DNA of 64,000 nucleotides. Source: Trinickia soli (GTDB lineage Bacteria > Pseudomonadota > Gammaproteobacteria > Burkholderiales > Burkholderiaceae). Within the stretch, counting starts at the first letter, position 1. Each line of letters opens with the position of its first letter. Under the pieces are notes generated by a model. It had not been told where the DNA came from, made no database searches, and was given only the letters and a program-made list of their open reading frames with translations. The position numbers and the translations under genes are program-made. Location of the stretch: positions 1-64,000 of the forward strand of contig NZ_PNYB01000007.1 of assembly GCF_002879855.1 (NCBI RefSeq). Reading direction: 5' to 3'. Below, piece after piece: positions 1 through 64,000 of this stretch.

Positions 1-157
1 GAAGACTTCAAGCGCTTCGGGGCACTCCGCGGTTTCCTCCATCGAGGCTTATTCGACGCCTGCCCACACGCGCGGCGGCACCGTCACATTCCTGTGGCCG
101 ATGGCAGGCATCGAATAACCCTTAACGGCAAGCGACCGCTCGGCGGCCGCCATGCGA

Positions 158-784
158 TCAAACCTCGGTCTGCTCCGCCATCTCGAGGGCATCGTCGACC
201 TCGATTCCCAGGTAGCGAACCGTGCTTTCCAGCTTTGTGTGGCCGAGCAGCAACTGCACCGCCCGAAGGTTCTTCGTCCGACGGTAGATCAGCGAAGCTT
301 TCGTGCGGCGCATCGTGTGGGTACCGTATGCGGTATCGTCGAGGCCAATCGATGCGATCCAGCGGTGTACCAGCCGGGCATATTGCCGCGTCGACAGGTG
401 CGGTGACGTATGAATCCGGCTCGGGAACAGAAAATCCGCCGCCTTCAGTCCCCGGGTTTCGATCCACGCTTCGAGGCTCTCACGAGTCTGTTCCGTGATC
501 TCAAATTGCACCGGCCGCTGGGTCTTCTGCTGCATGACTGTCGCTCTCGACGCCACTTGGCTTCCGTGACGGACATCCTGGACCCGTAACCGCGTGAGGT
601 CGCACGCCCGCAGCTTGCTATCAATCGCGAGATTGAACATCGCGAGCTCACGAACGTTCGACGCCATCTGAAGTCTCGTCCGGATCGCCCAGATTTCCCG
701 AAGCTTTAACGGCGGCTTCTGCCCGGTAAGCTTGCCCTTGTTCCACGGGACGCGGGGGACAACCACGACATTCTCGGATTCCAT
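158..784 (-). CDS. Short tyrosine recombinase/integrase (catalytic domain)
   Basis: Site-specific recombinase that would cut and rejoin DNA through a tyrosine-phosphate intermediate. All catalytic residues are visible in the 208 residues: Arg59 (KLRACDL), Lys87, His156-x-x-Arg159 (HTMRR), His182 (LLGHTKLES) and the nucleophile Tyr191 (VRYLGI). The usual N-terminal arm-binding and core-binding domains are nearly absent: the catalytic fold begins around residue 30, so the protein is about half the length of a phage integrase. Short integrases of this kind occur on proteobacterial genomic islands and plasmids. The start is supported by AAAGGAG about 6 bases upstream. It lies at the left of the window and marks the 1-3.5 kb stretch as mobile or island DNA. 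No att site could be recognised. Confidence 0.88.
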   Translation of the reverse strand: MESENVVVVPRVPWNKGKLTGQKPPLKLREIWAIRTRLQMASNVRELAMFNLAIDSKLRACDLTRLRVQDVRHGSQVASRATVMQQKTQRPVQFEITEQTRESLEAWIETRGLKAADFLFPSRIHTSPHLSTRQYARLVHRWIASIGLDDTAYGTHTMRRTKASLIYRRTKNLRAVQLLLGHTKLESTVRYLGIEVDDALEMAEQTEV

Positions 785-966
785 GACAATCTCCTTTCAA
801 GCGAATGGAGATTGAGTGTGCGCCGCGTCGGGCGGTCGCAGGCCGACCCACTTCGGCCACCCCGTGCGACCGCAAGGGCCGCTGCCGAAGTGCAACGGCC
901 ATTGGAACGGTCGACCGGGATTACAAGTGCTCGGCCATTACCGACATTCGACTGGGCTGGGTTCTA

Positions 967-993
967 CGTCAGCAATGTGGCGGATTGCTGACG
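967..993. repeat. Perfect 10-bp hairpin in the 785-1186 gene-free stretch
   Basis: CGTCAGCAAT and ATTGCTGACG face each other across a 7-base spacer. No T-run follows, so this is more likely a protein-binding site or structured 5' leader than a classical terminator. The rest of 785-1186, between the divergent integrase and the three-gene cluster, shows no convincing gene and presumably holds both promoters. Confidence 0.5.
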
Positions 994-1186
994 GTGGCGA
1001 TACGCGTGCGATCCATCCCTCGATGTCTCGTCGTCCGATATTTGGGTATGCATACAGCCTTTTCGACGCTTGCCCGACACAATCAAATCTTCCGACCCTT
1101 CCGGGCCGCGATTTATCGTTTGGTACCGGTGTCCGTGTGATAAATTTCAGGCGTACGCAACCCTCTCCGAATACACCAGGACTGAC

Positions 1187-1903
1187 ATGGCCCGGCCGCA
1201 AATTGACCAGTGGGAAACCGAATCCGTCCGTGCGACTTTCTTTGGGTCGCCGACCGAGTTCGGTAGATCACGCGAAATGTGGAAGACTCTTGTAGGCAAG
1301 GACCCTGAGGTGTCCACTGGACGCCCTGCGGAAGGGCTTGTCATGGAAGAGGGCTCTTTCGGGGATGGAAGGCGGCTGACGGTAAACGCGGCAGCGGGGC
1401 GCATTGACGTAGCCATCTCGCCGCAAGTTGCGCCTGTCTGGCCCAGTTTGGGCATAGCGCCAGCGGCTATCGGTGACCTAGTTCAACTGTTGTCCGCACG
1501 CCGCGCGCTCTTTGCTGGGGCTACGCGCTATGCTCTCGGCATTGCGGCAACGTGTCGTGTGCGCGATCGGGACGTTGCCTATGGAGTGCTTGGTGAGTTG
1601 CTCGACTGCGTTCAAGTAACACCGAATATGCACGATCTCTTTTTCCAAGTTAACTATCCGCGCAATTCGCGTGTCGTAGATGTTCAGGTAAATCGGCTTG
1701 GCCGATGGATGGCCGGGAAAATTAATCTGGGGTTCATCGGGCAACCCGAAATGGTTGACTTAGGCGAAATGGTCAGGGCAGAGCTTGATATCAACACTCC
1801 ACCCACGGATTCCCTAACGCTTGATGACCAGCAGTTCGAGCCACTCCTTAATGAGTTCGCCGACATGGCGATTGAAATGCTCGAACGAGGAGCCACACCA
1901 TGA
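1187..1903 (+). CDS. Unknown protein, first gene of a three-gene cluster
   Basis: 238-residue soluble protein with no signal peptide or membrane segment. I do not recognise the family. The start at 1187 was preferred over a longer in-frame ORF from 1070 because AGGA lies about 6 bases upstream and the extra residues look low-quality. A C-terminal block (DLFFQVNYPRNS, then NRLGRWMA) has the look of a conserved motif. The final codons overlap the next gene by ATGA, indicating translational coupling. Codon use is less GC-rich than the core genes, fitting accessory DNA. It may be a partner or immunity protein of the two genes that follow; that is inference from gene order only. Confidence 0.72.
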   Translation: MARPQIDQWETESVRATFFGSPTEFGRSREMWKTLVGKDPEVSTGRPAEGLVMEEGSFGDGRRLTVNAAAGRIDVAISPQVAPVWPSLGIAPAAIGDLVQLLSARRALFAGATRYALGIAATCRVRDRDVAYGVLGELLDCVQVTPNMHDLFFQVNYPRNSRVVDVQVNRLGRWMAGKINLGFIGQPEMVDLGEMVRAELDINTPPTDSLTLDDQQFEPLLNEFADMAIEMLERGATP

Positions 1904-2541
1904 TCGGAGCGCTCACACTTGCCACTCCGGAAGCGGCCCATGATTCGACTGTTCGATTTCCTTCGCTCAATGCAGCGAATATGTCGTTTTTGCCGCAGAT
2001 CTTCGAGTCCAATATCGCGGACGTTGTTGCGCCAACGATCCAGAATGCGAATGCCAAGGCGCGCCGACAATACGGCTGCTTAGTTCAGATTGGAGAGCGG
2101 GCGACTACCAAGCGCGCGCGTCTGAACTATTTTAGCTATCAATCACCGATTAGCACGGTCGACTTCTGCATGGTGGACGAACCGTGGGCAGACAACGTTT
2201 TCACCCAGCCACAGTCCGCAACCGATACGATCTCCGTCACGTCGATGGTGCTCAATCGGATGTACGCGTTAGTCGCGGAGGGGGCTCATAAGCAGGCCGT
2301 CGCGGCAGCTTTTGCGCGAATTGAGGCGGCCTTTGCGGATAATGACCTTGACGCTGTAAATGACTTCTTGGCGTACGCGGATGTGTCGCGGCTATCGGTC
2401 CGCGTCCTAGTCGCGATGATCCGCTCATCGTCACGCGCGAGCGACCACTTATACGCATGGACGCGTTTGCTTGAGGCGGCAAAGGATAAGGCGCGCGCGG
2501 ACGCTCAAGACGTGGATCGACTGTTCTGGGGGCTCAACTAG
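1900..2541 (+). CDS. Unknown protein, second gene of the three-gene cluster
   Basis: 213-residue soluble protein starting inside the stop of the preceding gene (ATGA overlap at 1900-1903). The N-terminal half (to about residue 125) is probably mixed alpha/beta. The C-terminal 90 residues look all-helical, with alanine-rich amphipathic helices (KQAVAAAFARIEAAF; DVSRLSVRVLVAMIRSS). No catalytic motif is evident. The helical tail could mediate protein-protein contact. Only three bases separate it from the next gene, so all three are probably one transcript. Confidence 0.72.
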   Translation: MIGALTLATPEAAHDSTVRFPSLNAANMSFLPQIFESNIADVVAPTIQNANAKARRQYGCLVQIGERATTKRARLNYFSYQSPISTVDFCMVDEPWADNVFTQPQSATDTISVTSMVLNRMYALVAEGAHKQAVAAAFARIEAAFADNDLDAVNDFLAYADVSRLSVRVLVAMIRSSSRASDHLYAWTRLLEAAKDKARADAQDVDRLFWGLN

Positions 2542-2544
2542 CCG

Positions 2545-3228
2545 ATGACATCCGTAAACAAGTTCGAGCGCCCCTCACAGCTCGAAGGTTGCAGTCTCGC
2601 GATAGGAATTCAACGCACTAGCACTGGTGGCCACATTGGGCTTTACTACAGACCGGAATCTTCTCCGGTCTTTTTTCTGCATCTTGCGTTCCACAATCGT
2701 TTGAGAAGCGACCCGATCGATGGGGAGTATGGTTGGATCGAGTGCCCCGGGCTATCGCCGGATGAAGCTGAAGACATTGGACTTTGGTTGGCGGAAGTGT
2801 GGGCGCGAAACGGAAATAGAATTCCCTACGGGATTAACTATTGGCGTGGCGCGCACTTCAGGCGTGACGGGACATTCATTCCCTCTCCTAATGGAGACGG
2901 CCTAACATGCGCAACATTGGTGGTTGCACTCTTTGAAGGGTATGGACTACCAATTATCGATACTGCGACGTGGCCGGTGCGCTTGAGTGACCGGAAATTT
3001 CAAAAGCTGATTGTCGACACCCTGGAGCAAGACTGGCTCGCCCGAAAAGATGCAAACCATGCGCAACGCATCCAGCAGCAAAAGACGCATATCGGGCATG
3101 CGGCGCGCTTTCGTCCGGCTGAGGTTGCATCAGCGTTTTCCGTGTGGAATCGTAGCCTCGTCAAGTTTGACGACGCCAGAGCCGGTGGGAAACAAATTGT
3201 GTTGTCCCTAAAGCGCCTCGGACTCTGA
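2545..3228 (+). CDS. Putative permuted papain-like (NlpC/P60-type) cysteine hydrolase
   Basis: 227 residues, third gene of the cluster, starting three bases after the previous stop. The pattern of an early histidine (GGHIGLYYRP near residue 30, with another in HLAFHN near 50) and a later cysteine at the start of a hydrophobic helix (GDGLTCATLVVALFEGYGLP, Cys near 120) matches circularly permuted papain-fold enzymes, in which the His precedes the Cys. Such enzymes cleave peptides, amides or lipid esters. No signal peptide is seen, so it would act in the cytoplasm. The family assignment rests on pattern only. The C-terminal 60 residues are basic and helical and may bind a partner. Confidence 0.6.
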   Translation: MTSVNKFERPSQLEGCSLAIGIQRTSTGGHIGLYYRPESSPVFFLHLAFHNRLRSDPIDGEYGWIECPGLSPDEAEDIGLWLAEVWARNGNRIPYGINYWRGAHFRRDGTFIPSPNGDGLTCATLVVALFEGYGLPIIDTATWPVRLSDRKFQKLIVDTLEQDWLARKDANHAQRIQQQKTHIGHAARFRPAEVASAFSVWNRSLVKFDDARAGGKQIVLSLKRLGL

Positions 3229-3579
3229 CGGTCTACGAGATCTGGGTGGGGATGCCGTCTCGCTCGAAGGTCCGGTCGGGGCGTGTGAAAAACCGACATG
3301 GTCAATGAGACGGCTCGTGTTGCTGTGTGGCGAACGGCAGCTTGTTGAGTGGAGCCGCCGCTCGAATGGCCAGGTGACGGTTATGCCGAACGGCGGCTAG
3401 TGGCCGTTCCGCGACGTCGCCCGCGGCCGTTGGTGTTCACAGTGCCTATTGCGCCGCGCAAGAAGAAATCAACCGTGCAATACGGATGGCCGTTTTTTAA
3501 CGCCGCGGCCCCAGGGTGACCCCGATGCGTGCGCCGGCATTGCCCGTCGGCGTTGGTGTCGTACGTCGGGTTTGCCGCA
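3229..3579. other. Gene-free junction between island and core
   Basis: No ORF with a credible start and codon pattern was seen. Short broken reading frames suggest decayed sequence at the edge of the accessory block. No att repeat or tRNA 3' end was recognised here. Confidence 0.5.
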
Positions 3580-4212
3580 CTACGCCGCGTGCCGCCGATA
3601 GAGCGCCAACGAGCCCGCCAGTGCGATCAGCATCGCACCGCACACGCGTTCGAGCCAGCGCGCGCCCGCTTGCTTGAGCAGACGAATCGCCTGCGCGCCA
3701 AACACCGCATAGCCGAACATGACCGCCAGGTCGAGCAGCGCGAACGTCACAGTGAGCGCGACGTACTGGGGAGCAAGCGGCGCGTCCGGCGCGATGAACT
3801 GCGGCAGAAACGCAGAGAAGAACAAATATCCCTTCGGATTGGTCACCGCCGTCAGGAAGCTCTTTAGAAAGATCGACCGATTGCTGTCGCTATGCGTGCC
3901 GGCTGCATCGGCCGCCGCGTTCAACGTACCTTTCGACAGCAATAGCCGCACGCCAACATAGGCCAGATAAGCCGCGCCGACCCACTTCACGACGGTGAAC
4001 CAGAACACCGACGCCGCCAGCAGCGCACCGAGGCCGAGCGCCACTGCGCCGATGAGCACGAGATCGGAGGCGACAGCCCCCACGAATCCGTAGAAGGCAC
4101 GCCTTACGCCATAACGCGAACCGTTCGACAGTGCGAGCAACACAGTGGGACCGGGGGTGGCGATGCCGACGAACGAGACGGCGGCGAACAGCAGCAGTGT
4201 GGTTTGATGCAT
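3580..4212 (-). CDS. LysE/RhtB family amino-acid exporter
   Basis: 210-residue inner-membrane protein with about six hydrophobic segments. The family signature is present: an N-terminal helix followed by FVGIATPGPTVLLAL, then a central polar loop and the conserved TNPKGYLFFSAFLPQF segment. Members export amino acids or related small molecules by proton antiport. The start is the internal Met (MHQTTLLL) because the hydrophobic region begins there; a longer ORF runs to 4401 but its extra residues are charged and unlike the family. The substrate cannot be told from sequence. Confidence 0.85.
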   Translation of the reverse strand: MHQTTLLLFAAVSFVGIATPGPTVLLALSNGSRYGVRRAFYGFVGAVASDLVLIGAVALGLGALLAASVFWFTVVKWVGAAYLAYVGVRLLLSKGTLNAAADAAGTHSDSNRSIFLKSFLTAVTNPKGYLFFSAFLPQFIAPDAPLAPQYVALTVTFALLDLAVMFGYAVFGAQAIRLLKQAGARWLERVCGAMLIALAGSLALYRRHAA

Positions 4213-4388
4213 GGCGACGGCCCTCGCTTCGATCAGAGCATTGCAAGCGAGTATATCGAGGCCATGGCCGGCACGCGATTGGGCCGTTTCGTAGGACGAA
4301 GCGGGCGCCAGGTGTGGATTGCCAGATCGCGCAAACCTCACGCCCGGGGCCGGATGCCGCGCGCGCGACGAGGCGGGGCGAGGCCCCG

Positions 4389-4607
4389 TCAGTCCCAGCA
4401 ATTGCGAAAAGCGACGGCAGCGATGACGGGAACGCAGAGCACCAGCGGGATGGCGAAGTAGGGTACTTCAAGGTCGGTCGTCCAGCTGTAGACGAGCCAG
4501 CCAATGCCTGCTGCGAGGGTGGTCACGCCGACGAGTGCCGTCAGCACATTCAGCGTTCGCTTGGACGGCGTTTTACGCGGGCGCCGTTCGGAAGTGGGGG
4601 TCTTCAT
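4389..4607 (-). CDS. Small two-helix membrane protein, unknown
   Basis: 72 residues: a basic N-terminal tail of about 18 residues, then two hydrophobic helices (about 20-42 and 50-68). It faces the same way as the LysE gene, with a 176-base gap. No family recognised. The upstream Shine-Dalgarno is weak, so existence is probable rather than certain. Confidence 0.5.
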   Translation of the reverse strand: MKTPTSERRPRKTPSKRTLNVLTALVGVTTLAAGIGWLVYSWTTDLEVPYFAIPLVLCVPVIAAVAFRNCWD

Positions 4608-5432
4608 TGGAGCATCGTGGCCCGCTGCAAGCCGCTGCAGGTGGGGCCGTTCGCGCGGATCGATAGCTCGAATTCTACGCCTGCAGTGGGATGCCGGAAG
4701 CCCGGGCGACGCTCCCGCTCCCGCTGCCGGCGGCCCGGAGGGGAACGACTAGCGCGAGCCGAATGTGAACCAGCCGGTGCTGGCCGACAATCGCCGCGGC
4801 AGACGATTGCCATTGGCTTGGGCCGAGCGCTTCGCGCGCGCCAGCGTCGACCGACGAATCGTGGCGCGGCGCAACAATCTGCGCAATTGCACACGGCGCG
4901 CACGCGTACCGGTGCGCAGCGCCGATAAAACGGCACGCAGCCAGGCGCGCAGCAGCCCGCCGCTCCGATCGTGGGAGCCGTTCGTCGCGGACCGCCTCGT
5001 GTCGAGTGCGCGCGTGCGAGCGGCATGATGTCGCAGCGCCCGCATCGATGCGCGTCGCACTGGGCGCGCAGGGCTCAGCGTCATACGGTTGTGGCGGGAG
5101 GCAAGACGTTTATGCATAGAAGGGGGAAGGCATTGCCAGGCTTCGCGACGTCAGCGAGGAGGCGACACTGGCGCACGGGCCGCGCCGCGTGTAACGGGGC
5201 GGGCGAGTCGCGACGACGGCGAAATCGGTGAGTACGGCGACGGCGCGCAGCGTAAAGTAGGGTCGCAGGCGGCCGGTCAGGGCGTTGAACATGCGTGGCA
5301 GCCTACACGCGATTCGTGACGTGCGTAAGTCGTGCCGACCCGGGCGGGAGGCGGGCACGGCGACCCATCGCTCGCAGCCGCCGTAAAATAAAACGTTTCC
5401 GCTCCGGACGACCCGTCAGTAAGGAAGGTTTC
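4608..5432. other. Long stretch without a confident gene
   Basis: Several arginine-rich open frames occur on both strands, but they look like the by-product of high GC rather than genes: no good ribosome-binding site and no recognisable domain. The last bases (AAGGAAGG at 5421) are the ribosome-binding site of the PhyH gene. Confidence 0.45.
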
Positions 5433-6194
5433 ATGTCAGCGCAATCGAAAAAAGAACAAGTGCAAGTGCTGCGCGAGCGCGGCTTCGTCGTCGCCAAAGG
5501 ACTTGTATCGCCGCAACGTTGCGCGGTGCTCAAAGCCATCGCCGAACGCCAATTGGGCGAAGCGGTGCAACCACTCGAATACGAAGCCGACCTGCGTTAT
5601 CCGGGCGCCCCCGAATCGAAGCATGCGCCGGGGGGCCATACGGTGCGTCGGCTGCTGGATGCTTACGCGCGCGATCCGCTTATGCGTGACTGGGCGACGG
5701 CCCCTGAAATCAAGGGCTGGATGGAACTGTATTTTGGTGAAGCGCCGCATCTTTCGCGCGCGCACCACAATTGCGTGATGACCAAGCACCCCGCCTACGG
5801 CAGCTTGACGGGATGGCATCGCGACGCGCGTTACTGGTCCTTCGAGCGTGACGACCTCGTGTCGACCTGGCTCGCGCTGGGGAAGGAGACGGCGGACAAC
5901 GGCGCGCTTTGGTTCGTGCCAGGCTCGCATGCGATGACCTTGACTTCCGAGCGGTTCGATACGCAGAAGTTTTTTCGCGCGGACCTGCCGGAAAACGAAG
6001 CCCTGATTCGCATGGCGGTATCGCCGGAACTCGAGGTCGGCGACGTCGTCTTCTTTCATTGCAACACGCTGCACTCGGCTGGGCGGAACGAGACCGGCGA
6101 CGTCAAGTTCTCGCTCGTGTTCACCTATCACGGAGCAAGCAATCTGCCGCTGCCCGGTACGCGGTCAGCGTCGAAGCCCGAAGTTGCGATCTGA
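5433..6194 (+). CDS. Phytanoyl-CoA dioxygenase (PhyH) family protein
   Basis: 253-residue Fe(II)/2-oxoglutarate-dependent oxygenase. The iron ligands appear as His-x-Asp in GWHRDARYW (near residue 130) and a distal His in NTLHSAGRN (near 212). A following Arg-containing strand would bind 2-oxoglutarate. Members hydroxylate acyl-CoAs, amino acids or small metabolites; the substrate here is unknown. ATG 5433 is chosen because AAGGAAGG lies 5 bases upstream; longer in-frame starts lack one. Stand-alone gene ending in a strong hairpin. Confidence 0.85.
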   Translation: MSAQSKKEQVQVLRERGFVVAKGLVSPQRCAVLKAIAERQLGEAVQPLEYEADLRYPGAPESKHAPGGHTVRRLLDAYARDPLMRDWATAPEIKGWMELYFGEAPHLSRAHHNCVMTKHPAYGSLTGWHRDARYWSFERDDLVSTWLALGKETADNGALWFVPGSHAMTLTSERFDTQKFFRADLPENEALIRMAVSPELEVGDVVFFHCNTLHSAGRNETGDVKFSLVFTYHGASNLPLPGTRSASKPEVAI

Positions 6195-6199
6195 CAGGG

Positions 6200-6221
6200 C
6201 CGCCCGGCGGGGGCCGGGCGG
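6200..6221. terminator. GC hairpin between convergent genes
   Basis: CCGCCCGGC and GCCGGGCGG pair across GGGG. It lies between the ends of the PhyH gene (+) and the DUF3185 gene (-) and could stop transcription from either side, although no T-run follows. Confidence 0.55.
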
Positions 6222-6229
6222 TGTCGCCG

Positions 6230-6436
6230 TCAGCGCTTGCCGGACGATATCGTCAGCCCGACGATGCCGGCGAGCGTTGCGACGGCGCCGCCCGCGATGA
6301 GCCATATCGTCTTGTTGGTGGGCGCCCCGGTGAAGGCGCGCGATACGTCGTTGGCGAACGAGTGGAACGACTGGCCGCCGAAGTACAGCAGCACGACGCC
6401 GCCCGCGATCAACGCCGCGGAAATCGCTTTGATCAT
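6230..6436 (-). CDS. DUF3185 family small membrane protein
   Basis: 68 residues with two hydrophobic helices (about 4-22 and 44-62) and the family-typical middle SRAFTGAPTNKTIWLI. Function unknown in all known members. The start at MIKAISAAL was chosen over a longer frame because this is the family's usual N-terminus and a GAGAA sequence precedes it. Confidence 0.8.
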   Translation of the reverse strand: MIKAISAALIAGGVVLLYFGGQSFHSFANDVSRAFTGAPTNKTIWLIAGGAVATLAGIVGLTISSGKR

Positions 6437-6568
6437 AGTTTTCTCATCGATGGGTTCGAGCACGCGGCAGTGTATGAAACTTGCCGCGTCGGTGTCCATC
6501 GGTTTGCACCCAGCGTCGCCGTGCGGGTTTCGGCGACGGTTTCACCCACGCACTCATCGAGGATCTCC

Positions 6569-7612
6569 ATGGCATACGAAGCTGCATCCGCCCGCTACTC
6601 GGACATGCAATACCGCACTTGCGGCCATTCGGGGCTGAAGCTGCCTGCGCTGTCGCTCGGCCTCTGGCACAACTTCGGCGATACGACGCCGCTATCGACG
6701 CAACGCGAAATGCTGCGCACGGCGTTCGACCTCGGCATCACGCACTTCGATCTGGCGAACAACTATGGACCGCCCTACGGCAGCGCCGAAACGAACTTCG
6801 GGCGGTTGTTCAAGGACGATTTTCGTCCGTATCGCGATGAGCTTCTGATTTCGACCAAAGCCGGTTGGGATATGTGGCCCGGGCCGTACGGCCAGGGCGG
6901 GGGCTCGCGCAAATACGTGCTTGCGAGTCTCGATCAGAGCCTGCAGCGCATGGGGCTCGATTACGTCGATATTTTTTACTCGCACCGTTTCGACGCCGAC
7001 ACGCCGCTCGAAGAAACGGCCGCGGCACTTGCCAGCGCGGTTCATCAGGGTAAAGCGCTCTATGTCGGCATTTCTTCCTATTCGGCCGCCAAGACGCGCG
7101 AGATGGCCGCGTTATTGCGCGAGCACAAAGTGCCGCTGCTGATCCACCAGCCTTCCTACAACATGCTCAACCGTTGGATCGAGGGCGAGCTGCTCGGCGC
7201 GCTCGCCGAAGTGGGGGCCGGGTGTATCGCCTTTACGCCGCTGGCGCAGGGGCTGTTGACTTCGAAGTACCTGAGCGGCGTGCCGGCCGATGCCCGCATC
7301 AACAAGCCGGGCGGCGGCTCGCTGCAGCAAAGTCACCTGAGCCCCGAAAACATCGAACACGTACGCAAACTGAACGCGATCGCCGAGCGGCGTGGACAAA
7401 GCCTCGCGCAAATGGCGCTCGCATGGACGCTGCGCGATACGCGCGTCACGTCGGCGTTGATCGGAGCGAGCCGCGCGGAGCAGGTGCGCGAAAACGTCGG
7501 GGCGTTGGCCAACCTCGCCTTCTCGAACGAAGAGATGGCGGAAATCGATCGCTACGCAACCGAGGGCGGCATCAATCTCTGGGAAAAGCCTTCGACCGAT
7601 CAGCGCATTTGA
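6569..7612 (+). CDS. Aldo/keto reductase, YghZ / GAP-reductase type
   Basis: 347-residue NADPH-dependent aldo/keto reductase. The catalytic tetrad is visible: Asp and Tyr in DLANNYGPPYG, Lys in LISTKAGWDMWPGP, His in FYSHRFD. The NADP-binding end is present (ALIGASRAEQVREN). The extended NYGPPYGSAETNFG loop and STKAGWDMWPGPYG are hallmarks of the E. coli YghZ (Gpr) group, which reduces L-glyceraldehyde 3-phosphate and methylglyoxal. Start ATG 6569 follows GAGGATCTCC. Cytoplasmic, single gene. Confidence 0.9.
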   Translation: MAYEAASARYSDMQYRTCGHSGLKLPALSLGLWHNFGDTTPLSTQREMLRTAFDLGITHFDLANNYGPPYGSAETNFGRLFKDDFRPYRDELLISTKAGWDMWPGPYGQGGGSRKYVLASLDQSLQRMGLDYVDIFYSHRFDADTPLEETAAALASAVHQGKALYVGISSYSAAKTREMAALLREHKVPLLIHQPSYNMLNRWIEGELLGALAEVGAGCIAFTPLAQGLLTSKYLSGVPADARINKPGGGSLQQSHLSPENIEHVRKLNAIAERRGQSLAQMALAWTLRDTRVTSALIGASRAEQVRENVGALANLAFSNEEMAEIDRYATEGGINLWEKPSTDQRI

Positions 7613-7668
7613 CCTGTGCGGCGCGGCCGGCGCGCCGCACGCCGGTCGACAGGCGCTGCCGGGGCGGG

Positions 7669-7854
7669 CTACATCAGCGCGGGCAACCCTTCGACGAGCA
7701 CCACAGCGAAGCCCACGCCGATCAGCGCACCGAGCACGCGCAGCACGTTGTGCAGAAACCGCGAGGACGTCGGTAGCGCGCCCAGGAACAGCGCACCGGC
7801 GAGCGCCATGGGGATGATCAGGATGAAGTCGCTGATTGTGAACGTTGTCGACAT
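7669..7854 (-). CDS. Small membrane protein, unknown
   Basis: 61 residues, mostly hydrophobic, with two probable helices joined by a short Arg-containing turn (SSRFLHNVLRV). A strong ribosome-binding site (AGGAGGGG) sits 6 bases before the ATG, which supports a real gene. No family recognised. Confidence 0.65.
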   Translation of the reverse strand: MSTTFTISDFILIIPMALAGALFLGALPTSSRFLHNVLRVLGALIGVGFAVVLVEGLPALM

Positions 7855-8054
7855 ACTCGTCCCCTCCTGTTTTTGCTGCGCCGCAATGCAGCGAAGGTGC
7901 GCACGCGTTGATCGAGTATAGGAGACATCGTCTCGATTGCTGCGCGGCGCGTCTTCGTTCGCAAAGTGCGCAAGTGCGCAAGTGCGAAGTCAGACGGCGG
8001 CTGCCGCGCCCTTGCACAGCAGCGCGCCGGCCGACGTGCCGCTGCGCGAGCGCA

Positions 8055-8267
8055 TCACGGCTGACGCGCGGGAGCCTGGACCACGCCCGGCTGCGAAGAA
8101 TGAAACGCCGTGGTCGCGGTCGGCTTGACGTCTTCAGGGCCGCCGCTGCGCGCGCAGGCGCCGAGCACGAGGAACAGGCTCGCAGCGCCGAGCAATTGAA
8201 GGGGGACGCGGCTCACGCGCCGCTCACCGGGCCGATGCCGCCGATTGCGTTTTGAAAACGGGTTCAT
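8055..8267 (-). CDS. Small lipoprotein, unknown
   Basis: 70 residues starting MNPFSKRNRR: a basic N-terminus, a hydrophobic stretch and a lipobox (LVLGAC), so it should be lipid-anchored to the envelope. The mature part is only about 37 residues and Pro/Thr/Ser-rich. GGAG lies about 8 bases upstream of the chosen ATG. Function unknown. Confidence 0.55.
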   Translation of the reverse strand: MNPFSKRNRRHRPGERRVSRVPLQLLGAASLFLVLGACARSGGPEDVKPTATTAFHSSQPGVVQAPARQP

Positions 8268-8628
8268 CTGGGTTCTCCGCATTGGGGGCGCCACGACCGG
8301 ATCGGCAAGGGCGCGGATACGATCGATGTGCCGAGCGCGCGACGTGCCAGGTATCGTGCTGCAGCGCATGACGACCCCGGGCCCCGCGCGCGCTATGCTT
8401 CAAATATAGCGCCCGCACGGACAGCGCGCCGCAGGCGTAAGTCACACCGACGTGCCGCGCACCCCTCGGTAGTGGGCAACACGCAACGCGGTTCCACGAT
8501 TTCGATAGTCAGTGTGTTGTAAGGATGATCAGGAGAAATAGCGCCCAATAGACCGTCACATTCGGCTTTCCTCGATCGCCCGTTCCGTGAACAATCGAGT
8601 CATCGTTCAACACCCTTGGGGAAATATC
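8268..8628. other. Intergenic, no gene seen
   Basis: Divergent space between the small lipoprotein gene and the 71-residue protein gene; it should contain both promoters. No convincing repeat or RNA structure was noticed. Confidence 0.4.
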
Positions 8629-8844
8629 ATGCAAGTGGGTTCAATCGTCAGGTCGGTGCATATGGCTGTGCCGTCCGGTGCGCGCGGAATCGTCATGCGC
8701 ATACTCGGCGATATGGCGATGGTCGTCTGGTACGCCGGCGAGCCTGGCTCATCGTTGCAATTGAACACCGAGCCATTCTTTCTCGAAGATCTGATCGACA
8801 CGGGCGAACTCGTCGCGCGTCCGGCCGGTTCGCTCGTCCATTGA
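8629..8844 (+). CDS. Small conserved-looking protein, unknown
   Basis: 71 residues beginning MQVGSIVRSVHMAVPSG, with a beta-rich look (RGIVMRILGDMAMVVWY) resembling small SH3- or KOW-like barrels. No signal peptide. An in-frame start at 8587 would add 14 residues; ATG 8629 is preferred because TTGGGGA precedes it at suitable spacing. Function unknown. Confidence 0.6.
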   Translation: MQVGSIVRSVHMAVPSGARGIVMRILGDMAMVVWYAGEPGSSLQLNTEPFFLEDLIDTGELVARPAGSLVH

Positions 8845-8980
8845 GGCACACGGCGCAGTATTCACACAGCAGCATTCCCACCGCTGTATTTCCGCCGCAG
8901 CCAGGCAGGTCGAAGTCGGATAGAAGGCAGCTACCAGGCAGATGTGCGCCGGCCCATGGCCGATGCGGCACAATGCCGAC

Positions 8981-10018
8981 ATGAACGAACCTCTTTCCCC
9001 CCATTCCTCCGATGTGCGCGACCCCGGCGCCGCGCACCCCTTTACCCGTCTCACGCCCGAATGCGTGCTGGACGCGCTCGATAGCGTGCTGGCTCAAACG
9101 GGCGTGCGTACCGATGGTCGACTGCTGTCACTGAACAGCTACGAGAACCGCGTTTATCAAGTCGGCGTCGAAGACGGGCCGCCGGTCGTGGCGAAGTTTT
9201 ATCGGCCGCATCGCTGGTCCGATGGGGCGATCCTCGAAGAGCATGCGTTCGTCGCGGAACTCGTCGAAGCCGAGATTCCCGCGGTCGCGGCGCGCTCCAT
9301 CGATGGGAAGACCTTGCACGCGTTCGACGGTTTTCGGTTCGCGGTATTCGAGCGCCGCGGTGGACGCGCGCCAGAACTGGACCGGCGCGACACGCTCGAA
9401 TGGATGGGACGCTTCATCGGCCGTATTCACGCGGTCGGCAAGCGCAAGCCCTACGTGGAGCGGCCCACGCTCGACATTGCCGCGTTCGGCTACGAGCCGC
9501 GCGAGTTCCTGCTGTCGCATGACTTTCTGCCGCCCGAATTGCGCGCGTCCTATGAAGCGGCGGTGGATCTTGCGCTGGAGGGCGTCGAGCGAGCCTTCGA
9601 AGCCGCGGGCGAGGTGGCCCACCTGCGACTGCACGGCGATTGCCACGCAAGCAACGTGCTATGGACCGATGCCGGTCCGCATTTCGTCGATTTCGACGAC
9701 AGCCGCATGGGGCCGGCCATTCAAGATCTGTGGCTGCTGTTGCCCGGCTCGCGCCCGGACGCTTCGCGCGCGCTGACCGATCTGCTCGCAGGCTACGAGG
9801 ACTTCTGTGAATTCGAGCCGCGCGAGTTGCATCTGATCGAAGCGCTGCGCACGCTGCGCTTGATCCACTACGCGGCATGGCTTGCGCGACGCTGGGACGA
9901 TCCGGCTTTTCCCGCTGCGTTCCCGTGGTTCAACACGCAACGGTATTGGGAAGAGCGCGTGCTCGAATTGCGCGAGCAGATCGGCGCCATGCAGGAAGGG
10001 CCGTTGTGGCCCGTCTGA
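8981..10018 (+). CDS. srkA: Stress response kinase SrkA (YihE family)
   Basis: 345-residue protein kinase of the APH/choline-kinase fold. Visible are an N-terminal lobe with the ATP-contacting lysine (PPVVAKFYRPHRW), the catalytic Brenner motif LHGDCHASNVLW and the metal-binding VDFDDSRMGPAIQDLW. In E. coli SrkA phosphorylates Ser/Thr proteins and protects against envelope and oxidative stress-linked death. ATG 8981 gives the family's usual length. It ends 35 bases before the convergent aldehyde dehydrogenase gene. Confidence 0.92.
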   Translation: MNEPLSPHSSDVRDPGAAHPFTRLTPECVLDALDSVLAQTGVRTDGRLLSLNSYENRVYQVGVEDGPPVVAKFYRPHRWSDGAILEEHAFVAELVEAEIPAVAARSIDGKTLHAFDGFRFAVFERRGGRAPELDRRDTLEWMGRFIGRIHAVGKRKPYVERPTLDIAAFGYEPREFLLSHDFLPPELRASYEAAVDLALEGVERAFEAAGEVAHLRLHGDCHASNVLWTDAGPHFVDFDDSRMGPAIQDLWLLLPGSRPDASRALTDLLAGYEDFCEFEPRELHLIEALRTLRLIHYAAWLARRWDDPAFPAAFPWFNTQRYWEERVLELREQIGAMQEGPLWPV

Positions 10019-10053
10019 GTGGACGCCGTGCCGGGCAGGCCGCACCGCCTGCC

Positions 10054-11472
10054 TCAAAGCCTGAGCATCAGCCTCATCAGCGCGTGAAAGCGCCGCCCAT
10101 AGGGCGGCAGCAGTAAAGAGCGCGCATTCAGGCGCGGTTGCGTGAGCACGGGCTTCATCTTCGAGAACGTGGCGAAGCCGTCGTAGCCGTGATAGGCCCC
10201 CATGCCGCTGGCTCCGACGCCACCGAACGGCAGCCCCTCACAAGCAATGTGCAGCAACGTTTCATTCACGGATACGCCGCCTGACAGCGTTTCGTGCAGC
10301 ACGCGCTCGACGCTGATGTGTTCTTCTTCGAACAAATACAGCGCGAGCGGTCGAGGCCGTGCATTGACGTAGCGAATGGCGTCGTCGAGCGTGTCGTAAG
10401 GGACGAGCGGTAACAGCGGGCCGAAGATCTCCTCTTGCATCAGCGCGCAGGTGTCGGGCGCATTCGTCACCACGGCGGGTGGGAATTGTCGGCGCGAGGC
10501 GTCGGGTTGCGCAGCGGTCAATGGATGAACGACGGCGCCAAGCGCTGCGGCTTCTTGCGCGAGTCCTTCCATGCGTGCGAAATGCCGATCGGTCACGATC
10601 GTCGTGTAGTCGCGGTTATGGACGAAGTCGGGGTAGAGTCGGGCCACGCGCGCGCGAGCCCGGGCGATGAACGCCTGCTCGGCGCCGCGCGGGACGAGCA
10701 CGTAATCGGGCGCGATGCAGGTTTGCCCCGCGTTCAGCGTTTTGCCGGCGATGATGCTGTCGACGGCGCTGTCAAAGCGCGCGTGAGGACCGATGATCGC
10801 GGGCGATTTGCCGCCCAGTTCGAGCGTGACTGGCGTCAGATTGGCCGCCGCGGCGCGCATGACCTCACGACCGATCTTTGTCGAGCCGGTAAAGATCAGA
10901 TGATCGAACGGCAAAGCGCAGAAGGCCGCGCCGACCGATGCGTCGCCCGTGACAACGGTCACGTGCTCGGGCGCGAAGGTGCGCTCGATCAATTGCCGGA
11001 ACAGCTCGGCTGTGCGCGGCGTCAACTCCGACATCTTGATCATGGCGCGGTTGCCCGCCGCCAGCGCGCAGATGAGCGGGCCGACCGCCAGCAAAATCGG
11101 ATAGTTCCACGGCGCGACGATGCCGATGACGCCCAGTGGCTGCGCGATCACTTTCGCCGCGGCGGGTCGCAGCCAGATGCCGGTGGCACGGCGCTGCGGC
11201 TTCATCCAGCGTTTGCCGTGCCTGAGCGCCGAGTCGATTTCGCTCTTCGCGAGCCATAGCTCGGAGAGCAGCAACTCGGCTTTCGAACGTTGACCGAAGT
11301 CGGCGTCGAGCGCTTCGGCCAGAGCGTCCGCGTTGTCGAGCAGCATGGTGCGCAGCGCGCGCAACTGTGCGGCACGCATCTCCCATGACGGGTAGGGCGT
11401 GCGCGCGCAGGCCTCGCGCTGCAGACGCAGCGTCTCGTCGAGCGCCGTGGCAGCGGGCAGGTCATTCTTCAT
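10054..11472 (-). CDS. calB: Coniferyl aldehyde dehydrogenase
   Basis: 472-residue NAD(P)+-dependent aldehyde dehydrogenase that oxidises aromatic or long aldehydes to acids. Seen: the cofactor region IGIVAPWNYPILLAVGPL, FTGSTKIGREVM, the general base in LELGGKSP and the catalytic cysteine in NAGQTCIAPDYVL; EEIFGP is near residue 340. The short N-terminus and hydrophobic Arg-rich C-terminus (LLPPYGRRFHALMRLMLRL) are typical of the CalB / class 3-like group. It lies 48 bases downstream of the acyl-CoA dehydrogenase gene on the same strand, so the two are probably co-transcribed. Confidence 0.88.
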   Translation of the reverse strand: MKNDLPAATALDETLRLQREACARTPYPSWEMRAAQLRALRTMLLDNADALAEALDADFGQRSKAELLLSELWLAKSEIDSALRHGKRWMKPQRRATGIWLRPAAAKVIAQPLGVIGIVAPWNYPILLAVGPLICALAAGNRAMIKMSELTPRTAELFRQLIERTFAPEHVTVVTGDASVGAAFCALPFDHLIFTGSTKIGREVMRAAAANLTPVTLELGGKSPAIIGPHARFDSAVDSIIAGKTLNAGQTCIAPDYVLVPRGAEQAFIARARARVARLYPDFVHNRDYTTIVTDRHFARMEGLAQEAAALGAVVHPLTAAQPDASRRQFPPAVVTNAPDTCALMQEEIFGPLLPLVPYDTLDDAIRYVNARPRPLALYLFEEEHISVERVLHETLSGGVSVNETLLHIACEGLPFGGVGASGMGAYHGYDGFATFSKMKPVLTQPRLNARSLLLPPYGRRFHALMRLMLRL

Positions 11473-11520
11473 CTTGTCTCCCTGTTCTCAAGCCGTAGGT
11501 AGCTTGGTGGCCGCCGGCAC

Positions 11521-13236
11521 TCAAGCGACGAATGCGCGCGCGATGATGGCACCGTGATCGAACGCCGGGGGCAACGTGCCATAAACGCGACCGCACCCGA
11601 GCGCGGCGCCCGTATCCGCCAGCCGCGTCGCAATGAACGCGTGAGCGTGCCCGGTTGGTGCAGTGCGCAGCAGCAGCACCGCCTGCGCGCAGAGCACGAG
11701 TTGCTGCGCGAGCCTGCGCGCGCCGGCCTCGCGCAACTCGGGCGGCGCGACGAGCGTAGCGTCGAGCGCATCGAGTGCGGCAGCGAGCCGGGGCTCGCCC
11801 TGAGCCTGCGCACGCCAATCGGCGAGCAGCGCATGGGCGGCATGGCTGTCGCGTTCGATTGCGCGCAACACGTCGAGGCACATGACGTTGCCGGATCCTT
11901 CCCAGATCGAATTGACGGGAGCCTCGCGATAGAAGCGTGCCATCGGCGCTTCTTCGACGTAGCCGTTGCCGCCCCATACCTCCATCGCTTCGCCCGTAAA
12001 TTCGAGCGCGCGTTTGCAGACCCAGAACTTGGCCGCCGGTGTGACGATGCGGCGCCACGCGCGCTCGATATCGGATTCGGAAGGGGCCGCATGGGCCTGT
12101 CGCCCGGCGTCGAGATGTGCGTCGAAGGCTCGTGCGAGCCGCATGAACAGCACCGTTGCCGCTTCGCTCTCGAGGGCGAGGTCGGCCAGGACGTTGCGCA
12201 TCAGCGGCTGATCGACGAGCTTGCGCGAGAACGCAACGCGGTGGCGCGCGTGGTGAATGGCCTGCACGAGCGCGGCGCGCATCAGTGCGGCGCTGCCGAT
12301 CACGCAGTCGAGCCGCGTGTAGTTCGCCATCTCGATGATCGTCGGCACCCCGCGCCCTTCGTCGCCGACCATGATGCCGTAGGCGTCGACGAATTCCACC
12401 TCGCTGCTCGCGTTCGAGCGATTGCCGAGCTTGTCCTTCAGGCGTTGAATGCGGATCGCGTTGCGCGTGCCGTCGGGTGCGAAGCGCGGCACGTAGAAGC
12501 AAGAGAGCGGCGCATCGGCGCTCGTGCGTGCAAGCACGAGATGGGCGTCGCACTGAGGCGCCGAGAAGAACCACTTATGGCCGACGAGCCGGTATTCGCC
12601 TGCGCGTCCCGTTGCGCTCGTCGCCGCCGTCGCACGCGTCTGGTTCGTACGTACGTCCGAGCCGCCTTGCTTCTCGGTCATGCCCATGCCGACCATCATC
12701 GAGCGCTTTTGCGCAAGCGGCACATCGCGCGGATCGTGCTCGCGCGCGTAGAGCTTGTCGGCGATCTGCGCGAACAGCGCCTGCTCGCGGCGCAACACGG
12801 GAATGCTCGCGAACGTCATCGTCAGCGGGCACAGCGAGCCCGATTCGAGCTGAGCATGGAGAAAGTAGCCCGCGCAACGCGCCGCCATCGCCCCTGCACG
12901 CGGCGTATCGAATGGCAACGCGTGCAGCCCTTCCTGCCTCAGCAACGCGAGCAGTTGATGCCAGCTCGGATGAAACTCGAGCGTGTCGATCCGCTCTCCG
13001 CGCGGGCTGTAAGTAAAGAGTTCGGGCGCGTGGCGATTCGCCGACCCGGCGAGTGCCAGGATCTCGGGCGTGCCGAGCGCCGCGCCGTCGCGTTCCAGTG
13101 CTGGCGCGTGCCAGCCCGCACCCTCGCGCTCGACGGCTGCCGTCAGCGTCGCATCGCACTGAAAAAGGTTGTATCGCTCGAGCGGCGGCGCTTGGTTCGT
13201 AACCTCATGCGTGGCCGGTGGGGCCTTCGGTTCCAT
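11521..13236 (-). CDS. AidB-like acyl-CoA dehydrogenase
   Basis: 571-residue FAD enzyme of the AidB subgroup of acyl-CoA dehydrogenases. Features: an N-terminal AidB domain (roughly 1-170), the flavin motif GMGMTEKQGGSDVR, a middle beta domain (LVGHKWFFSAPQCD) and the late signature EVWGGNGYVEEAPMARFYRE. E. coli AidB binds DNA and protects against alkylation; many homologues probably oxidise branched acyl-CoAs. ATG 13236 is preceded by AGGAGA; the ORF runs further upstream but the added residues are Arg-rich and unlike the family. First gene of a likely two-gene unit with calB. Confidence 0.88.
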   Translation of the reverse strand: MEPKAPPATHEVTNQAPPLERYNLFQCDATLTAAVEREGAGWHAPALERDGAALGTPEILALAGSANRHAPELFTYSPRGERIDTLEFHPSWHQLLALLRQEGLHALPFDTPRAGAMAARCAGYFLHAQLESGSLCPLTMTFASIPVLRREQALFAQIADKLYAREHDPRDVPLAQKRSMMVGMGMTEKQGGSDVRTNQTRATAATSATGRAGEYRLVGHKWFFSAPQCDAHLVLARTSADAPLSCFYVPRFAPDGTRNAIRIQRLKDKLGNRSNASSEVEFVDAYGIMVGDEGRGVPTIIEMANYTRLDCVIGSAALMRAALVQAIHHARHRVAFSRKLVDQPLMRNVLADLALESEAATVLFMRLARAFDAHLDAGRQAHAAPSESDIERAWRRIVTPAAKFWVCKRALEFTGEAMEVWGGNGYVEEAPMARFYREAPVNSIWEGSGNVMCLDVLRAIERDSHAAHALLADWRAQAQGEPRLAAALDALDATLVAPPELREAGARRLAQQLVLCAQAVLLLRTAPTGHAHAFIATRLADTGAALGCGRVYGTLPPAFDHGAIIARAFVA

Positions 13237-13559
13237 CGTGAGCGTCTCCTGAAATCGGGCTCGTCGATCGAGCGTTCTATGCGCTGTGTACGAAGTTTGA
13301 CGCCGCAGCCGCCAGCGGCCGGGCGAAGACAAGCAGGGCGGCGTTTGAATGGCGCGCACAAACGATGCGTACGAACGACGTGCGCGGGTGCATGCTTGCC
13401 TCAATGATAGGTTTCCGCGGCCCGGGCCGTTTAGAGGAATCGCTCTGTGGCATGCCGTACGCGCCGGTGGCGGTGCTCTCTACAATGCGCGAAAACAAGA
13501 CGATCGAGCCCCGGACGAGCTTGCGGCGCGGCGCCGGCAGCGGCGCCAGGGAGGAGCGA
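13237..13559. promoter_or_regulatory. Divergent promoter region, aidB-like / GMC oxidoreductase
   Basis: 323 bases between divergently read genes must carry both promoters. The GMC gene has a clear ribosome-binding site (GGGAGGAG at 13550-13557). No palindromic operator was recognised. Confidence 0.5.
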
Positions 13560-15224
13560 ATGCAATACGACTACATTATCGTGGGCGGCGGCTCGGGCGG
13601 CGCGGCGCTCGCCGGACGGCTCGCGCAACGCCGACGCGACGTGACGATTGCCTTGATCGAAGCGGGCCCGCACACGGCGCGCAACTGGCTTGTCAATACG
13701 CCGCTCGGCATCGCGGCGCTCGTGCCGTTCAAGCTGAGGACGAATTACGGCTATCTCACGATGCCGCAGTCCGGCCTCGCCGGGCGCCGCGGCTATCAAC
13801 CGCGCGGACGCGGCCTCGGCGGTTCGAGCGCGATCAACGCAATGATCTATACGCGCGGCCACCCGCTCGATTACGACGAATGGGCAAGCCTCGGCTGTAC
13901 GGGCTGGGGCTGGAGCGACGTGCTGCCGTACTTCCGGCGAGCCGAAAACAACACACGCGGCGCAAGCGAGTGGCATGGCGCCGAAGGCCCGTTGGCCGTC
14001 TCCGACCTGCGCTTTCGCAATGCATTTTCGGCGCGCTTCGTGGCGGCGGCGATCGAAGCGGGCTACCGCGCAAACGAAGACTTCAACGGCGCCGATCAGG
14101 AGGGCATCGGCTTATATCAGGTGACCCAGCGCGACGGTCGGCGCTGCAGTGTGGCGCGCGCGTATTTGTATGAAGCGCCGGGCTTGCCGGCAGGCGTGCG
14201 CCCCAACATCGACACGATGGTGGACGCTCGCGCGCTGCGCGTCCTGTTCGACGGTGCGCGCCGCGCCGTCGGCGTCGAGGTCATGCGCGGCGGACGCATC
14301 GAGACGCTTGCTGCGCGGGCGGAAGTGGTTCTTGCGGCAGGCGCGTTCGGGTCGCCGCAGCTATTGATGTGTTCGGGCATCGGCCCGCAAGAGACGTTGC
14401 GCGCGTTCGGCGTGCCGGTTCTGCACGACGCGCCGGATGTGGGAAGCAACCTGATCGATCACATCGATTTCACGCTGAACGTGCGCGTCGCTTCGGCCGA
14501 TCCTGTGGGCTACTCGTTGCGCGGCCTCGCCAAAATGGCCACGCAACTGCCTTCCTATTTGCGAACCGGCAACGGTATCTGGTCGAGCAACGTTGCCGAG
14601 GCCGGCGGCTTCGTCAAGACCGATCCGGCGCTCGATCGCCCTGATCTGCAGTTGCATTTTTGTGCGGCGCTGGTCGACGATCACAGCCGCCGCCTGCATT
14701 GGGGCCATGGTTATTCGGTGCACGTCTGCGTGCTGCGCCCCAAGAGCCGCGGCACGGTCTCACTTGCGAGCGCCGACGCGCGCATCGCGCCGCGCATCGA
14801 CCCGCGCTTTCTATCGGAGCCGGTCGATGCAGACACGCTGCTGGCCGGCCTGCGTATTGCACAGCGCATCGTCGCCGCGCCGTCGCTCGCCGAGAAAGGA
14901 GGGCGCATGCTTCACGTGCCGCCGCACGCGGACGATGCGGAACTGCGCAAGATCATTGCGCAGCACGCCGACACGATCTATCACCCCGTCGGCACCTGCC
15001 GCATGGGAAGCGACGAACGCGCCGTCGTCGATACCGAACTGCGCGTGCGCGGCGTCTCGGGGCTGCGCGTGGTGGACGCCTCCGTGATGCCGACGCTGAT
15101 TGGAGGGAATACGAACGCCCCGACCGTGATGATCGCGGAACGCGCCGCGGATTTCATCGCGCCGGCGAGCGGCCCGGTTCAGGCATCGCCCGATACGTCG
15201 GTGCCGCTATCGGAGCGCGTGTAG
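13560..15224 (+). CDS. GMC family oxidoreductase (choline/alcohol dehydrogenase-like)
   Basis: 554-residue FAD-dependent alcohol oxidoreductase. The N-terminal Rossmann motif is DYIIVGGGSGGAALAGRLA, followed by the GMC signature region GRGLGGSSAINAMIYTRGH (near 80-100). The catalytic His is in HPVGTCRMG near residue 475, and the C-terminal FAD contact is GGNTNAPTVMIAERAADFI. Close groups are choline dehydrogenase BetA and alkane-alcohol AlkJ; the substrate is not decidable. Upstream of 13560 the frame stays open, but GGAGGAG fixes the start. The last 46 bases overlap the convergent LysR gene. Confidence 0.9.
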   Translation: MQYDYIIVGGGSGGAALAGRLAQRRRDVTIALIEAGPHTARNWLVNTPLGIAALVPFKLRTNYGYLTMPQSGLAGRRGYQPRGRGLGGSSAINAMIYTRGHPLDYDEWASLGCTGWGWSDVLPYFRRAENNTRGASEWHGAEGPLAVSDLRFRNAFSARFVAAAIEAGYRANEDFNGADQEGIGLYQVTQRDGRRCSVARAYLYEAPGLPAGVRPNIDTMVDARALRVLFDGARRAVGVEVMRGGRIETLAARAEVVLAAGAFGSPQLLMCSGIGPQETLRAFGVPVLHDAPDVGSNLIDHIDFTLNVRVASADPVGYSLRGLAKMATQLPSYLRTGNGIWSSNVAEAGGFVKTDPALDRPDLQLHFCAALVDDHSRRLHWGHGYSVHVCVLRPKSRGTVSLASADARIAPRIDPRFLSEPVDADTLLAGLRIAQRIVAAPSLAEKGGRMLHVPPHADDAELRKIIAQHADTIYHPVGTCRMGSDERAVVDTELRVRGVSGLRVVDASVMPTLIGGNTNAPTVMIAERAADFIAPASGPVQASPDTSVPLSERV

Positions 15225-16123
15225 ACGAAGTCGTCGCCGGGCTGACCCGGCAGCGTTTCGCGTGCGACTTCGAGCCACGCGCGGGCGGCATGCGAGAGGT
15301 AGCCGTTTTTGCGCCACGCGATGGCCATTTCCCAGCGAATCTCGGGCTCGACCACGGGGCGGCAGGTGAAGTGGGCCGGGTCGAGTCGCCGGCAGTACGG
15401 TGCCGGCAACAGCGCAACGCCGACGCCCGCATGCACGAGCGCAGCCATGAAATCCCAGTGACTGCTGCGTGCGACGATCTGCGGCGCGAAACCGGCGTCG
15501 CGGCAGGCGCGCGTGACGACGTCGTTCAGCGCGAGGCTTTCGCCGTAGAAGACGAACGGTTCGGACGCGAGATCGGACAGGCGAACTTCATTCGCGTCGT
15601 CGAATCGCGAGCCATGGCGCGCCACGACCCACAGCAGTTGGCGCGAGATCGGCAGCACGTCGAACATCTGCGTGTCGACCGGCAGCAGCACCCCGCCAAA
15701 CTCGAGCTCGCCGGCAACGAGCGCCGCCTCGATCGCGCGCGAGCCCTGCTCGAACAGCTTGAGCTCGACCTTCGAGTAGCGTCGACGAAAAGCCGCGATC
15801 ACGGGCGTGAACAGTGAGCCGCCCATCGGCGGAATGCCGATCGTCAACGTGCCGCGGCCGAGTGTCCCGGTATCGTCGAGTTCGGCCTGCAGCTGGGCGT
15901 ACGCTGCCAGCACATCCTGCCCCCGCTGATAGACGATCCGGCCCTCGTCCGTCAGCACCATTTGACGGCCCTCGCGCAGCAGCAACGGTGCGCCGATCTC
16001 CTCTTCGAGCGCTTTGACCATCTTGCTGATGGTGGGCTGCGTGACGAACATGTGCTCGGCCGCGAGCGTGAAGCTCTGCTGCCGGACGACTTCGATGAAA
16101 TAGCGCAGTGCACGGAGTTCCAT
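15179..16123 (-). CDS. LysR-type regulator, CidR-like
   Basis: 314 residues. Winged helix-turn-helix at about 1-60 (LRYFIEVVRQQSFTLAAEHM), then a two-lobed effector domain (about 90-295). It is divergent from the cidA/lrgA-lrgB pair, the arrangement of CidR/YwbI-type activators, which respond to acetate or pyruvate overflow in Gram-positive relatives. That role is inferred from context. A palindrome lies between the genes. Its 3' end overlaps the GMC gene by 46 bases on the opposite strand. Confidence 0.88.
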   Translation of the reverse strand: MELRALRYFIEVVRQQSFTLAAEHMFVTQPTISKMVKALEEEIGAPLLLREGRQMVLTDEGRIVYQRGQDVLAAYAQLQAELDDTGTLGRGTLTIGIPPMGGSLFTPVIAAFRRRYSKVELKLFEQGSRAIEAALVAGELEFGGVLLPVDTQMFDVLPISRQLLWVVARHGSRFDDANEVRLSDLASEPFVFYGESLALNDVVTRACRDAGFAPQIVARSSHWDFMAALVHAGVGVALLPAPYCRRLDPAHFTCRPVVEPEIRWEMAIAWRKNGYLSHAARAWLEVARETLPGQPGDDFVYTRSDSGTDVSGDA

Positions 16124-16142
16124 GGTGATCCCGCAGGTTCAG

Positions 16143-16155
16143 TTCCAAATTGGAA
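16143..16155. promoter_or_regulatory. Candidate LysR operator
   Basis: TTCCAAATTGGAA is a perfect palindrome around one central base and fits the T-N11-A pattern of LysR-type sites. It sits 20 bases upstream of the LysR start and 83 bases upstream of cidA. Confidence 0.55.
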
Positions 16156-16237
16156 TGCCAGCGATAAGTTTAAGTCATTTTATTTATACAATGAGCGATC
16201 TTACAATTTCGTCATGATGTCAATAGGGGGATGTGCC

Positions 16238-16666
16238 ATGACGAAATCCATCAAGCGCCTGAGTGGCATCGCGCGCATCGCCGTCCAAAGCGCGCTGTTG
16301 GCCGCGGTGTGGTTCGCAGCTGATTTTGCCGCGCGGCGCCTCGACATTCCGGTGCCGGGCGGCGTGATCGGGCTCGCGGCGCTTCTGGCGCTGCTGCTGA
16401 CGGGCGGCGTGGCGCCGCGCTGGGTGAAGGCCGGGGCGGACTGGCTGCTCTCCGACATGTTGCTGTTCTTTGTGCCGGCGGCGGTGGCCGTGGTGCAGTA
16501 CGGCGGGTTGTTCAAGTCCGACGGGTGGCGCCTCGCGCTCGTCGTCGTATTCGGCACGTTGACGGTGATGGTGGCGGTCGCATTCACGGTCGACCAGGCG
16601 GCGCGCCTCGAACGCGTGCTGGCCGCGCGCCGCTTGCGTGCGGTCCGGGTTTCGTCGGCAGGGTAA
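16238..16666 (+). CDS. CidA/LrgA family holin-like protein
   Basis: 142-residue inner-membrane protein with four hydrophobic helices and the family segment IPVPGGVIGLAALLALLLTGG. It is followed by a charged tail (about 120-142). CidA/LrgA proteins act with LrgB-type partners in murein hydrolase control and/or pyruvate transport. ATG 16238 is chosen because GGGGG lies 7 bases upstream; in-frame ATGs at 16214 and 16217 lack one. The partner gene follows 45 bases later. Confidence 0.87.
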   Translation: MTKSIKRLSGIARIAVQSALLAAVWFAADFAARRLDIPVPGGVIGLAALLALLLTGGVAPRWVKAGADWLLSDMLLFFVPAAVAVVQYGGLFKSDGWRLALVVVFGTLTVMVAVAFTVDQAARLERVLAARRLRAVRVSSAG

Positions 16667-16711
16667 GGCGCGCGCACTGCGCCGCCGTAGCGCTATAGCG
16701 AGGGTACGTCG

Positions 16712-17440
16712 ATGTCGATTTCGTCCGCATTGTCATGGCCGGTCGTCGAGGCCGGGCCGCAGTGGGTGGCCGCCTCATGCTTCGTGCTGACGATCGTTTT
16801 TTACGCGGTGGGCAAGCGTCTCTATGCACGGTTCAGGCAGCCGTGGCTCACGCCGCTCGTCATCGTGCCGGCGATGCTCGCCGTGCTCGTGCTCGGAATG
16901 CACATTCCGTATTCGGTGTACTTCGCCGATACGCGCTGGTTGATGTGGCTGCTGGGGCCGGCCACGGTGGCGTTCGCCGTGCCGATCTATGAGTACCGCG
17001 AGTTGATGCGACGTCATTGGATATCGCTTTCAGCCGGCGTCGCGGTGGGGATCGTCGTGGCTGTCAGCGGCTCGCTCGCGCTCGCAAGGCTGCTGCATCT
17101 TGCGCCCGATGTCGCACGCAGTCTGATGACGAGATCGGTGTCGACGCCGTTCGCGCTCGCCGTGTCCGATCAGATCCATGCCCCCAAGCAGTTGACCGCG
17201 CTGTTCGTGATTGCGACGGGCGTGTGCGGCATGCTGCTCGGCGAACTGGTGCTCGCATTTCTGCCGTTGCGTAGCCGCTTGGCGCGCGGCGCAATGTTCG
17301 GCGCGGCGGCGCACGGCGTGGGGACGGCGAAGGCGCGCGAGCTCGGCAGCGAGGAGGGCGTCGTCGCGAGCCTGACGATGATGATCGCGGGCGTCGTGAT
17401 GGTGTTGCTGGCGCCGGTGCTGGGGGCGGTGTTCGGGTAG
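16712..17440 (+). CDS. LrgB/CidB family protein
   Basis: 242-residue integral membrane protein with six to eight hydrophobic segments. The LrgB signature is visible in [15 protein letters not shown] and in the late [19 protein letters not shown]. It works with the CidA-like protein encoded just upstream. In plants and bacilli LrgAB-type pairs move pyruvate or glycolate; the substrate here is unknown. ATG 16712 gives the usual family length. Confidence 0.88.
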
Positions 17441-17558
17441 GGGGGGCGAGGCGCCGGCGCCTCGCGAGGACGGGCGGCTTTGCGCCGCCGCTGCGAAGTG
17501 CGCACCCGCGCGAGCGCTGCCGACGCGGGCTCACGCTGGCCGTCGCGACGTTTTTTGC

Positions 17559-17564
17559 TACAAT
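17559..17564 (+). promoter_or_regulatory. -10 element of the ahcY transcript
   Basis: TACAAT lies 11 bases upstream of the riboswitch 5' end, at the distance expected for transcription to start at the aptamer. No strong -35 element is visible. Confidence 0.5.
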
Positions 17565-17574
17565 CCACGCGTTT

Positions 17575-17723
17575 CCGAGGAGCGTTGCGACGGACCACTT
17601 CCGCCAGGCTCGGGAACTTCAATCGGACGGTAAGCCTTCGCGTTCCAAGCGAAACGCCGGCGGACCGGCTCCATCGAACGGCGCTCACGTCAATTTTTCT
17701 AGAACTCATTTAGAAAAGGAGGG
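17575..17723 (+). promoter_or_regulatory. SAH riboswitch controlling ahcY
   Basis: The conserved blocks of the S-adenosylhomocysteine aptamer are present in order: CCGAGGAGCGTTGCGAC (17575-17591), CCAGGCTCGG pairing back to the first block (17604-17613), and GGCGCTCACGTCAA pairing with GAGCG (17680-17693). Downstream, TTTTCTA (17695-17701) and TAGAAAA (17711-17717) form a small hairpin directly before the Shine-Dalgarno GGAGGG (17718-17723), a likely expression platform. SAH binding is known to raise ahcY expression in this class. Confidence 0.93.
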
Positions 17724-17727
17724 CGTG

Positions 17728-19146
17728 ATGAACGCCGCAGTTATGGACAAGCAAACCCAGGATTTCGTTGTCGCCGACCTCTCGCTGGCCGATTGGGGGC
17801 GTAAGGAACTGACGATCGCCGAGACCGAAATGCCCGGTCTCATGCAGATTCGCGAAGAGTACAAAGCCGCACAGCCGCTCAAGGGCGCGCGCATCGCCGG
17901 CTCGCTGCACATGACGATTCAAACGGGCGTGCTGATCGAAACGCTCCAGGCGCTTGGCGCCGAAGTGCGTTGGGCGTCGTGCAACATTTTCTCCACGCAG
18001 GATCACGCCGCGGCGGCCATCGCCAGGCAGGGCACGCCTGTGTTCGCGTTCAAGGGCGAATCGCTTGACGAGTACTGGGAGTTCTCGCACCGCATCTTCG
18101 AATGGCCGAACGGCGGCTTCGCGAACATGATTCTCGACGATGGCGGCGACGCCACGCTGCTGCTGATCCTCGGTTCGAAGGCCGAGAAGGATCGCTCGGT
18201 CATCGGCAAGCCCACGAACGAGGAAGAAGTCGCTCTGTTCAAGTCGATCGAGCGCCATCTCGAGATCGATCCGACCTGGTACTCGAAGCGCCTCTCGCAA
18301 ATCAAGGGCGTGACGGAAGAAACGACAACGGGCGTGCATCGTCTCTATCAGATGGAAAAGGACGGCCGCCTGCCGTTCCCGGCCATCAACGTCAACGATT
18401 CGGTCACCAAGTCGAAGTTCGATAACCTCTACGGTTGCCGCGAGTCGCTCGTTGACGGCATCAAGCGCGCGACCGACGTCATGATCGCCGGCAAGATCGC
18501 CGTCGTCGCCGGCTACGGCGATGTCGGCAAGGGCTGCGCGCAATCGCTGCGCGGGCTCGGCGCAACGGTGTGGGTCACCGAGATCGATCCGATCTGCGCG
18601 CTGCAGGCCGCGATGGAAGGCTATCGCGTCGTCACGATGGAATATGCAGCCGATAAGGCCGACATCTTCGTCACGGCCACCGGCAACTACCACGTGATCA
18701 ACCACGATCACATGAAGGCGATGCGCCACAATGCCATCGTCTGCAACATCGGCCACTTCGATTCGGAAATCGATGTCGCATCGACGCGCCAGTACACGTG
18801 GGAAAACATCAAGCCGCAGGTTGACCATATCGTCTTTCCGGACGGCAAGCGCATCATCCTGCTGGCTGAAGGGCGTCTCGTGAACCTGGGCTGTGCGACG
18901 GGCCACCCGTCGTTCGTGATGTCGAACTCCTTCGCCAATCAGACGCTCGCGCAAATCGAGCTGTTCACGCGCGGCGGTCAGTACGAGAACAAGGTGTACG
19001 TGCTGCCCAAGCACCTCGACGAAAAGGTGGCGCGCCTGCACCTTGCACGTATCGGCGCTCATCTGACCGAGTTGACGGACACGCAGGCCGGCTATATCGG
19101 CGTCGAGAAAAACGGTCCGTTCAAGCCGAATCACTACCGCTACTGA
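17728..19146 (+). CDS. ahcY: Adenosylhomocysteinase (SAH hydrolase)
   Basis: 472-residue cytoplasmic enzyme that splits S-adenosylhomocysteine into adenosine and homocysteine, closing the methyl cycle. Seen: the substrate region [15 protein letters not shown], the proteobacterial insert around 150-190, the NAD+ Rossmann motif [19 protein letters not shown] (near 257-275), [11 protein letters not shown] and the invariant C-terminus [11 protein letters not shown] 17728 follows AAAGGAGGG; a GTG one codon earlier is also in frame. Controlled by the riboswitch upstream; downstream genes are an orphan membrane protein and metF. Confidence 0.98.
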
Positions 19147-19230
19147 TCGGGACGCAGGCGGGGCGCGGTACGCGATGGCTCGCATGGCGCGAGGCATGCG
19201 AGGCTGCGTCCCTGCCGTGAACGAGAACGC

Positions 19231-19263
19231 CATTGCGGCGTTGCGCTCGGCAACGCCGCAATG
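19231..19263. terminator. Strong hairpin after ahcY
   Basis: Perfect 14-bp stem CATTGCGGCGTTGC / GCAACGCCGCAATG with loop GCTCG. No T-run follows, so termination may be partial or the hairpin may protect the ahcY message while letting some transcription reach the next genes. Confidence 0.5.
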
Positions 19264-19383
19264 ATTTGCAATGGTTTGCGCAGTACCGAGCCGCGAGGCG
19301 CGTGCGGCCGTCAGGTGTCGCGACGCCGTGAACCCGCCGAAGAACCACCGACCGCCACTGATTTTTTCGCCGAAGGAATCGCC

Positions 19384-19737
19384 ATGACCGTGCTGCTGAC
19401 CTGGGTGATCAACGCACTCGCACTCCTGATCATTACGTACCTTGTGCCGTCGATCCACATCCGCAGCTTCGGCACAGCGCTTATCGTCGCGCTCGTGCTC
19501 GGGCTCATCAACGCCGTGTTGCGGCCGGTGCTGCTTCTGCTCACGCTGCCCGTCACGATCTTTACGCTCGGGTTGTTCATCCTCGTCGTCAACGCCTTGT
19601 GCTTCTGGCTGGCGGCGTCGCTGCTGAAGGGGTTTGAAGTATCGGGGTTCTGGTCGGCGTTCTTCGGCTCGATTCTGTACAGCATCGTATCGTGGATGCT
19701 GTCGGCGCTGATCTTCGGCGATCGCAGCCTCGGCTGA
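19384..19737 (+). CDS. PF04020 'phage holin family' small membrane protein (YvlD-like)
   Basis: 117-residue integral membrane protein with four hydrophobic helices and the family segments IVALVLGLINAVLRPVL and LPVTIFTLGLF. Despite the database name, it is not evidence of a prophage: members are ordinary chromosomal proteins, and this ahcY - PF04020 - metF order recurs in Burkholderia relatives. AAGGA precedes the ATG. Function unknown. Confidence 0.85.
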   Translation: MTVLLTWVINALALLIITYLVPSIHIRSFGTALIVALVLGLINAVLRPVLLLLTLPVTIFTLGLFILVVNALCFWLAASLLKGFEVSGFWSAFFGSILYSIVSWMLSALIFGDRSLG

Positions 19738-19786
19738 TGGCGGCTCGACGCACTGCGGCTCGACCCAACACGGGACCCACCGGATC

Positions 19787-20614
19787 ATGAATCCCATCGA
19801 AATCTCATTCGAATTTTTTCCGCCGAAGACGCCTGACGGCGTCGAAAAGCTGCGCGCGACGCGTGCCCAGCTGGCGATGCTGAAACCGAAGTTCGTCTCG
19901 GTCACATTCGGCGCCGGCGGCTCGACGCAACAGGGCACGCTCGATACGGTGCTCGACATGGCGAAGGACGGGCTCGAAGCCGCGCCGCATCTTTCGTGCA
20001 TCGGTTCGTCGAAAGAAAGCCTGCGCGCGATCCTCGAGCAATATCGCTCGAACGGTATCCGTCATATCGTCGCGCTGCGCGGCGATTTGCCCTCGGGCAT
20101 GGGCGAAGTGGGCGAGCTGCGCTATGCCTCCGAACTCGTCTCGTTCATTCGCGCCGAACACGGCGACTGGTTTCACATCGAAGTAGCGGCTTACCCGGAA
20201 TATCATCCGCAAGCTCGCTCGCCCCGGCACGATCTCGAGAACTTTGCTCGCAAGGTCAAAGCCGGTGCAAACGCGGCGATCACGCAGTATTTCTTTAACG
20301 GCGATGCGTACTTCCGTTTCGTCGACGAGGCGCGCAAGCTCGGCGTCGATGTGCCGATCGTGCCGGGCATCATGCCGATCACGAATTATTCGCAGCTGAT
20401 GCGCTTTTCGGAGATGTGCGGGGCGGAAGTGCCGCGCTGGGTCGCCAAACGGCTGGAAAGCTTTGGCGACGACAAAGAAGCGATTCGCGCATTCGGGCTC
20501 GATGTCGTCACGCAATTGTGCGAACGGCTCGTGAAGGAAGGGGCGCCTGGGCTGCATTTTTATACGCTCAACGCGGCTACCGCAACGAAGGCGATCTGCG
20601 AACGATTGGCTTGA
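19787..20614 (+). CDS. metF: 5,10-methylenetetrahydrofolate reductase
   Basis: 275-residue FAD-dependent TIM-barrel enzyme that reduces methylene-THF to 5-methyl-THF, the methyl donor for methionine synthesis. Family motifs: SFEFFPPKTPDG at the N-terminus (catalytic Glu), SVTFGAGGSTQQGTLD, HIVALRGDLP, and GADAAITQYFF-like GANAAITQYFFNGDAYFRF. MPITNYSQLMRF is near residue 190. Usual bacterial length. It acts in the same cycle as ahcY upstream, which is a functional reason for the clustering. Confidence 0.97.
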   Translation: MNPIEISFEFFPPKTPDGVEKLRATRAQLAMLKPKFVSVTFGAGGSTQQGTLDTVLDMAKDGLEAAPHLSCIGSSKESLRAILEQYRSNGIRHIVALRGDLPSGMGEVGELRYASELVSFIRAEHGDWFHIEVAAYPEYHPQARSPRHDLENFARKVKAGANAAITQYFFNGDAYFRFVDEARKLGVDVPIVPGIMPITNYSQLMRFSEMCGAEVPRWVAKRLESFGDDKEAIRAFGLDVVTQLCERLVKEGAPGLHFYTLNAATATKAICERLA

Positions 20615-20713
20615 GGCAGGCGCGCACACCTGCTCGGTGCCGCCGGCCCGGGACGGCCGACGTCATGCCGCGCAGCGCATGAGTCGGCAGCCCTTCAATA
20701 TTGCTCGGCAGAC

Positions 20714-22492
20714 TCAATAGCCGAGCGCCTCCCCAGCCGGACGTCGTTCATCGTTCGCGCCGTAGAAGTACCCCACGCGCACCTTACCCGATACCGAAGC
20801 GTCGTTCCCCGAGCTTTGCGACGCATCGGCGGCAAGGCCGGGCAGCCCGACTTCGATCAGCTCGGCCGCGCCCCAAGGCGTTTGCTGAACCATCTTGTAG
20901 CCTTCGCTTGCCAGGATCTTCAGCGTATCGGCCGACAGTCCGTACGGTTCGTAATACACGACATCGGGCAGCCATTGTTCGTGAATGCGCGCAGCGTCCA
21001 CGGCTTCTTGCGGCTCCATGCCGTAATCGATGATGTCGATGGCCGTCTCGAGCGTCGTCGTGATGATGCGCGAGCCGCCCGGCGAGCCGATCACGAGGAA
21101 CACCTTGCCGTCCTTCGTCACGATCGTCGGCGCCATCGACGACAGCGGCCGCTTGCCCGGCGCGATCGCGTTGTTCGGCCCTTGCACGAGGCCGAACATG
21201 TTTTGCGCGCCGACCTTCGAGGTGAAGTCGTCCATTTCGTCGTTCAGGAAAAAGCCCGTGCCCGGCGCAATGACGACGGCGCCGAAGCGGCCGTTGATCG
21301 TATAGGTGGTCGAAACGGCGTCGCCTTGCTTGTCGACGATCGAGTAATGGGTCGTTTCTTTCTTCTCCGGCAACGAAGCCGCATCGGCAAGGTCCATCGA
21401 CGGCGTCGCCTTGTCCGCGCTGATCGATGCGCGAATCTGCGCCGCATACGACTTGCTCAGCAATTGATCGAGCGGATTCTTGATGAACTCCGGATCGCCG
21501 AGTTTGGTGTTGCGGTCGGCGTAAGCATGGCGCATCGCCTCGGACATGAAATGCACCGCCTGCGCCGAATGCCAGCCGAAGCCCTTCAGGTCGTAGCCTT
21601 CGAGCGTATTGAGGATTTCGCACATCGTCGTGCCGCCCGAACTCGGCGGCGGCGCGGAAATGAAGGTGTAGCCGTGATAATCGCACGTCACGGGCGTCAT
21701 TTCGGTGGCGCGATAGTTCGCGAAATCGGCCGCGGTCAGCAGGCCGCCGCCTGCTTTCGACGCGGCTTCGATCGTTTGCGGGATCTTACCCTTGTAGAAC
21801 GCGTCGGGGCCATGCTTGGCGATGGCTTCGAGGGTGTTCGCCAGATCCTTTTGCACCAGCCGATCGCCAGGCTGCAGCGGCGAGCCGTCCTTGCGCAGGA
21901 AGATGCGGGCGGCATCGGGGTTGTCCTTGAAGCGCTTGACTGTCGTGTCGAGGATGTCCGTATCGGCGCGCGTGAGGATAAAGCCTTCCCGCGCGAGGCG
22001 GATGGCGGGCGCCATGACTTGCGCCCGCGTGAGCTTGCCGTACTTGCGTTCGGCCATATCGAGGCCCATCACCGTGCCCGGCACGCCTACGGCGCCGTAG
22101 CCGTATAGGCTCGCGCCCTTCTTCACATTGCCCGCGCTGTCGAGGTACATGTTCGCCGTGGCCGCAGCCGGGGCGGTTTCGCGGAAATTGATGAACGTGT
22201 CGCGGCCGTCGGCGAGGTGAATCGTCATGAAGCCGCCGCCGCCGATATTGCCGCAGCACGGATTCACGACGGCTTGCGCGTAGCCCACGGCGACCGCCGC
22301 GTCGATCGCATTGCCGCCCATCTTCAGGATGTCGACGCCGATCTGCGACGCGAGGTGCTGCGAGGTGACGACCATGCCGTTCGCTGCTTCAACGGCCGGC
22401 CGCGAAGCGGCCAGCGCGCCGCCTGCTGCCGTGCCGGCTACCAAAAGCGCCGCGGCGAGCGCGGTAATGAGTGGGCGATTCTTCATCATCAT
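20714..22492 (-). CDS. ggt: Gamma-glutamyltransferase precursor
   Basis: 592-residue periplasmic Ntn-hydrolase that hydrolyses or transfers the gamma-glutamyl group of glutathione and gamma-glutamyl peptides. A signal peptide covers about residues 1-29 (ending GALAAS). The precursor self-cleaves before Thr380 in ETTHYSIVDK, giving large and small subunits. Substrate contacts are visible as FRETAP (Arg near 104) and SSMAPT in the small subunit. Just upstream on the same strand is an RpiR-type regulator, and beyond it a divergent peptide ABC transporter. Confidence 0.96.
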   Translation of the reverse strand: MMMKNRPLITALAAALLVAGTAAGGALAASRPAVEAANGMVVTSQHLASQIGVDILKMGGNAIDAAVAVGYAQAVVNPCCGNIGGGGFMTIHLADGRDTFINFRETAPAAATANMYLDSAGNVKKGASLYGYGAVGVPGTVMGLDMAERKYGKLTRAQVMAPAIRLAREGFILTRADTDILDTTVKRFKDNPDAARIFLRKDGSPLQPGDRLVQKDLANTLEAIAKHGPDAFYKGKIPQTIEAASKAGGGLLTAADFANYRATEMTPVTCDYHGYTFISAPPPSSGGTTMCEILNTLEGYDLKGFGWHSAQAVHFMSEAMRHAYADRNTKLGDPEFIKNPLDQLLSKSYAAQIRASISADKATPSMDLADAASLPEKKETTHYSIVDKQGDAVSTTYTINGRFGAVVIAPGTGFFLNDEMDDFTSKVGAQNMFGLVQGPNNAIAPGKRPLSSMAPTIVTKDGKVFLVIGSPGGSRIITTTLETAIDIIDYGMEPQEAVDAARIHEQWLPDVVYYEPYGLSADTLKILASEGYKMVQQTPWGAAELIEVGLPGLAADASQSSGNDASVSGKVRVGYFYGANDERRPAGEALGY

Positions 22493-22540
22493 GTCTGCTC
22501 TAGGAGGTCCTGTATCGGTGGGAGGATGGTCGGCGGCCGG

Positions 22541-23401
22541 TTACGCGCCCTCGGCGACACGCCCGGCTCTCAATGCTTCGATGCGCTTCAATCTGGCTTT
22601 TGCCTCGTCGGGCAGTCGCTGCACGAGCGCGGCTGCGAGCGATTCGGTTTGTGCGAGCGCCGGCACCTTCGAGTCGAACGGCGAGGCGCTGGCATGGAGG
22701 AACGAGACGAGCACGGCATCGGCGAAGCCCGCGATCGGCGAGCGCCATTCGTCGGTGAACAAGACGATTCGCGCGCCCAGCGTTTTCGCTGCGCGCGCGA
22801 ACTGAACGACGCTTTCCTGATAGCGCCGGTAGTCGTAGACGACGAGCACGTCGCCCGCTTCGAGATCGGCGAGCGCTTCGGAACCGCGTTCGAGCGAAGG
22901 CTCGACGTGCCGCGCATGAGGGCGAAATTGGCTCAGCAACACGACGAGCCAGGTGGCGAGGAAGCTGCTTGCGCGGCCGCCGCAACAGAAGACGGTGCGG
23001 GCCGGATCGGCGAGCAGCGATACGGCAGCCTCGAAATCGGCGCGCGACGCCTGCTCGGCCGTGTGCCCGATCGCGAGCGTCAGCGAACCGAGCATCGCCT
23101 GCTGCATGTCTTGCTCATGCGGCTCCGAGGCAGAGGCTTCGAGCATCGACAGCGGCGAATTCATGCGTGCGTCGACTTCGGTCAGCAAGGCGCGCTGGAA
23201 CTCGGGGTAGCCTTCGAAGCCGAGCTTGAGAACGAGCCGGTGGACCGTTGGATCGCTCACATCGGCTTGGCCTGCCAGTTGGGAGATCGATGTCAGTGCG
23301 GCGCTAGGGTAGTTGGCGAGCAACACGGCGACGACGCGCCGCTCCGACACGGTAAAGGTTTCTTCGCGCTGCTTGAGCAGCGTCCGCACGGAAGCGCGCA
23401 C
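22541..23401 (-). CDS. MurR/RpiR family transcriptional regulator
   Basis: 286 residues: N-terminal RpiR helix-turn-helix (about 1-80, LTSISQLAGQADVSDPTVHRLVLKLG-type) and a C-terminal SIS sugar/phosphate-binding domain (about 125-260, with TVFCCGGRASSFLA). It lies 48 bases before ggt on the same strand and is divergent from the peptide transporter operon, so it probably controls both. Its effector is unknown; the SIS domain suggests a phosphorylated or amino-sugar-like ligand, though in this setting a peptide or amino acid is possible. Confidence 0.87.
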   Translation of the reverse strand: MRASVRTLLKQREETFTVSERRVVAVLLANYPSAALTSISQLAGQADVSDPTVHRLVLKLGFEGYPEFQRALLTEVDARMNSPLSMLEASASEPHEQDMQQAMLGSLTLAIGHTAEQASRADFEAAVSLLADPARTVFCCGGRASSFLATWLVVLLSQFRPHARHVEPSLERGSEALADLEAGDVLVVYDYRRYQESVVQFARAAKTLGARIVLFTDEWRSPIAGFADAVLVSFLHASASPFDSKVPALAQTESLAAALVQRLPDEAKARLKRIEALRAGRVAEGA

Positions 23402-23457
23402 TGAGATGCCTCATTCGACGAAAGCTTCGACTCGAGCATCGGGTCAAAGCGCGTGAT

Positions 23458-23488
23458 GTAATGATTGTTACGTGCAATCAATGGTAAC
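23458..23488. promoter_or_regulatory. Candidate RpiR operator between divergent genes
   Basis: Nested inverted repeats built from GTAA/TTAC: GTAA-TGATTG-TTAC (23458-23471) and GTTAC (23467-23471) with GTAAC (23484-23488). They lie 57 bases upstream of the RpiR gene and in the promoter region of the first binding-protein gene. Assignment is inferred from position. Confidence 0.4.
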
Positions 23489-23663
23489 CAGCCAAAAATG
23501 AACGTCAACGGGGTCTTTGGTCGGTGTTTACCCGTTATTAACGGCCCGATGCACTGTCCAGAGCGAATGCGGTAGTGATGAGTATTACATCGTTCTCTCC
23601 AGACGGAATAAGGCCCGTGCTACGCTTGTCCGGCCCAGCCCAGTCATTGAAGGAGCGTCGCAT

Positions 23664-25304
23664 ATGCAGGTGTGTCGTCCGCTGTTCGCCGTTCGTTTGA
23701 CTTCTTTCATCATCGGTGCGGCCGGGACCGTCTACGCATTGTTCGGCTGTGGCGTCGGCCACGCGGGCGAGCTGCCTGCAAAAGCGCTGGTTTACTGTTC
23801 CGATGCGAGTCCGGCCGGATTCGATCCAGCCCAATACACGACGAGCGTCGAGTTCTCCGCGGCCGCCTATACGATCTACAACCGCCTCGTCGAATTCGAG
23901 CACGGCGGCACGAAGATCGAACCGGGTCTCGCGGAGAAGTGGGACGTCTCCGACGACGGCCGCGTCTATACGTTCCATCTCCGGCACGGCGTGAAGTTTC
24001 ACACGACGCCGTACTTCAAGCCCACGCGCGATTTCGATGCGGACGATGTCGTGCTGACCTTCGAACGCATGCGCGATCCGAACAATGCGCTGCGCGTCGC
24101 TTATCCCGCTGTGTTCCCTTACTTCAACGATCTGGGGCTCGCAAAGAATCTGACGAAGATCGAAAAGCTCGATCCGTACACCGTGCGGATGACGCTCGCC
24201 ACCGCGAGCGCGCCGTTCTTGTCGGAGCTGGCGATGCCGTTCGCGTCGATTCTCTCGGCGCAATACGCGGAGCAGCTTATGCGCGGCGGGCGCGCGGCCG
24301 ATCTCAATCGCTATCCGGTCGGCACCGGGCCGTTCATCTTCCACAGCTACGAGAAAGACGCGACGATTCGCTTCGATGGCAATGCCGATTATTGGAAGCG
24401 TGGCGTCGTGAGGGTCGGCAAGCTCGTGTTCGAGATCACACCCGATCCGGCCGTGCGCGAACAAAAGCTCAAAGACAACGAATGCCAGGTGATGAGCTAT
24501 CCGCGCCCGGCGGACATCGCATCGCTGACAAACGACCCGAGGCTGCAGATGCCGCATCAGGTCGGCTTCAACCTCGGCTTTCTCGCCTACAACACGACGC
24601 ACAAACCCTTGGACAACGTCGACGTGCGCCGGGCGCTCGATATGGCCGTCGATAAGGCTGCGATCGTCAAATCGGTTTATCAAGGCGCGGGGCAGGCAGC
24701 GACCAATCCGATGCCGCCGACGCAGTGGTCGTACGATCCGTCGCTCAAGGACGCGCCTTACGATCCCGCGCGTGCGAAGGCGCTGCTTGCCAAGGCCGGC
24801 TACCCCGACGGCTTCGAACTGACGCTCTGGGCGATGCCCGTGCAACGTCCCTACAATCCGGACGCGCGTTTGATGGCCGAGATGATTCAGGCCGACTGGG
24901 CGAAAATCGGCGTGCGCGCGAAGATCGCGACATACGAGTGGGGCGAATACGTCAAGCGCGCGCATGCGGGCGAGCATGACGCGCTGCTGATCGGCTTCAC
25001 GGGCGACAACGGCGACCCCGACAACTGGCTGGGCGTGCTCCTGAGTTGCGCGGCAGTGTCAGGCAGCAACTTCTCGAAGTGGTGCTACAAGCCGTTCGAC
25101 GACCTCGTCGTCAAGGCGCGCCAAACGAACGACATTGCCGAGCGCACGCGGCTCTATACGCAAGCTCAACAGATCTTCAAGCAGCAAGTGCCGTTTACGC
25201 CGATCGCGCATTCGACGGTGTACCAGCCGCTTCGCAAGAATGTGGTGGGCTTCAGGATCGATCCGTTCGGACCGACGCAGTTCTGGAACGTCGGCTTGCA
25301 ATAG
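23664..25304 (+). CDS. Peptide ABC transporter substrate-binding protein, copy 1
   Basis: 546-residue periplasmic binding protein of the DppA/OppA type (SBP family 5). An N-terminal hydrophobic signal region is followed by ELPAKALVYCSDASPAGFDPAQYTT, the usual mature start of DppA-like proteins. Later blocks include HLRHGVKFHTT and NPMPPTQWSYDPS. ATG 23664 has AAGGAGCG at good spacing. A paralogue follows after 355 bases and then dppBCDF, so two binding proteins serve one transporter. Candidate cargo: dipeptides or gamma-glutamyl peptides, given ggt next door (inference). Confidence 0.9.
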   Translation: MQVCRPLFAVRLTSFIIGAAGTVYALFGCGVGHAGELPAKALVYCSDASPAGFDPAQYTTSVEFSAAAYTIYNRLVEFEHGGTKIEPGLAEKWDVSDDGRVYTFHLRHGVKFHTTPYFKPTRDFDADDVVLTFERMRDPNNALRVAYPAVFPYFNDLGLAKNLTKIEKLDPYTVRMTLATASAPFLSELAMPFASILSAQYAEQLMRGGRAADLNRYPVGTGPFIFHSYEKDATIRFDGNADYWKRGVVRVGKLVFEITPDPAVREQKLKDNECQVMSYPRPADIASLTNDPRLQMPHQVGFNLGFLAYNTTHKPLDNVDVRRALDMAVDKAAIVKSVYQGAGQAATNPMPPTQWSYDPSLKDAPYDPARAKALLAKAGYPDGFELTLWAMPVQRPYNPDARLMAEMIQADWAKIGVRAKIATYEWGEYVKRAHAGEHDALLIGFTGDNGDPDNWLGVLLSCAAVSGSNFSKWCYKPFDDLVVKARQTNDIAERTRLYTQAQQIFKQQVPFTPIAHSTVYQPLRKNVVGFRIDPFGPTQFWNVGLQ

Positions 25305-25659
25305 CGGACGCTGGCAGCGCGCCGGGGGCGATCGTTCAACAACGCAACTTGCCGCTGCGCGATGGCGTGTCGGCGCCCTCGATCATTTGGCCGAAAATAC
25401 GTTGCTGCATGACGGCACGATGTCGTCTTGCTTGCGCGATGCTTGCAGTCCTGGCCCGAGACCGCGTTGGCAGGCCATTATCGGAACCGCGCTCCACGGA
25501 AGTTGTCTGGTAATTTTAGTGGCACTAAACATGCGACTGAGGCAAAGTCAACGCGTATAAGTGCGGGGCGTTGCCTTTTCCCGACCGCTTGTTCGGGGTA
25601 TCAAAGGTCAGTAATATCCGCGTACGCTGGCCATGGCCGGCCTGAGACCTGGAGGAAAC
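25305..25659. other. Gap between tandem binding-protein genes
   Basis: No gene with a good start was seen. The last 150 bases become AT-richer (TTTAGTGGCACTAAAC palindrome near 25518-25530) and end in GGAGGA before the next gene, so a separate promoter for the second copy is likely. Confidence 0.45.
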
Positions 25660-27297
25660 ATGAAGCAAAACAAACTGTTGCGCGCCGCGCGGGTCACCGC
25701 GATCGCGGCGGCAACCGTGGCGGTATCGTTGGGCGCGTCGCTGGCGCATGCGGCGGACATTCCCAACAAAACCCTCGTTTACTGCTCGGAAGGCAGCCCC
25801 GCAGGCTTCGATCCCGCGCAGTACACGACAGGCACCGACTTCACCGCGAACACGTTCACGGTCTACAACCGCCTTGTCGAATTCGAACGCGGCGGCACGA
25901 AGGTGGAGCCGGCGCTGGCCGAGCGCTGGGACGTTTCGCCGGACGGCAAGGTCTATACGTTCCACCTGCGTCATGGCGTGAAGTTCCAGACGACGGACTT
26001 CTTCAAGCCGACGCGTGAATTCAACGCGGACGATGTCGTTTTCACGTTCGAGCGCATGCTCGATCCGAACCAGCCGTTTCGCAAGGCTTACCCGGTGCAG
26101 TTTCCGTACTTCACCGACATGGGCCTGGACAAGCTGATCACGAAAGTCGAGAAGGTCGATCCGTATACGGTCCGCTTCACGCTGAAGGAAGTGAACGCGC
26201 CGTTCATCCAGAACATGGCGATGGAATACGCCTCGATTCTGTCGGCCGAGTACGCGGATCAGTTGCTCAAGGCCGGCAAGGCCGCCGATATCAACCTGAA
26301 GCCGGTCGGCACGGGCCCGTTCATCCTGAAGAGCTACACGAAGGACGCGACGATCCGTTACGAAGGCAACCCCGACTACTGGAAAGCCGGCGCGGTGAAG
26401 ATCAAGCATTTGATTTTCTCGATCACGCCCGATGCCAGCGTGCGCGTGCAGAAGCTCAAGCGCGACGAATGTCAGGTCATGAGCTATCCGAAGCCCCAGG
26501 ACATCGCGCCTTTGAAGGCCGATTCGAATATCGACATGCCGTCGATCCCGGGTTTCAACCTCGGCTACGTGTCGTACAACGTGCAGCATAAGCCGCTCGA
26601 CAAGACCGAAGTGCGTCAGGCACTCGATATGGCCATCAACAAGAAGGCGATCATCGAGTCCGTTTATCAGGGCGCCGGCCAGCTCGCGACGAACCCGATG
26701 CCGCCGACGCAATGGTCCTACGACAAGAATCTGAAGGCGCAGACGTACGATCCCGAAGGCGCGAAGAAGCTGCTCGCCAAGGCTGGCTATGCGAACGGCC
26801 TGCCGCAGGAGATTACGCTGTGGGCCATGCCCGTGCAGCGTCCGTACAACCCCAACGCACGCTTGATGGCCGAGATGATTCAAGCCGACTGGGCGAAGAT
26901 CGGCGTGAAGGCGAAGATCGTCAGCTACGAGTGGGGCGAGTACATCAAGCGCGCGCATGCGGGCGAAGACGACACGATGCTGATCGGCTGGAACGGCGAC
27001 AACGGCGATCCCGACAACTGGCTCGGCACGCTGCTGGGCTGCGAGGCCATCAACGGCAACAACTTCTCCAAGTGGTGCTACAAGCCGTTCGACGATCTGG
27101 TCCAGAAGGGCCGCAACGCGACCGATACGGGCGAGCGCACGAAGATCTACACGAAGGCTCAGCAGATCTTCGCGCAGGAACTGCCGTTCTCGCCGATCGC
27201 CCACTCGACGCTCTACCAACCGGTGAGCAAGAAGGTGATCGACATGAAGATCGACCCGCTCGGCTACGCCCGCTTCGACGGCGTCAGCGTGAAGTAA
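25660..27297 (+). CDS. dppA: Peptide ABC transporter substrate-binding protein, copy 2 (DppA-like)
   Basis: 545-residue periplasmic binding protein with a clean signal peptide (cut after SLAHAA) and mature start DIPNKTLVYCSEGSPAGFDPAQYTTG. It is strongly similar along its whole length to copy 1, indicating tandem duplication, but with a more standard signal sequence. GGAGGA precedes ATG 25660. A perfect hairpin separates it from dppB, as often seen where the binding protein is made in excess over the membrane parts. Confidence 0.92.
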   Translation: MKQNKLLRAARVTAIAAATVAVSLGASLAHAADIPNKTLVYCSEGSPAGFDPAQYTTGTDFTANTFTVYNRLVEFERGGTKVEPALAERWDVSPDGKVYTFHLRHGVKFQTTDFFKPTREFNADDVVFTFERMLDPNQPFRKAYPVQFPYFTDMGLDKLITKVEKVDPYTVRFTLKEVNAPFIQNMAMEYASILSAEYADQLLKAGKAADINLKPVGTGPFILKSYTKDATIRYEGNPDYWKAGAVKIKHLIFSITPDASVRVQKLKRDECQVMSYPKPQDIAPLKADSNIDMPSIPGFNLGYVSYNVQHKPLDKTEVRQALDMAINKKAIIESVYQGAGQLATNPMPPTQWSYDKNLKAQTYDPEGAKKLLAKAGYANGLPQEITLWAMPVQRPYNPNARLMAEMIQADWAKIGVKAKIVSYEWGEYIKRAHAGEDDTMLIGWNGDNGDPDNWLGTLLGCEAINGNNFSKWCYKPFDDLVQKGRNATDTGERTKIYTKAQQIFAQELPFSPIAHSTLYQPVSKKVIDMKIDPLGYARFDGVSVK

Positions 27298-27306
27298 CGT
27301 TGCGAT

Positions 27307-27332
27307 ACGCTCTCGGGCCATCCCGAGAGCGT
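27307..27332 (+). terminator. Perfect 11-bp hairpin after dppA
   Basis: ACGCTCTCGGG / CCCGAGAGCGT with a CCAT loop and no T-run. It probably stabilises the upstream message or attenuates reading into dppBCDF, matching the common excess of binding protein over permease. Confidence 0.6.
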
Positions 27333-27485
27333 CAGTACGACATCCGGCGACAGGAGCGACACATCCCGGGTTGGGCGTTCGCTTGAAATGACACCGCCCA
27401 TCATTCAATCGACGAACGCCTGAACCCCGGGGCTTCGCTCCTCGTCGCCGGTCGCATTTCTCTTCCTGCAATAAAGGGACGAACC

Positions 27486-28496
27486 ATGTTCCGATTCGTT
27501 TTGCGCCGCATCGGAATGGTGATACCGACGTTCATCGGCATCACCATTCTGGCTTTCGCACTGATCCACCTCATTCCTGGCGACCCTATCGAAGTGATGA
27601 TGGGCGAGCGCGGCGTCGATCCTGCGATGCATGCGGCTGCGTTGCACCGGCTCGGGCTCGACGAGCCGCTGCCGATGCAGTACATCCATTACGTGTGGCG
27701 CGCGCTGCACGGCAATCTCGGCGAGTCGATCATCACCAATACGAGCGTGATGAGCGAGTTCCTCGCGCGCTTTCCGGCCACCGTCGAGTTGTCGCTGTGC
27801 GCGATGATCTTCGCACTCGTCATCGGCTTGCCCGCCGGCGTGTTCGCTGCGCTCAAGCGCGGCACGGTGGTCGATCACGGCGTGATGGGCACGGCGCTCG
27901 CGGGCTACTCGATGCCGATCTTCTGGTGGGGCTTGATCCTGATCATGCTGTTTTCCGTCACGCTCGGCTGGACGCCGGTGTCCGGACGCATCGCGGTCGA
28001 ATACGACATCCCCCATGTGACCGGCTTCATGCTCATCGATTCGCTGCTGGCCCCCGACGAGGGCTCGTTCAGGTCGGCCGTGAGCCACCTGATTCTGCCC
28101 GCCATCGTGCTCGGCACGATTCCGCTGGCCGTCGTCGCGCGCATGACGCGCTCGTCGATGCTGGAGGTGCTGCGCGAAGACTACATCCGCACGGCACGCG
28201 CCAAAGGGCTTTCGCCGGGGCGGGTGATCGTCGTGCACGCGCTTCGCAATGCGCTGATTCCGGTCGTGACCGTGATCGGCCTGCAAGTGGGCACGCTGCT
28301 CGCGGGGGCGGTGCTGACCGAGACGCTGTTTTCGTGGCCAGGCATCGGCAAGTGGCTGATCGACGCGATCGGCCGGCGCGACTATCCGGTCGTGCAAGGC
28401 GGCATCCTTATGATCGCGACGCTCGTGATCGTCGTGAATCTGTGCGTCGATCTGCTTTACGGCGTGCTCAACCCCCGCATTCGCCACACGCGCTAA
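27486..28496 (+). CDS. dppB: Dipeptide ABC transporter permease DppB
   Basis: 336-residue inner-membrane permease with six hydrophobic helices. The typical start MFRFVLRRIGMVIPTFIGI, the HLIPGDP motif and the EAA loop (IRTARAKGLSPGRVIVVHALRNALIPV) are all visible. It forms the membrane channel with DppC. Followed after 13 bases by dppC. Confidence 0.95.
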   Translation: MFRFVLRRIGMVIPTFIGITILAFALIHLIPGDPIEVMMGERGVDPAMHAAALHRLGLDEPLPMQYIHYVWRALHGNLGESIITNTSVMSEFLARFPATVELSLCAMIFALVIGLPAGVFAALKRGTVVDHGVMGTALAGYSMPIFWWGLILIMLFSVTLGWTPVSGRIAVEYDIPHVTGFMLIDSLLAPDEGSFRSAVSHLILPAIVLGTIPLAVVARMTRSSMLEVLREDYIRTARAKGLSPGRVIVVHALRNALIPVVTVIGLQVGTLLAGAVLTETLFSWPGIGKWLIDAIGRRDYPVVQGGILMIATLVIVVNLCVDLLYGVLNPRIRHTR

Positions 28497-28509
28497 GGAG
28501 CCCGCAATC

Positions 28510-29424
28510 ATGGCTGATATTCAAAACGCGGCTCCGCAAAGCGTCACGCCCCCCAGCGGACGCGCGCTCGCGTTGCGCGAGTTCTGGAGCAACTTCTCCC
28601 GCAATCGCGGCGCCGTGGGGGCGGGCGTCATTGTGCTCGTGCTCGTGGTCATCGCAATCTTCGCGCCGCTCATCGCGCCGCACAGCCCGATCGAGCAATA
28701 CCGCGACTACGTCAAGATTCCGCCGGCCTGGCTTGACGGCGGCAATTGGAGGTTCGTGCTCGGCACCGACGAAGCGGGCCGCGATATTCTCGCGCGCCTC
28801 ATGTACGGTGCGCGCATGTCGTTCTGGATCGGCTTCGTTTCGGTCGTGCTGGCGCTGATCCCGGGCATTGTGCTGGGCCTGTGCGCGGCATTCTTCGGGT
28901 GGGCCGACACGCCGATCATGCGTACGATGGACGTGCTGCTCGCGTTGCCGTCGCTGCTGCTTGCGGTGGCGGTGGTGGCGATCATCGGTCCGGGCCTGAC
29001 CAACACCATGTTCGCCATCGCCATCGTCGCGCTGCCGGGCTACGTGCGTCTGACGCGTGCTTCGGCGCAGGGCGAATTGCCGAAGGAGTACGTGACGGCA
29101 TCGCGCGTGGCCGGCGCGGGCACGCCGCGGCTCATGTTCTCTCAAGTCTTGCCGAACTGCACGGCGCCGCTGATCGTGCAGGCGACGCTCGGGTTTTCTT
29201 CTGCGATTCTCGATGCGGCTGCGCTGGGCTTCCTGGGCTTGGGCGTACAGCCGCCGACGGCCGAATGGGGCGCGATGTTGGCATCGGCGCGCGATTACAT
29301 CGACAATGCCTGGTGGATCGTGACGATGCCGGGCATGGCGATTCTGATTTCGGTGCTCGCGATCAATCTGCTCGGCGACGGGCTGCGCGATGCGCTCGAT
29401 CCGAAATTGAAACGGATGGCATGA
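28510..29424 (+). CDS. dppC: Dipeptide ABC transporter permease DppC
   Basis: 304-residue permease with an N-terminal OppC-type segment ([17 protein letters not shown]), six hydrophobic helices and an EAA loop near residue 195 ([24 protein letters not shown]). [10 protein letters not shown]-like [17 protein letters not shown] is characteristic of the family. Partner of DppB. Its stop codon overlaps a possible upstream start of dppD. Confidence 0.95.
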
Positions 29425-29426
29425 CC

Positions 29427-30430
<1,004 letters not shown>

Positions 30431-30431
<1 letters not shown>

Positions 30432-31450
30432 TGAATGCAGTACCGGAAATTTCACGCGCGCCGCGGGACCAAGAAGACCTCGTGCTGATCGCCGATCAGT
30501 TGACCAGGCACTACCCCGTTCGGCGCGGGATGTTCGGCCACGGCACGGTGAAGGCGCTCAACGGGGTCTCGTTTTCGCTCGTGCGCGGCAAGACGCTGGC
30601 CGTCGTCGGCGAGTCGGGGTGTGGCAAATCGACGCTCGCCCGGCAGTTGACGATGATCGAACCGCCTACGGCGGGGCGCTTGCTTGTGGAAGGCGAGGAC
30701 GTTGCGGGGGCGGATCGCGCGAAGATCGCGCAGTTGCGCCGCCGCGTGCAGATGGTGTTTCAAAACCCGTTTGCTTCGCTGAACCCGCGCAAGACGGTCG
30801 AGCAGACGCTGGCCGAGCCGCTGCTGATCAATACGTCGCTGAGCGCCGCCGAGCGGGCGGGCAAGGTGGCGCAGATGATGCGCACGGTCGGTTTGCGGCC
30901 CGAACACGCCAAACGCTACCCGCACATGTTTTCTGGCGGACAAAGGCAGCGCATTGCGATTGCTCGTGCGATGATTCTGGATCCGCGCATCGTGGTAGCG
31001 GACGAGCCCGTGTCGGCGCTCGACGTTTCCATCCAGGCGCAGATCCTGAATCTGTTTATGGACCTGCAAGAGCAATTCAAGACGAGCTACGTCTTCATTT
31101 CGCACAACCTGTCCGTCGTCGAGCACATTGCCGACGACGTCATGGTCATGTACTTCGGCGGCGTGGCGGAGCTTGGCGACAAGAAGACGATCTTCGCGAA
31201 GCCGCGGCATCCGTACACGCGTTCGTTGATGTCGGCTACGCCGGCTATCTTCGAGGCTGATCGGCGCACGCAGATCAAGCTGCAGGGCGAGATGCCTTCG
31301 CCGCTCGATCCGCCCTCGGGTTGCACGTTCCATCAGCGCTGCCCGTATGCGATAGAGCGGTGCCGCGCGGAGGAGCCGAAGCTGCGCGAAGTCGATGGCC
31401 GGCTCGTATCGTGCCATCGCGCCGAGGAGGTGGGGGACGTGGATGCCTGA
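30431..31450 (+). CDS. dppF: Dipeptide ABC transporter ATPase DppF
   Basis: 339-residue ATPase that pairs with DppD. Walker A GESGCGKS, MVFQNPFASLNPRK, signature FSGGQRQRIAIARA, Walker B RIVVADEPVSALD, switch ISHNLSVV, and the C-terminal CTFHQRCPYAIERC cluster region. It starts at the last base of the dppD stop (TGATG), so translation is coupled. Its own end overlaps the TraB/GumN start by eight bases. Confidence 0.95.
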
Positions 31451-32567
31451 TACGTGGGCGGCGCGTAACCGTGCGCGCCGTTCGCGCGGGGGAACGCTCG
31501 CCGCCGCGTTGGCGCGGCGCGTGCGGGTCCTCGTTCTGACGTTCGTTTTCACGTTGGCGCTCGATCCGCGTTCGGGCGGACTGATTTCGCTGGCGCTCGC
31601 GGGGCCGGCCGCCGCGCCGGTCGCCCAAGCGGCGCCTAACGTGCCTGCGGCGCCGAATGCGACGATTCCGGGCTTCCATGGACCGCCGCCCGACTTCGGC
31701 GCGACGAGCGCAAGTGGCCCTGTCCGCGCCGAGCCTGCTCACATGCCGTTTTACGTCGCCACCAAAGGGACGACGACGATCTACCTGCTGGGGACGCTGC
31801 ATGTCGGCGATCCCTACGACTATCCGCGCAACCAACCGTTTCGCCCGCCGATCCTCGCTGCGCTGGCGGCATCGTCGACGCTCGCGCTCGAGATTTCGCC
31901 GGACGACCTGATCCAATCGCAGGACGACGTTTCGAAGTACGGCGTCTGCTCCTACGCGTGCTTGCCGCGGCTGCTGCCAGACGCGCTTTGGCGGCGGCTC
32001 GCATGGCGGCTGCGCGGCAATCCGGCCGCGCTCGAGGAAATCAAGAAGACGCGGCCCTGGCTCGCGGCGCTTCTCGTCGAAACCTACGATTCGATCGCGG
32101 CCGGGTTACTCACCGAATACGGTACGGAGGCGCAGTTGCAGAACGTCTATTTGCGTACGCGAGGGAAGATCGTCGGCCTGGAAACGTTGGCCGAGCAGAT
32201 GCGTGCGTTTACGAACCTGACACTGGCGCAGCAGCGCGAGATGCTGGCACAGGATCTCGCGCAAACGCCGGCCCAGAACATGGAAGATGTGAAAACGCTG
32301 CATCGGCTCTGGCGAGTAGGCGATGCCGACGCGATCGCCGCGTGGGCGTCGGCGAAGTCGGAGCGGCTGGCGCGTACGCCGGACGTGGCGCGGACGCTCG
32401 ACAACCGGATCGTCTACGAGCGCAATCGGCGGTTCGTCGTGCGAATGACGGCGATCGCGGCGCCCAATCGGCCGATCTTTGTCGCGATCGGGGCGCTGCA
32501 CCTGGGCGGGCCGAAGGGCGTGCTGAGCTTGCTGCGGCGGCGTGGGTTTGCGGTGGATGCGGGGTAG
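31443..32567 (+). CDS. TraB/GumN family protein
   Basis: 374 residues. A basic N-terminus and a hydrophobic segment (about 27-55) suggest export or membrane anchoring. Then follow the family motifs TIYLLGTLHVGDP near residue 107 and IGALHLGGPKGVLSLLRRRGF at the C-terminus; the paired GxxH motifs are proposed metal ligands of this erythromycin-esterase/TIKI-like hydrolase fold. The role in bacteria is unclear; TIKI relatives are metalloproteases. ATG 31443 follows GAGGAGG and overlaps the dppF end, so it is read from the dpp transcript, but a functional link is not established. Confidence 0.83.
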   Translation: MPDTWAARNRARRSRGGTLAAALARRVRVLVLTFVFTLALDPRSGGLISLALAGPAAAPVAQAAPNVPAAPNATIPGFHGPPPDFGATSASGPVRAEPAHMPFYVATKGTTTIYLLGTLHVGDPYDYPRNQPFRPPILAALAASSTLALEISPDDLIQSQDDVSKYGVCSYACLPRLLPDALWRRLAWRLRGNPAALEEIKKTRPWLAALLVETYDSIAAGLLTEYGTEAQLQNVYLRTRGKIVGLETLAEQMRAFTNLTLAQQREMLAQDLAQTPAQNMEDVKTLHRLWRVGDADAIAAWASAKSERLARTPDVARTLDNRIVYERNRRFVVRMTAIAAPNRPIFVAIGALHLGGPKGVLSLLRRRGFAVDAG

Positions 32568-32908
32568 GGCGGCCCCCAAGAAAATCTCGGCGGCGACGGA
32601 CACAGCCGATTGCCATTTGGTCTGAAAACTCATGCGGATGCGGCGTCGCCCGGATGAGTCCTCGTTAAATTGGGTGGATGGGATGCTTCTCGGAGCCTCA
32701 GGCGCCTCCCGCGGCCGAGTCACAGCAGGAGGTGTCACATTTTCCAGCCACGCCGTTCCAACAATTTGCGAGTTTTCGCACAGTCGGCGAATCGCTACTT
32801 GCTGATGCCTCGCCGCATCAAGGCTGTCGCCACCGGGCGCAGGCTGGCATAGGAATTGCATCATGTATCGCAAAATATCCAATTAATTTAACCGCAAGGA
32901 GACACCAA
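32568..32908. other. Leader region upstream of the liv operon
   Basis: No gene of normal size. The stretch just before 32900 is AT-rich (AATATCCAATTAATTTAACC) and is a reasonable place for the promoter of the liv operon leader. Confidence 0.4.
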
Positions 32909-32935
32909 ATGAACTCATCCCTCAGAGATGAGTGA
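32909..32935 (+). CDS. Eight-codon leader ORF (MNSSLRDE)
   Basis: A strong ribosome-binding site (AAGGAG, 32896-32901) stands 7 bases before an ATG that opens a frame of only eight codons. The ORF itself contains ACTCATC (32913-32919) and GATGAGT (32927-32933), which pair. It is followed by a GC hairpin and then the binding-protein gene 118 bases after the leader stop onward. This looks like a translated leader for an attenuation-type control. No codon run for a single amino acid is present, so classical attenuation is not obvious. Confidence 0.45.
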   Translation: MNSSLRDE

Positions 32936-32938
32936 CGG

Positions 32939-32959
32939 GCCCGGGCAAACGCCCCGGGC
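32939..32959 (+). promoter_or_regulatory. GC hairpin after the leader ORF
   Basis: GCCCGGG / CCCGGGC pair across CAAACGC, three bases beyond the leader ORF stop. There is no T-run, so if it controls the liv genes it would do so through Rho, pausing or mRNA structure rather than as a simple intrinsic terminator. Confidence 0.5.
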
Positions 32960-33077
32960 TTCGATCCCCCTTACCTTTCCGCTTCCGTATTCAGGAGAAC
33001 TGGGCCACGCGCGTAGGCTTCATGCCGTCACGTGCCGTGGGTCGGTCTTGTTTCATCACGATTCAGAGGAGATCTCG

Positions 33078-34337
33078 ATGCACGCACGTCGCACCCGCAA
33101 AACTCTCGCTACCCTGAAAGCTGCCGCCACGGCCATGGCTTGCGCCATCGCCAGCTTCGGCGCGCATGCCGCAACGGCTCCCGCGCAAATCACGATCGGT
33201 ACGCTCTATGCGAGCACCGGCCCGTTCGCCGTCGCGTCCCAGGGACAATACGAAGGCCTGAAGTTCTGGGCCGACGACGTCAACAAAAAAGGCGGCGTGT
33301 TCGTCAAGGCGTTCGACAAGAAGATTCCGGTGAAGATCGTCGCCTATGACGATCAAAGCTCAACGTCGACCGCGACGACGCTCTACAACCAGCTCATCAC
33401 GCAAGACAAGGTCGACGTGCTCGTCTCCGACTTCGGCTCCGTGCTGACGTCGGTCGCCGTGCCGCTCGCGGCCGAGCATCACCTGCTGCTGATCGACCCC
33501 ACCGGCTCCGGCGCGAACTTCTTCACGCAAAAGACCGACTATCTCGCCGACGTAAGCATTCCGTCATCGACGGTATGGCCGATTCCGCTCGCGAACTTCC
33601 TGCTGGAGCAAAAGATCAAGCGCGTCGCGATCATCTACGGCGCGAACGACTTCGACGCGTCGCAAGCTGAGACGATGAAGGCGACACTCGTAAAGGGGGG
33701 CATCACGCCCGTCTATTACCACAGCGTGCCGACGACGGAATCGAACTACAGCGTACTCGTCCATACGGTGAAGGCCGCGGACCCGCAAGCGGTGCTCGAG
33801 TTCGGCTATGCGCCGAACGACATCGCCTTCCTACGCGCGCTATCGCAAAGCGGCTTGCACTTCGACATGACCTTCACGATCTTCCCGGGCCAACTGCTGC
33901 AGTTGCTCACGAAGAACGTCGGCGCGGACGCGCTCGCGTACACATACACGTATCCGACTCCGCCGCTCGTGAAGTATGAGAAGGTCAGCTACGGGATGAA
34001 CACCGCGCAGTTCTCGAACGCGTTCCAGGCGGCGCTGCACAAAGATCCGACCTTCCTCGACTCGGCGGGCTACAACACCGGCATCGTCATGCAGAAGATG
34101 CTCGGCGACGCGCCGGCGTTCACGCAAACGGACTTCCATCAGGCGCTGATGGACATGTCGGGCAAGACGACCACGCTGCTCGGGCCGTTCCAGATCAACG
34201 CCAACGGTGCGCAACTCGGCCAGCCGTTCCCGGTCGCTCAGATGGTGCCGGACGGCAAGAAGGGGTTGAAGTTCGTCGTCGTGTATCCGCAGGAGCACGC
34301 GACGGGCAAGCCGGTATTTCCGGCACCGCAGCACTGA
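33078..34337 (+). CDS. Branched-chain amino-acid type ABC substrate-binding protein
   Basis: 419-residue periplasmic protein (LivK-like, periplasmic-binding fold type I). The signal peptide ends near ASFGAHAA; the mature part begins APAQITIGTLYASTGPFAVASQGQYEG, typical of amino-acid binding proteins. Family members bind leucine-type amino acids, amides, urea or aromatic acids; no residue here decides the ligand. ATG 33078 has AGAGGAGA upstream. Followed by a strong hairpin and the four other transporter genes. Confidence 0.9.
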   Translation: MHARRTRKTLATLKAAATAMACAIASFGAHAATAPAQITIGTLYASTGPFAVASQGQYEGLKFWADDVNKKGGVFVKAFDKKIPVKIVAYDDQSSTSTATTLYNQLITQDKVDVLVSDFGSVLTSVAVPLAAEHHLLLIDPTGSGANFFTQKTDYLADVSIPSSTVWPIPLANFLLEQKIKRVAIIYGANDFDASQAETMKATLVKGGITPVYYHSVPTTESNYSVLVHTVKAADPQAVLEFGYAPNDIAFLRALSQSGLHFDMTFTIFPGQLLQLLTKNVGADALAYTYTYPTPPLVKYEKVSYGMNTAQFSNAFQAALHKDPTFLDSAGYNTGIVMQKMLGDAPAFTQTDFHQALMDMSGKTTTLLGPFQINANGAQLGQPFPVAQMVPDGKKGLKFVVVYPQEHATGKPVFPAPQH

Positions 34338-34359
34338 TCGTCGGCCCCATCACTTCATC

Positions 34360-34399
34360 AGGATTCGGCCGGCGCCCGCGACGGCGCCGGCCGAATCCT
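34360..34399 (+). terminator. 17-bp perfect hairpin after the binding-protein gene
   Basis: AGGATTCGGCCGGCGCC pairs exactly with GGCGCCGGCCGAATCCT around CGCGAC. No T-run. Likely protects the abundant binding-protein message and lowers read-through into livHMGF. Confidence 0.65.
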
Positions 34400-34421
34400 C
34401 CTCGCTTGCGAAGGGACAAAC

Positions 34422-35303
34422 GTGGAACTTCTCGCATATGCCGTCATTGGCGGCATTCTGTATGGCATCTTTTTCACGCTGGTGGGCTTGGGGCTCAACC
34501 TCGTGTTCGGCGTCATGCGCATCATCAATCTCGCGCATGGACAGTTCATCGTGCTCGGCGGATACGCCGCCTGGTTCGTCGCCAATCACTTCGGGCTCAA
34601 TCCGCTGTGGGCCATTCCGCTCTCGGTGGCGGGCGCCATCGTCGTCGGCTGGCCGCTGTATCGCGCGGTCGTACCCCGCCTGCAGCGCAGCGACGACCCC
34701 GAGATGCTCTCGTTCATCCTGTTCTTCGGTATCGGCCAGATGCTTGAGGCGCTGACGGTGCTGCTGTTCGGCGCTGACCAGCGCTCGCTGCCCGAGGATG
34801 CCCTCGGCGGCGGCAACCTGGGCCTCTTCGGCCAACAGTTTCCGGACAGCTGGTGGTGGGCGGCCGGCGTCAGCATCGCCGCGCTGGCAGGCCTGTGGCT
34901 GTACTTTTCGCGCACGCGCCTCGGCTACGCGACCCGCGCCGTGATGGCCGAGCGCGATGAAGCCGTGGCAACCGGTATCGACGTGCGGCGCGTGTCGACG
35001 ATCGCGTTCGTCGCAGGTCTCGCGCTCGCGGGCGTCGCCGGTGTGTTCGTGCCGTATCTGCTCGGCTCGGTTTCGCCCGATCTCGGCGACAGCCTCACCA
35101 CCACCGCATTTGCGATCGTCATCATCGGCTCGCTGGGCAATCCGCTCGGCACGATCGCCGGCGGCCTCGTGTTCGGGCTCGGAACAATGCTGATGCAAAC
35201 CTACTATTCGTCGTGGTCGAACGTGGTGCCTTACGCGCTGCTCTTGGTCATCGTGCTCATTCGTCCCTCGGGCTTGCTCGGAAAGGCGGTGCGTCTTGCT
35301 TAA
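34422..35303 (+). CDS. livH: Branched-chain amino-acid ABC permease LivH-type
   Basis: 293-residue inner-membrane permease with about eight hydrophobic helices. LivH signatures: GLGLNLVFGVMRIINLAHGQF near the N-terminus and RAVMAERDEAVATGIDVRRV in the cytoplasmic loop. It forms the channel with LivM; the livM start overlaps its last eight bases. Confidence 0.93.
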   Translation: MELLAYAVIGGILYGIFFTLVGLGLNLVFGVMRIINLAHGQFIVLGGYAAWFVANHFGLNPLWAIPLSVAGAIVVGWPLYRAVVPRLQRSDDPEMLSFILFFGIGQMLEALTVLLFGADQRSLPEDALGGGNLGLFGQQFPDSWWWAAGVSIAALAGLWLYFSRTRLGYATRAVMAERDEAVATGIDVRRVSTIAFVAGLALAGVAGVFVPYLLGSVSPDLGDSLTTTAFAIVIIGSLGNPLGTIAGGLVFGLGTMLMQTYYSSWSNVVPYALLLVIVLIRPSGLLGKAVRLA

Positions 35304-36252
35304 TCCAACTTTGGCCGAAACCCGGCCGCCCGCGCCGGGCCGCATGCGCACGGGCTCCATCCTGCTCGCGGTGGTCGCCGCGGTCTTTCTCGTCGCGCCG
35401 CATCTGTATGGCAATCAGTCGCTGCTGTTCACGATGATGGCCTTCATCGTGCTCGCACAGGGACTCAATCTGCTGTACGGATTCACGGGCTATTTACCGT
35501 TCGGCTACGTGGGCTTTTTCGGCAGCGGCGCCTATGCGACATCGCTGCTCGTCATGCACACCCACCTGCCGGTCCTCGCCTGCGTCTTGGGCGGCGGCCT
35601 CGCAGCCGCGCTGATCGGGCTCATGCTCGGACCGCTCTTGCGTCTATCGGGCGCCTACTTCTCGATCGCGAACCTCGCGGCGTCGCAGATCATCTACTTC
35701 GTCGTCTCGAACCCGAACCTCGCGGACCTCACGGGAGGTCCGTATGGGCTCAAGATCGAGCAGGTCTACAACCCGCAAGCGAGCTACTACTGCATGCTCG
35801 CCGTGCTGCTTGTTGCCTGCGCGTTCGCCGCCTACTTCCGCACGTCGGGCTTCGGCATGGCCCTGCGCGCCGTCAAGCAGGATCCGGTGAGCGCGGCGAT
35901 GGCGGGCATCGACGTCGTGCGCATGCGTCTCGTTGCATGGCTCGTCTCGGCGCTCGTCGCGGGACTCGCAGGCGGCGCCTACGCGTGGGGCATCTCGGTG
36001 TTCTATCCCGACGCGGTGTTCACACTGCAGTTCTCCGTGTTCGCGATCGTGTTCGCGCTCTTCGGCGGCGTCGGCACGGTCATTGGACCGATCATCGGCG
36101 CGTCGCTGCTCTACACCCTGTACTCGGCGATCGGCATCTCGACGCCTCAGTACTTCCAGTTCATCTATGGCGGCCTCATCGTGCTGCTCGTGCTCTTTCT
36201 GCCGGGCGGTCTCCTGTCGCTGCTGCAACGTCGGGGGATCCATGTCTTCTGA
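35296..36252 (+). CDS. livM: Branched-chain amino-acid ABC permease LivM-type
   Basis: 318-residue permease with eight or more hydrophobic helices. Motifs: LNLLYGFTGYLPFGYVGFFGSGAY near residue 55 and FGMALRAVKQDPVSAAMAGIDV near 190. The start codon read here (TTG at 35296, within the livH end) gives a 16-residue polar lead before MRTGSILLAV; an ATG at 35344 is an alternative. The end overlaps livG by 11 bases. Confidence 0.92.
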   Translation: MLNPTLAETRPPAPGRMRTGSILLAVVAAVFLVAPHLYGNQSLLFTMMAFIVLAQGLNLLYGFTGYLPFGYVGFFGSGAYATSLLVMHTHLPVLACVLGGGLAAALIGLMLGPLLRLSGAYFSIANLAASQIIYFVVSNPNLADLTGGPYGLKIEQVYNPQASYYCMLAVLLVACAFAAYFRTSGFGMALRAVKQDPVSAAMAGIDVVRMRLVAWLVSALVAGLAGGAYAWGISVFYPDAVFTLQFSVFAIVFALFGGVGTVIGPIIGASLLYTLYSAIGISTPQYFQFIYGGLIVLLVLFLPGGLLSLLQRRGIHVF

Positions 36253-36949
36253 ACTGCTGCAACTCGCCGGCGTCCACAAGCACTTCGGTGCACAGGTCGT
36301 GCTCAACGACGTGAACTTTCGCGTCGCCCCAGGCGAAATCGTCGGCCTCGTCGGCCCGAACGGTTCGGGCAAGACGACCACGATCAACGTGATTTCCGGG
36401 CTCTTGCAAGCCGACCACGGCACGGTCGATTTCATGGGGCACAAGATCAACCGTCTGCCGATGCATCGGCGCGCGCGTCTCGGCATCAACCGCACGTTTC
36501 AGGTGCCGAAGGTGTTCCGCGACATGACCGTGCGCGAGAACATCGAGGTCGCCGCGCGCAGCGTGCGGCTCGATCCGCGTGAGATCGATCCGATCCTCGA
36601 GGACATCGGCTTGGCCGGCACGGCCTCTAGAGTCGCCGGGGCATTGACGGTGAACCAGCAGAAGCTGCTCGATCTCGGGCGGGCGCTCGCGACGCAGCCC
36701 AAGCTGCTGCTCGTCGACGAAATCGGCGCGGGGCTCAACCCGGCAGAGCTGAACGTCATTGCCGAGTTGCTCAAAAAACTGTCGGCACGCGGCATCGCGA
36801 TGATCGTGGTCGAGCACCTGCTCGATTTTCTCAATCGCATCACCGAGCGCGTGATCGTGCTCGGCGCCGGACGCATGCTGTTCGAGGGCTCGCTCGAGAC
36901 GGCCTCGCGCGACCCCGAAGTGATTGCGGCATTCATTGGAGCGGCCTGA
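36242..36949 (+). CDS. livG: Branched-chain amino-acid ABC ATPase LivG-type
   Basis: 235-residue cytoplasmic ATPase. Walker A GPNGSGKT, LivG-specific INRTFQVPKVFRDMTVRENI, signature-equivalent LTVNQQKLLDLGRAL (unusual: the classical LSGG is replaced by LTVN) and Walker B LLLVDEIGAGLNPAE. The altered signature and DEIGAG in place of DEPxAG are seen in a subset of LivG-like ATPases for non-leucine substrates. Translation is coupled to livM and livF by overlaps. Confidence 0.9.
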   Translation: MSSELLQLAGVHKHFGAQVVLNDVNFRVAPGEIVGLVGPNGSGKTTTINVISGLLQADHGTVDFMGHKINRLPMHRRARLGINRTFQVPKVFRDMTVRENIEVAARSVRLDPREIDPILEDIGLAGTASRVAGALTVNQQKLLDLGRALATQPKLLLVDEIGAGLNPAELNVIAELLKKLSARGIAMIVVEHLLDFLNRITERVIVLGAGRMLFEGSLETASRDPEVIAAFIGAA

Positions 36950-37653
36950 TGACGGCATCCCTTGTAATCGAAGGCGTGGAAGCCGGGTACGGCGGCATGC
37001 AAGTTCTGTGGGGCGTCGACATGCAGGTCGATCCCGGACAAACCGTGCTGCTGCTCGGTGCGAACAGCGCGGGCAAGACGACGCTACTGCGCACGCTGAT
37101 CGGGCTGCTACCGTGCCGCGGCGGGCGCATCACGCTCGATGACGAACGCATCGACACACTGCGTCCCGATCAGCGGATCCGCCGCGGGATCGCGTTCATG
37201 TCGGAGCTCGGCGTGTTCCCGACGCTGTCGATCGACGAGAACATCACGCTCGGCGGCTACTTCATGTCCGATGCGAAGATTCGACAGCGCAAGGAAGTGC
37301 TGTTCGAACTCTTTCCCGATCTTGCCGCACGGCGGCGTGCCGCGGCGGCGAGCCTGTCGGGCGGGCAGCGCAAGATGCTCGGCATCGCGAAGGTGCTGAT
37401 TTCCGAGCCGCGCCTGTTGCTGATGGACGAACCCTCATCCGGACTCGCGCCGCTCTTCGTCAAGCACGTGATCGATGCCCTGCGCACGGCGATCGGCGAC
37501 GGTACGTCGCTCTTGATCGCCGAGCAGAACATCGCGTTTCTCGACTTGGCCGACCGCGGCTATCTGCTCGACCACGGCAAGGTGCGCGTGTCGGGCACGC
37601 GCCAGGAACTCGAGGCGAGCGACGCAGTGCGCGAGACTTACTTCGGGCTCTGA
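36949..37653 (+). CDS. livF: Branched-chain amino-acid ABC ATPase LivF-type
   Basis: 234-residue ATPase. Walker [10 protein letters not shown] (Ser in place of the more usual Gly), signature [13 protein letters not shown], Walker [14 protein letters not shown], switch AEQNIAF as usual for LivF, where Gln replaces the classical His. It starts at the last base of the livG stop. Last transporter gene; a chemoreceptor gene follows after 107 bases. Confidence 0.92.
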
Positions 37654-37760
37654 CGAGCGTTCGACAGGCGATGTCCTGGATGCGGCTTCGACCGCATCCA
37701 GGACACGAAAGCGCGAAGCATTTTGCGGTTAACGCCAACGAACTATCTGAGGAGACCGCC

Positions 37761-39311
37761 GTGAGCATTGCCCGTTCGATCAAGTTCAAGATTGCATTGG
37801 CGTTCGGCTTCTGTGTGTTGCTGATGGTCGCCATCGGCGTGCTGGGACTGACCGGCCTCAAACAGCTTGATCAAAAGATTCACGTTTCGTATACGCAGGA
37901 CACCGCCCCGATCGTCGATCTCGCGGACGCTCGCTCCGCCCAATTCGAAATCCGCCTGCAGATGCGCCGCATCGAGATCATCGGCGATCCGAGCGAGACC
38001 CCGGCGATACTCAAGCGAGTCCAGGCCTCGCGAGAAACGCTGAGTAAGGCACTCGCCCGCTATGAAAAGGTTGACCTGACGAGCGCCCCCAAGGCTCAAG
38101 CGCTCCAGGAGAAAGTCAAACAGATCGTCCCGCAATTCGAGTCCATCACGGAACGCGTGCTTGCATCCTTGAGCAATGGCGATCTTGACGGCGGGCGCGC
38201 GGCGCAAGACACGCTCTCGCCAGTGGCCAGCGCCTTGGACGAAGACCTGAGCCAGCTCGGGCGCATGAGCAGTCAAGCTGCGGAGCAGGACGCCAGCGAC
38301 AGCCGGGCCACCTACGAGCAACTCTTCTGGATGCTCGCTGGGCTGCTCGCCGCAGGTGCGACCTTGTGCATCGGCGTGTCGGTTTATCTGGGCAAGGCGA
38401 TTTCTAAGCCGCTCGATCGCGCCGTGGGCGTTGCCTCTCGCATTGCGGAAGGCAAGCTCGAGAATCGAGTCGACGTCACCACCCGCGACGAGTTCGGTCA
38501 ATTGCTCGAATCGCTGACGACGATGGACCGGCAATTGACGGACACGGTTCGCGGCATCAAGACATCGATCGAGTCGGTGGTGGTGGCGGCCGGACAAATC
38601 GCGAGCGGCAACCAGGACCTGTCCATGCGCACCGAGCAGCAAGCCGCCTCGCTCGAGGAGACAGCCGCGAGCATGACGGAGCTCACCGAGACGGTGAAGC
38701 AGAACACGGGCAACGCACGCCAGGCGAACGTGCTCGCGGCGAACGCGAGCCAGATGGCTGACACGGGCAACGAAGCGGTGCAGGATATGCTCGGCACGAT
38801 CGAGAAAATCAGCAGCAGTTCGACCCAGATCTCGGAGATCACGGGTGTGATCGAGAGCATCGCGTTCCAAACCAACATCCTGGCACTCAACGCCGCCGTG
38901 GAAGCCGCGCGCGCGGGCGAGCAGGGACGCGGCTTCGCGGTGGTCGCGGGCGAAGTGCGCTTGCTCGCCCAGCGCAGCGCGACGGCGGCCAAGGAGATCA
39001 AGGAACTGATCGCCTCGTCGGTGGCGATGATCCAGGACGGCTCGAAGCAGGCGGGCGAGGTCGGCACGACGATGCACCAAGTCAAGGATTCCATCAAGCA
39101 GGTCTCGGCCATAGTGGGCGAGATTGCGACGGCGTCCGAAGAGCAGAGCCGGGGTATGGAGCAGGTGCATCAGGCCGTTTCGCAGATGGACAGGGTCACC
39201 CAGCAAAATGCGGCACTCGTGCAGGAAGCCGCGACATCGTCACAGTCTTTGGACGAGCAAGCGATAAAACTCAGGGCGGCGGTGTCCGTTTTCCAAGTGT
39301 CGGATGCCTGA
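37761..39311 (+). CDS. Methyl-accepting chemotaxis protein
   Basis: 516-residue transmembrane chemoreceptor. Membrane helices at about 9-31 and 188-210 flank a periplasmic four-helix-bundle ligand domain (about 32-187). HAMP follows (about 211-265) and then the cytoplasmic signalling hairpin with the invariant tip [23 protein letters not shown] 37761 is chosen because GAGGAGA precedes it and the membrane helix starts right after. Lying behind a transporter operon, it could sense that transporter's substrate (inference). No CheR/CheB-docking pentapeptide is seen at the C-terminus. Confidence 0.93.
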
Positions 39312-39520
39312 ACTGTCAAGACGTACGCCGTCGCCACATGCGCGACGGCCTTGCCGACGCCCGCATCGGCCCGGACGCCACACGCATTCGTTTGATGCTT
39401 GTTTCCGCTTGCTTTCGTTTGCCTGCCGTCGACATCGTGGCATCGGCGGCGCGATGTGCAGTGTGCAGCTTTCCTCTCCAATCGCGCCTGGGCAGCGCAT
39501 CGATGAAGTCCCGATGGCGT

Positions 39521-40273
39521 TCAATGGGGCAGCGCCGACGCCGGTGCCACGTCAATGCCGTTCGTCGCCAGCGTGCGCCGCAGTTTTCGCGCGAAGGCCA
39601 GCGCATGCGGACCATCGCCGTGCAGGCACAGCGTGCGCACATCGAGCGGCACCCATGCGCCGGTCACCGCGCGCACGCGCTTGTCGCGCACCATCGAGAG
39701 CACGTGTTCGAGCATTTGGTCTTCGTCGTCGATGAGCGCACCGGGCTCGGCGCGCGGCACGAGCGAGCCGTCGCTGCGATAGCCGCGATCGGCGAATCCT
39801 TCTTCGATCGCTGCGAGCCCCGCCTCGCGCGCCATCGCAATGAAGCGGCTGTTGGCCAGCCCGAATACTGCGACGGACGGGTCGAAATCATGCACGGCCG
39901 AAATGATGGCGTCGGCGATCGCCGGATCGCGCGCGGCCTGGTTGTACAACGCCCCGTGGGGCTTCAAGTGGACGACCCGAACCCCTTCGGCCTGCGCGAT
40001 CGCCGAGAGCGCACCAAGCTGATAAAGAATGCCCGCGTAGATATCGTCGGGCGGCAACTGCATTTCTTTGCGCCCGAAATTGTCGGGATCGTGAAAGCTC
40101 GGGTGCGCGCCGATCGCCACGCCCCGCTGCACCGCCAGCCGAACACAATCGCGCATTGCGTTGGCGCCCCCGGCGTGCCAGCCGCAGGCAATGTTCGCCG
40201 AACTGACGAGACCGAGCAGTGCTTCGTCGGCGTCGCCACCTTCGCCGAGATCGGCGTTCAAATCGATTTGCAT
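39521..40273 (-). CDS. pxpA: 5-oxoprolinase subunit PxpA (LamB/YcsF family)
   Basis: 250-residue cytoplasmic protein of the ATP-dependent 5-oxoprolinase that opens pyroglutamate to glutamate. Family motifs: [12 protein letters not shown] at the N-terminus, [29 protein letters not shown]. Start at the second Met (40273) gives the canonical N-terminus and has GAGG upstream. Last gene of pxpB-pxpC-pxpA, 20 bases after pxpC. Confidence 0.95.
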
Positions 40274-40293
40274 AACTACCTCGTTCAAAACCC

Positions 40294-41352
40294 TCAAGCG
40301 ACGTGCGCACGCCCCGGCAGGCGCCGCAGCCGCTCTTCATGCATGGCGATCGCGGCATCGATTTGCCGCAGATACGCGTGTTCCTCTGCCAGCGCATAGC
40401 GCGCTTCTTCGCGGGTCGAGCGGACGAACCGCACCGCGCCGCCCAGGCGGACCTGCGCGAGCTTCCACAGGTCGGCCGCGATCACGACGCCGATGCGCGG
40501 ATAGCCGCCCGTCGTCTGGGCGTCGGCCAGCAGCACGATCGGCTGGCCGTTGCCCGGCACCTGGATCGTCCCCGGCAAGACCGCGTGCGATAGCATCTCG
40601 TCGCCGCCTTCGCGAGCGAGCGGGCTGCCGGCCAACCGGTAGCCCATGCGGTTGCTGTGCGGCGTCACGCACCATTCGTCGGACCAGAATGCCGTGCGCG
40701 CGTCTTCATCGAACGCGTCGTACTCGGGCCCGCGCAGGACGCGGATGACTGCGGCGCGTTCGGAGCCCGCCGCATGCTTGCCGCGCCGCACCGGTTCGTG
40801 CGACACCTCGGCGAAGCGGCACCACTGCGGAGCCTTGACGCCGAAGGCCGGCACGTCGACGTCCGTCGCGCGCCCCTGGCGCGCCGCGAGCGCACCCATC
40901 GGCAACCTGTCGCCGTCGCGCAGCTTGCGCCCACCCAGGCCGCCGAAGCGTGCGGCAAGGTCGGTGCTGCGCGAGCCGAGCACCGGCAGCACGTCGACGC
41001 CACCGCGCACGCACAGGTAACCGCGCATGCCTCGCATCGGGCCCTGCAAAACGAGTTCTTGACCCGCACGCACGGGCAGGCTCCACCAGGTGTAGACGGG
41101 CTCACCGTCCAGTGTCGCTCCAAATTGCGCGCCCGTGACCGCAATGCGCGTCGTGTGGTTGAAACGAAATGCGGCCGGGCCGACGGTGACCTCGATCGCC
41201 GCGGCCTGGGGCGGGTTGCCCACGAGCCGGTTTCCCACTTCGAGCGCAAGCGCGTCGAGCACGCCCGCTTTGGCCACGCCCAAATGGCGCAGCCCTGTCC
41301 TTCCCAAATCCTGCACCGACGAAAGCACGCCGGCGCGCAGCACCTCGATCAT
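40294..41352 (-). CDS. pxpC: 5-oxoprolinase subunit PxpC
   Basis: 352-residue biotin-dependent-carboxyltransferase-like subunit (KipA/AHS2 domain). Motifs: [20 protein letters not shown] at the start, [22 protein letters not shown], and late [31 protein letters not shown] 41352 overlaps the pxpB stop by one base, giving the canonical start. The C-terminal 40 residues are extra helical sequence typical of this group. Confidence 0.95.
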
Positions 41353-42002
41353 CACGCGCCCTCCACGATGGTGAAGCGTACGCGATCGCCGGGTTGCAGC
41401 AGGGCCGGCGGATTGCGGGCCGGGTCGAACAGCGTCGAGGCGGTGCGGCCGATCAATTGCCAGCCGCCCGGCGAGGCGGCCGGATAGATGCCCGTTTGAG
41501 CGCCGCCGATTGCGACCGAGCCGGCCGGCACTTCGAGCCGCGGCGCGTCGCGTCGCGGTGTGTGCAGCGTCGGGTCGAGCCCGCCCAGATAAGCGAATCC
41601 CGGCTGAAACCCGATAAAAAACACGACGTATTCGGCGCCCGCGTGACGCCGCACGACTTCTTCGACACTGAGTCTTGCATGGTCGGCCACGACCTGCAGG
41701 TCGGGGCCGTGCTCGCCGCCGTAGCACACGGGAATTTCGACCTGGCGGGTGGACGGCGATGCCCCGATCGCGCGGTCCCACGCCTGCGCCATCTCGCGCG
41801 CGAGCGCATCCATGTCGGCGCACAGCGGATCGAAGACGATCGTCAGATTGTTCATGCCCGGCACGACTTCGACGACGTGCGCCCACTCGCGCGCCGCCTG
41901 CGCGAGCGCCCAAATGCGCTCCTGACAAGCCAGCGTGGCGGGCGGCGGCACTTCGCACACCAGCGCGCTATCGCCCAATGGGTAGATTCGAGGTTCTGTC
42001 AT
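41352..42002 (-). CDS. pxpB: 5-oxoprolinase subunit PxpB
   Basis: 216-residue KipI/AHS1-domain subunit. Motifs: RIYPLGDSALVCEV, VVPGMNNLTIVFDP, the conserved IPVCYGGEHGPDL and FFIGFQPGFAYLGGLDP. First gene of the pxpBCA operon, read away from the MarR-type regulator; the operator-like palindrome lies 47 bases upstream. Confidence 0.95.
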   Translation of the reverse strand: MTEPRIYPLGDSALVCEVPPPATLACQERIWALAQAAREWAHVVEVVPGMNNLTIVFDPLCADMDALAREMAQAWDRAIGASPSTRQVEIPVCYGGEHGPDLQVVADHARLSVEEVVRRHAGAEYVVFFIGFQPGFAYLGGLDPTLHTPRRDAPRLEVPAGSVAIGGAQTGIYPAASPGGWQLIGRTASTLFDPARNPPALLQPGDRVRFTIVEGA

Positions 42003-42048
42003 CAGGATGCCTTCGCCGGCCGCGTGCGCAGAGTGGGTCAGTCTGCAT

Positions 42049-42067
42049 TATCGATAAATTATCGATA
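42049..42067. promoter_or_regulatory. Candidate operator of the pxp operon
   Basis: Two copies of the self-complementary octamer TATCGATA separated by AAT. It lies between divergent pxpB and the MarR-type gene, in an AT-rich stretch likely to contain their promoters. Confidence 0.6.
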
Positions 42068-42158
42068 TTTTACCAATAAGCGTTTCTGCTAGTGCTGGCC
42101 CGCGAGCGGCCGGCGTACACTTCGCGCACCCGTTCTCATCATTCAAGTTGCAACCGCC

Positions 42159-42671
42159 ATGTCGCGTCACCCGACCAAGATCGTGTCTTCGGAACATCTC
42201 GTTTCCGAGACGAGCGTCGAGCTATCGGAGTTCGAGTACGGACTCATCATGGCGAGCAATGCGTTCAACCGCTGGATGGTGCGATGCATGTCGGCGGCCG
42301 GCGCGAAGGATATGACCGCCATCGAAGTCTCGCTGCTGCACCATGTCAGCCATCGCGAACGCAAAAAGAAGCTCGCCGACATCTGCTTCGTCCTCAACAT
42401 CGAGGACACGCACGTCGCGACGTATGCTTTGAAGAAGCTCGTCAGTAGAGGGTATGTAAAAAGCGAAAAGACCGGCAAGGAAGTCTTCTTCTCCGCCACC
42501 GCAGCCGGACGGGAGCTGTGCACCAGGTACCGCGACGTGAGGGAAAGCTGCCTGATCGCCGCCCTCAAGGAAAGCGGGCTCGCGAACGAGCAGATCGGCG
42601 AGGCTGCCCAGTTGATGCGCAACGCGTCGGGCCTCTACGACACGGCCGCGCGGGCTGCTGCTTCTCTTTGA
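42159..42671 (+). CDS. MarR-type winged-helix regulator of the pxp genes
   Basis: 170 residues with a winged-helix DNA-binding core (about 45-120; KLADICFVLNIEDTHVATYALKKLVSRGYV is the recognition region) and helical dimerisation ends. Belongs to winged-helix proteins found divergent from pxp/LamB-YcsF operons. It probably represses pxpBCA through the nearby TATCGATA repeats; that is inferred from position. Confidence 0.85.
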   Translation: MSRHPTKIVSSEHLVSETSVELSEFEYGLIMASNAFNRWMVRCMSAAGAKDMTAIEVSLLHHVSHRERKKKLADICFVLNIEDTHVATYALKKLVSRGYVKSEKTGKEVFFSATAAGRELCTRYRDVRESCLIAALKESGLANEQIGEAAQLMRNASGLYDTAARAAASL

Positions 42672-42759
42672 GCTTGTTCCGTCGAAGCGGCCCGATCGTT
42701 CCAATCGTCCCAATCGCGCCGCTCGTCCCGGTCGTCGCCGAGCGAAAAGGCCTGGGTGC

Positions 42760-43380
42760 CTAGGAACCTTCGATAGTGCGCGATCTCGCGAACCACCCCG
42801 CGTCCGTCACGACGGCGTCGAGCGGCACGTCGTGCAGCTCGCGCGGCAGCGCGGCGCGGCAGGCCTCGTAAGCGATCCCGAGCGTCACCGGCTTGGCGGC
42901 GTCGGGCCATGCCGCGAGCGTACGATCGTAATAGCCGCCACCGTAACCGAGCCGGTAGCAGTCGTCGTCGAAGCCCACGCACGGAATGAGCAAAAGATCG
43001 GGCAGGATCGGCTGCGCCGCCTCGGGCTCGGGAATCCGATGGTGGCCGATGCGCATCGGCGCGTCCGGCGCCCACGCATGAAATTGCAGCGCGTGCCCCT
43101 TCACGGCGACGACGGGCAACGCGGCTTGACGCCGCACATCGTGCGCCAGCCATTGCGCGATGATCGCGCGCGCGTCGAACTCGCCCGCAAGCGGCCAGTA
43201 AAAGCCCACCGCATGAGGCGCGTAGCGCGCGAGCGCCGCGCGCAAATGAGCGGCCAGCGACGCATCGGCGCAGCCTGTCGCCGCGGTCTCGTTGCGGGCT
43301 TGCAGCAAGCGTTTTCGCAACGCGGCTTTCGAATTTGTCGAAGGGTTGCGTGCTATGCTTTCGCTCAATTTTCGCTCCAC
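42760..43380 (-). CDS. 5-formyltetrahydrofolate cyclo-ligase
   Basis: 206-residue cytoplasmic enzyme (YgfA/MTHFS family) that uses ATP to turn 5-formyl-THF into 5,10-methenyl-THF. Motifs: KAALRKRLLQAR near the N-terminus, FYWPLAGEFD, LLLIPCVGFDDDCYRLGYGGGYYDRTL. It overlaps nothing and is divergent from slt, with only eight bases between the start codons, so their promoters must lie inside each other's coding sequence or the true start is downstream. Confidence 0.93.
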   Translation of the reverse strand: MERKLSESIARNPSTNSKAALRKRLLQARNETAATGCADASLAAHLRAALARYAPHAVGFYWPLAGEFDARAIIAQWLAHDVRRQAALPVVAVKGHALQFHAWAPDAPMRIGHHRIPEPEAAQPILPDLLLIPCVGFDDDCYRLGYGGGYYDRTLAAWPDAAKPVTLGIAYEACRAALPRELHDVPLDAVVTDAGWFARSRTIEGS

Positions 43381-43388
43381 GAACCACG

Positions 43389-45374
43389 ATGTCGAAACGC
43401 TTCGCCCGAGTATATCGCACGGTCGCTATGGCCCTCGCCGCCGTTGCGCTCGTCGCCTGCGGCACGGCCACCGCCGGCCGCCACGCCCGCCCGACCGCCG
43501 CGCCCACCGACGATGAAATTTTCGTGCGCCTGCGCGAGGCCGCTCGCAATAACGACGCGGCGCGTGCGGCGCAGCTCGCGGCGATGATCCCGAATTACCC
43601 CGCGCCATCCTATCTCGAATACTTCCAGCTCAAGCCGCAGTTGTTCGACGGCAGCGGCCATGCGCGCATCGACGCCCCCGACTCGCCCGTCCTGTCGTTC
43701 TTGCAGCGGCACGACGGCGAGGCCATCGCCGACCGGCTGCGCAACGACTATCTGCTCGTGCTCGGGGCGCGGCACGACTGGCGCAACTTCAACGCGCAGT
43801 ACCCCCGCTTCGTGCTCGACGACGATACGCAGGTGAAGTGCTACGCGCTCGAGGCGCGCGCCGCGCGCGGCGAAAACGTCGCCGAAGCGGCGCGCGCGCT
43901 GCTGATCGAGCCGAAGTACTACGGTGACGGCTGCGTCGATCTGATTACGGCGCTCGCCGCGAATCACCAGTTCAGCGAAGACGATGTCTGGCAGCAGATT
44001 CGTCTCGCTTACGAACAAAACAACACGAACGTAGGCAGCCGGCTGTTCGATGCGCTTGGACCGACGCGCCCCGATCAGAAACTCGTCGATCAAGCGACGA
44101 GCGCGCCGCCGCTGCTCCTCGCGCGCGGCGTCGGGCCCGACTCGGCTTCGCACGCCCTGGCCTTGCTCGCGATCACGACAATGGCCCGCAACGATGTCGT
44201 CACGGCCGCCGCCACGTTTGCCACGATAGCGCCGTCGTTGTCGTTGGCGGAGCGCGCCATCGGTTGGGGCACGATCGGTTATCAGGGCGCGGCCCGCCAG
44301 ATGCCGGGCGCCGTCGACTGGTTCCGGCTTTCGTCGAATGCGCCCCTGTCCTATCCGGCCTATATGTGGCGCACGCGCAGCGCGCTGCTCGCTGGCGATT
44401 GGACGATGGTGCGCTGGTCGATCGAGCAGATGCCGACTGCGTTGCGCTCGCAGCCGGCCTGGGTGTACTGGCACGCGCGCGCGCTCAAGCAAGTCGGCGA
44501 CGCCGACGACAAGGCGCTGGCCAACCAGGAGCTTGCGCGCATTGCACCGGGCTTTAACTTCTACGGGCAGCTCGCAAGCGAAGAGCTGGGCCGCAAAGTC
44601 ACTGTGCCGCCGAAAACGAGCGTGACCGATGCCGAGGTCGAGGCCGTCAGCCATACGCCGGGCTTCGACCTTGCGCGCCGTTTTTACGCGTTGAACCTGC
44701 GGCTCGAAGGCAATCGCGAATGGAACTGGCCGCTGCGCGGCATGAGCGATCGCCAACTGTTGGCGGTGGCCGAATACGCACGCCGTATCGAGCTTTATGA
44801 CCGGACCGTCAACACGGCCGATCGGACGCAGGCCGAGCATGATTTTTCGCTGCGTTATCTTTCGCCGTTCCGCGACATCGTGGAGCGCGATGCGAAGTCG
44901 ACCGGGCTCGACGTCGAATGGGCGTATGGGCTGATCCGGCAGGAGTCCCGCTTCATCATCAATGCGCGCTCCGACGTCGGGGCCGGCGGTCTGATGCAGC
45001 TGATGCCGGGCACGGCGCAGATGGTGGCGCGCAAGATCGGCGTCGGCCCGCTCTCGCGCGAGCAAATGAACGATATCAATACGAACATTTTGCTCGGCAC
45101 GAGCTACCTGGCGATGATCTACAATCAGTTCGACGGTTCGGCCGTGCTTGCCACGGCCGGCTATAACGCCGGGCCCGGTCGTCCGCGCCAATGGCAGGCG
45201 GCGCTTACGCGTCCCGTCGAAGGCGCGATCTTTGCGGAGACGATTCCGTTCAATGAAACGCGCGACTACGTCAAGAACGTGCTGTCGAACACGGTCTACT
45301 ACGCGGCGCTGTTCGAAGGCCGCCCGCAATCGCTGAAAGAGCGGCTCGGCGTCATCCTGCCTCAAACGCCGTAA
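43389..45374 (+). CDS. slt: Soluble lytic transglycosylase Slt
   Basis: 661-residue periplasmic muramidase-type enzyme. A signal/lipobox region (ALVACGTA, Cys near 22) suggests a lipoprotein. A long superhelical alpha domain (about 40-470) forms the doughnut ring. The C-terminal SLT domain has the catalytic Glu in YGLIRQESRF and the following DVGAGGLMQLMPGTA and ATAGYNAGPGRPRQW. It cleaves glycan strands with formation of 1,6-anhydroMurNAc. The ribosome-binding site is weak. Confidence 0.95.
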   Translation: MSKRFARVYRTVAMALAAVALVACGTATAGRHARPTAAPTDDEIFVRLREAARNNDAARAAQLAAMIPNYPAPSYLEYFQLKPQLFDGSGHARIDAPDSPVLSFLQRHDGEAIADRLRNDYLLVLGARHDWRNFNAQYPRFVLDDDTQVKCYALEARAARGENVAEAARALLIEPKYYGDGCVDLITALAANHQFSEDDVWQQIRLAYEQNNTNVGSRLFDALGPTRPDQKLVDQATSAPPLLLARGVGPDSASHALALLAITTMARNDVVTAAATFATIAPSLSLAERAIGWGTIGYQGAARQMPGAVDWFRLSSNAPLSYPAYMWRTRSALLAGDWTMVRWSIEQMPTALRSQPAWVYWHARALKQVGDADDKALANQELARIAPGFNFYGQLASEELGRKVTVPPKTSVTDAEVEAVSHTPGFDLARRFYALNLRLEGNREWNWPLRGMSDRQLLAVAEYARRIELYDRTVNTADRTQAEHDFSLRYLSPFRDIVERDAKSTGLDVEWAYGLIRQESRFIINARSDVGAGGLMQLMPGTAQMVARKIGVGPLSREQMNDINTNILLGTSYLAMIYNQFDGSAVLATAGYNAGPGRPRQWQAALTRPVEGAIFAETIPFNETRDYVKNVLSNTVYYAALFEGRPQSLKERLGVILPQTP

Positions 45375-45397
45375 GTGCCCCGACCTCTCCGGAGCGA

Positions 45398-45423
45398 ACC
45401 GTGCGCGGCGGATCGCGCACGGT
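45398..45423 (+). terminator. Hairpin after slt
   Basis: ACCGTGCGC / GCGCACGGT around GGCGGATC, 23 bases after the slt stop. T-poor, so Rho-independent activity is uncertain. Confidence 0.5.
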
Positions 45424-45485
45424 AAGCACTTGCGTCATCGAGCCGTGACGGCAGCCGCTTTGTGTAGGTGTACAGAGAGGCGAAC

Positions 45486-46442
45486 ATGAGACATCAGACG
45501 GTTGGAGTGATAGGCGGTTCAGGATTCATTGGCAGTCACCTCGCGAATGCGCTCGTCGCCTCGGGCAAGCAAGTCCGTATCGCCACGCGCCGGCGCAGCC
45601 ACGCGAGTCACCTGACGTTGTTGCCGCTCGACGTCATCGAACTCGATGTCTTCAATCCCGTCGAGCTCGCCCGCTTCGTCGAGGGCGCCGATGCGCTCGT
45701 CAATCTCGTCGGTACGCTGCACGGCCGTCGCGGCAGCCCGTACGGGCCGGAGTTCGCCAGGCTGCACGTCGAGCTGCCCTCGAAGATCGTGGCCGCCTGC
45801 GAAGGCAAAGGGGTCCATCGGCTGATTCATCTGAGCGCGCTCAATGCCGATTCGAATGGGCCCAGCATGTACCTGCGCTCGAAGGGCGACGGCGAAAAGG
45901 CCGTGCGCGCGGCGGCGCAACTGGCGACGACAATTTTTCGGCCGTCGGTCGTCTTCGGGCCCGAAGATCGTTTCCTCAATACGTTCGCCGCGCTTACCCG
46001 CCTGTTTCCCGTCTTACCGCTAGCCAAACCCGACGCGAAGTTCCAGCCCGTCTATGTCGGCGATGTGGTGAAGGCGATCGTCGGCACGCTCGATCTCGAC
46101 GCCGCAGAAGGCCAGACGTACGAGCTTGGTGGTCCGATCGTCTACACGCTCGAATCGCTGGTGCGCTACTGTGGCGCGATGGTCGGCCGCGACCCGCGCA
46201 TCGTGCGGCTGCCCGATGCGCTTGCCTATCTGCAGGCGCTGACGTTCGAGACACTGCCCGGTGAGCCGCTCATCACGCGCGACAACCTCGATTCGATGTC
46301 GTGCGATTCGGTATTGAGCGGCCCGCTTGCGCCGGAATTGAATCTCGAACCCGTCGCCATCGAAGCGATTGCGCCGACCTATCTGAACGAGGCCTCGCTG
46401 CGTTCGCGCTTCAGCGCGTTTCGCGCCACGGCCGGGCGCTGA
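45486..46442 (+). CDS. Complex I NDUFA9-like NAD(P)-binding protein
   Basis: 318-residue atypical short-chain dehydrogenase. Rossmann motif GVIGGSGFIGSHLANALV at the N-terminus, no canonical YxxxK catalytic pair but SMYLRSKGDGEKAV in the expected place (Tyr, Lys). The C-terminal domain matches the NDUFA9 / YMR-like group, which bind NAD(P)H structurally in complex I or act as oxidoreductases in bacteria. Start ATG 45486 is preceded by GAGAGG. Confidence 0.87.
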   Translation: MRHQTVGVIGGSGFIGSHLANALVASGKQVRIATRRRSHASHLTLLPLDVIELDVFNPVELARFVEGADALVNLVGTLHGRRGSPYGPEFARLHVELPSKIVAACEGKGVHRLIHLSALNADSNGPSMYLRSKGDGEKAVRAAAQLATTIFRPSVVFGPEDRFLNTFAALTRLFPVLPLAKPDAKFQPVYVGDVVKAIVGTLDLDAAEGQTYELGGPIVYTLESLVRYCGAMVGRDPRIVRLPDALAYLQALTFETLPGEPLITRDNLDSMSCDSVLSGPLAPELNLEPVAIEAIAPTYLNEASLRSRFSAFRATAGR

Positions 46443-46486
46443 AATCGAAATCAACGCATCAGTCAATCAACGCTTACGGCGGACAC

Positions 46487-47137
46487 ATGAAACTCGTCAT
46501 CGGAGATAAGAACTACTCGTCGTGGTCCATGCGGCCCTGGGTCATGATGAAACACATGGGCATCGGGTTCGACGAGGTGCAGATCTGGCTTGGCGAGGCC
46601 GATTCGAAGGCCCGCATTCTCGAACACTCTCCTTCGGGTAAGGTGCCGTATCTGGTCACCGACGAAGGCGAAGGGATTTGGGAGTCGCTCGCGATTCTCG
46701 AAACGCTGGCGGAACGTTATCCCCAGCATGGACTATGGCCGAGCGATGCGGCAGCGCGCGCGCACGCGCGCGCGATCTCGTGCGAAATGCATGCGGGCTT
46801 TGCCGAACTGCGCACGCATATGTCGATGAACATTCGTGCGTCGCTGCCGGGCAAAGGAGCGACGCCGGGCGCGCTTGCCGATGTCGCCCGCATCGACGCA
46901 ATCTGGAGCGAGTGTCTCGCGCGCTACAAGGGCCCGTTCTTGTTCGGCAAGACGTTTGGCGCGGCCGATGCGATGTATGCGCCCGTCGTCTCGCGCTTCG
47001 TGACCTATGCGCCTGCGCTTTCCGATGCTGCTCATGCCTACGTCGAAAGCGTCACCGCGCTGCCGGCCGTGCGCGCCTGGTTCGACGGCGCGCGCGCCGA
47101 AACGCATCGCGTCGCTTACATCGACGACGACGCATGA
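46487..47137 (+). CDS. Glutathione S-transferase family protein
   Basis: 216 residues: N-terminal thioredoxin-like domain (about 1-80) with YSSWSMRPW carrying the likely catalytic Ser, and SGKVPYLVTDEGEGIWESLAILETL for glutathione binding. An all-helical C-terminal domain with FLFGKTFGAADAMYAPVVSRF follows. Role is detoxification or redox; substrate unknown. Its stop overlaps the cca start (ATGA). Confidence 0.92.
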   Translation: MKLVIGDKNYSSWSMRPWVMMKHMGIGFDEVQIWLGEADSKARILEHSPSGKVPYLVTDEGEGIWESLAILETLAERYPQHGLWPSDAAARAHARAISCEMHAGFAELRTHMSMNIRASLPGKGATPGALADVARIDAIWSECLARYKGPFLFGKTFGAADAMYAPVVSRFVTYAPALSDAAHAYVESVTALPAVRAWFDGARAETHRVAYIDDDA

Positions 47138-48381
47138 AGATTTATGCCGTAGGCGGAGCGATCCGCGATGCGCTGCTCGGCGTGCCGGTGTCCGACCGCG
47201 ACTATGTCGTCGTCGGGGCGACGCCCGAGCAGATGGTGGCGCAGGGCTATCGCCCCGTCGGCAAGGATTTTCCGGTCTTCCTGCATCCGCAGACGCAGGA
47301 GGAATACGCGCTCGCCCGCACGGAGCGCAAGACGGCGGCCGGCTATCACGGCTTTCAGTTCTACTACGCGCCCGACGTGACGCTGGAAGAGGATTTGGCG
47401 CGCCGCGATCTGACGATCAACGCGATGGCGCGGGAAGTGCGCCCTGACGGCGAACTGGTGGGGCCCGTGATCGACCCGTTCGACGGTCAGGCCGATCTGC
47501 GCGCGCGGCGTTTCCGGCACGTCGGCGAAGCGTTTGTCGAAGATCCCGTGCGTGTCCTGCGTGTTGCGCGTTTCGCTGCGCGCTTCGACGATTTCTCGCT
47601 TGCGCCCGAGACGCTCGCGCTGATGCGGACGATGACGCAGGCGGGCGAAGTCGATGCGCTCGTGCCCGAGCGCGTGTGGCAGGAAATCTCGCGCGGGCTG
47701 ATGGAGCGCAAGCCGTCGCGGATGTTCGAGGCGCTGCGCGAATGCGGCGCGCTCGCGCGCGTGCTGCCCGAGGTCGACGCGTTGTTCGGCGTGCCGCAGC
47801 GTGCCGACTACCATCCCGAGGTCGACACGGGCGTCCATGTGATGATGGTGCTCGATTATGCGGCCGCGCGCGGCTATGCGCTGGCGGTGCGCTTCGCGGC
47901 GCTGACGCACGATCTCGGCAAAGCGGCGACGCCCGACGCTGTGCTGCCGCGTCATATCGGCCATGAAATGCGCAGCGTCGACTTGCTCAAGCCGATGTGC
48001 GAGCGCCTGCGCGTGCCGAACGAATGCCGCGATCTGGCGCTGCTCGTCGCGCGCGAGCACGGCAATATTCATCGCGTGATGGAGATGGGCGCGGCCGCGC
48101 TCGTGCGCTTGTTCGAGCGCAGCGATGCGCTGCGCAAGCCCGCGCGCTTCGCCGAAGCGCTGCAGGCCTGCGAATCGGATGCGCGTGGCCGGCTTGGCTT
48201 CGAGACGCACGAGTATCCGCAGGCCGAACGGCTGCGCGTGGCATTGGTGGCGGCACGCGCCGTCGATGCCGGCGCCGTGGCGCGGACGTTCGCCGATGAC
48301 CCCGCAAAGATCAAGGACGCCGTTCACCGGGCGCGCGTCAAGGCGGTGGCGGCTGCTTTCGGCGAAGACGGGGACGCCTAG
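47134..48381 (+). CDS. cca: CCA-adding tRNA nucleotidyltransferase / HD phosphohydrolase
   Basis: 415-residue class II enzyme that adds and repairs the CCA end of tRNA. Catalytic head: KIYAVGGAIRDALLG and the metal-binding DRDYVVVG, then RRDLTINAMA and the ERVWQEISRGL helix. The C-terminal HD domain (near 225-270, LTHDLGKA) makes it the E. coli-type multifunctional form with phosphatase/phosphodiesterase activity. Translation is coupled to the GST gene by a 4-base overlap. Confidence 0.96.
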   Translation: MKIYAVGGAIRDALLGVPVSDRDYVVVGATPEQMVAQGYRPVGKDFPVFLHPQTQEEYALARTERKTAAGYHGFQFYYAPDVTLEEDLARRDLTINAMAREVRPDGELVGPVIDPFDGQADLRARRFRHVGEAFVEDPVRVLRVARFAARFDDFSLAPETLALMRTMTQAGEVDALVPERVWQEISRGLMERKPSRMFEALRECGALARVLPEVDALFGVPQRADYHPEVDTGVHVMMVLDYAAARGYALAVRFAALTHDLGKAATPDAVLPRHIGHEMRSVDLLKPMCERLRVPNECRDLALLVAREHGNIHRVMEMGAAALVRLFERSDALRKPARFAEALQACESDARGRLGFETHEYPQAERLRVALVAARAVDAGAVARTFADDPAKIKDAVHRARVKAVAAAFGEDGDA

Positions 48382-48420
48382 CCGGTGACGGCTTCAGCGG
48401 GTGGGCCGATCGATTTGCGC

Positions 48421-48500
48421 AACGTTGATCGACCGCATCGCCATCGCATCGACATTGATCAATGTTGACGACGGGCGAGCCGCCGTCGTCCATGTTGATC
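48421..48500. repeat. Repeat-rich spacer between cca and midA
   Basis: Contains three copies of GTTGATC (48424-48430, in part of 48464-48467 region and 48494-48500), the perfect 14-bp palindrome ACATTGATCAATGT (48452-48465) and a hairpin GACGACGG / CCGTCGTC (48467-48474, 48483-48490). It lies between convergent genes, where a bidirectional terminator is expected, but the GTTGATC repeats suggest something more. Confidence 0.5.
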
Positions 48501-48528
48501 GACGCCGCGCCTTTTTGTCAGCGAAGCG

Positions 48529-49761
48529 TCACAGCGTGTGCGAACGATCGCCGCGCGCGAACGCATCGATTGCCCGGTCGATTCCGCGCGAAAACGCGAT
48601 TACCTTGAACAACTCGCCCATCTCGGCTTCGGACATCAGTTTCTGCACGGCGTTGGCGGCCGGCAGGAAGCGGGCCGTATCGGCCGGGTCGATGTCGGCC
48701 AACACCTCGGTGATGCCGGCATTCATCAGAAAGCGTGCCTGCGACGTGTAGCCCAGCAGGTCCGCCCCCGTTTCGACGCCTGCCTCGGCGATGCGCGTGA
48801 ATTCGACGTGCGCAGTGAGATCCTGCAACCCGGGATAGAGGAACGGATCGCCATGCGCGCGGTGCCGGTAGTGGCACATCAGCGTACCTTCGATGCGCTG
48901 CGGATGGTAATACTCTGCGCGCGGAAAGCCGTAGTCGATGAAAAACGCCGCACCACGAGCCAGCATCGAGCAGACGGTGCGCGTGAATGCGGCGCCGGCC
49001 GCATGGGTTTCGGCGATGTAATCGGCATCGGGGCCGCTTTCCGCATCGATTGCCGCGTCGATTTCGGCAAGGAGCGCTGCGTCCTCCTGCGTCAATCGGA
49101 CCTCGGCCGCATCGAGCGAACGCGCCTCGAATCGCAGCGCGCCGCGCTCGTCGACGGCCACGCCGCGTGCATGCCAGACGCCGCCCGTGCGGGCGTACAG
49201 TTGCACCGGCATCGCGTCGAGGACTTCGTTGCCCAGCACGACGCCCTCGAAACGCTGCGGCAGCGCATCGACCCAGCGGACGCGCGAGGCCAGGGCGCCG
49301 GCTTGCGCTTCGATCGTCGCGCGCTGACGCTCGCGGAGTTCGCCCGACAGATCGACGATCGTATAGCGTTCGAGCGGCGCGCCGAGCGCATCGAGCGCCA
49401 GCAGGAGGCCGGCCGCGAGCCGTCCCGTGCCGGCGCCGAACTCCATCAGTTCGCGCGTGCCGCTCGCTTCGAGCGCTTGCGCGAGCGGACGGGCGAGCGC
49501 TTGGGCGAACAGCGGCGACAGCTCGGGCGCCGTGACGAAATCGCTGCCGTCCTCGGCGCGGCGGCCGAATTTGCGTGCGCCGCCGCTGTAATAGCCGAGG
49601 CCGGGCGTGTACAGCGCGAGTTCCATGTAGCGGTCGAACGGCAGCCAACCGCCGGCTGCCGCGATCGCGCCGCGGATCTGTGCGACGAGCGCATCGCTGG
49701 CCGCGAGCGCATCGGCCGTCGGAACGGGTAAACTAGCGGGTTCGTGAGCATTCTGATTCAT
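48529..49761 (-). CDS. MidA/NDUFAF7-type SAM-dependent methyltransferase
   Basis: 410 residues of the DUF185 family. SAM-binding motif I is ELMEFGAGTGRLAAGLLLAL (near residue 108), with VLGNEVLDAMPVQ and FFIDYGFPRAEYYHPQR characteristic of the family. The human relative methylates an arginine of the complex I subunit NDUFS2; bacterial roles are less clear. It lies near an NDUFA9-like gene, a suggestive pairing. It marks the right end of core-like DNA. Confidence 0.9.
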   Translation of the reverse strand: MNQNAHEPASLPVPTADALAASDALVAQIRGAIAAAGGWLPFDRYMELALYTPGLGYYSGGARKFGRRAEDGSDFVTAPELSPLFAQALARPLAQALEASGTRELMEFGAGTGRLAAGLLLALDALGAPLERYTIVDLSGELRERQRATIEAQAGALASRVRWVDALPQRFEGVVLGNEVLDAMPVQLYARTGGVWHARGVAVDERGALRFEARSLDAAEVRLTQEDAALLAEIDAAIDAESGPDADYIAETHAAGAAFTRTVCSMLARGAAFFIDYGFPRAEYYHPQRIEGTLMCHYRHRAHGDPFLYPGLQDLTAHVEFTRIAEAGVETGADLLGYTSQARFLMNAGITEVLADIDPADTARFLPAANAVQKLMSEAEMGELFKVIAFSRGIDRAIDAFARGDRSHTL

Positions 49762-50225
49762 TCCGGCATTGTAAATGGCTCCTTCACGCTTTGCCGGGAT
49801 AGTAGAGGATTGCTGACGACAAGAAATTCAACGGGTTACGACAGCCGCGCTTGGATTCTTTATCGCCGTGTTTCATGAATTTTCGGCGCCGCTGTGCCAG
49901 CAGTGTGCCAAGGCCCCCGTCGCGGCGCAAGGAGCCGCTGGCGAATCGTGTCGAAGGGGCGTGTGTGGCGGCGCTCGCGAGCCTGGCCAAAGTTATTTAG
50001 CCGTTGAGACGGTGATTTGGCCCTGATAAAATAGCGATACGACTGAAAAACCGGCGACACACCGGTTTTCAGCTCGCCGCTCGCGCCGCAGCGCATGCCT
50101 GAGCAAATCCGCCGGAGTTTTTGCCGGATTTCGCTTCGAATTTCATTCCCTGAACCACCCAAAATGTCCGATACCTGCCAGGCAGGCGTTGCTGCGCGCT
50201 TTTTTTCGCGTTTTCAGGAGCAAGC
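49762..50225. other. Boundary between core and right-hand accessory region
   Basis: No credible gene. It contains the hairpin at 50043-50072 and ends with a T7 tract (50200-50206) and CAGGAG before the next gene. Base composition falls toward AT from here on. No tRNA or obvious att repeat was recognised. Confidence 0.45.
50043..50072. repeat. Inverted repeat at island boundary
   Basis: CTGAAAAACCGG / CCGGTTTTCAG with loop CGACACA and one bulged A. The T4 in the right arm could make it a weak terminator for leftward or rightward transcription. Confidence 0.45.
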
Positions 50226-50741
50226 ATGCCTACCATCACCATTCCAACGACCGTCGAGAGTACCCCGACGACATTCACGCCCGCATTTCAATTCGTCGCC
50301 CAGTCCGACGCCTTTGATGACATCTGGAGTTGCAGCGCCATGATTTCCGGGAAGTCGATCGAGCAGGTGCGAGAAATAGCTATCACCAAGCTTCGGCACC
50401 CGGAACGAGGACCGTATTACTACGGGGAAACTCAGATTGCGGCGCTGCTTGCCCAGCTTGGATTTGTGGCAACCGTGTATAAACCGGTTTCTAAAATATC
50501 GGAAGTCCCCGATTTAGCGTTAATTCTTATTGATTTTCATGAGGAAATGCAAATGGGGCGACATATTCTTTTTCACCGTGCTCGTGGGTCTCACTCTCCC
50601 GGAACGACGATCGAGTATGCACTTGATCCTTCGCTAGGATGCAAGCCAACTGATCGCATCCGCACCAACTTTAAGAATATCGCCGGCCACTGGATTATCG
50701 GCATCCACAGTATGAATGCCAAAGCAAGCGCCACTAAGTAA
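50226..50741 (+). CDS. C39-like (papain-fold) cysteine protein, unknown substrate
   Basis: 171 residues. The order Gln-Ser-Asp ... WSCSAM (Cys near 36), GRHILFHRA (His near 114) and YALDPSLG (Asp near 130), followed by HWIIGI, matches C39-type papain-fold peptidases with a Cys-His-Asp triad. No signal peptide or transporter domain is attached, so it is not a normal bacteriocin-exporter protease. It could be a deamidase or peptidase acting in the cytoplasm. Codon use is AT-richer than the core. First gene after the island boundary. Confidence 0.6.
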   Translation: MPTITIPTTVESTPTTFTPAFQFVAQSDAFDDIWSCSAMISGKSIEQVREIAITKLRHPERGPYYYGETQIAALLAQLGFVATVYKPVSKISEVPDLALILIDFHEEMQMGRHILFHRARGSHSPGTTIEYALDPSLGCKPTDRIRTNFKNIAGHWIIGIHSMNAKASATK

Positions 50742-50781
50742 TTTCGAAGACGGTTAATGGCCGTCGCCGGAAGGCGGATCG

Positions 50782-50810
50782 AAAGCCAGAGCGTCATGCG
50801 CCTGGCTTTT
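50782..50810 (+). terminator. Terminator-like leader hairpin
   Basis: AAAGCCAG / CTGGCTTTT around 12 bases, with T4. It lies 45 bases before the ribosome-binding site of the next gene. Resembles the element at 54288-54316. Confidence 0.6.
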
Positions 50811-50863
50811 CACATTTGTGGCGTCCGGTTTATCGCCGACCGGCAATCTTAAAGGAGATTCGC

Positions 50864-51196
50864 ATGACTATCGACCGCATCGCGCGTGACAGCAACACCG
50901 GAGTATGCCGCTCGCTGCAAACGCCTTCGCCGCTGTTTCGGCTCGGGCGAATCGTCGCTACGCGAGGGGTGCTGAAACATCTCGAACGCTACGGCATTCA
51001 GGCCGATCCCTACCTGCGGCGACATGTGCGAGGTGATTGGGGAGAAGTGCCGCCACAAGACGCTTTAGCCAATGACCGAGCAACGAAGGAGGGGGCTCGT
51101 ATCCTGTCGTCGTATGAGATTGCCGGCCGGAAGGTGTGGCTCATTACCGAGGCGGATCGTAGCGTCACAACGCTGCTCTTCCCGTCGGAGTACTAG
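50864..51196 (+). CDS. Small plasmid/ICE-type protein, unknown
   Basis: 110 residues resembling a protein common on proteobacterial conjugative elements, with motifs FRLGRIVATRGVLKHLERYG, LRRHVRGDWGEVPPQDALAND and VWLITEADRSVTTLLFPSEY. Function unknown. AAAGGAG precedes ATG 50864. Its presence supports the view that this region is an integrative or conjugative element, though no conjugation genes are inside the window. Confidence 0.75.
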   Translation: MTIDRIARDSNTGVCRSLQTPSPLFRLGRIVATRGVLKHLERYGIQADPYLRRHVRGDWGEVPPQDALANDRATKEGARILSSYEIAGRKVWLITEADRSVTTLLFPSEY

Positions 51197-51237
51197 CGGT
51201 CGGCCACGAGCGGGGTTCAAGGTTTAGACGGTCAGGG

Positions 51238-51525
51238 CTAGCGATACAAGCTGCGTGGGTCGCCGGATGCCGGCGTGACGGTCCCCGCCTCGCTTGTTTC
51301 AACGGCGACAAGTTCCGCCATCGGCACGCCTAGCGCTTTCGCGATGCGTGCGATGTTGCAGATCGAAATGTTGCGCTCTCCGCGCTCGACAGAGCTGACG
51401 TAGTTCGGGTGCAGTTCGGCCGCTTCCGCCACGTTCTCCTGGGTCAGTTGCTTCGCCTTGCGGATGCGACGCATGTTGGCCGCGAATAGACGCTGCGCAT
51501 CACACTTTTGCGTTGGGTTGGACAT
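51238..51525 (-). CDS. XRE-family regulator (controller-protein-like)
   Basis: 95-residue helix-turn-helix protein (HTH about 12-65: KQLTQENVAEAAELHPNYVSSVERGERN), the pattern of small regulators including restriction-modification controller proteins. ATG 51525 gives the shorter form; the frame stays open to 51561. An inverted-repeat operator lies 38-87 bases upstream, so it probably controls itself and perhaps the divergent lipoprotein gene. Confidence 0.85.
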   Translation of the reverse strand: MSNPTQKCDAQRLFAANMRRIRKAKQLTQENVAEAAELHPNYVSSVERGERNISICNIARIAKALGVPMAELVAVETSEAGTVTPASGDPRSLYR

Positions 51526-51562
51526 GCCGAAAGTGTTCCGGCACCGCACCCGCAAGACCACA

Positions 51563-51612
51563 CACTTTGAGTTTGGTTTCAGGTAAAGTACGCGCGAACC
51601 AAACGCAAAGTG
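51563..51612. promoter_or_regulatory. Operator of the XRE regulator
   Basis: CACTTTGAGTTTGG (51563-51576) and CCAAACGCAAAGTG (51599-51612) are inverted copies that differ at one base pair, 22 bases apart, in the divergent promoter region. Confidence 0.65.
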
Positions 51613-51775
51613 TTTGAAACATTACGAAATCATTTCGGTAGATGCATGCTAATGCGGCCGCGCCGAACTCAGGCATCCGTGCTGGCGTTGCTGCCAAACC
51701 AGTTACATGGCGCGCGCAATTGAGCGCCTGCCGCTGTCAGCTACGGCTGGCGTTTTGATATCGGGGAAAACAACC

Positions 51776-52753
51776 ATGAAGACTCGTACTCGGATTTCGT
51801 CGGGGATTTTGATCGCGGCCCTGGCCGCAGCAACACTTGCGGGCTGTGAGAGGGGGCAGGGCACGGGATCGCAGCAAAGTTCCGCGACCGCGAGCAATGA
51901 TCCTGAACAAGCAAAAAAGAGCGCGCTTCTGAGCGACATTTCCGGCGTCTGGAATCCTGACGACAATTCGGGCCTATGGATGCTTTACTACGCCGACAAC
52001 AAGTTCGAGTCCGTTCTTGGGGATAACTTCATGCCCGTCACCGTCGGCGACGTGGATGCGACCAACGAGACGGTTAACTTGAAGTTTGGCGGGCAAGACG
52101 GACAGTCGCACATCATCACGATTCGTCGAGTCTGGGATTCGGCGCACACGACATTCCACCTTTCTGCGACCTTATGGGACGGTACTCACGCGTCCCTTTC
52201 GTTCGTTCGAAAAGTGTCGTCGGATGACCTGAACCACATCGCCCAACTGGAAGCCGCAGCAAAACCTCAAGCGGGACAATCCAGCCTCGCGTCGGCGGTA
52301 TCAGCTACACAGCCGCAGCCTTTGGCGCAATCGACGCCGCCCGTTGCTACGGTGCCTACAAATGCTGCGTCCGATAGCGGTACGAATACGGCTTCCGTCG
52401 CGACGCAGGCTGCCTCATCCCCTTCCGTTCAGCCGGTTCCATTGACCCCGGCACCTAGCGCGGCGGGAACCACCTATCAGACGAGCTTCGATTGCAGTAC
52501 GGCAAGTTCCGTTCCGCAGTACCTGATTTGCCATGACCCGGCGCTGGCCGCATCAGACCTCAGCCTAGAGAAGGTAATGGAATACGCAAAGGCATCCGCG
52601 CGCGACCAGCAGGCTTTCGCCGACAGGGTACGCAAGCAGTGGAACTATCGCGAAAGTCATTGTAAGGACGTGCCGTGCCTTACCGCGTGGTACCAATACG
52701 AAACCGGTGTGCTGACGAAGATCGCGCAGACCGGCGATGCGAATGCGCAGTAA
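51776..52753 (+). CDS. Lipoprotein with LprI-like C-terminal domain
   Basis: 325 residues. Signal peptide with lipobox LAGC (Cys near 24). Then a beta-rich domain (about 45-155, GVWNPDDNSGLWMLYYADNKF), a long Ala/Pro/Ser/Thr-rich linker (about 165-235) and a C-terminal domain with four cysteines (DCSTASSVPQYLICHDP ... ESHCKDVPCLTAWY) matching the LprI/DUF1311 type. LprI-like proteins inhibit lysozyme in mycobacteria; a role here is not shown. Followed closely by a zinc-ribbon membrane protein. Confidence 0.75.
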   Translation: MKTRTRISSGILIAALAAATLAGCERGQGTGSQQSSATASNDPEQAKKSALLSDISGVWNPDDNSGLWMLYYADNKFESVLGDNFMPVTVGDVDATNETVNLKFGGQDGQSHIITIRRVWDSAHTTFHLSATLWDGTHASLSFVRKVSSDDLNHIAQLEAAAKPQAGQSSLASAVSATQPQPLAQSTPPVATVPTNAASDSGTNTASVATQAASSPSVQPVPLTPAPSAAGTTYQTSFDCSTASSVPQYLICHDPALAASDLSLEKVMEYAKASARDQQAFADRVRKQWNYRESHCKDVPCLTAWYQYETGVLTKIAQTGDANAQ

Positions 52754-52783
52754 GAGAGTGACCATCAAACGGGGAATCGAATC

Positions 52784-53308
52784 ATGGCATTTTGCGAGCA
52801 ATGCGGCACACAACTCGGAGAGCGCGCAGCCTTCTGCGCGGGTTGTGGCAAGGGAGCGCCGACGATCGCGTCGGAGGGAATGCGCGAGCGCGCGTCGAGT
52901 CAGGCTTTCGCTGATTCTACGGCCGCATCCATTGATGACGTCAGCGGTTACCCTGAGAAATGGCGGCAGCGCTTCGCCGTTATCGAGAAAGCGGGCGGCG
53001 AGCGTGTGCGGTGGTGGCGCTGGCCGGAAGGTAAACAGCTTACGGGGAAGGAGAAGCGGCTGATTACCTCGAACCTGTGGGCTTTCGTGTTCGGGCCATT
53101 CTATTACCTATATCTCGGGATGTGGCGCAAGGCCATCACGCTGTCGCTCCTCGCGCTGGTGATCGACGTTATCCTCGGCGCGGCCGGTGACGTGCTCGGT
53201 TTTCCAGTGGACAGGTTTCTCTGGGTCGTCTCAGCCATCATTTTCAAGCAGTGCGCGAACGTCGATTACTATCGCAGGGCCGTGCTAAAGCGGAACGAAT
53301 GGTGGTGA
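52784..53308 (+). CDS. Zinc-ribbon membrane protein, DUF2628-like
   Basis: 174 residues: N-terminal zinc ribbon with two CxxC pairs (FCEQCGTQLG, FCAGCGKG), a variable linker and a C-terminal DUF2628-type domain (about 85-174) with FVFGPFYYLYLGMWRKA and two hydrophobic helices. Function unknown. It starts 31 bases after the lipoprotein gene, so the pair is probably co-transcribed. Confidence 0.75.
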   Translation: MAFCEQCGTQLGERAAFCAGCGKGAPTIASEGMRERASSQAFADSTAASIDDVSGYPEKWRQRFAVIEKAGGERVRWWRWPEGKQLTGKEKRLITSNLWAFVFGPFYYLYLGMWRKAITLSLLALVIDVILGAAGDVLGFPVDRFLWVVSAIIFKQCANVDYYRRAVLKRNEWW

Positions 53309-53346
53309 TATCTCAACCGCTCCGAACACTTGACAGGAAACGGTGC

Positions 53347-54156
53347 ATGAAACGCCTCCCTTGCACATTGACTGCGTTGCTGGTCGCCGCGCATGCGCAT
53401 GCAGCACCGCTTGATCGGGGCGACCTCCTGACCTTCCCGACGCGTGATGGCGTAACGCAAAGCGTCTTCATCGAATCGCCGTCGCCGAATCCGCCGATAG
53501 TTGCCGTCTTGTACAGCGGTGGCGATGGGACCACCCGCCTCAATGGGAATGGCGCGACGAGTCAGCACGGCAACTTCATCGTCCGTACCGCCCGCTTTTG
53601 GGTGGAGCATGGCTACGCGGCGGTCCTGACTGACGCGCCGTCCGACATGCAGATTCGTGGCATGGACGACTACTGGCGTCGCAGCAAGGATGCACTGGCT
53701 GACCAGAGGGCAATCGTTGGACAGGTTCGCCAGCGCTTCCCGAGCTCGAAAATCGTTTTGGTCAGTACGAGTCGTGGGACCGTCACGGTCGGCAATGTGC
53801 TGGAGCACGCACCAGAGTTGGCTGACGGATACGTGCTGACCTCGCCAGAGTCGGTCGCCATCAAGCATCCCGGCATCTCGGACCTCGATGTGCCGGAACG
53901 GTACCGCAGCAAGGTGCTGATCGTCTCGAACAAGAACGACGTTTGTCCCGTCGCCAACTATGCGGGCGGCGAGCGCCTGGCCTCGCGCAACAACGTCGCC
54001 TTCATCACCGAGGAATCGGACGAGGGAGGCGGCGACAAGCAATCTGACTGTGGCGGCCACTCGCCGCACGGCTTCCTCGGCATCGAAAGCGACACGCTGA
54101 AAGACATCAACGACTGGATCGAGCACAAGCTGCAAGGCACGATCGCCGCACAATAG
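53347..54156 (+). CDS. Secreted alpha/beta-hydrolase-like protein
   Basis: 269 residues with a signal peptide (cut after HAHAAP). An alpha/beta hydrolase fold is suggested by the nucleophile elbow VLVSTSRGTVTVG (S-x-S-x-G), an acid in SNKNDVCPV and the late His in GGHSPHGFLG. Substrate unknown. AGGAAA precedes ATG 53347. It follows the zinc-ribbon gene and ends a run of exported or membrane proteins, followed by a clear terminator. Confidence 0.75.
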   Translation: MKRLPCTLTALLVAAHAHAAPLDRGDLLTFPTRDGVTQSVFIESPSPNPPIVAVLYSGGDGTTRLNGNGATSQHGNFIVRTARFWVEHGYAAVLTDAPSDMQIRGMDDYWRRSKDALADQRAIVGQVRQRFPSSKIVLVSTSRGTVTVGNVLEHAPELADGYVLTSPESVAIKHPGISDLDVPERYRSKVLIVSNKNDVCPVANYAGGERLASRNNVAFITEESDEGGGDKQSDCGGHSPHGFLGIESDTLKDINDWIEHKLQGTIAAQ

Positions 54157-54287
54157 ATTCCGCTGCAAAGCAGCACACGGCCACCACAAGCGATCCGCGT
54201 TGAAGCGTTTCGGCTACGAGAAGCTTCCCACCTGACGTAACCTCGACGTACAACGCGTCGCTCCCCAAACACCGATCAACGAAACCG

Positions 54288-54316
54288 AAGCCAGGACATC
54301 GCGCCCTGGCTTTTTT
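54288..54316 (+). terminator. Rho-independent terminator / leader hairpin
   Basis: AAGCCAGG / CCTGGCTT around nine bases, followed by T6. It ends only about 10 bases before the ribosome-binding site (AAGGAGG) of the next gene, so it may act as an attenuator in that gene's leader as well as a terminator for the gene upstream. Confidence 0.75.
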
Positions 54317-54335
54317 GCATTTCAAGGAGGAAGTC

Positions 54336-54734
54336 ATGACCGCTGGCCCATTTCCTGTTTCGCCTGCCATGGCCCGGCCCGAACAGATGATTCGCCATCC
54401 GCTCCGCGACCTCATCGCGGGGCTAATGCTGCTGCCAGTCAAGCGGTGCGGGGAACCCGACTACGCTGAAGCCGATTCCGATGTGCTGGTCAAAGTGACG
54501 GAGGCTGCCGACATGGCGATCCAGATCGTTCATGATGGGCTGGCCTCCATCGGGATACTGCACGCGTACTCCGCTCAGGAGATCGTTGACGGACAACTTC
54601 GTATCGAGCATGCCGTGGCACTGGGTCGATGGCAGATTGAACTGTGCGAGGTGCTTTCATATGCCTACGGGCTGAGGATTGATTGCCGCCGATACACCAC
54701 CGACTACGTCGCGCGGGAGGGCGGGCAGCAATGA
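54336..54734 (+). CDS. Small unknown protein upstream of the recombinase
   Basis: 132 residues, soluble, helical (SDVLVKVTEAADMAIQIVHDGLASIG). AAGGAGGAAGTC precedes ATG 54336. It overlaps the recombinase start by four bases (ATGA), so the two are coupled. No family recognised. Confidence 0.65.
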   Translation: MTAGPFPVSPAMARPEQMIRHPLRDLIAGLMLLPVKRCGEPDYAEADSDVLVKVTEAADMAIQIVHDGLASIGILHAYSAQEIVDGQLRIEHAVALGRWQIELCEVLSYAYGLRIDCRRYTTDYVAREGGQQ

Positions 54735-55324
54735 GCATCATTTCGTATCTGCGCGTGTCGACTGCCGGGCAGACAGTTGAAAACCAGCGACAGGCTATCG
54801 CAGCCGCTGGCTACGAGGTGGAAAGGGAGTTCGCAGACCAAGCGACGAGCGGCACGACTGCTGCAGACAGCCGCGGCGGTTGGGCCGCGTGCGCGCAATA
54901 TTTGCGGGACGGCGATACGCTCGTTGTGTACGCGCTCGACCGGCTCGGCCGCAGCACGGTTGATGTCCTTACAACCATCAATACGCTTGGCGCGCGCGGA
55001 GTGCGGCTGGTGATCCTGCAGCAGCAGTTCGATACCGGAACGCCGGCGGGCAAGCTGGCCTTGACCATGTTCGCGGCTTTCGCCGAGTTCGAGAACGGTA
55101 TTCGACGGGCTCGTCAGCGGGAAGGAATTGCCCGCGCACGCGCGGAAGGTGGAAAGTATCAAGGTCGTAAGCCGAAGCTCACGGTCGAGCAGCAGGCCGT
55201 GCTAAAGCAGCGCTTCGATGCGGGTGAGAACCGCAGCCAGCTTGCCCGTGACTTTGGCGTTGATCGAGTAACGGTCCACAGGTACTGCTCCGACGGCGCA
55301 GTTGGCCGAAGCGCAAAGCCTTAG
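54731..55324 (+). CDS. Serine recombinase (resolvase/invertase family)
   Basis: 197 residues. Catalytic Ser10 in ISYLRVSTAGQTVENQ; resolvase-domain motifs VVYALDRLGRST and GKLALTMFAAFAEFENGIRRARQREGI; C-terminal helix-turn-helix NRSQLARDFGVDRVTVHRY. Such enzymes invert or resolve DNA between short sites. No crossover sites were identified nearby. Supports the mobile nature of the region. Confidence 0.9.
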   Translation: MSIISYLRVSTAGQTVENQRQAIAAAGYEVEREFADQATSGTTAADSRGGWAACAQYLRDGDTLVVYALDRLGRSTVDVLTTINTLGARGVRLVILQQQFDTGTPAGKLALTMFAAFAEFENGIRRARQREGIARARAEGGKYQGRKPKLTVEQQAVLKQRFDAGENRSQLARDFGVDRVTVHRYCSDGAVGRSAKP

Positions 55325-55426
55325 AGTCGACCGGTCGGCTCCAGCCGCCCCTAGCGTTGGTGCAGGCATCGCCCTTTCGGCCAACGCCCCGCCCGCCAGA
55401 CGGCAGCGGGATGGATTTCGTATAAA

Positions 55427-56371
55427 ATGCGGATTTCCCCGATGTCCTTGCTAATGAACCGAAGGCGCCTTCCTACAGACCTGCCGCTACTCGAGCCTAC
55501 CGAGCTCGTTCATTTGCATCAGCCTAGCGGCAAGGCGATTTACGAGTGGCGAAGTGTCTCGGAGCCCGATTGGCGCTTGCTCAATGGGCCGTCCAAGGAG
55601 GCTCTGGATCTCGTCGAAGACGGGAGCGTTGACTGTGTCGTTACATCTCCGCCTTATTTCTGGCTTCGCGACTACAAGGTCGACGGGCAAATTGGTCTCG
55701 AAGATAGTGTCGAAGCGTATGTTGTCGCTATCAAGGAAATAATGCAGAAGGTTCGCGATAAGCTCAAGCCGGAGGGCGTGCTTTTTCTGAATCTTGGCGA
55801 TACATATTATTCCGGTAAGGGTGAGCCGCGCGGAAAAGACAAGAAAAGTTCGAAACGCCGATTTGGACTCAGGGCCGTCGATAGGAGTGGTGGCCTTGGT
55901 ATTGGCATAAAGCAGAAATCTGCAATCGGAATTCCCTGGCGTGTTGCCCTGGCGATGTGTCTAGATAATTGGACACTACGTTCGCCAATCGTATGGCACA
56001 GGGAGAATTGCCTAGTTGAGCCTACTGCCAAAGATCGGCCGAGCAGAAGCTACGAATTCGTTTTCATGTTCGTCAAGTCGCGGAAGTACTATTTTAATAA
56101 AGGCAATCTGCCCAACGATAGCTGGGCAGAGGATGTATGGAACATTGCAGCACGCCCAAACGTAAAGGGGTCACTCGATACCGCGCCATATCCCGACGAG
56201 CTTGTTGAACGGTGCTTGACCATTGGGTGCCCAACTGGAGGGACTGTGCTCGACCCATTTAACGGAAGCGGGACTACCATGCGGGTTGCGCTGAGCATGG
56301 GGCATCCGGCTATTGGTATTGACCTAAATAAAGATTTTTGTGAATACGTGAAGCGGACCCTACCAGCGTAG
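55427..56371 (+). CDS. Beta-class DNA methyltransferase (N4-cytosine or N6-adenine)
   Basis: 314-residue modification enzyme. Motif IV TSPPYFWLRDY (near 74) comes first and the SAM-binding motif I DPFNGSGTT (near 281) last, the order of the beta class; SPPY is most common in N4-cytosine enzymes but also occurs in N6-adenine ones. PSRSYEFVFMFVKSRKYYF is also typical. The start is uncertain: ATGs at 55427, 55442 and 55454 all lack a clear ribosome-binding site. AT-richer than the core. The ATPase gene starts five bases after it, so all three genes form one operon. Confidence 0.9.
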   Translation: MRISPMSLLMNRRRLPTDLPLLEPTELVHLHQPSGKAIYEWRSVSEPDWRLLNGPSKEALDLVEDGSVDCVVTSPPYFWLRDYKVDGQIGLEDSVEAYVVAIKEIMQKVRDKLKPEGVLFLNLGDTYYSGKGEPRGKDKKSSKRRFGLRAVDRSGGLGIGIKQKSAIGIPWRVALAMCLDNWTLRSPIVWHRENCLVEPTAKDRPSRSYEFVFMFVKSRKYYFNKGNLPNDSWAEDVWNIAARPNVKGSLDTAPYPDELVERCLTIGCPTGGTVLDPFNGSGTTMRVALSMGHPAIGIDLNKDFCEYVKRTLPA

Positions 56372-56376
56372 CATGT

Positions 56377-58239
56377 ATGTCGAAATACCTTTCGCTTGCA
56401 CAGATTCGAGATTCAATGGGGCGCCTGGGGCGCTTCCATATATTCTTTGCGACTACGTTCCTCGTACTGAAGCGGAACGAGGCGCCAGTAGGACAGACAA
56501 TGCGTCTATCTCTCGACGCAGAGAATCGAGAGCATCTTAAGCGCTATTTTCGCCTACATCCAAAGTCTGATTATTTTTTTACGCCATTCCAGACCAGGAA
56601 AAATGAAGGGCGTTGGCGTGAGCCTAAGTATCCGTCCACCTCTTTGCAAGCAATTAACACGCAAGGATTCGCGGGTGCGTTGCTGCATATAAAAAACGAG
56701 AAGGATTGGGGGTGGGAGACCGGCTATCTTGCATTTCTTGCGAGCAAATTGCCAAAGGGACAAAAACTGCCTCTGGTAGATTTGGCGATTTGGTTTGAGC
56801 GGGAAACACGGTGGGACGACGACGTCACGCGAGCTGACATCGCGCGGAAGTTCGTCGGAGATTTTCATCTGTCCGACGCTGAACTGAGCACCTTATTTGA
56901 TGCCACGGATCTATCCAGCCTAACAGAGGAAGCGGCTTTCGAATCGACTCCGGCGAAATGGGATCGTATTATTGAAGATTTTGGTATTCCAGTAGATGTG
57001 CCCAGAGAAGGTGGTGCGATTCTTCAGTTTCTTGAATTTTCGGGCATAGGTCCCACCAAAAAGCTGACCTTTATTCCAGCCTCCCGTCTAAATGTTATCA
57101 CCGGAGATAACGGTCTCGGGAAAACGTTTTTGCTTGATGTTGCGTGGTGGGCATTGACGCAGGAATGGGCGGAGGAAATGATCGTTCCGCTTGAACCTGT
57201 TGCTACCCCTCCTCAAATAAAGTTTTCGGTCGCCACGACGGCCGATGAGAAACCGGCTGTCACTGAATTTGACGCGAAAGGCTATCGGTGGAAATTGCTT
57301 TCGCCCCTTTCTACGGTTTCAGGCTTAGTTGTATATGCACGAGTGGATGGCTCATTTGCCGTCTGGGACCCAGCTAACCCCCAGCTTGTCAGCAAGGATG
57401 CATGCGCATCATTTACGCGCGAAGCGGTATGGAATGGGGGGGACGGAATTGAGGGATTACTTCGCGACTGGATTAGGTGGCAGACGAGAGAGAATGAGTT
57501 TCCTGTCTTTGAGACGTTCCAGAAGGTTATTCAACGTACAAAGCCGCCAGACATAGGAGAGCTCCGCGTGGGGTCGCCTACGCGAGTGCGCGGTGGATCG
57601 AAAGAGATACCTACGCTTGTCCATCCTTATGGACGTGTTCCGATTACCTATGAGTCAGCCGGCATCCGGCGAATTCTCACGCTCGCGTATTTGATCGTTT
57701 GGGCTTGGGAAGAGCATAAGTTGCGGGCGAAGGATGCCGGTCGGCGCGAGGAGCGTCAAATGGTGATTCTGCTTGATGAGGCAGAGGCGCATCTTCATCC
57801 CAAATGGCAGCGCGTTTTGCTGCGAGCCTTGCTTGGTATTGCTCAAGATCTTCATGAGGAACTGCGCATTCAATATCTTATTGCTACGCATTCCCCGATG
57901 GTGCTGGCGTCAGCCGAATCAGTGTGGGATGAGGAAATTGACCGTCTCTTCCATCTAAAGCTCAATGCAAATGGAAAGGTATCTTTTGAAGGGGTGCCAT
58001 TCGAACTTCGCGGAACAGCGGACTCCTGGCTTAAGTCGCCATCATTTGATAATTTGCATCCTGGATCAGAGGCGGCTGAAATAGCAATTCGCCAGGCGAA
58101 AAATTTAATATCTACACCGTCGCCAGATGTGCGTGAGATAGAGGTCGTAACGAACCATCTTGCTGATCATATCGCCGCGGATGACCCTTTTTGGCTGCGA
58201 TGGATCGTCTTTGCTACCGAGCACGGCGTTAAAATATGA
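56377..58239 (+). CDS. AAA (OLD/PtuA-like) ATPase with N-terminal extension
   Basis: 620 residues. The ATPase part starts near 215: Walker A ITGDNGLGKT (243-250), a signature-like YESAGIRRILTLA (426-437), Walker B VILLDEAEAHLHPKWQR (about 463-480) and switch His in IATHSPMV (504). This is the SMC/ABC-type AAA_15/AAA_21 group to which PtuA of Septu and OLD nucleases belong. No TOPRIM nuclease domain is present; the nuclease is the next gene. The first 200 residues have no recognised domain and may recognise DNA state or a partner. Coupled to the HNH gene by an ATGA overlap. Confidence 0.9.
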   Translation: MSKYLSLAQIRDSMGRLGRFHIFFATTFLVLKRNEAPVGQTMRLSLDAENREHLKRYFRLHPKSDYFFTPFQTRKNEGRWREPKYPSTSLQAINTQGFAGALLHIKNEKDWGWETGYLAFLASKLPKGQKLPLVDLAIWFERETRWDDDVTRADIARKFVGDFHLSDAELSTLFDATDLSSLTEEAAFESTPAKWDRIIEDFGIPVDVPREGGAILQFLEFSGIGPTKKLTFIPASRLNVITGDNGLGKTFLLDVAWWALTQEWAEEMIVPLEPVATPPQIKFSVATTADEKPAVTEFDAKGYRWKLLSPLSTVSGLVVYARVDGSFAVWDPANPQLVSKDACASFTREAVWNGGDGIEGLLRDWIRWQTRENEFPVFETFQKVIQRTKPPDIGELRVGSPTRVRGGSKEIPTLVHPYGRVPITYESAGIRRILTLAYLIVWAWEEHKLRAKDAGRREERQMVILLDEAEAHLHPKWQRVLLRALLGIAQDLHEELRIQYLIATHSPMVLASAESVWDEEIDRLFHLKLNANGKVSFEGVPFELRGTADSWLKSPSFDNLHPGSEAAEIAIRQAKNLISTPSPDVREIEVVTNHLADHIAADDPFWLRWIVFATEHGVKI

Positions 58240-58907
58240 TTCGTGTGAAGATGCCCGCCCCAGCACTTAATTACGACGGGGATGTTCGTGTGCCAGGCGA
58301 AGCCTTCCTTGCAACTAATCCACGGCCAACAGGGAAGGAATGGCGGAGCAATAAATACTGGTCAAAAATACATGACCCCCTCTATGACGCCCTGAGTGGC
58401 ATATGCTCGTATTGTGCATCTTTTACACCGAGACGCCAGAGTGCTTCATCAATAAATCATACCTCCATCGATCATTTCGTGCCAAAGACAAAGGATCCGT
58501 CCTTAGCTTACGAATGGTCAAATTTTCGTCTTTGTCGCGCTAAGCTTAATCATCGCAAGGGCGAGCATGACGATGTTCTAGATCCATATGTCCTCGCCGA
58601 AGGATGGTTCCGATTTAACTTTACGACTTTCGAACTGTATCCTGATCCCGATCTCTCAGACGACGACAAAAAGAAGGTAAATGCTACGATCGTGCGCTTT
58701 GAGTTGAATGAAGACGACAACCTTGTGCAGGAGCGACTCAGGGCCGTTTACGCCTATGCAGATGGAAAGTTGACTCGTGAACAACTGACGCGGCTATATC
58801 CGCTAATCGCCAGCGAAATGGTTGCTCAGGATTTTGATGTCAAGCATTTGCCTAGATTTCGCCGTTTGCTCGAAAACCCCAGAGTTAGAGATGGTCTCGG
58901 GATATAG
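58236..58907 (+). CDS. HNH endonuclease (PtuB-like partner of the ATPase)
   Basis: 223 residues. The HNH core lies early: CxxC in ICSYCAS (Cys57, Cys60), SIDHFVPK (Asp79-His80) and WSNFRLCRAKLNHRKGE (Asn96, His106). This zinc-stabilised beta-beta-alpha-metal fold cuts DNA. ATGA overlap with the ATPase gene means equal, coupled synthesis, as with PtuA/PtuB. The C-terminal half (about 120-223) is helical and may bind the ATPase. Confidence 0.9.
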   Translation: MIRVKMPAPALNYDGDVRVPGEAFLATNPRPTGKEWRSNKYWSKIHDPLYDALSGICSYCASFTPRRQSASSINHTSIDHFVPKTKDPSLAYEWSNFRLCRAKLNHRKGEHDDVLDPYVLAEGWFRFNFTTFELYPDPDLSDDDKKKVNATIVRFELNEDDNLVQERLRAVYAYADGKLTREQLTRLYPLIASEMVAQDFDVKHLPRFRRLLENPRVRDGLGI

Positions 58908-59112
58908 TTCGCCGACTACAGCCAAATGCAAAACGGTGGGCGCTTACCGTCGCCACTCCTTAATGCGTCGTCAGTCAACGATGTTTTGAGCGCCTTCGCG
59001 CTCCGATGTCCATATTTTTTGACCGTGGCAACTGTTTCACTATTGCCGTTCCGTTTAGAACCAAAGCCTAGACTACCTCTCAATGAGGACATAGTGACAG
59101 GATTATCGTCGC

Positions 59113-59655
59113 TCATCCTAGCGGTTGCTGCGTTTCAAGTATCTTGGCAGCGTTCTCGACGCTCCCATTTATGAATTCGCGCATCGCAGCGAGCATCGAT
59201 GCCGTGTATCTCATCGATGGGTCCGGCGACCCATCGAAGCGAGCGTCTGCGTTCTCTGCAAGCTGTCCGAGAAGGGCGTTTCGGCGCGCTTCGGGCAAAA
59301 CGTAACAGACGGCGTCGGCGAAGATGAACATCGCTTCCACAGCCGCGCTGACCGCGGCGAAAGCGCTCAACCCCTTTTTTGCCTCTTCGGCGGTCTCGAC
59401 GAATGGTTGCGCCATCTCGTCAAATGCAAGCAGCTCGGCGTCGCTCATTCGGCCGGCGGCTCGGCGGGACTCGTCTATGGCGACGCCCAGATCGCGCTGT
59501 AGGCGTTCAGGGTGCGGGCTACTTAGAAGAAGGCATGTTACGAGGGCATTGTAGACGACATGCCTCCTAGTGAGTTCGTCGGTGCGTTCACGCAGCGCTC
59601 CAATGATCTTTCCCTGTTCCTCGACGAGGGAGCGTAGCTGTTCTAGGTCATTCAT
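59113..59655 (-). CDS. Unknown soluble helical protein
   Basis: 180 residues starting MNDLEQLRSLVEEQGK. A coiled-coil N-terminus (about 1-30) is followed by hydrophobic helices (VVYNALVTCLLLSS; LSAFAAVSAAVEAMFIFAD). The frame remains open upstream to 59814 with a GTG start; no strong ribosome-binding site supports either, so the N-terminus is uncertain. Not recognised. Convergent to the HNH gene, so not part of that operon. Confidence 0.6.
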   Translation of the reverse strand: MNDLEQLRSLVEEQGKIIGALRERTDELTRRHVVYNALVTCLLLSSPHPERLQRDLGVAIDESRRAAGRMSDAELLAFDEMAQPFVETAEEAKKGLSAFAAVSAAVEAMFIFADAVCYVLPEARRNALLGQLAENADARFDGSPDPSMRYTASMLAAMREFINGSVENAAKILETQQPLG

Positions 59656-60024
59656 GCTAATGGCCGTAGCGGTTTGCTCGATTTCATAGTTTGCTTGCCG
59701 CGGTGCTTGATTATCCGAGATCTCGGTTTTCGCCCCCGGATTCCCGCACGAAGCTGCTTTATATACCTTATTGAACGGGCAGATTGCGCGCCCCTTCGGT
59801 TTTCCGGCCCTCACGACTGAGCGCTACGCCAGCATATCATGCTCCATTGAGCAAGTTCGATTTTCTCGGCGACACGCCGAGCAAGTGTTGGCTGCGAACG
59901 AGAAGAACCTCACCTCGCTGCGGCCGCCTTGCCGGACATTCGGCGCAAACCCACGCACGTGAGGCAGAGCCCATCCTCGATGGTGACGAACTTCTCGCGT
60001 TGAGGCGATCCGGGCTGGTGCGGC
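59656..60024. other. Spacer with no confident gene
   Basis: Possible N-terminal extension of the 59113-59655 gene occupies part of it (to 59814). Short forward frames lack good starts. No repeat noticed. Confidence 0.4.
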
Positions 60025-61470
60025 CTATTCGCCGGCCGCGCCTCGGGCGGCGTTGCCCGCGTTGCCCGACACTCTGGGCGCTTCATCGGGCAAATGGGCT
60101 TCGAGGAGGGTGGCCGGACGCGGCTGAGCGCGAAAGACGCGGCGCACCGCGCCGTCGTCGCCCATCTCCACCACGAGACGCAACCCTTCTTCCACCTGTG
60201 CGGCTTTGCGCAAAAGCGCCCCTTCGATCTCCGCGTGCCGCTCAATGAGCCGATCGCGAGCGACCTCAAACTGATTCTCGATCTCGCGAACGCGCACCCA
60301 CGCGTCGATCTGTCGATCGCGCCGTTGCGCCGGCAAAGAGAGGACGCTCTTCAAGTCCAGCTCGATTCGCCGCGCAGCGAAGGCCCGAAAATCGATGTTG
60401 GGGCGGTTGAGTCGCCGTTGCAGCCGCTCCATGCGAGTGACGGAATAGGGATCGCGCAGCGGGAGGGCGAGGCTGACTTGGGCGGCATACGCCAGCAAGT
60501 TCGTCGCGAGCACGTCGAGCCGACGCCAGGTCGCCAGTTCGTCGAACTTTCCGATAAGGTTCGCCGACGTTTGGCCGAGTCTCTGAAACATGCCTTTGCG
60601 CAGCGATGTGTCGCGCAAGTCTCCGGCGAGCCGGTCGAGCGACGTGTCGACCAGGTGTTCGATTTTGTCGAAGAGTTGATCGGTCTCCCGAAGGCGGTCG
60701 ATCACTTTGGCCTGGCCTGCTTCGTCAAGCTCGCCGCGAAGCAGCAGCTCGACATCTTCGTGCAGACCTTTGGAGAAAGCGAGAATCTCGGCCTCGCGTT
60801 CGATCTGCCGCTCGCGACGCAGATTCTCGATCGAGCTCGCGATCTTTTCGAGTTTCGCATTGATCTGCGCGAGGTGCTCTTGGCCGACGACGAACGAGAT
60901 GACCTGAAACGACGCGGCCGCGACGGTCGCGAGCTTCCGGCTCCCTTCGCCCGCTTTGACCAGACGACCCTGGGCGACGTAGCGTCCATTGGGGCCGACG
61001 GCCCCCGAGCGGTAACCTTCGCCGATGGCCTTTTGCAGGACTAGTGTGCCGTCGGACAGCTGGCGCGTGATCTCAGGCGTGAAGCACAGCTCGTAGAGCT
61101 GACCGCCCGCGCATGTGATGGCGGCGGGGACGGTGCCGTTGGCACGGCCAACAATCGACGATAGCATACCGAGCGAGCGCGAGAGCTCGGCGTTGAGCGG
61201 CACCTCGACCGCGAGTGTCGCATCGAAGGCGAACACCGGCTCGACTTGCACGAGTTCGGCGATCGCCTGTTCTTCATGTGACGGGACCCTGGGCACCGCC
61301 GACGGCGTCGTAGCTGGCCGCGCAGGAGGCGACGACTCCGCCGCCTTCGCGTCCGCCTTGCGCAGGGCGCGCCGTCGGGCCGAAGCCTTCCAGCCGCCTC
61401 GGATGAATGCGCCGGCGCTGGCGGCCGCAGCAATCGTGGCGAATGCGGCGGCAAGCGTGTGGGGATTCAT
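60025..61470 (-). CDS. Unknown membrane-anchored coiled-coil protein
   Basis: 481 residues. One N-terminal hydrophobic segment (about 5-24) followed by a basic stretch suggests an inner-membrane anchor with the bulk in the cytoplasm. Then an Ala/Pro-rich linker (about 40-65), a mixed domain (about 70-185) and long charged helices (about 205-300 and 380-450; INAKLEKIASSIENLRRERQIEREAEIL) likely to form coiled coils. Start at 61470 is supported by AAGGAG. No family recognised. Same strand as the unknown gene 59113-59655 but 369 bases from it. Confidence 0.72.
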   Translation of the reverse strand: MNPHTLAAAFATIAAAASAGAFIRGGWKASARRRALRKADAKAAESSPPARPATTPSAVPRVPSHEEQAIAELVQVEPVFAFDATLAVEVPLNAELSRSLGMLSSIVGRANGTVPAAITCAGGQLYELCFTPEITRQLSDGTLVLQKAIGEGYRSGAVGPNGRYVAQGRLVKAGEGSRKLATVAAASFQVISFVVGQEHLAQINAKLEKIASSIENLRRERQIEREAEILAFSKGLHEDVELLLRGELDEAGQAKVIDRLRETDQLFDKIEHLVDTSLDRLAGDLRDTSLRKGMFQRLGQTSANLIGKFDELATWRRLDVLATNLLAYAAQVSLALPLRDPYSVTRMERLQRRLNRPNIDFRAFAARRIELDLKSVLSLPAQRRDRQIDAWVRVREIENQFEVARDRLIERHAEIEGALLRKAAQVEEGLRLVVEMGDDGAVRRVFRAQPRPATLLEAHLPDEAPRVSGNAGNAARGAAGE

Positions 61471-61713
61471 CGCGCTGCTCCTTCACTTCATCTTTTAGAT
61501 CTCTCGGCGTGTCGCCCGTCGCCCGTCCAGAGCGGTTGGGCGTTTGTAACAAGCTCTAAGCATAGCAAGCTGGCGCGGCGCGTGTGGGCCCCCTGGCGAT
61601 CGGTTGGTCAAGCGGTCGGACAAGGTTCGATGGCATTAGCCGGTTCGATGCTGTGCGGCTCGTCGCTTTGGATAGGGACATGGGGCGCGCGAGCAAGATC
61701 ATTCCGAGCGTGC

Positions 61714-61757
61714 GTAAACGACCCGAAAATTTATTCTGGGGCCGTGTAAACGACCCG
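61714..61757. repeat. Two 12-bp direct repeats 32 bases apart
   Basis: GTAAACGACCCG occurs at 61714-61725 and 61746-61757, both copies in the 61471-61859 gene-free stretch. Spacing of 32 bases equals about three helical turns. They lie between divergent genes and upstream of the small ORF at 61860. Nothing else was recognised in this gap. Confidence 0.6.
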
Positions 61758-61859
61758 GGCAATCTTTTCTAATTGGAGTTTTCCTTTCGCGTACCTGCCC
61801 GGCCAGCGAAAAAATACTAGATACTGCGACTTGGGCATTTCGCCCGACGGAGAACGAAA

Positions 61860-62072
61860 ATGGCTTCTAAACGCAAAAATCCGTGCAGCCTTGTTGTCGT
61901 GAACGAGCGCAATGGCAACGTACTGCGCGGGACATCGGCTATCTTACACGCGACGAGTCGAGCCGGTGGTTTCGACAAATATATGCAGGATTACGGCAAC
62001 GCGATTCAGCGCAACGTCTTCGACGCGCTGATCGAGGGGGAGCGCAAACCGCATTTGCGCAGGGCCTCATGA
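61860..62072 (+). CDS. Small unknown protein
   Basis: 70 residues, soluble, basic at both ends (MASKRKNPCSLVVVNERNGN; RKPHLRRAS). Preceded by CGGAGAACGAAA as a ribosome-binding site. A short beta-strand pair and one helix are plausible. No family recognised. A second small ORF overlaps its stop. Confidence 0.5.
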   Translation: MASKRKNPCSLVVVNERNGNVLRGTSAILHATSRAGGFDKYMQDYGNAIQRNVFDALIEGERKPHLRRAS

Positions 62073-62230
62073 ATCAAATCCGGTTGCAGTTCGGTGTTCG
62101 ATGGCGCCGAACCGCGACCCGCGGCAAGGAGAGCGCCACGACGCTTCCCACACGCGCAAGGTCACGTACTCGTCAAACTTATGTCATGGAACAAGTTGCC
62201 TCACGACATGCAGGGACAAGGGTACTCTGA
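62069..62230 (+). CDS. Possible small ORF coupled to the previous gene
   Basis: 53 residues, Arg/Thr-rich, starting in an ATGA overlap with the upstream ORF. The overlap argues for translation; the composition argues against a folded protein. Treat as tentative. Confidence 0.28.
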   Translation: MNQIRLQFGVRWRRTATRGKESATTLPTRARSRTRQTYVMEQVASRHAGTRVL

Positions 62231-62332
62231 CAGGTAGATGACGTCGGGGAACGGCCGGTCTCGGCGGCGGTCGGCCGTTCGAATGTCTCTGCTCGCGCGA
62301 CGATGAGCGTCTGGAACTGGCCGACTAGCGCT

Positions 62333-62466
62333 GAGCGTAGCCGTTGCGTTTGGCTAAGCCATCATTTCGCTACGGCTTTATCGGATTACGCTACAGTTTT
62401 CGATACATCATTTGCCTGAATTGCATCCGTGGCGCTGGCGTTTAGCCAAATGCAACGGCTACTCTC
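62333..62466. repeat. 25-bp inverted repeat flanking an 80-bp core with direct repeats
   Basis: Outer arms: GTAGCCGTTGCGTTTGGCTAA (21 bp, 62337-62357) and its inverted copy at 62442-62462 with one mismatch; matching GAG/CTC extends both arms outward. Inside, CGCTACGGCTTT (62369-62380) and CGCTACAGTTTT (62390-62401) are direct repeats. The unit resembles a miniature inverted-repeat element, but no target-site duplication was found. It could also be an origin, oriT or protein-binding array. Confidence 0.65.
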
Positions 62467-62556
62467 GAAGCAACCGGGGCTAGCTGCACTTTAGGCGACA
62501 TTTTGTTCAAAAAAGGTCCTCAGGATCGCGCTCGTGCTTTTCGCTGTACTCGCCCG

Positions 62557-63474
62557 TCAGGTGTCAACGCGAAAGGTGGTCTGGCAGGACGGGCAGGTGG
62601 CGTCGACCAGTTTCCCGGCGGGTAGTCGGATTTTCTGCCGGCATGACGTGCACGCGACGATCACCTTGCCGTCGGTTGAATTCGATCGGGACGAGATCGA
62701 GGCAGGGATTGCGGCGCCCGGAGTGTCGGCGGAAGGTCGCGACGTCGTGGCTGGGTGCGCGGAAGATGCCCCGGGCGGGGTGGAGCGGTCGATCGCGTCC
62801 AGCTCCCGCTGACGATTGGCGGAAGCTGAGAGATAGGCCGACGATTTGGCAGCGCGACCGTCCAGGACGCCTTGGGCCACGATGGCGACGAGGAAACCCA
62901 GGAGGGCACCGCCGACCAGGCCGCCGAAAAACGTGGCGTTCGGGAAGCACGCGATCCCAAACCAGGACGCGACGCAGGACCAGCCGTAGACCTTGCCGAA
63001 GGACGGGAAGCATTTCGCCAGGCGTGGTCCGTAGCGCTGCTCCACCTCCATCCGCAATCCGATCTTGCGCTGCTCTTCGGCGCGGACCTGGCGTTCCACG
63101 TCCCGCTGCTGGCGCGCTTGCTCCTGGTGGGCTGCGTGCTGGCGCTCCTGCTCGACACGGGAGAACTCATCGCGGGCGAGGTCGCCGGCGGCGCGTTTGA
63201 CCGCGCTGATCGCCACCTCCCGCGAGCATCGAAACCACTCCTTGCCCTCGCGGCGCTTGCGCAGGCGCAGGTGGGCTTCCCGTTCGACGGCGCGCGCGTC
63301 CGGCACCCGCGTCGAGTATTCGACGACCACGGGGTGGGGCGAATGGGTCCCGTTGAGCTGGGCGGCTCGTTCTTCGGGCGTGCCGGTGGTGAAGCCGACC
63401 TTCACCAAACCTGGCATCGCCTTGTTCGACATCACGTAGACGAAACCTTCCACGGAGATCCCTGCGATCGGCAT
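62557..63474 (-). CDS. GIY-YIG - coiled coil - membrane - zinc-ribbon fusion protein
   Basis: 305 residues. N-terminal T5orf172/Mug113-type GIY-YIG domain (about 8-85): GFVYVMSNKAMPGLVKVGFTT, Arg36 region and Glu66. Then a charged coiled coil (about 100-148), two hydrophobic stretches (about 163-200) and a C-terminal MJ0042-like zinc ribbon (CTSC ... CPSC, about 275-305). A DNA-cutting fold tethered to the membrane is unusual. ATG 63474 keeps the whole GIY motif; the later in-frame ATG at 63432 would lose it. Overlaps the upstream gene's end. Confidence 0.75.
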   Translation of the reverse strand: MPIAGISVEGFVYVMSNKAMPGLVKVGFTTGTPEERAAQLNGTHSPHPVVVEYSTRVPDARAVEREAHLRLRKRREGKEWFRCSREVAISAVKRAAGDLARDEFSRVEQERQHAAHQEQARQQRDVERQVRAEEQRKIGLRMEVEQRYGPRLAKCFPSFGKVYGWSCVASWFGIACFPNATFFGGLVGGALLGFLVAIVAQGVLDGRAAKSSAYLSASANRQRELDAIDRSTPPGASSAHPATTSRPSADTPGAAIPASISSRSNSTDGKVIVACTSCRQKIRLPAGKLVDATCPSCQTTFRVDT

Positions 63475-64000
63475 GGTGAGCAGTGCACGCGGTCGGCCGC
63501 TTGCCAGATCGTGGCGAGCTGAGCGTGACCGTGCGAACGGGCCTGGACCGCTGACGCGAAAGCTGTGTGCAGTGGAGGTAGTACGGCGTTGTACGCGGCG
63601 ACGGCGAGCGACAGCGTTTTGCACGGTCCCATGTCGGGGATCACGTCGCCCACCTTGACGGTGCTTCCGTCCAGGCAGGTGCCACGCCACTGGGCGATGC
63701 GGGCGTTGAGGACGTTTTCCACTGAGGTCTCCTCGTTCTGGGCGCGGTCGAGGTTGTCGTCCACGATCGAGATCTGGGACTTGTCGACGCCCATCTGACC
63801 GACGATCACCCCGGCTTGGCCCTGCGCGACACCGTTGCCGGTAGCTTCGAGGCGCTGGGCGCGATCGAGCTTCGCCTGCTCAACCGTCACGGCGTGCTCG
63901 TAGTAGATCTGGGCCCGGGGCAGGCGTCCGAGATGCCCGTGCGCGCTCGCGACGAAGCTATTGATGCTGTCGGTGAGGGCCTTGACTTGGCGGTTGAGCT
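63432..64000 (-). CDS. Unknown protein, 5' end cut by the window edge
   Basis: The frame is open to the last base of the window, so the gene begins outside. The visible 189 codons include helical, charged sequence (DKSQISIVDDNLDRAQNEETSVENVLNARI) and a segment with two Cys (RGTCLDGSTVKVGDVIPDMGPCKTLS). The C-terminus overlaps the GIY-YIG gene start by 43 bases. No family recognised. Confidence 0.55.
   Translation of the reverse strand, partial: LNRQVKALTDSINSFVASAHGHLGRLPRAQIYYEHAVTVEQAKLDRAQRLEATGNGVAQGQAGVIVGQMGVDKSQISIVDDNLDRAQNEETSVENVLNARIAQWRGTCLDGSTVKVGDVIPDMGPCKTLSLAVAAYNAVLPPLHTAFASAVQARSHGHAQLATIWQAADRVHCSPCRSQGSPWKVSST

Follow-up and report, generated by a model that had tools for sequence, protein, structure and literature searches.

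Within the window, the 64,000-nucleotide stretch of Trinickia soli DNA analysed here (contig NZ_PNYB01000007.1, positions 1 to 64,000), three genes follow one another on the + strand: a DNA methyltransferase gene (55427-56371), ptuA (56377-58239) and ptuB (58236-58907). An earlier note had described a tight three-gene cluster, and the ORF coordinates bear this out, with 5 bases between the methyltransferase gene and ptuA and an overlap of 4 bases between ptuA and ptuB. All three ORFs are open, and their catalytic motifs are intact. The neighbour just upstream is a small serine recombinase of the resolvase/invertase type (54731..55324, + strand; Pfam Resolvase 3.6e-40, HTH_7), again as the note had it. 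Its remark that the region is AT-rich holds for the operon, where GC is 0.49-0.57 over four 1-kb steps compared to 0.60-0.69 in most other window steps, but the operon is not alone in this: steps at about 1-3 kb, 50-53 kb and 59-60 kb also have a GC of 0.54-0.59.

The first gene encodes a beta-class amino DNA methyltransferase, of the N4-cytosine or N6-adenine kind (PF01555, N6_N4_Mtase, 5e-39; PADLOC MTase_II, 1.8e-71), and the operon thus contains the methyltransferase expected of restriction-modification systems in general. Catalytic motif IV, TSPPY (residues 73-77; 55643..55657, +), is located towards the N-terminal end of the protein and DPFNGSGTT towards the other end, which is the beta-class order and agrees with the initial description of a beta-class SPPY enzyme. 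As a rule, SPPY points to N4-cytosine methylation, and the motif suggests that the window enzyme is of this type. Five orthologues adjoining the 5' side of ptuA in cyanobacteria and in a Desulfobacterales genome are 59-61% identical to it; for PtuA and PtuB of these same-lineage relatives, identity is 41-52% and 36-49%, the methyltransferase being the best conserved of the three. A sample of the phylum was searched at E 1e-60, and none of its 397 other genomes gave a methyltransferase relative; pattern-based scans of viral contigs revealed neither a methyltransferase nor a PtuA relative.

The second gene encodes a long form of PtuA, a 620-residue ABC-type ATPase (56377..58239, +). PADLOC profile PDLC00270 matches residues 4-620 over profile positions 2-627 of 627 (E 1.6e-196), and the top PDB relative by sequence is PtuA 8ee4 (5.3e-8). 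The motifs claimed for this ATPase are all in place: Walker A, GDNGLGKT, at residue 243 (57103..57126, +); the signature, SAGIRR, at 427; Walker B, DEAEAHLHP, at 467 (57775..57801, +); and the switch His, ATHSP, at 503. The third gene is the HNH nuclease that had been proposed: PtuB (58236..58907, +), with IDHF ... WSNFR ... LNHRK, matches PADLOC PDLC00348 over residues 1-199 (E 3.8e-54), while its match to the NCBIfam PtuB model NF041761 (1.1e-14) falls under that model's cut-off. Because both proteins match PADLOC Septu models, in a check that the note had itself suggested, the ptuA-ptuB pair is, judged by sequence, Septu type I; PtuB lies directly downstream of PtuA, with their genes overlapping, as in that type. 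A wholly new effector pair was ruled out, given that the PADLOC profiles span nearly the full length of both proteins. There is no retron reverse transcriptase among the three genes of the cluster, the flanking ORFs having been scanned in part. P0002 had no match in phages at E 1e-5.

The N-terminal 210 residues of the long PtuA (56377..57006, +) are missing from short PtuA, and on the basis of hhalign comparisons and an AF2 model they form a candidate DNA target-recognition domain. The first 200 residues had been said to match nothing recognisable. Databases do know them, since the PADLOC PtuA profile covers that stretch; a Pfam scan, for its part, found no domain there. The AF2 model is confident (pLDDT 88.7). 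Fold searches with it gave weak PDB matches throughout, and among the matches listed most were winged-helix DNA binders and none was named as a known methyl-reader fold (SRA, EVE, HARE). Sequence-profile searches of PDB with both N-domain sets gave no match up to E 10, and the window N-domain alone gave none against plasmids at E 1 (tblastn). In the AF2 secondary structure, residues 85-95 (56629..56661, +) form a candidate recognition helix, and two strands (102-105 and 110-113) come after it. This helix is kept better in PtuA linked to a methyltransferase, or having lost one, than in the methyltransferase-free clade: it is 36-64% identical to the window's helix in 10 genomes that have, formerly had or are sister to bearers of the methyltransferase, and identity drops to 0-29% in the 7 remaining genomes. 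The ratio of N-domain dN to motor dN is 3.6-19 within the cyanobacterial clade that has no methyltransferase and 1.2-3.0 for pairs that bear one. One genome, G483, was left out of the N-domain alignments, as its ptuA is split over two contigs.

The PtuA N-domain is homologous to the N-terminal domain of the ATPases in methyltransferase-McrBC-like operons. Aligned by hhalign, 11 PtuA rows and 4 McrB rows gave a score of 60.5 (E 1.3e-8); with 16 PtuA rows the score was 56.3, compared to 24.8 for the best of 200 column shuffles. A second, rhizobial set scored 47.9 over 178 columns, the best of 100 shuffles reaching 21.9. When a profile of the PtuA N-domain only was run on 339 cyanobacterial genomes, it found a McrB-like protein (E 2.2e-5) encoded directly behind a C5-type methyltransferase. 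Another locus, L088 in genome G452, has a McrB-like ATPase; judged by eye, it also has a McrC-like gene, together with a C5-type methyltransferase in convergent orientation. It was not counted as a carrier of the N-domain because it passed only at E 8.5e-4, with an hhalign score of 29.1. The methyltransferases themselves also bridge the two kinds of effector. Two lineages do so (window and L040, 55% identity; L087 and L081, 69%), each standing beside PtuAB at one locus and beside McrB-like partners at another. That the PtuA N-domain is common to the ATPases of methyltransferase-linked McrBC-like operons fits a role in target reading, and it bears indirectly on whether nuclease and methyltransferase share a recognition site.

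The earlier note had proposed a Septu pair joined to a methyltransferase and had asked whether the genes stay together elsewhere. They do, and this supports that reading: the same three genes are found together in cyanobacteria, in a Desulfobacterales genome and in a further member of the phylum to which the window belongs. Long PtuA could be assessed in 18 genomes. In 7 of them an intact methyltransferase gene immediately precedes ptuA, always in the same orientation, while 1 has a fragment at a contig end, 2 have decayed remains (L004 and L010) and 8 have none; next to short PtuA, no upstream methyltransferase was seen in 16 assessable loci. These counts exclude two ptuA-ptuB relics (L066, L067), two loci whose ptuA starts near a contig end (L013, L026) and one with about 120 upstream bases (L069). 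The methyltransferase is unlikely to have ended up beside PtuAB by accident: we rejected a chance neighbour in view of the recurrence across phyla, the remnants left in place and the N-domain held in common. As a strict requirement for self-protection, however, it does not hold up. The enzyme is not found wherever the nuclease is, and on at least two occasions it disappeared while ptuA stayed, so cells can survive having PtuAB but not this methyltransferase; protection could still come from other methylases or from missing contigs. In L004, L005, L010 and L002, where the methyltransferase is a remnant or absent, ptuA is open, and in L004/L005 it is under purifying selection after the loss.

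With Septu type I the window shares both effector genes, their order and overlap, the catalytic motifs and the PADLOC matches; it differs in the 210-residue N-domain, which short PtuA lacks, and in the upstream methyltransferase. Septu type II of PADLOC (PMC8565338) adds a reverse transcriptase and not a methyltransferase of the window kind. Retron Ec78 and Septu type II use the same PtuA-PtuB effector families, but the window trio has no reverse transcriptase, and its regulator would be DNA modification. A different likeness is to LlaJI and methyltransferase-linked McrBC, which combine DNA methyltransferase, a McrB-like specificity subunit and a separate nuclease subunit, R1 being the sole specificity subunit of LlaJI (PMC1459862). 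The homology of the window N-domain is to ATPases of some methyltransferase-associated McrBC operons, and LlaJI R1 is likened to it by published description. The engines differ: an ABC-type PtuA instead of the McrB AAA+ GTPase, an HNH PtuB instead of the PD-(D/E)XK McrC, and one amino-methyltransferase instead of two 5mC enzymes. With neither a McrB motor nor a McrC nuclease, the window operon shares only N-domain and methyltransferase with this group.

From this we propose that the operon may be a Septu that tells self from non-self, and we put at roughly 0.5 the probability that it is gated by modification, the N-domain reading the methyltransferase's site and controlling PtuAB. The methyltransferase would mark a short site in host DNA. 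The N-domain would bind the same site when unmarked, much as LlaJI R1 directs the specificity of a McrBC-like nuclease, and binding to unmarked phage or plasmid DNA would allow the ATPase of PtuA to activate the PtuB nuclease. The operon, its protein families, the spread over phyla, the N-domain homology and the methyltransferase lineages common to PtuAB and McrBC-like systems are observed; that the N-domain binds DNA, reads the methyltransferase's site and gates PtuAB is what we infer from them. The output of PtuB could be cutting of invader DNA or a halt of the cell by tRNA cleavage; strict restriction is disfavoured by the losses under purifying selection of ptuA and by known PtuAB effectors whose target can be tRNA rather than DNA.

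An abortive Septu, with the N-domain as a sensor of unmarked or phage-specific DNA and with PtuB stopping growth by cutting a host tRNA, is an unlikely alternative; the methyltransferase would then be antitoxin-like, keeping host DNA from setting off the sensor. Septu EcB88 is reported to cleave tRNA-Tyr, its defence needing the HNH residues (PMC13096335), and with the PtuAB of retron-Eco7 tRNA-Tyr is depleted, either directly or by an indirect route (PMC11555353); the window PtuB belongs to the same HNH family. On the other hand, the PtuAB of another Septu acts on nicked DNA and that of retron-Eco4 is likely not tRNA-targeting, according to the latter source (PMC11555353), and we saw no pointer to a tRNA target in the window operon. 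Next comes an ordinary Septu, which we also think improbable: the N-domain would sense a phage trigger, and the methyltransferase would be an accessory or a separately acting passenger of the cassette. The 8 genomes with long PtuA and no methyltransferase, the repeated losses and the fast evolution of the N-domain in the methyltransferase-free clade, as might be seen in an arms-race sensor, all agree with this. Against it stand the constant upstream placement in 7 of 7 intact cases and two things that chance linkage does not predict: the N-domain shared with ATPases of methyltransferase-linked McrBC-like operons, and two methyltransferase lineages that each occur beside both kinds of effector. 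A defunct or decaying cassette with no present function is very improbable, for although some relatives are degraded (the remnants and relics above), the window ORFs and motifs are whole.

A broader reading, which we offer tentatively, is that one swappable target-reading domain with its cognate methyltransferase might serve two unrelated engines, McrBC and Septu. By taking up the two, a phage-triggered Septu could be turned into a self/non-self restriction system, and once its methylase is gone it would again be a sensor that evolves fast. A census of McrBC notes the association with methyltransferases as prevalent and leaves it to later work (PMC11090510). The passages of the Septu literature cited here do not state its molecular trigger; should a Septu subtype bring along a self-mark that can be read, altering the methylation and following the effector would test the trigger directly. 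If true, the specificity module of methyltransferase-linked McrBC would be portable between unrelated nuclease engines, and specificity could become predictable from the methylase.

Plasmid records (3 of 5 with short PtuA and 12 of 155 with a methyltransferase relative were examined) hold two further observations. On a Klebsiella plasmid, a Cfr9I-annotated enzyme has beside it a beta-class methyltransferase that is related to that of the window (37% identity). Cfr9I recognises CCCGGG, and a literature search on a Cfr9I-type CCCGGG site found nothing useful. This likeness to Cfr9I/XcyI type II restriction-modification ends with the partner, which is a single RE_XcyI endonuclease (PF09571, 7.1e-110) with no ATPase. 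Among the 12 records, plasmid relatives of the methyltransferase have annotated recombinases nearby.

The operon at 55427..58907 contains three genes separated by a gap of 5 bases and then a 4-base overlap among the window ORFs, as the earlier note had claimed. In order, they encode P0001, a beta-class DNA methyltransferase of 314 aa (PF01555, 5e-39), P0002, a PtuA of 620 residues (PADLOC profile over residues 4-620, 1.6e-196), and P0003, a PtuB of 223 residues (PADLOC profile over residues 1-199, 3.8e-54). Because the PADLOC profiles, a check that the note had proposed, match both PtuA and PtuB, we assign the pair on its sequence to Septu type I by membership. The AT content of the operon is higher than that of most of the window, and a small serine recombinase (54731-55324) precedes it, which bears out the setting described at the outset. 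A T5orf172/MUG113 domain protein is encoded on the minus strand a few kb downstream (62557-63498).

PtuA was used as query in a pattern-based scan of the species-genome collection; this gave 26 loci and is not a census. PtuA relatives split into a long form, which has the first 210 residues (the N-domain), and a short form, which lacks them. After later genome samples were added, long PtuA was present in 19 genomes, the window counted, and 18 were assessable once L069, whose sequence ends too close to the gene, was left out. An intact methyltransferase lies directly upstream in seven (the window, G483 (L049/L003), L006, L007, L008, L011 and L087), a C-terminal piece sits at a contig end in L012, decayed pieces remain in place in L004 and L010, and eight have no upstream methyltransferase (L002, L005, L009, L070-L073 and L091). 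The idea that the three genes stay together holds for the 7/18 with an intact copy and fails for the 8/18 that lack one. The short-form or unclear loci number 18, of which 16 are assessable; with one local profile each for beta-class and C5 enzymes, 0 of the 16 showed a methyltransferase directly upstream. Fisher's test gives 3.9e-4 for 10/18 vs 0/16 and 0.008 for intact copies only (7/18 vs 0/16), although the genomes are related and neither value is a strict probability. The window methyltransferase is 59-61% identical to those of five same-lineage relatives, above the identity of PtuA or PtuB.

Other genes of interest lie near some of these loci. Short- or unclear-form L024 has a methyltransferase 2.6 kb downstream on the opposite strand, and long-form L072 a C5-like ORF about 2.8 kb off on the downstream side. 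The Desulfobacterales ptuA has a second, different beta-class methyltransferase (L012:5816-6790) 3.7 kb downstream, and the Chloroflexota long ptuA is followed, after about 1.8 kb, by an ORF with an NPPY motif (L091:9193-11280) that by eye resembles a large DNA methyltransferase-type protein. Directly upstream of short-form Septu we noticed, also by eye, a large ATP-binding protein (L016:3163-5997) and a TIR-like protein (L018:5003-5959), perhaps other sensors for PtuAB.

Profile-profile alignment of 11 PtuA N-domains with 4 McrB N-domains gave a probability of 95.6, E 1.3e-8 and a score of 60.5; the 93 aligned columns run collinearly from the very first residues. Raising the PtuA set to 16 sequences gave a score of 56.3, against 24.8 for the best of 200 column shuffles and 14.0 for the reversed control. 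A rhizobial McrB N-domain set aligned with PtuA over 178 columns (score 47.9; best of 100 shuffles 21.9). The Mycobacterium N-domain alone (27.4) and the N-domains of the methyltransferase-free cyanobacterial clade (31.1) were among the weaker results, and the two McrB sets did not match each other (19.3). An N-domain is what these ATPases have in common; the match is clear in the rhizobial and alphaproteobacterial sets but weak in Mycobacterium.

Searching 339 cyanobacterial genomes with the PtuA N-domain only matched 10: two known methyltransferase-PtuAB operons, five long PtuAB without methyltransferase, two relics and one McrB-like protein. In the relics (L066, 1492-1748; L067, 1492-1772), long-PtuA residues 1 to 40-60 are followed at once by a PtuB piece, as after an internal deletion. 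The McrB-like protein (L076:3713-6154, genome G626; AAA_5, 7.3e-22) carries a PtuA-type N-domain (50 columns; score 44.7, uncalibrated by shuffles) directly behind a methyltransferase of C5 type by its PCQPFS motif. We noticed no McrC-like ORF of at least 120 aa among the ORFs listed behind it, so this is possibly a broken locus. A mixed profile matched three of 398 genomes of the window's phylum, namely the window, G108, which holds a second methyltransferase-PtuA-PtuB operon, and one borderline McrB. Two further phyla (297 and 251 genomes) yielded one match each, the genome of L002 itself and L091, neither with an upstream methyltransferase.

The methyltransferases also have other partners. 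The nearest plasmid relatives of the window enzyme, 47-55% identical, have AAA+ ATPases directly behind them; at two of these loci the third genes, P0009 and P0011, encode McrBC proteins (Pfam PF10117), and the third gene of the Mycobacterium paragordonae plasmid (P0007) has no match in Pfam. In a more distant lineage (L081/L092, L093, L094) an ATPase and then a DUF2357 protein follow, the latter in L092 being DUF2357 plus PD-(D/E)XK. The ATPase of the L081/L092 lineage, P0022, is probably McrB-like, judging from AAA matches below Pfam's cut-off and its partner. Among the 12 plasmid records examined, seven have the methyltransferase, an ATPase-type second gene and a third gene, and one has an XcyI/Cfr9I-type endonuclease as partner. 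A recombinase is annotated in the stretch viewed in 8/12 (L041, L042, L043, L047, L092, L093, L094, L095), and the window likewise has one near the methyltransferase (54731-55324). The window methyltransferase shares 55% identity with the one that precedes the McrB-like ATPase of M. paragordonae, and that of G108 is 36% identical to the window's and 69% to the rhizobial one. In two lineages, then, one kind of methyltransferase accompanies PtuAB at some loci and McrB-like partners at others.

By architecture we regard the operon, from its gene content, as new within Septu type I. The available part of the PADLOC survey of Septu neighbours (PMC8565338) reports a reverse-transcriptase variant and, as a frequent neighbour, Hma, with a helicase, an m5C methyltransferase and an ATPase; the trio is not seen there. 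Nor is it described in any title or abstract opening among the literature matches listed, a scope outside which subscription papers and preprints fall. From the portions available, a McrBC census calls methyltransferase association frequent and defers its treatment (PMC11090510), and a survey of Dnd-type systems deals with methylase-accompanied ABC ATPase cores from a different clade (PMC10853773).

Whereas class follows from membership and novelty from architecture, we infer that the operon is modification-gated: the methyltransferase would mark a host site, the N-domain would read the unmarked site, and PtuAB would be switched on. The weak Mycobacterium score lowers the odds of this reading slightly. 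As for effectors, the accessible parts of two papers describe tRNA-Tyr as cleaved by Septu EcB88 and depleted by retron-Eco7 PtuAB, and nicked DNA as the reported substrate of another Septu (PMC13096335, PMC11555353).

The earlier note had proposed a restriction-type system. The N-domain shared with McrB-like ATPases fits a target-reading role, and LlaJI, according to the published abstract, is a McrBC-like nuclease able to act as an ordinary restriction enzyme, with specificity set by R1 alone (PMC1459862). In the PtuA tree, however, four methyltransferase-bearing cyanobacteria have L010 and the L004/L005 pair as sisters, and L002 falls beside L012, so the methyltransferase was lost at least twice. 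Between L004 and L005, dN/dS is 0.094 in the motor (the PtuA ATPase part), 0.44 in the N-domain and 0.56, on 19 changes, in ptuB, so the motor, if nothing else, stayed in use. Of all the results, these losses speak most strongly against plain restriction. No methyltransferase orthologue was found elsewhere in the draft genomes of L002, L004, L005 and L010. The methyltransferase-free cyanobacterial clade has six genomes, and four of them (G489, G567, G643, G649; not G543 or G739) encode elsewhere a more distant relative of about 320 residues, which might protect in trans.

In that clade the N-domain/motor ratio of replacement-site rates is 3.6-19 (7 pairs), compared to 1.2-3.0 in methyltransferase-bearing pairs (6), and 2.9-3.4 where the methyltransferase was lost (3), with two mixed pairs at 1.2-1.9; the pairs are non-independent, dS is above 1 in many cases, and the sequences used for L069 and L072 begin a few codons before the start. 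N-domain dN and dS are both several times the motor's in L069-L073, and because dS is raised too, recombination may contribute to the fast N-domain, as if it were swapped between alleles.
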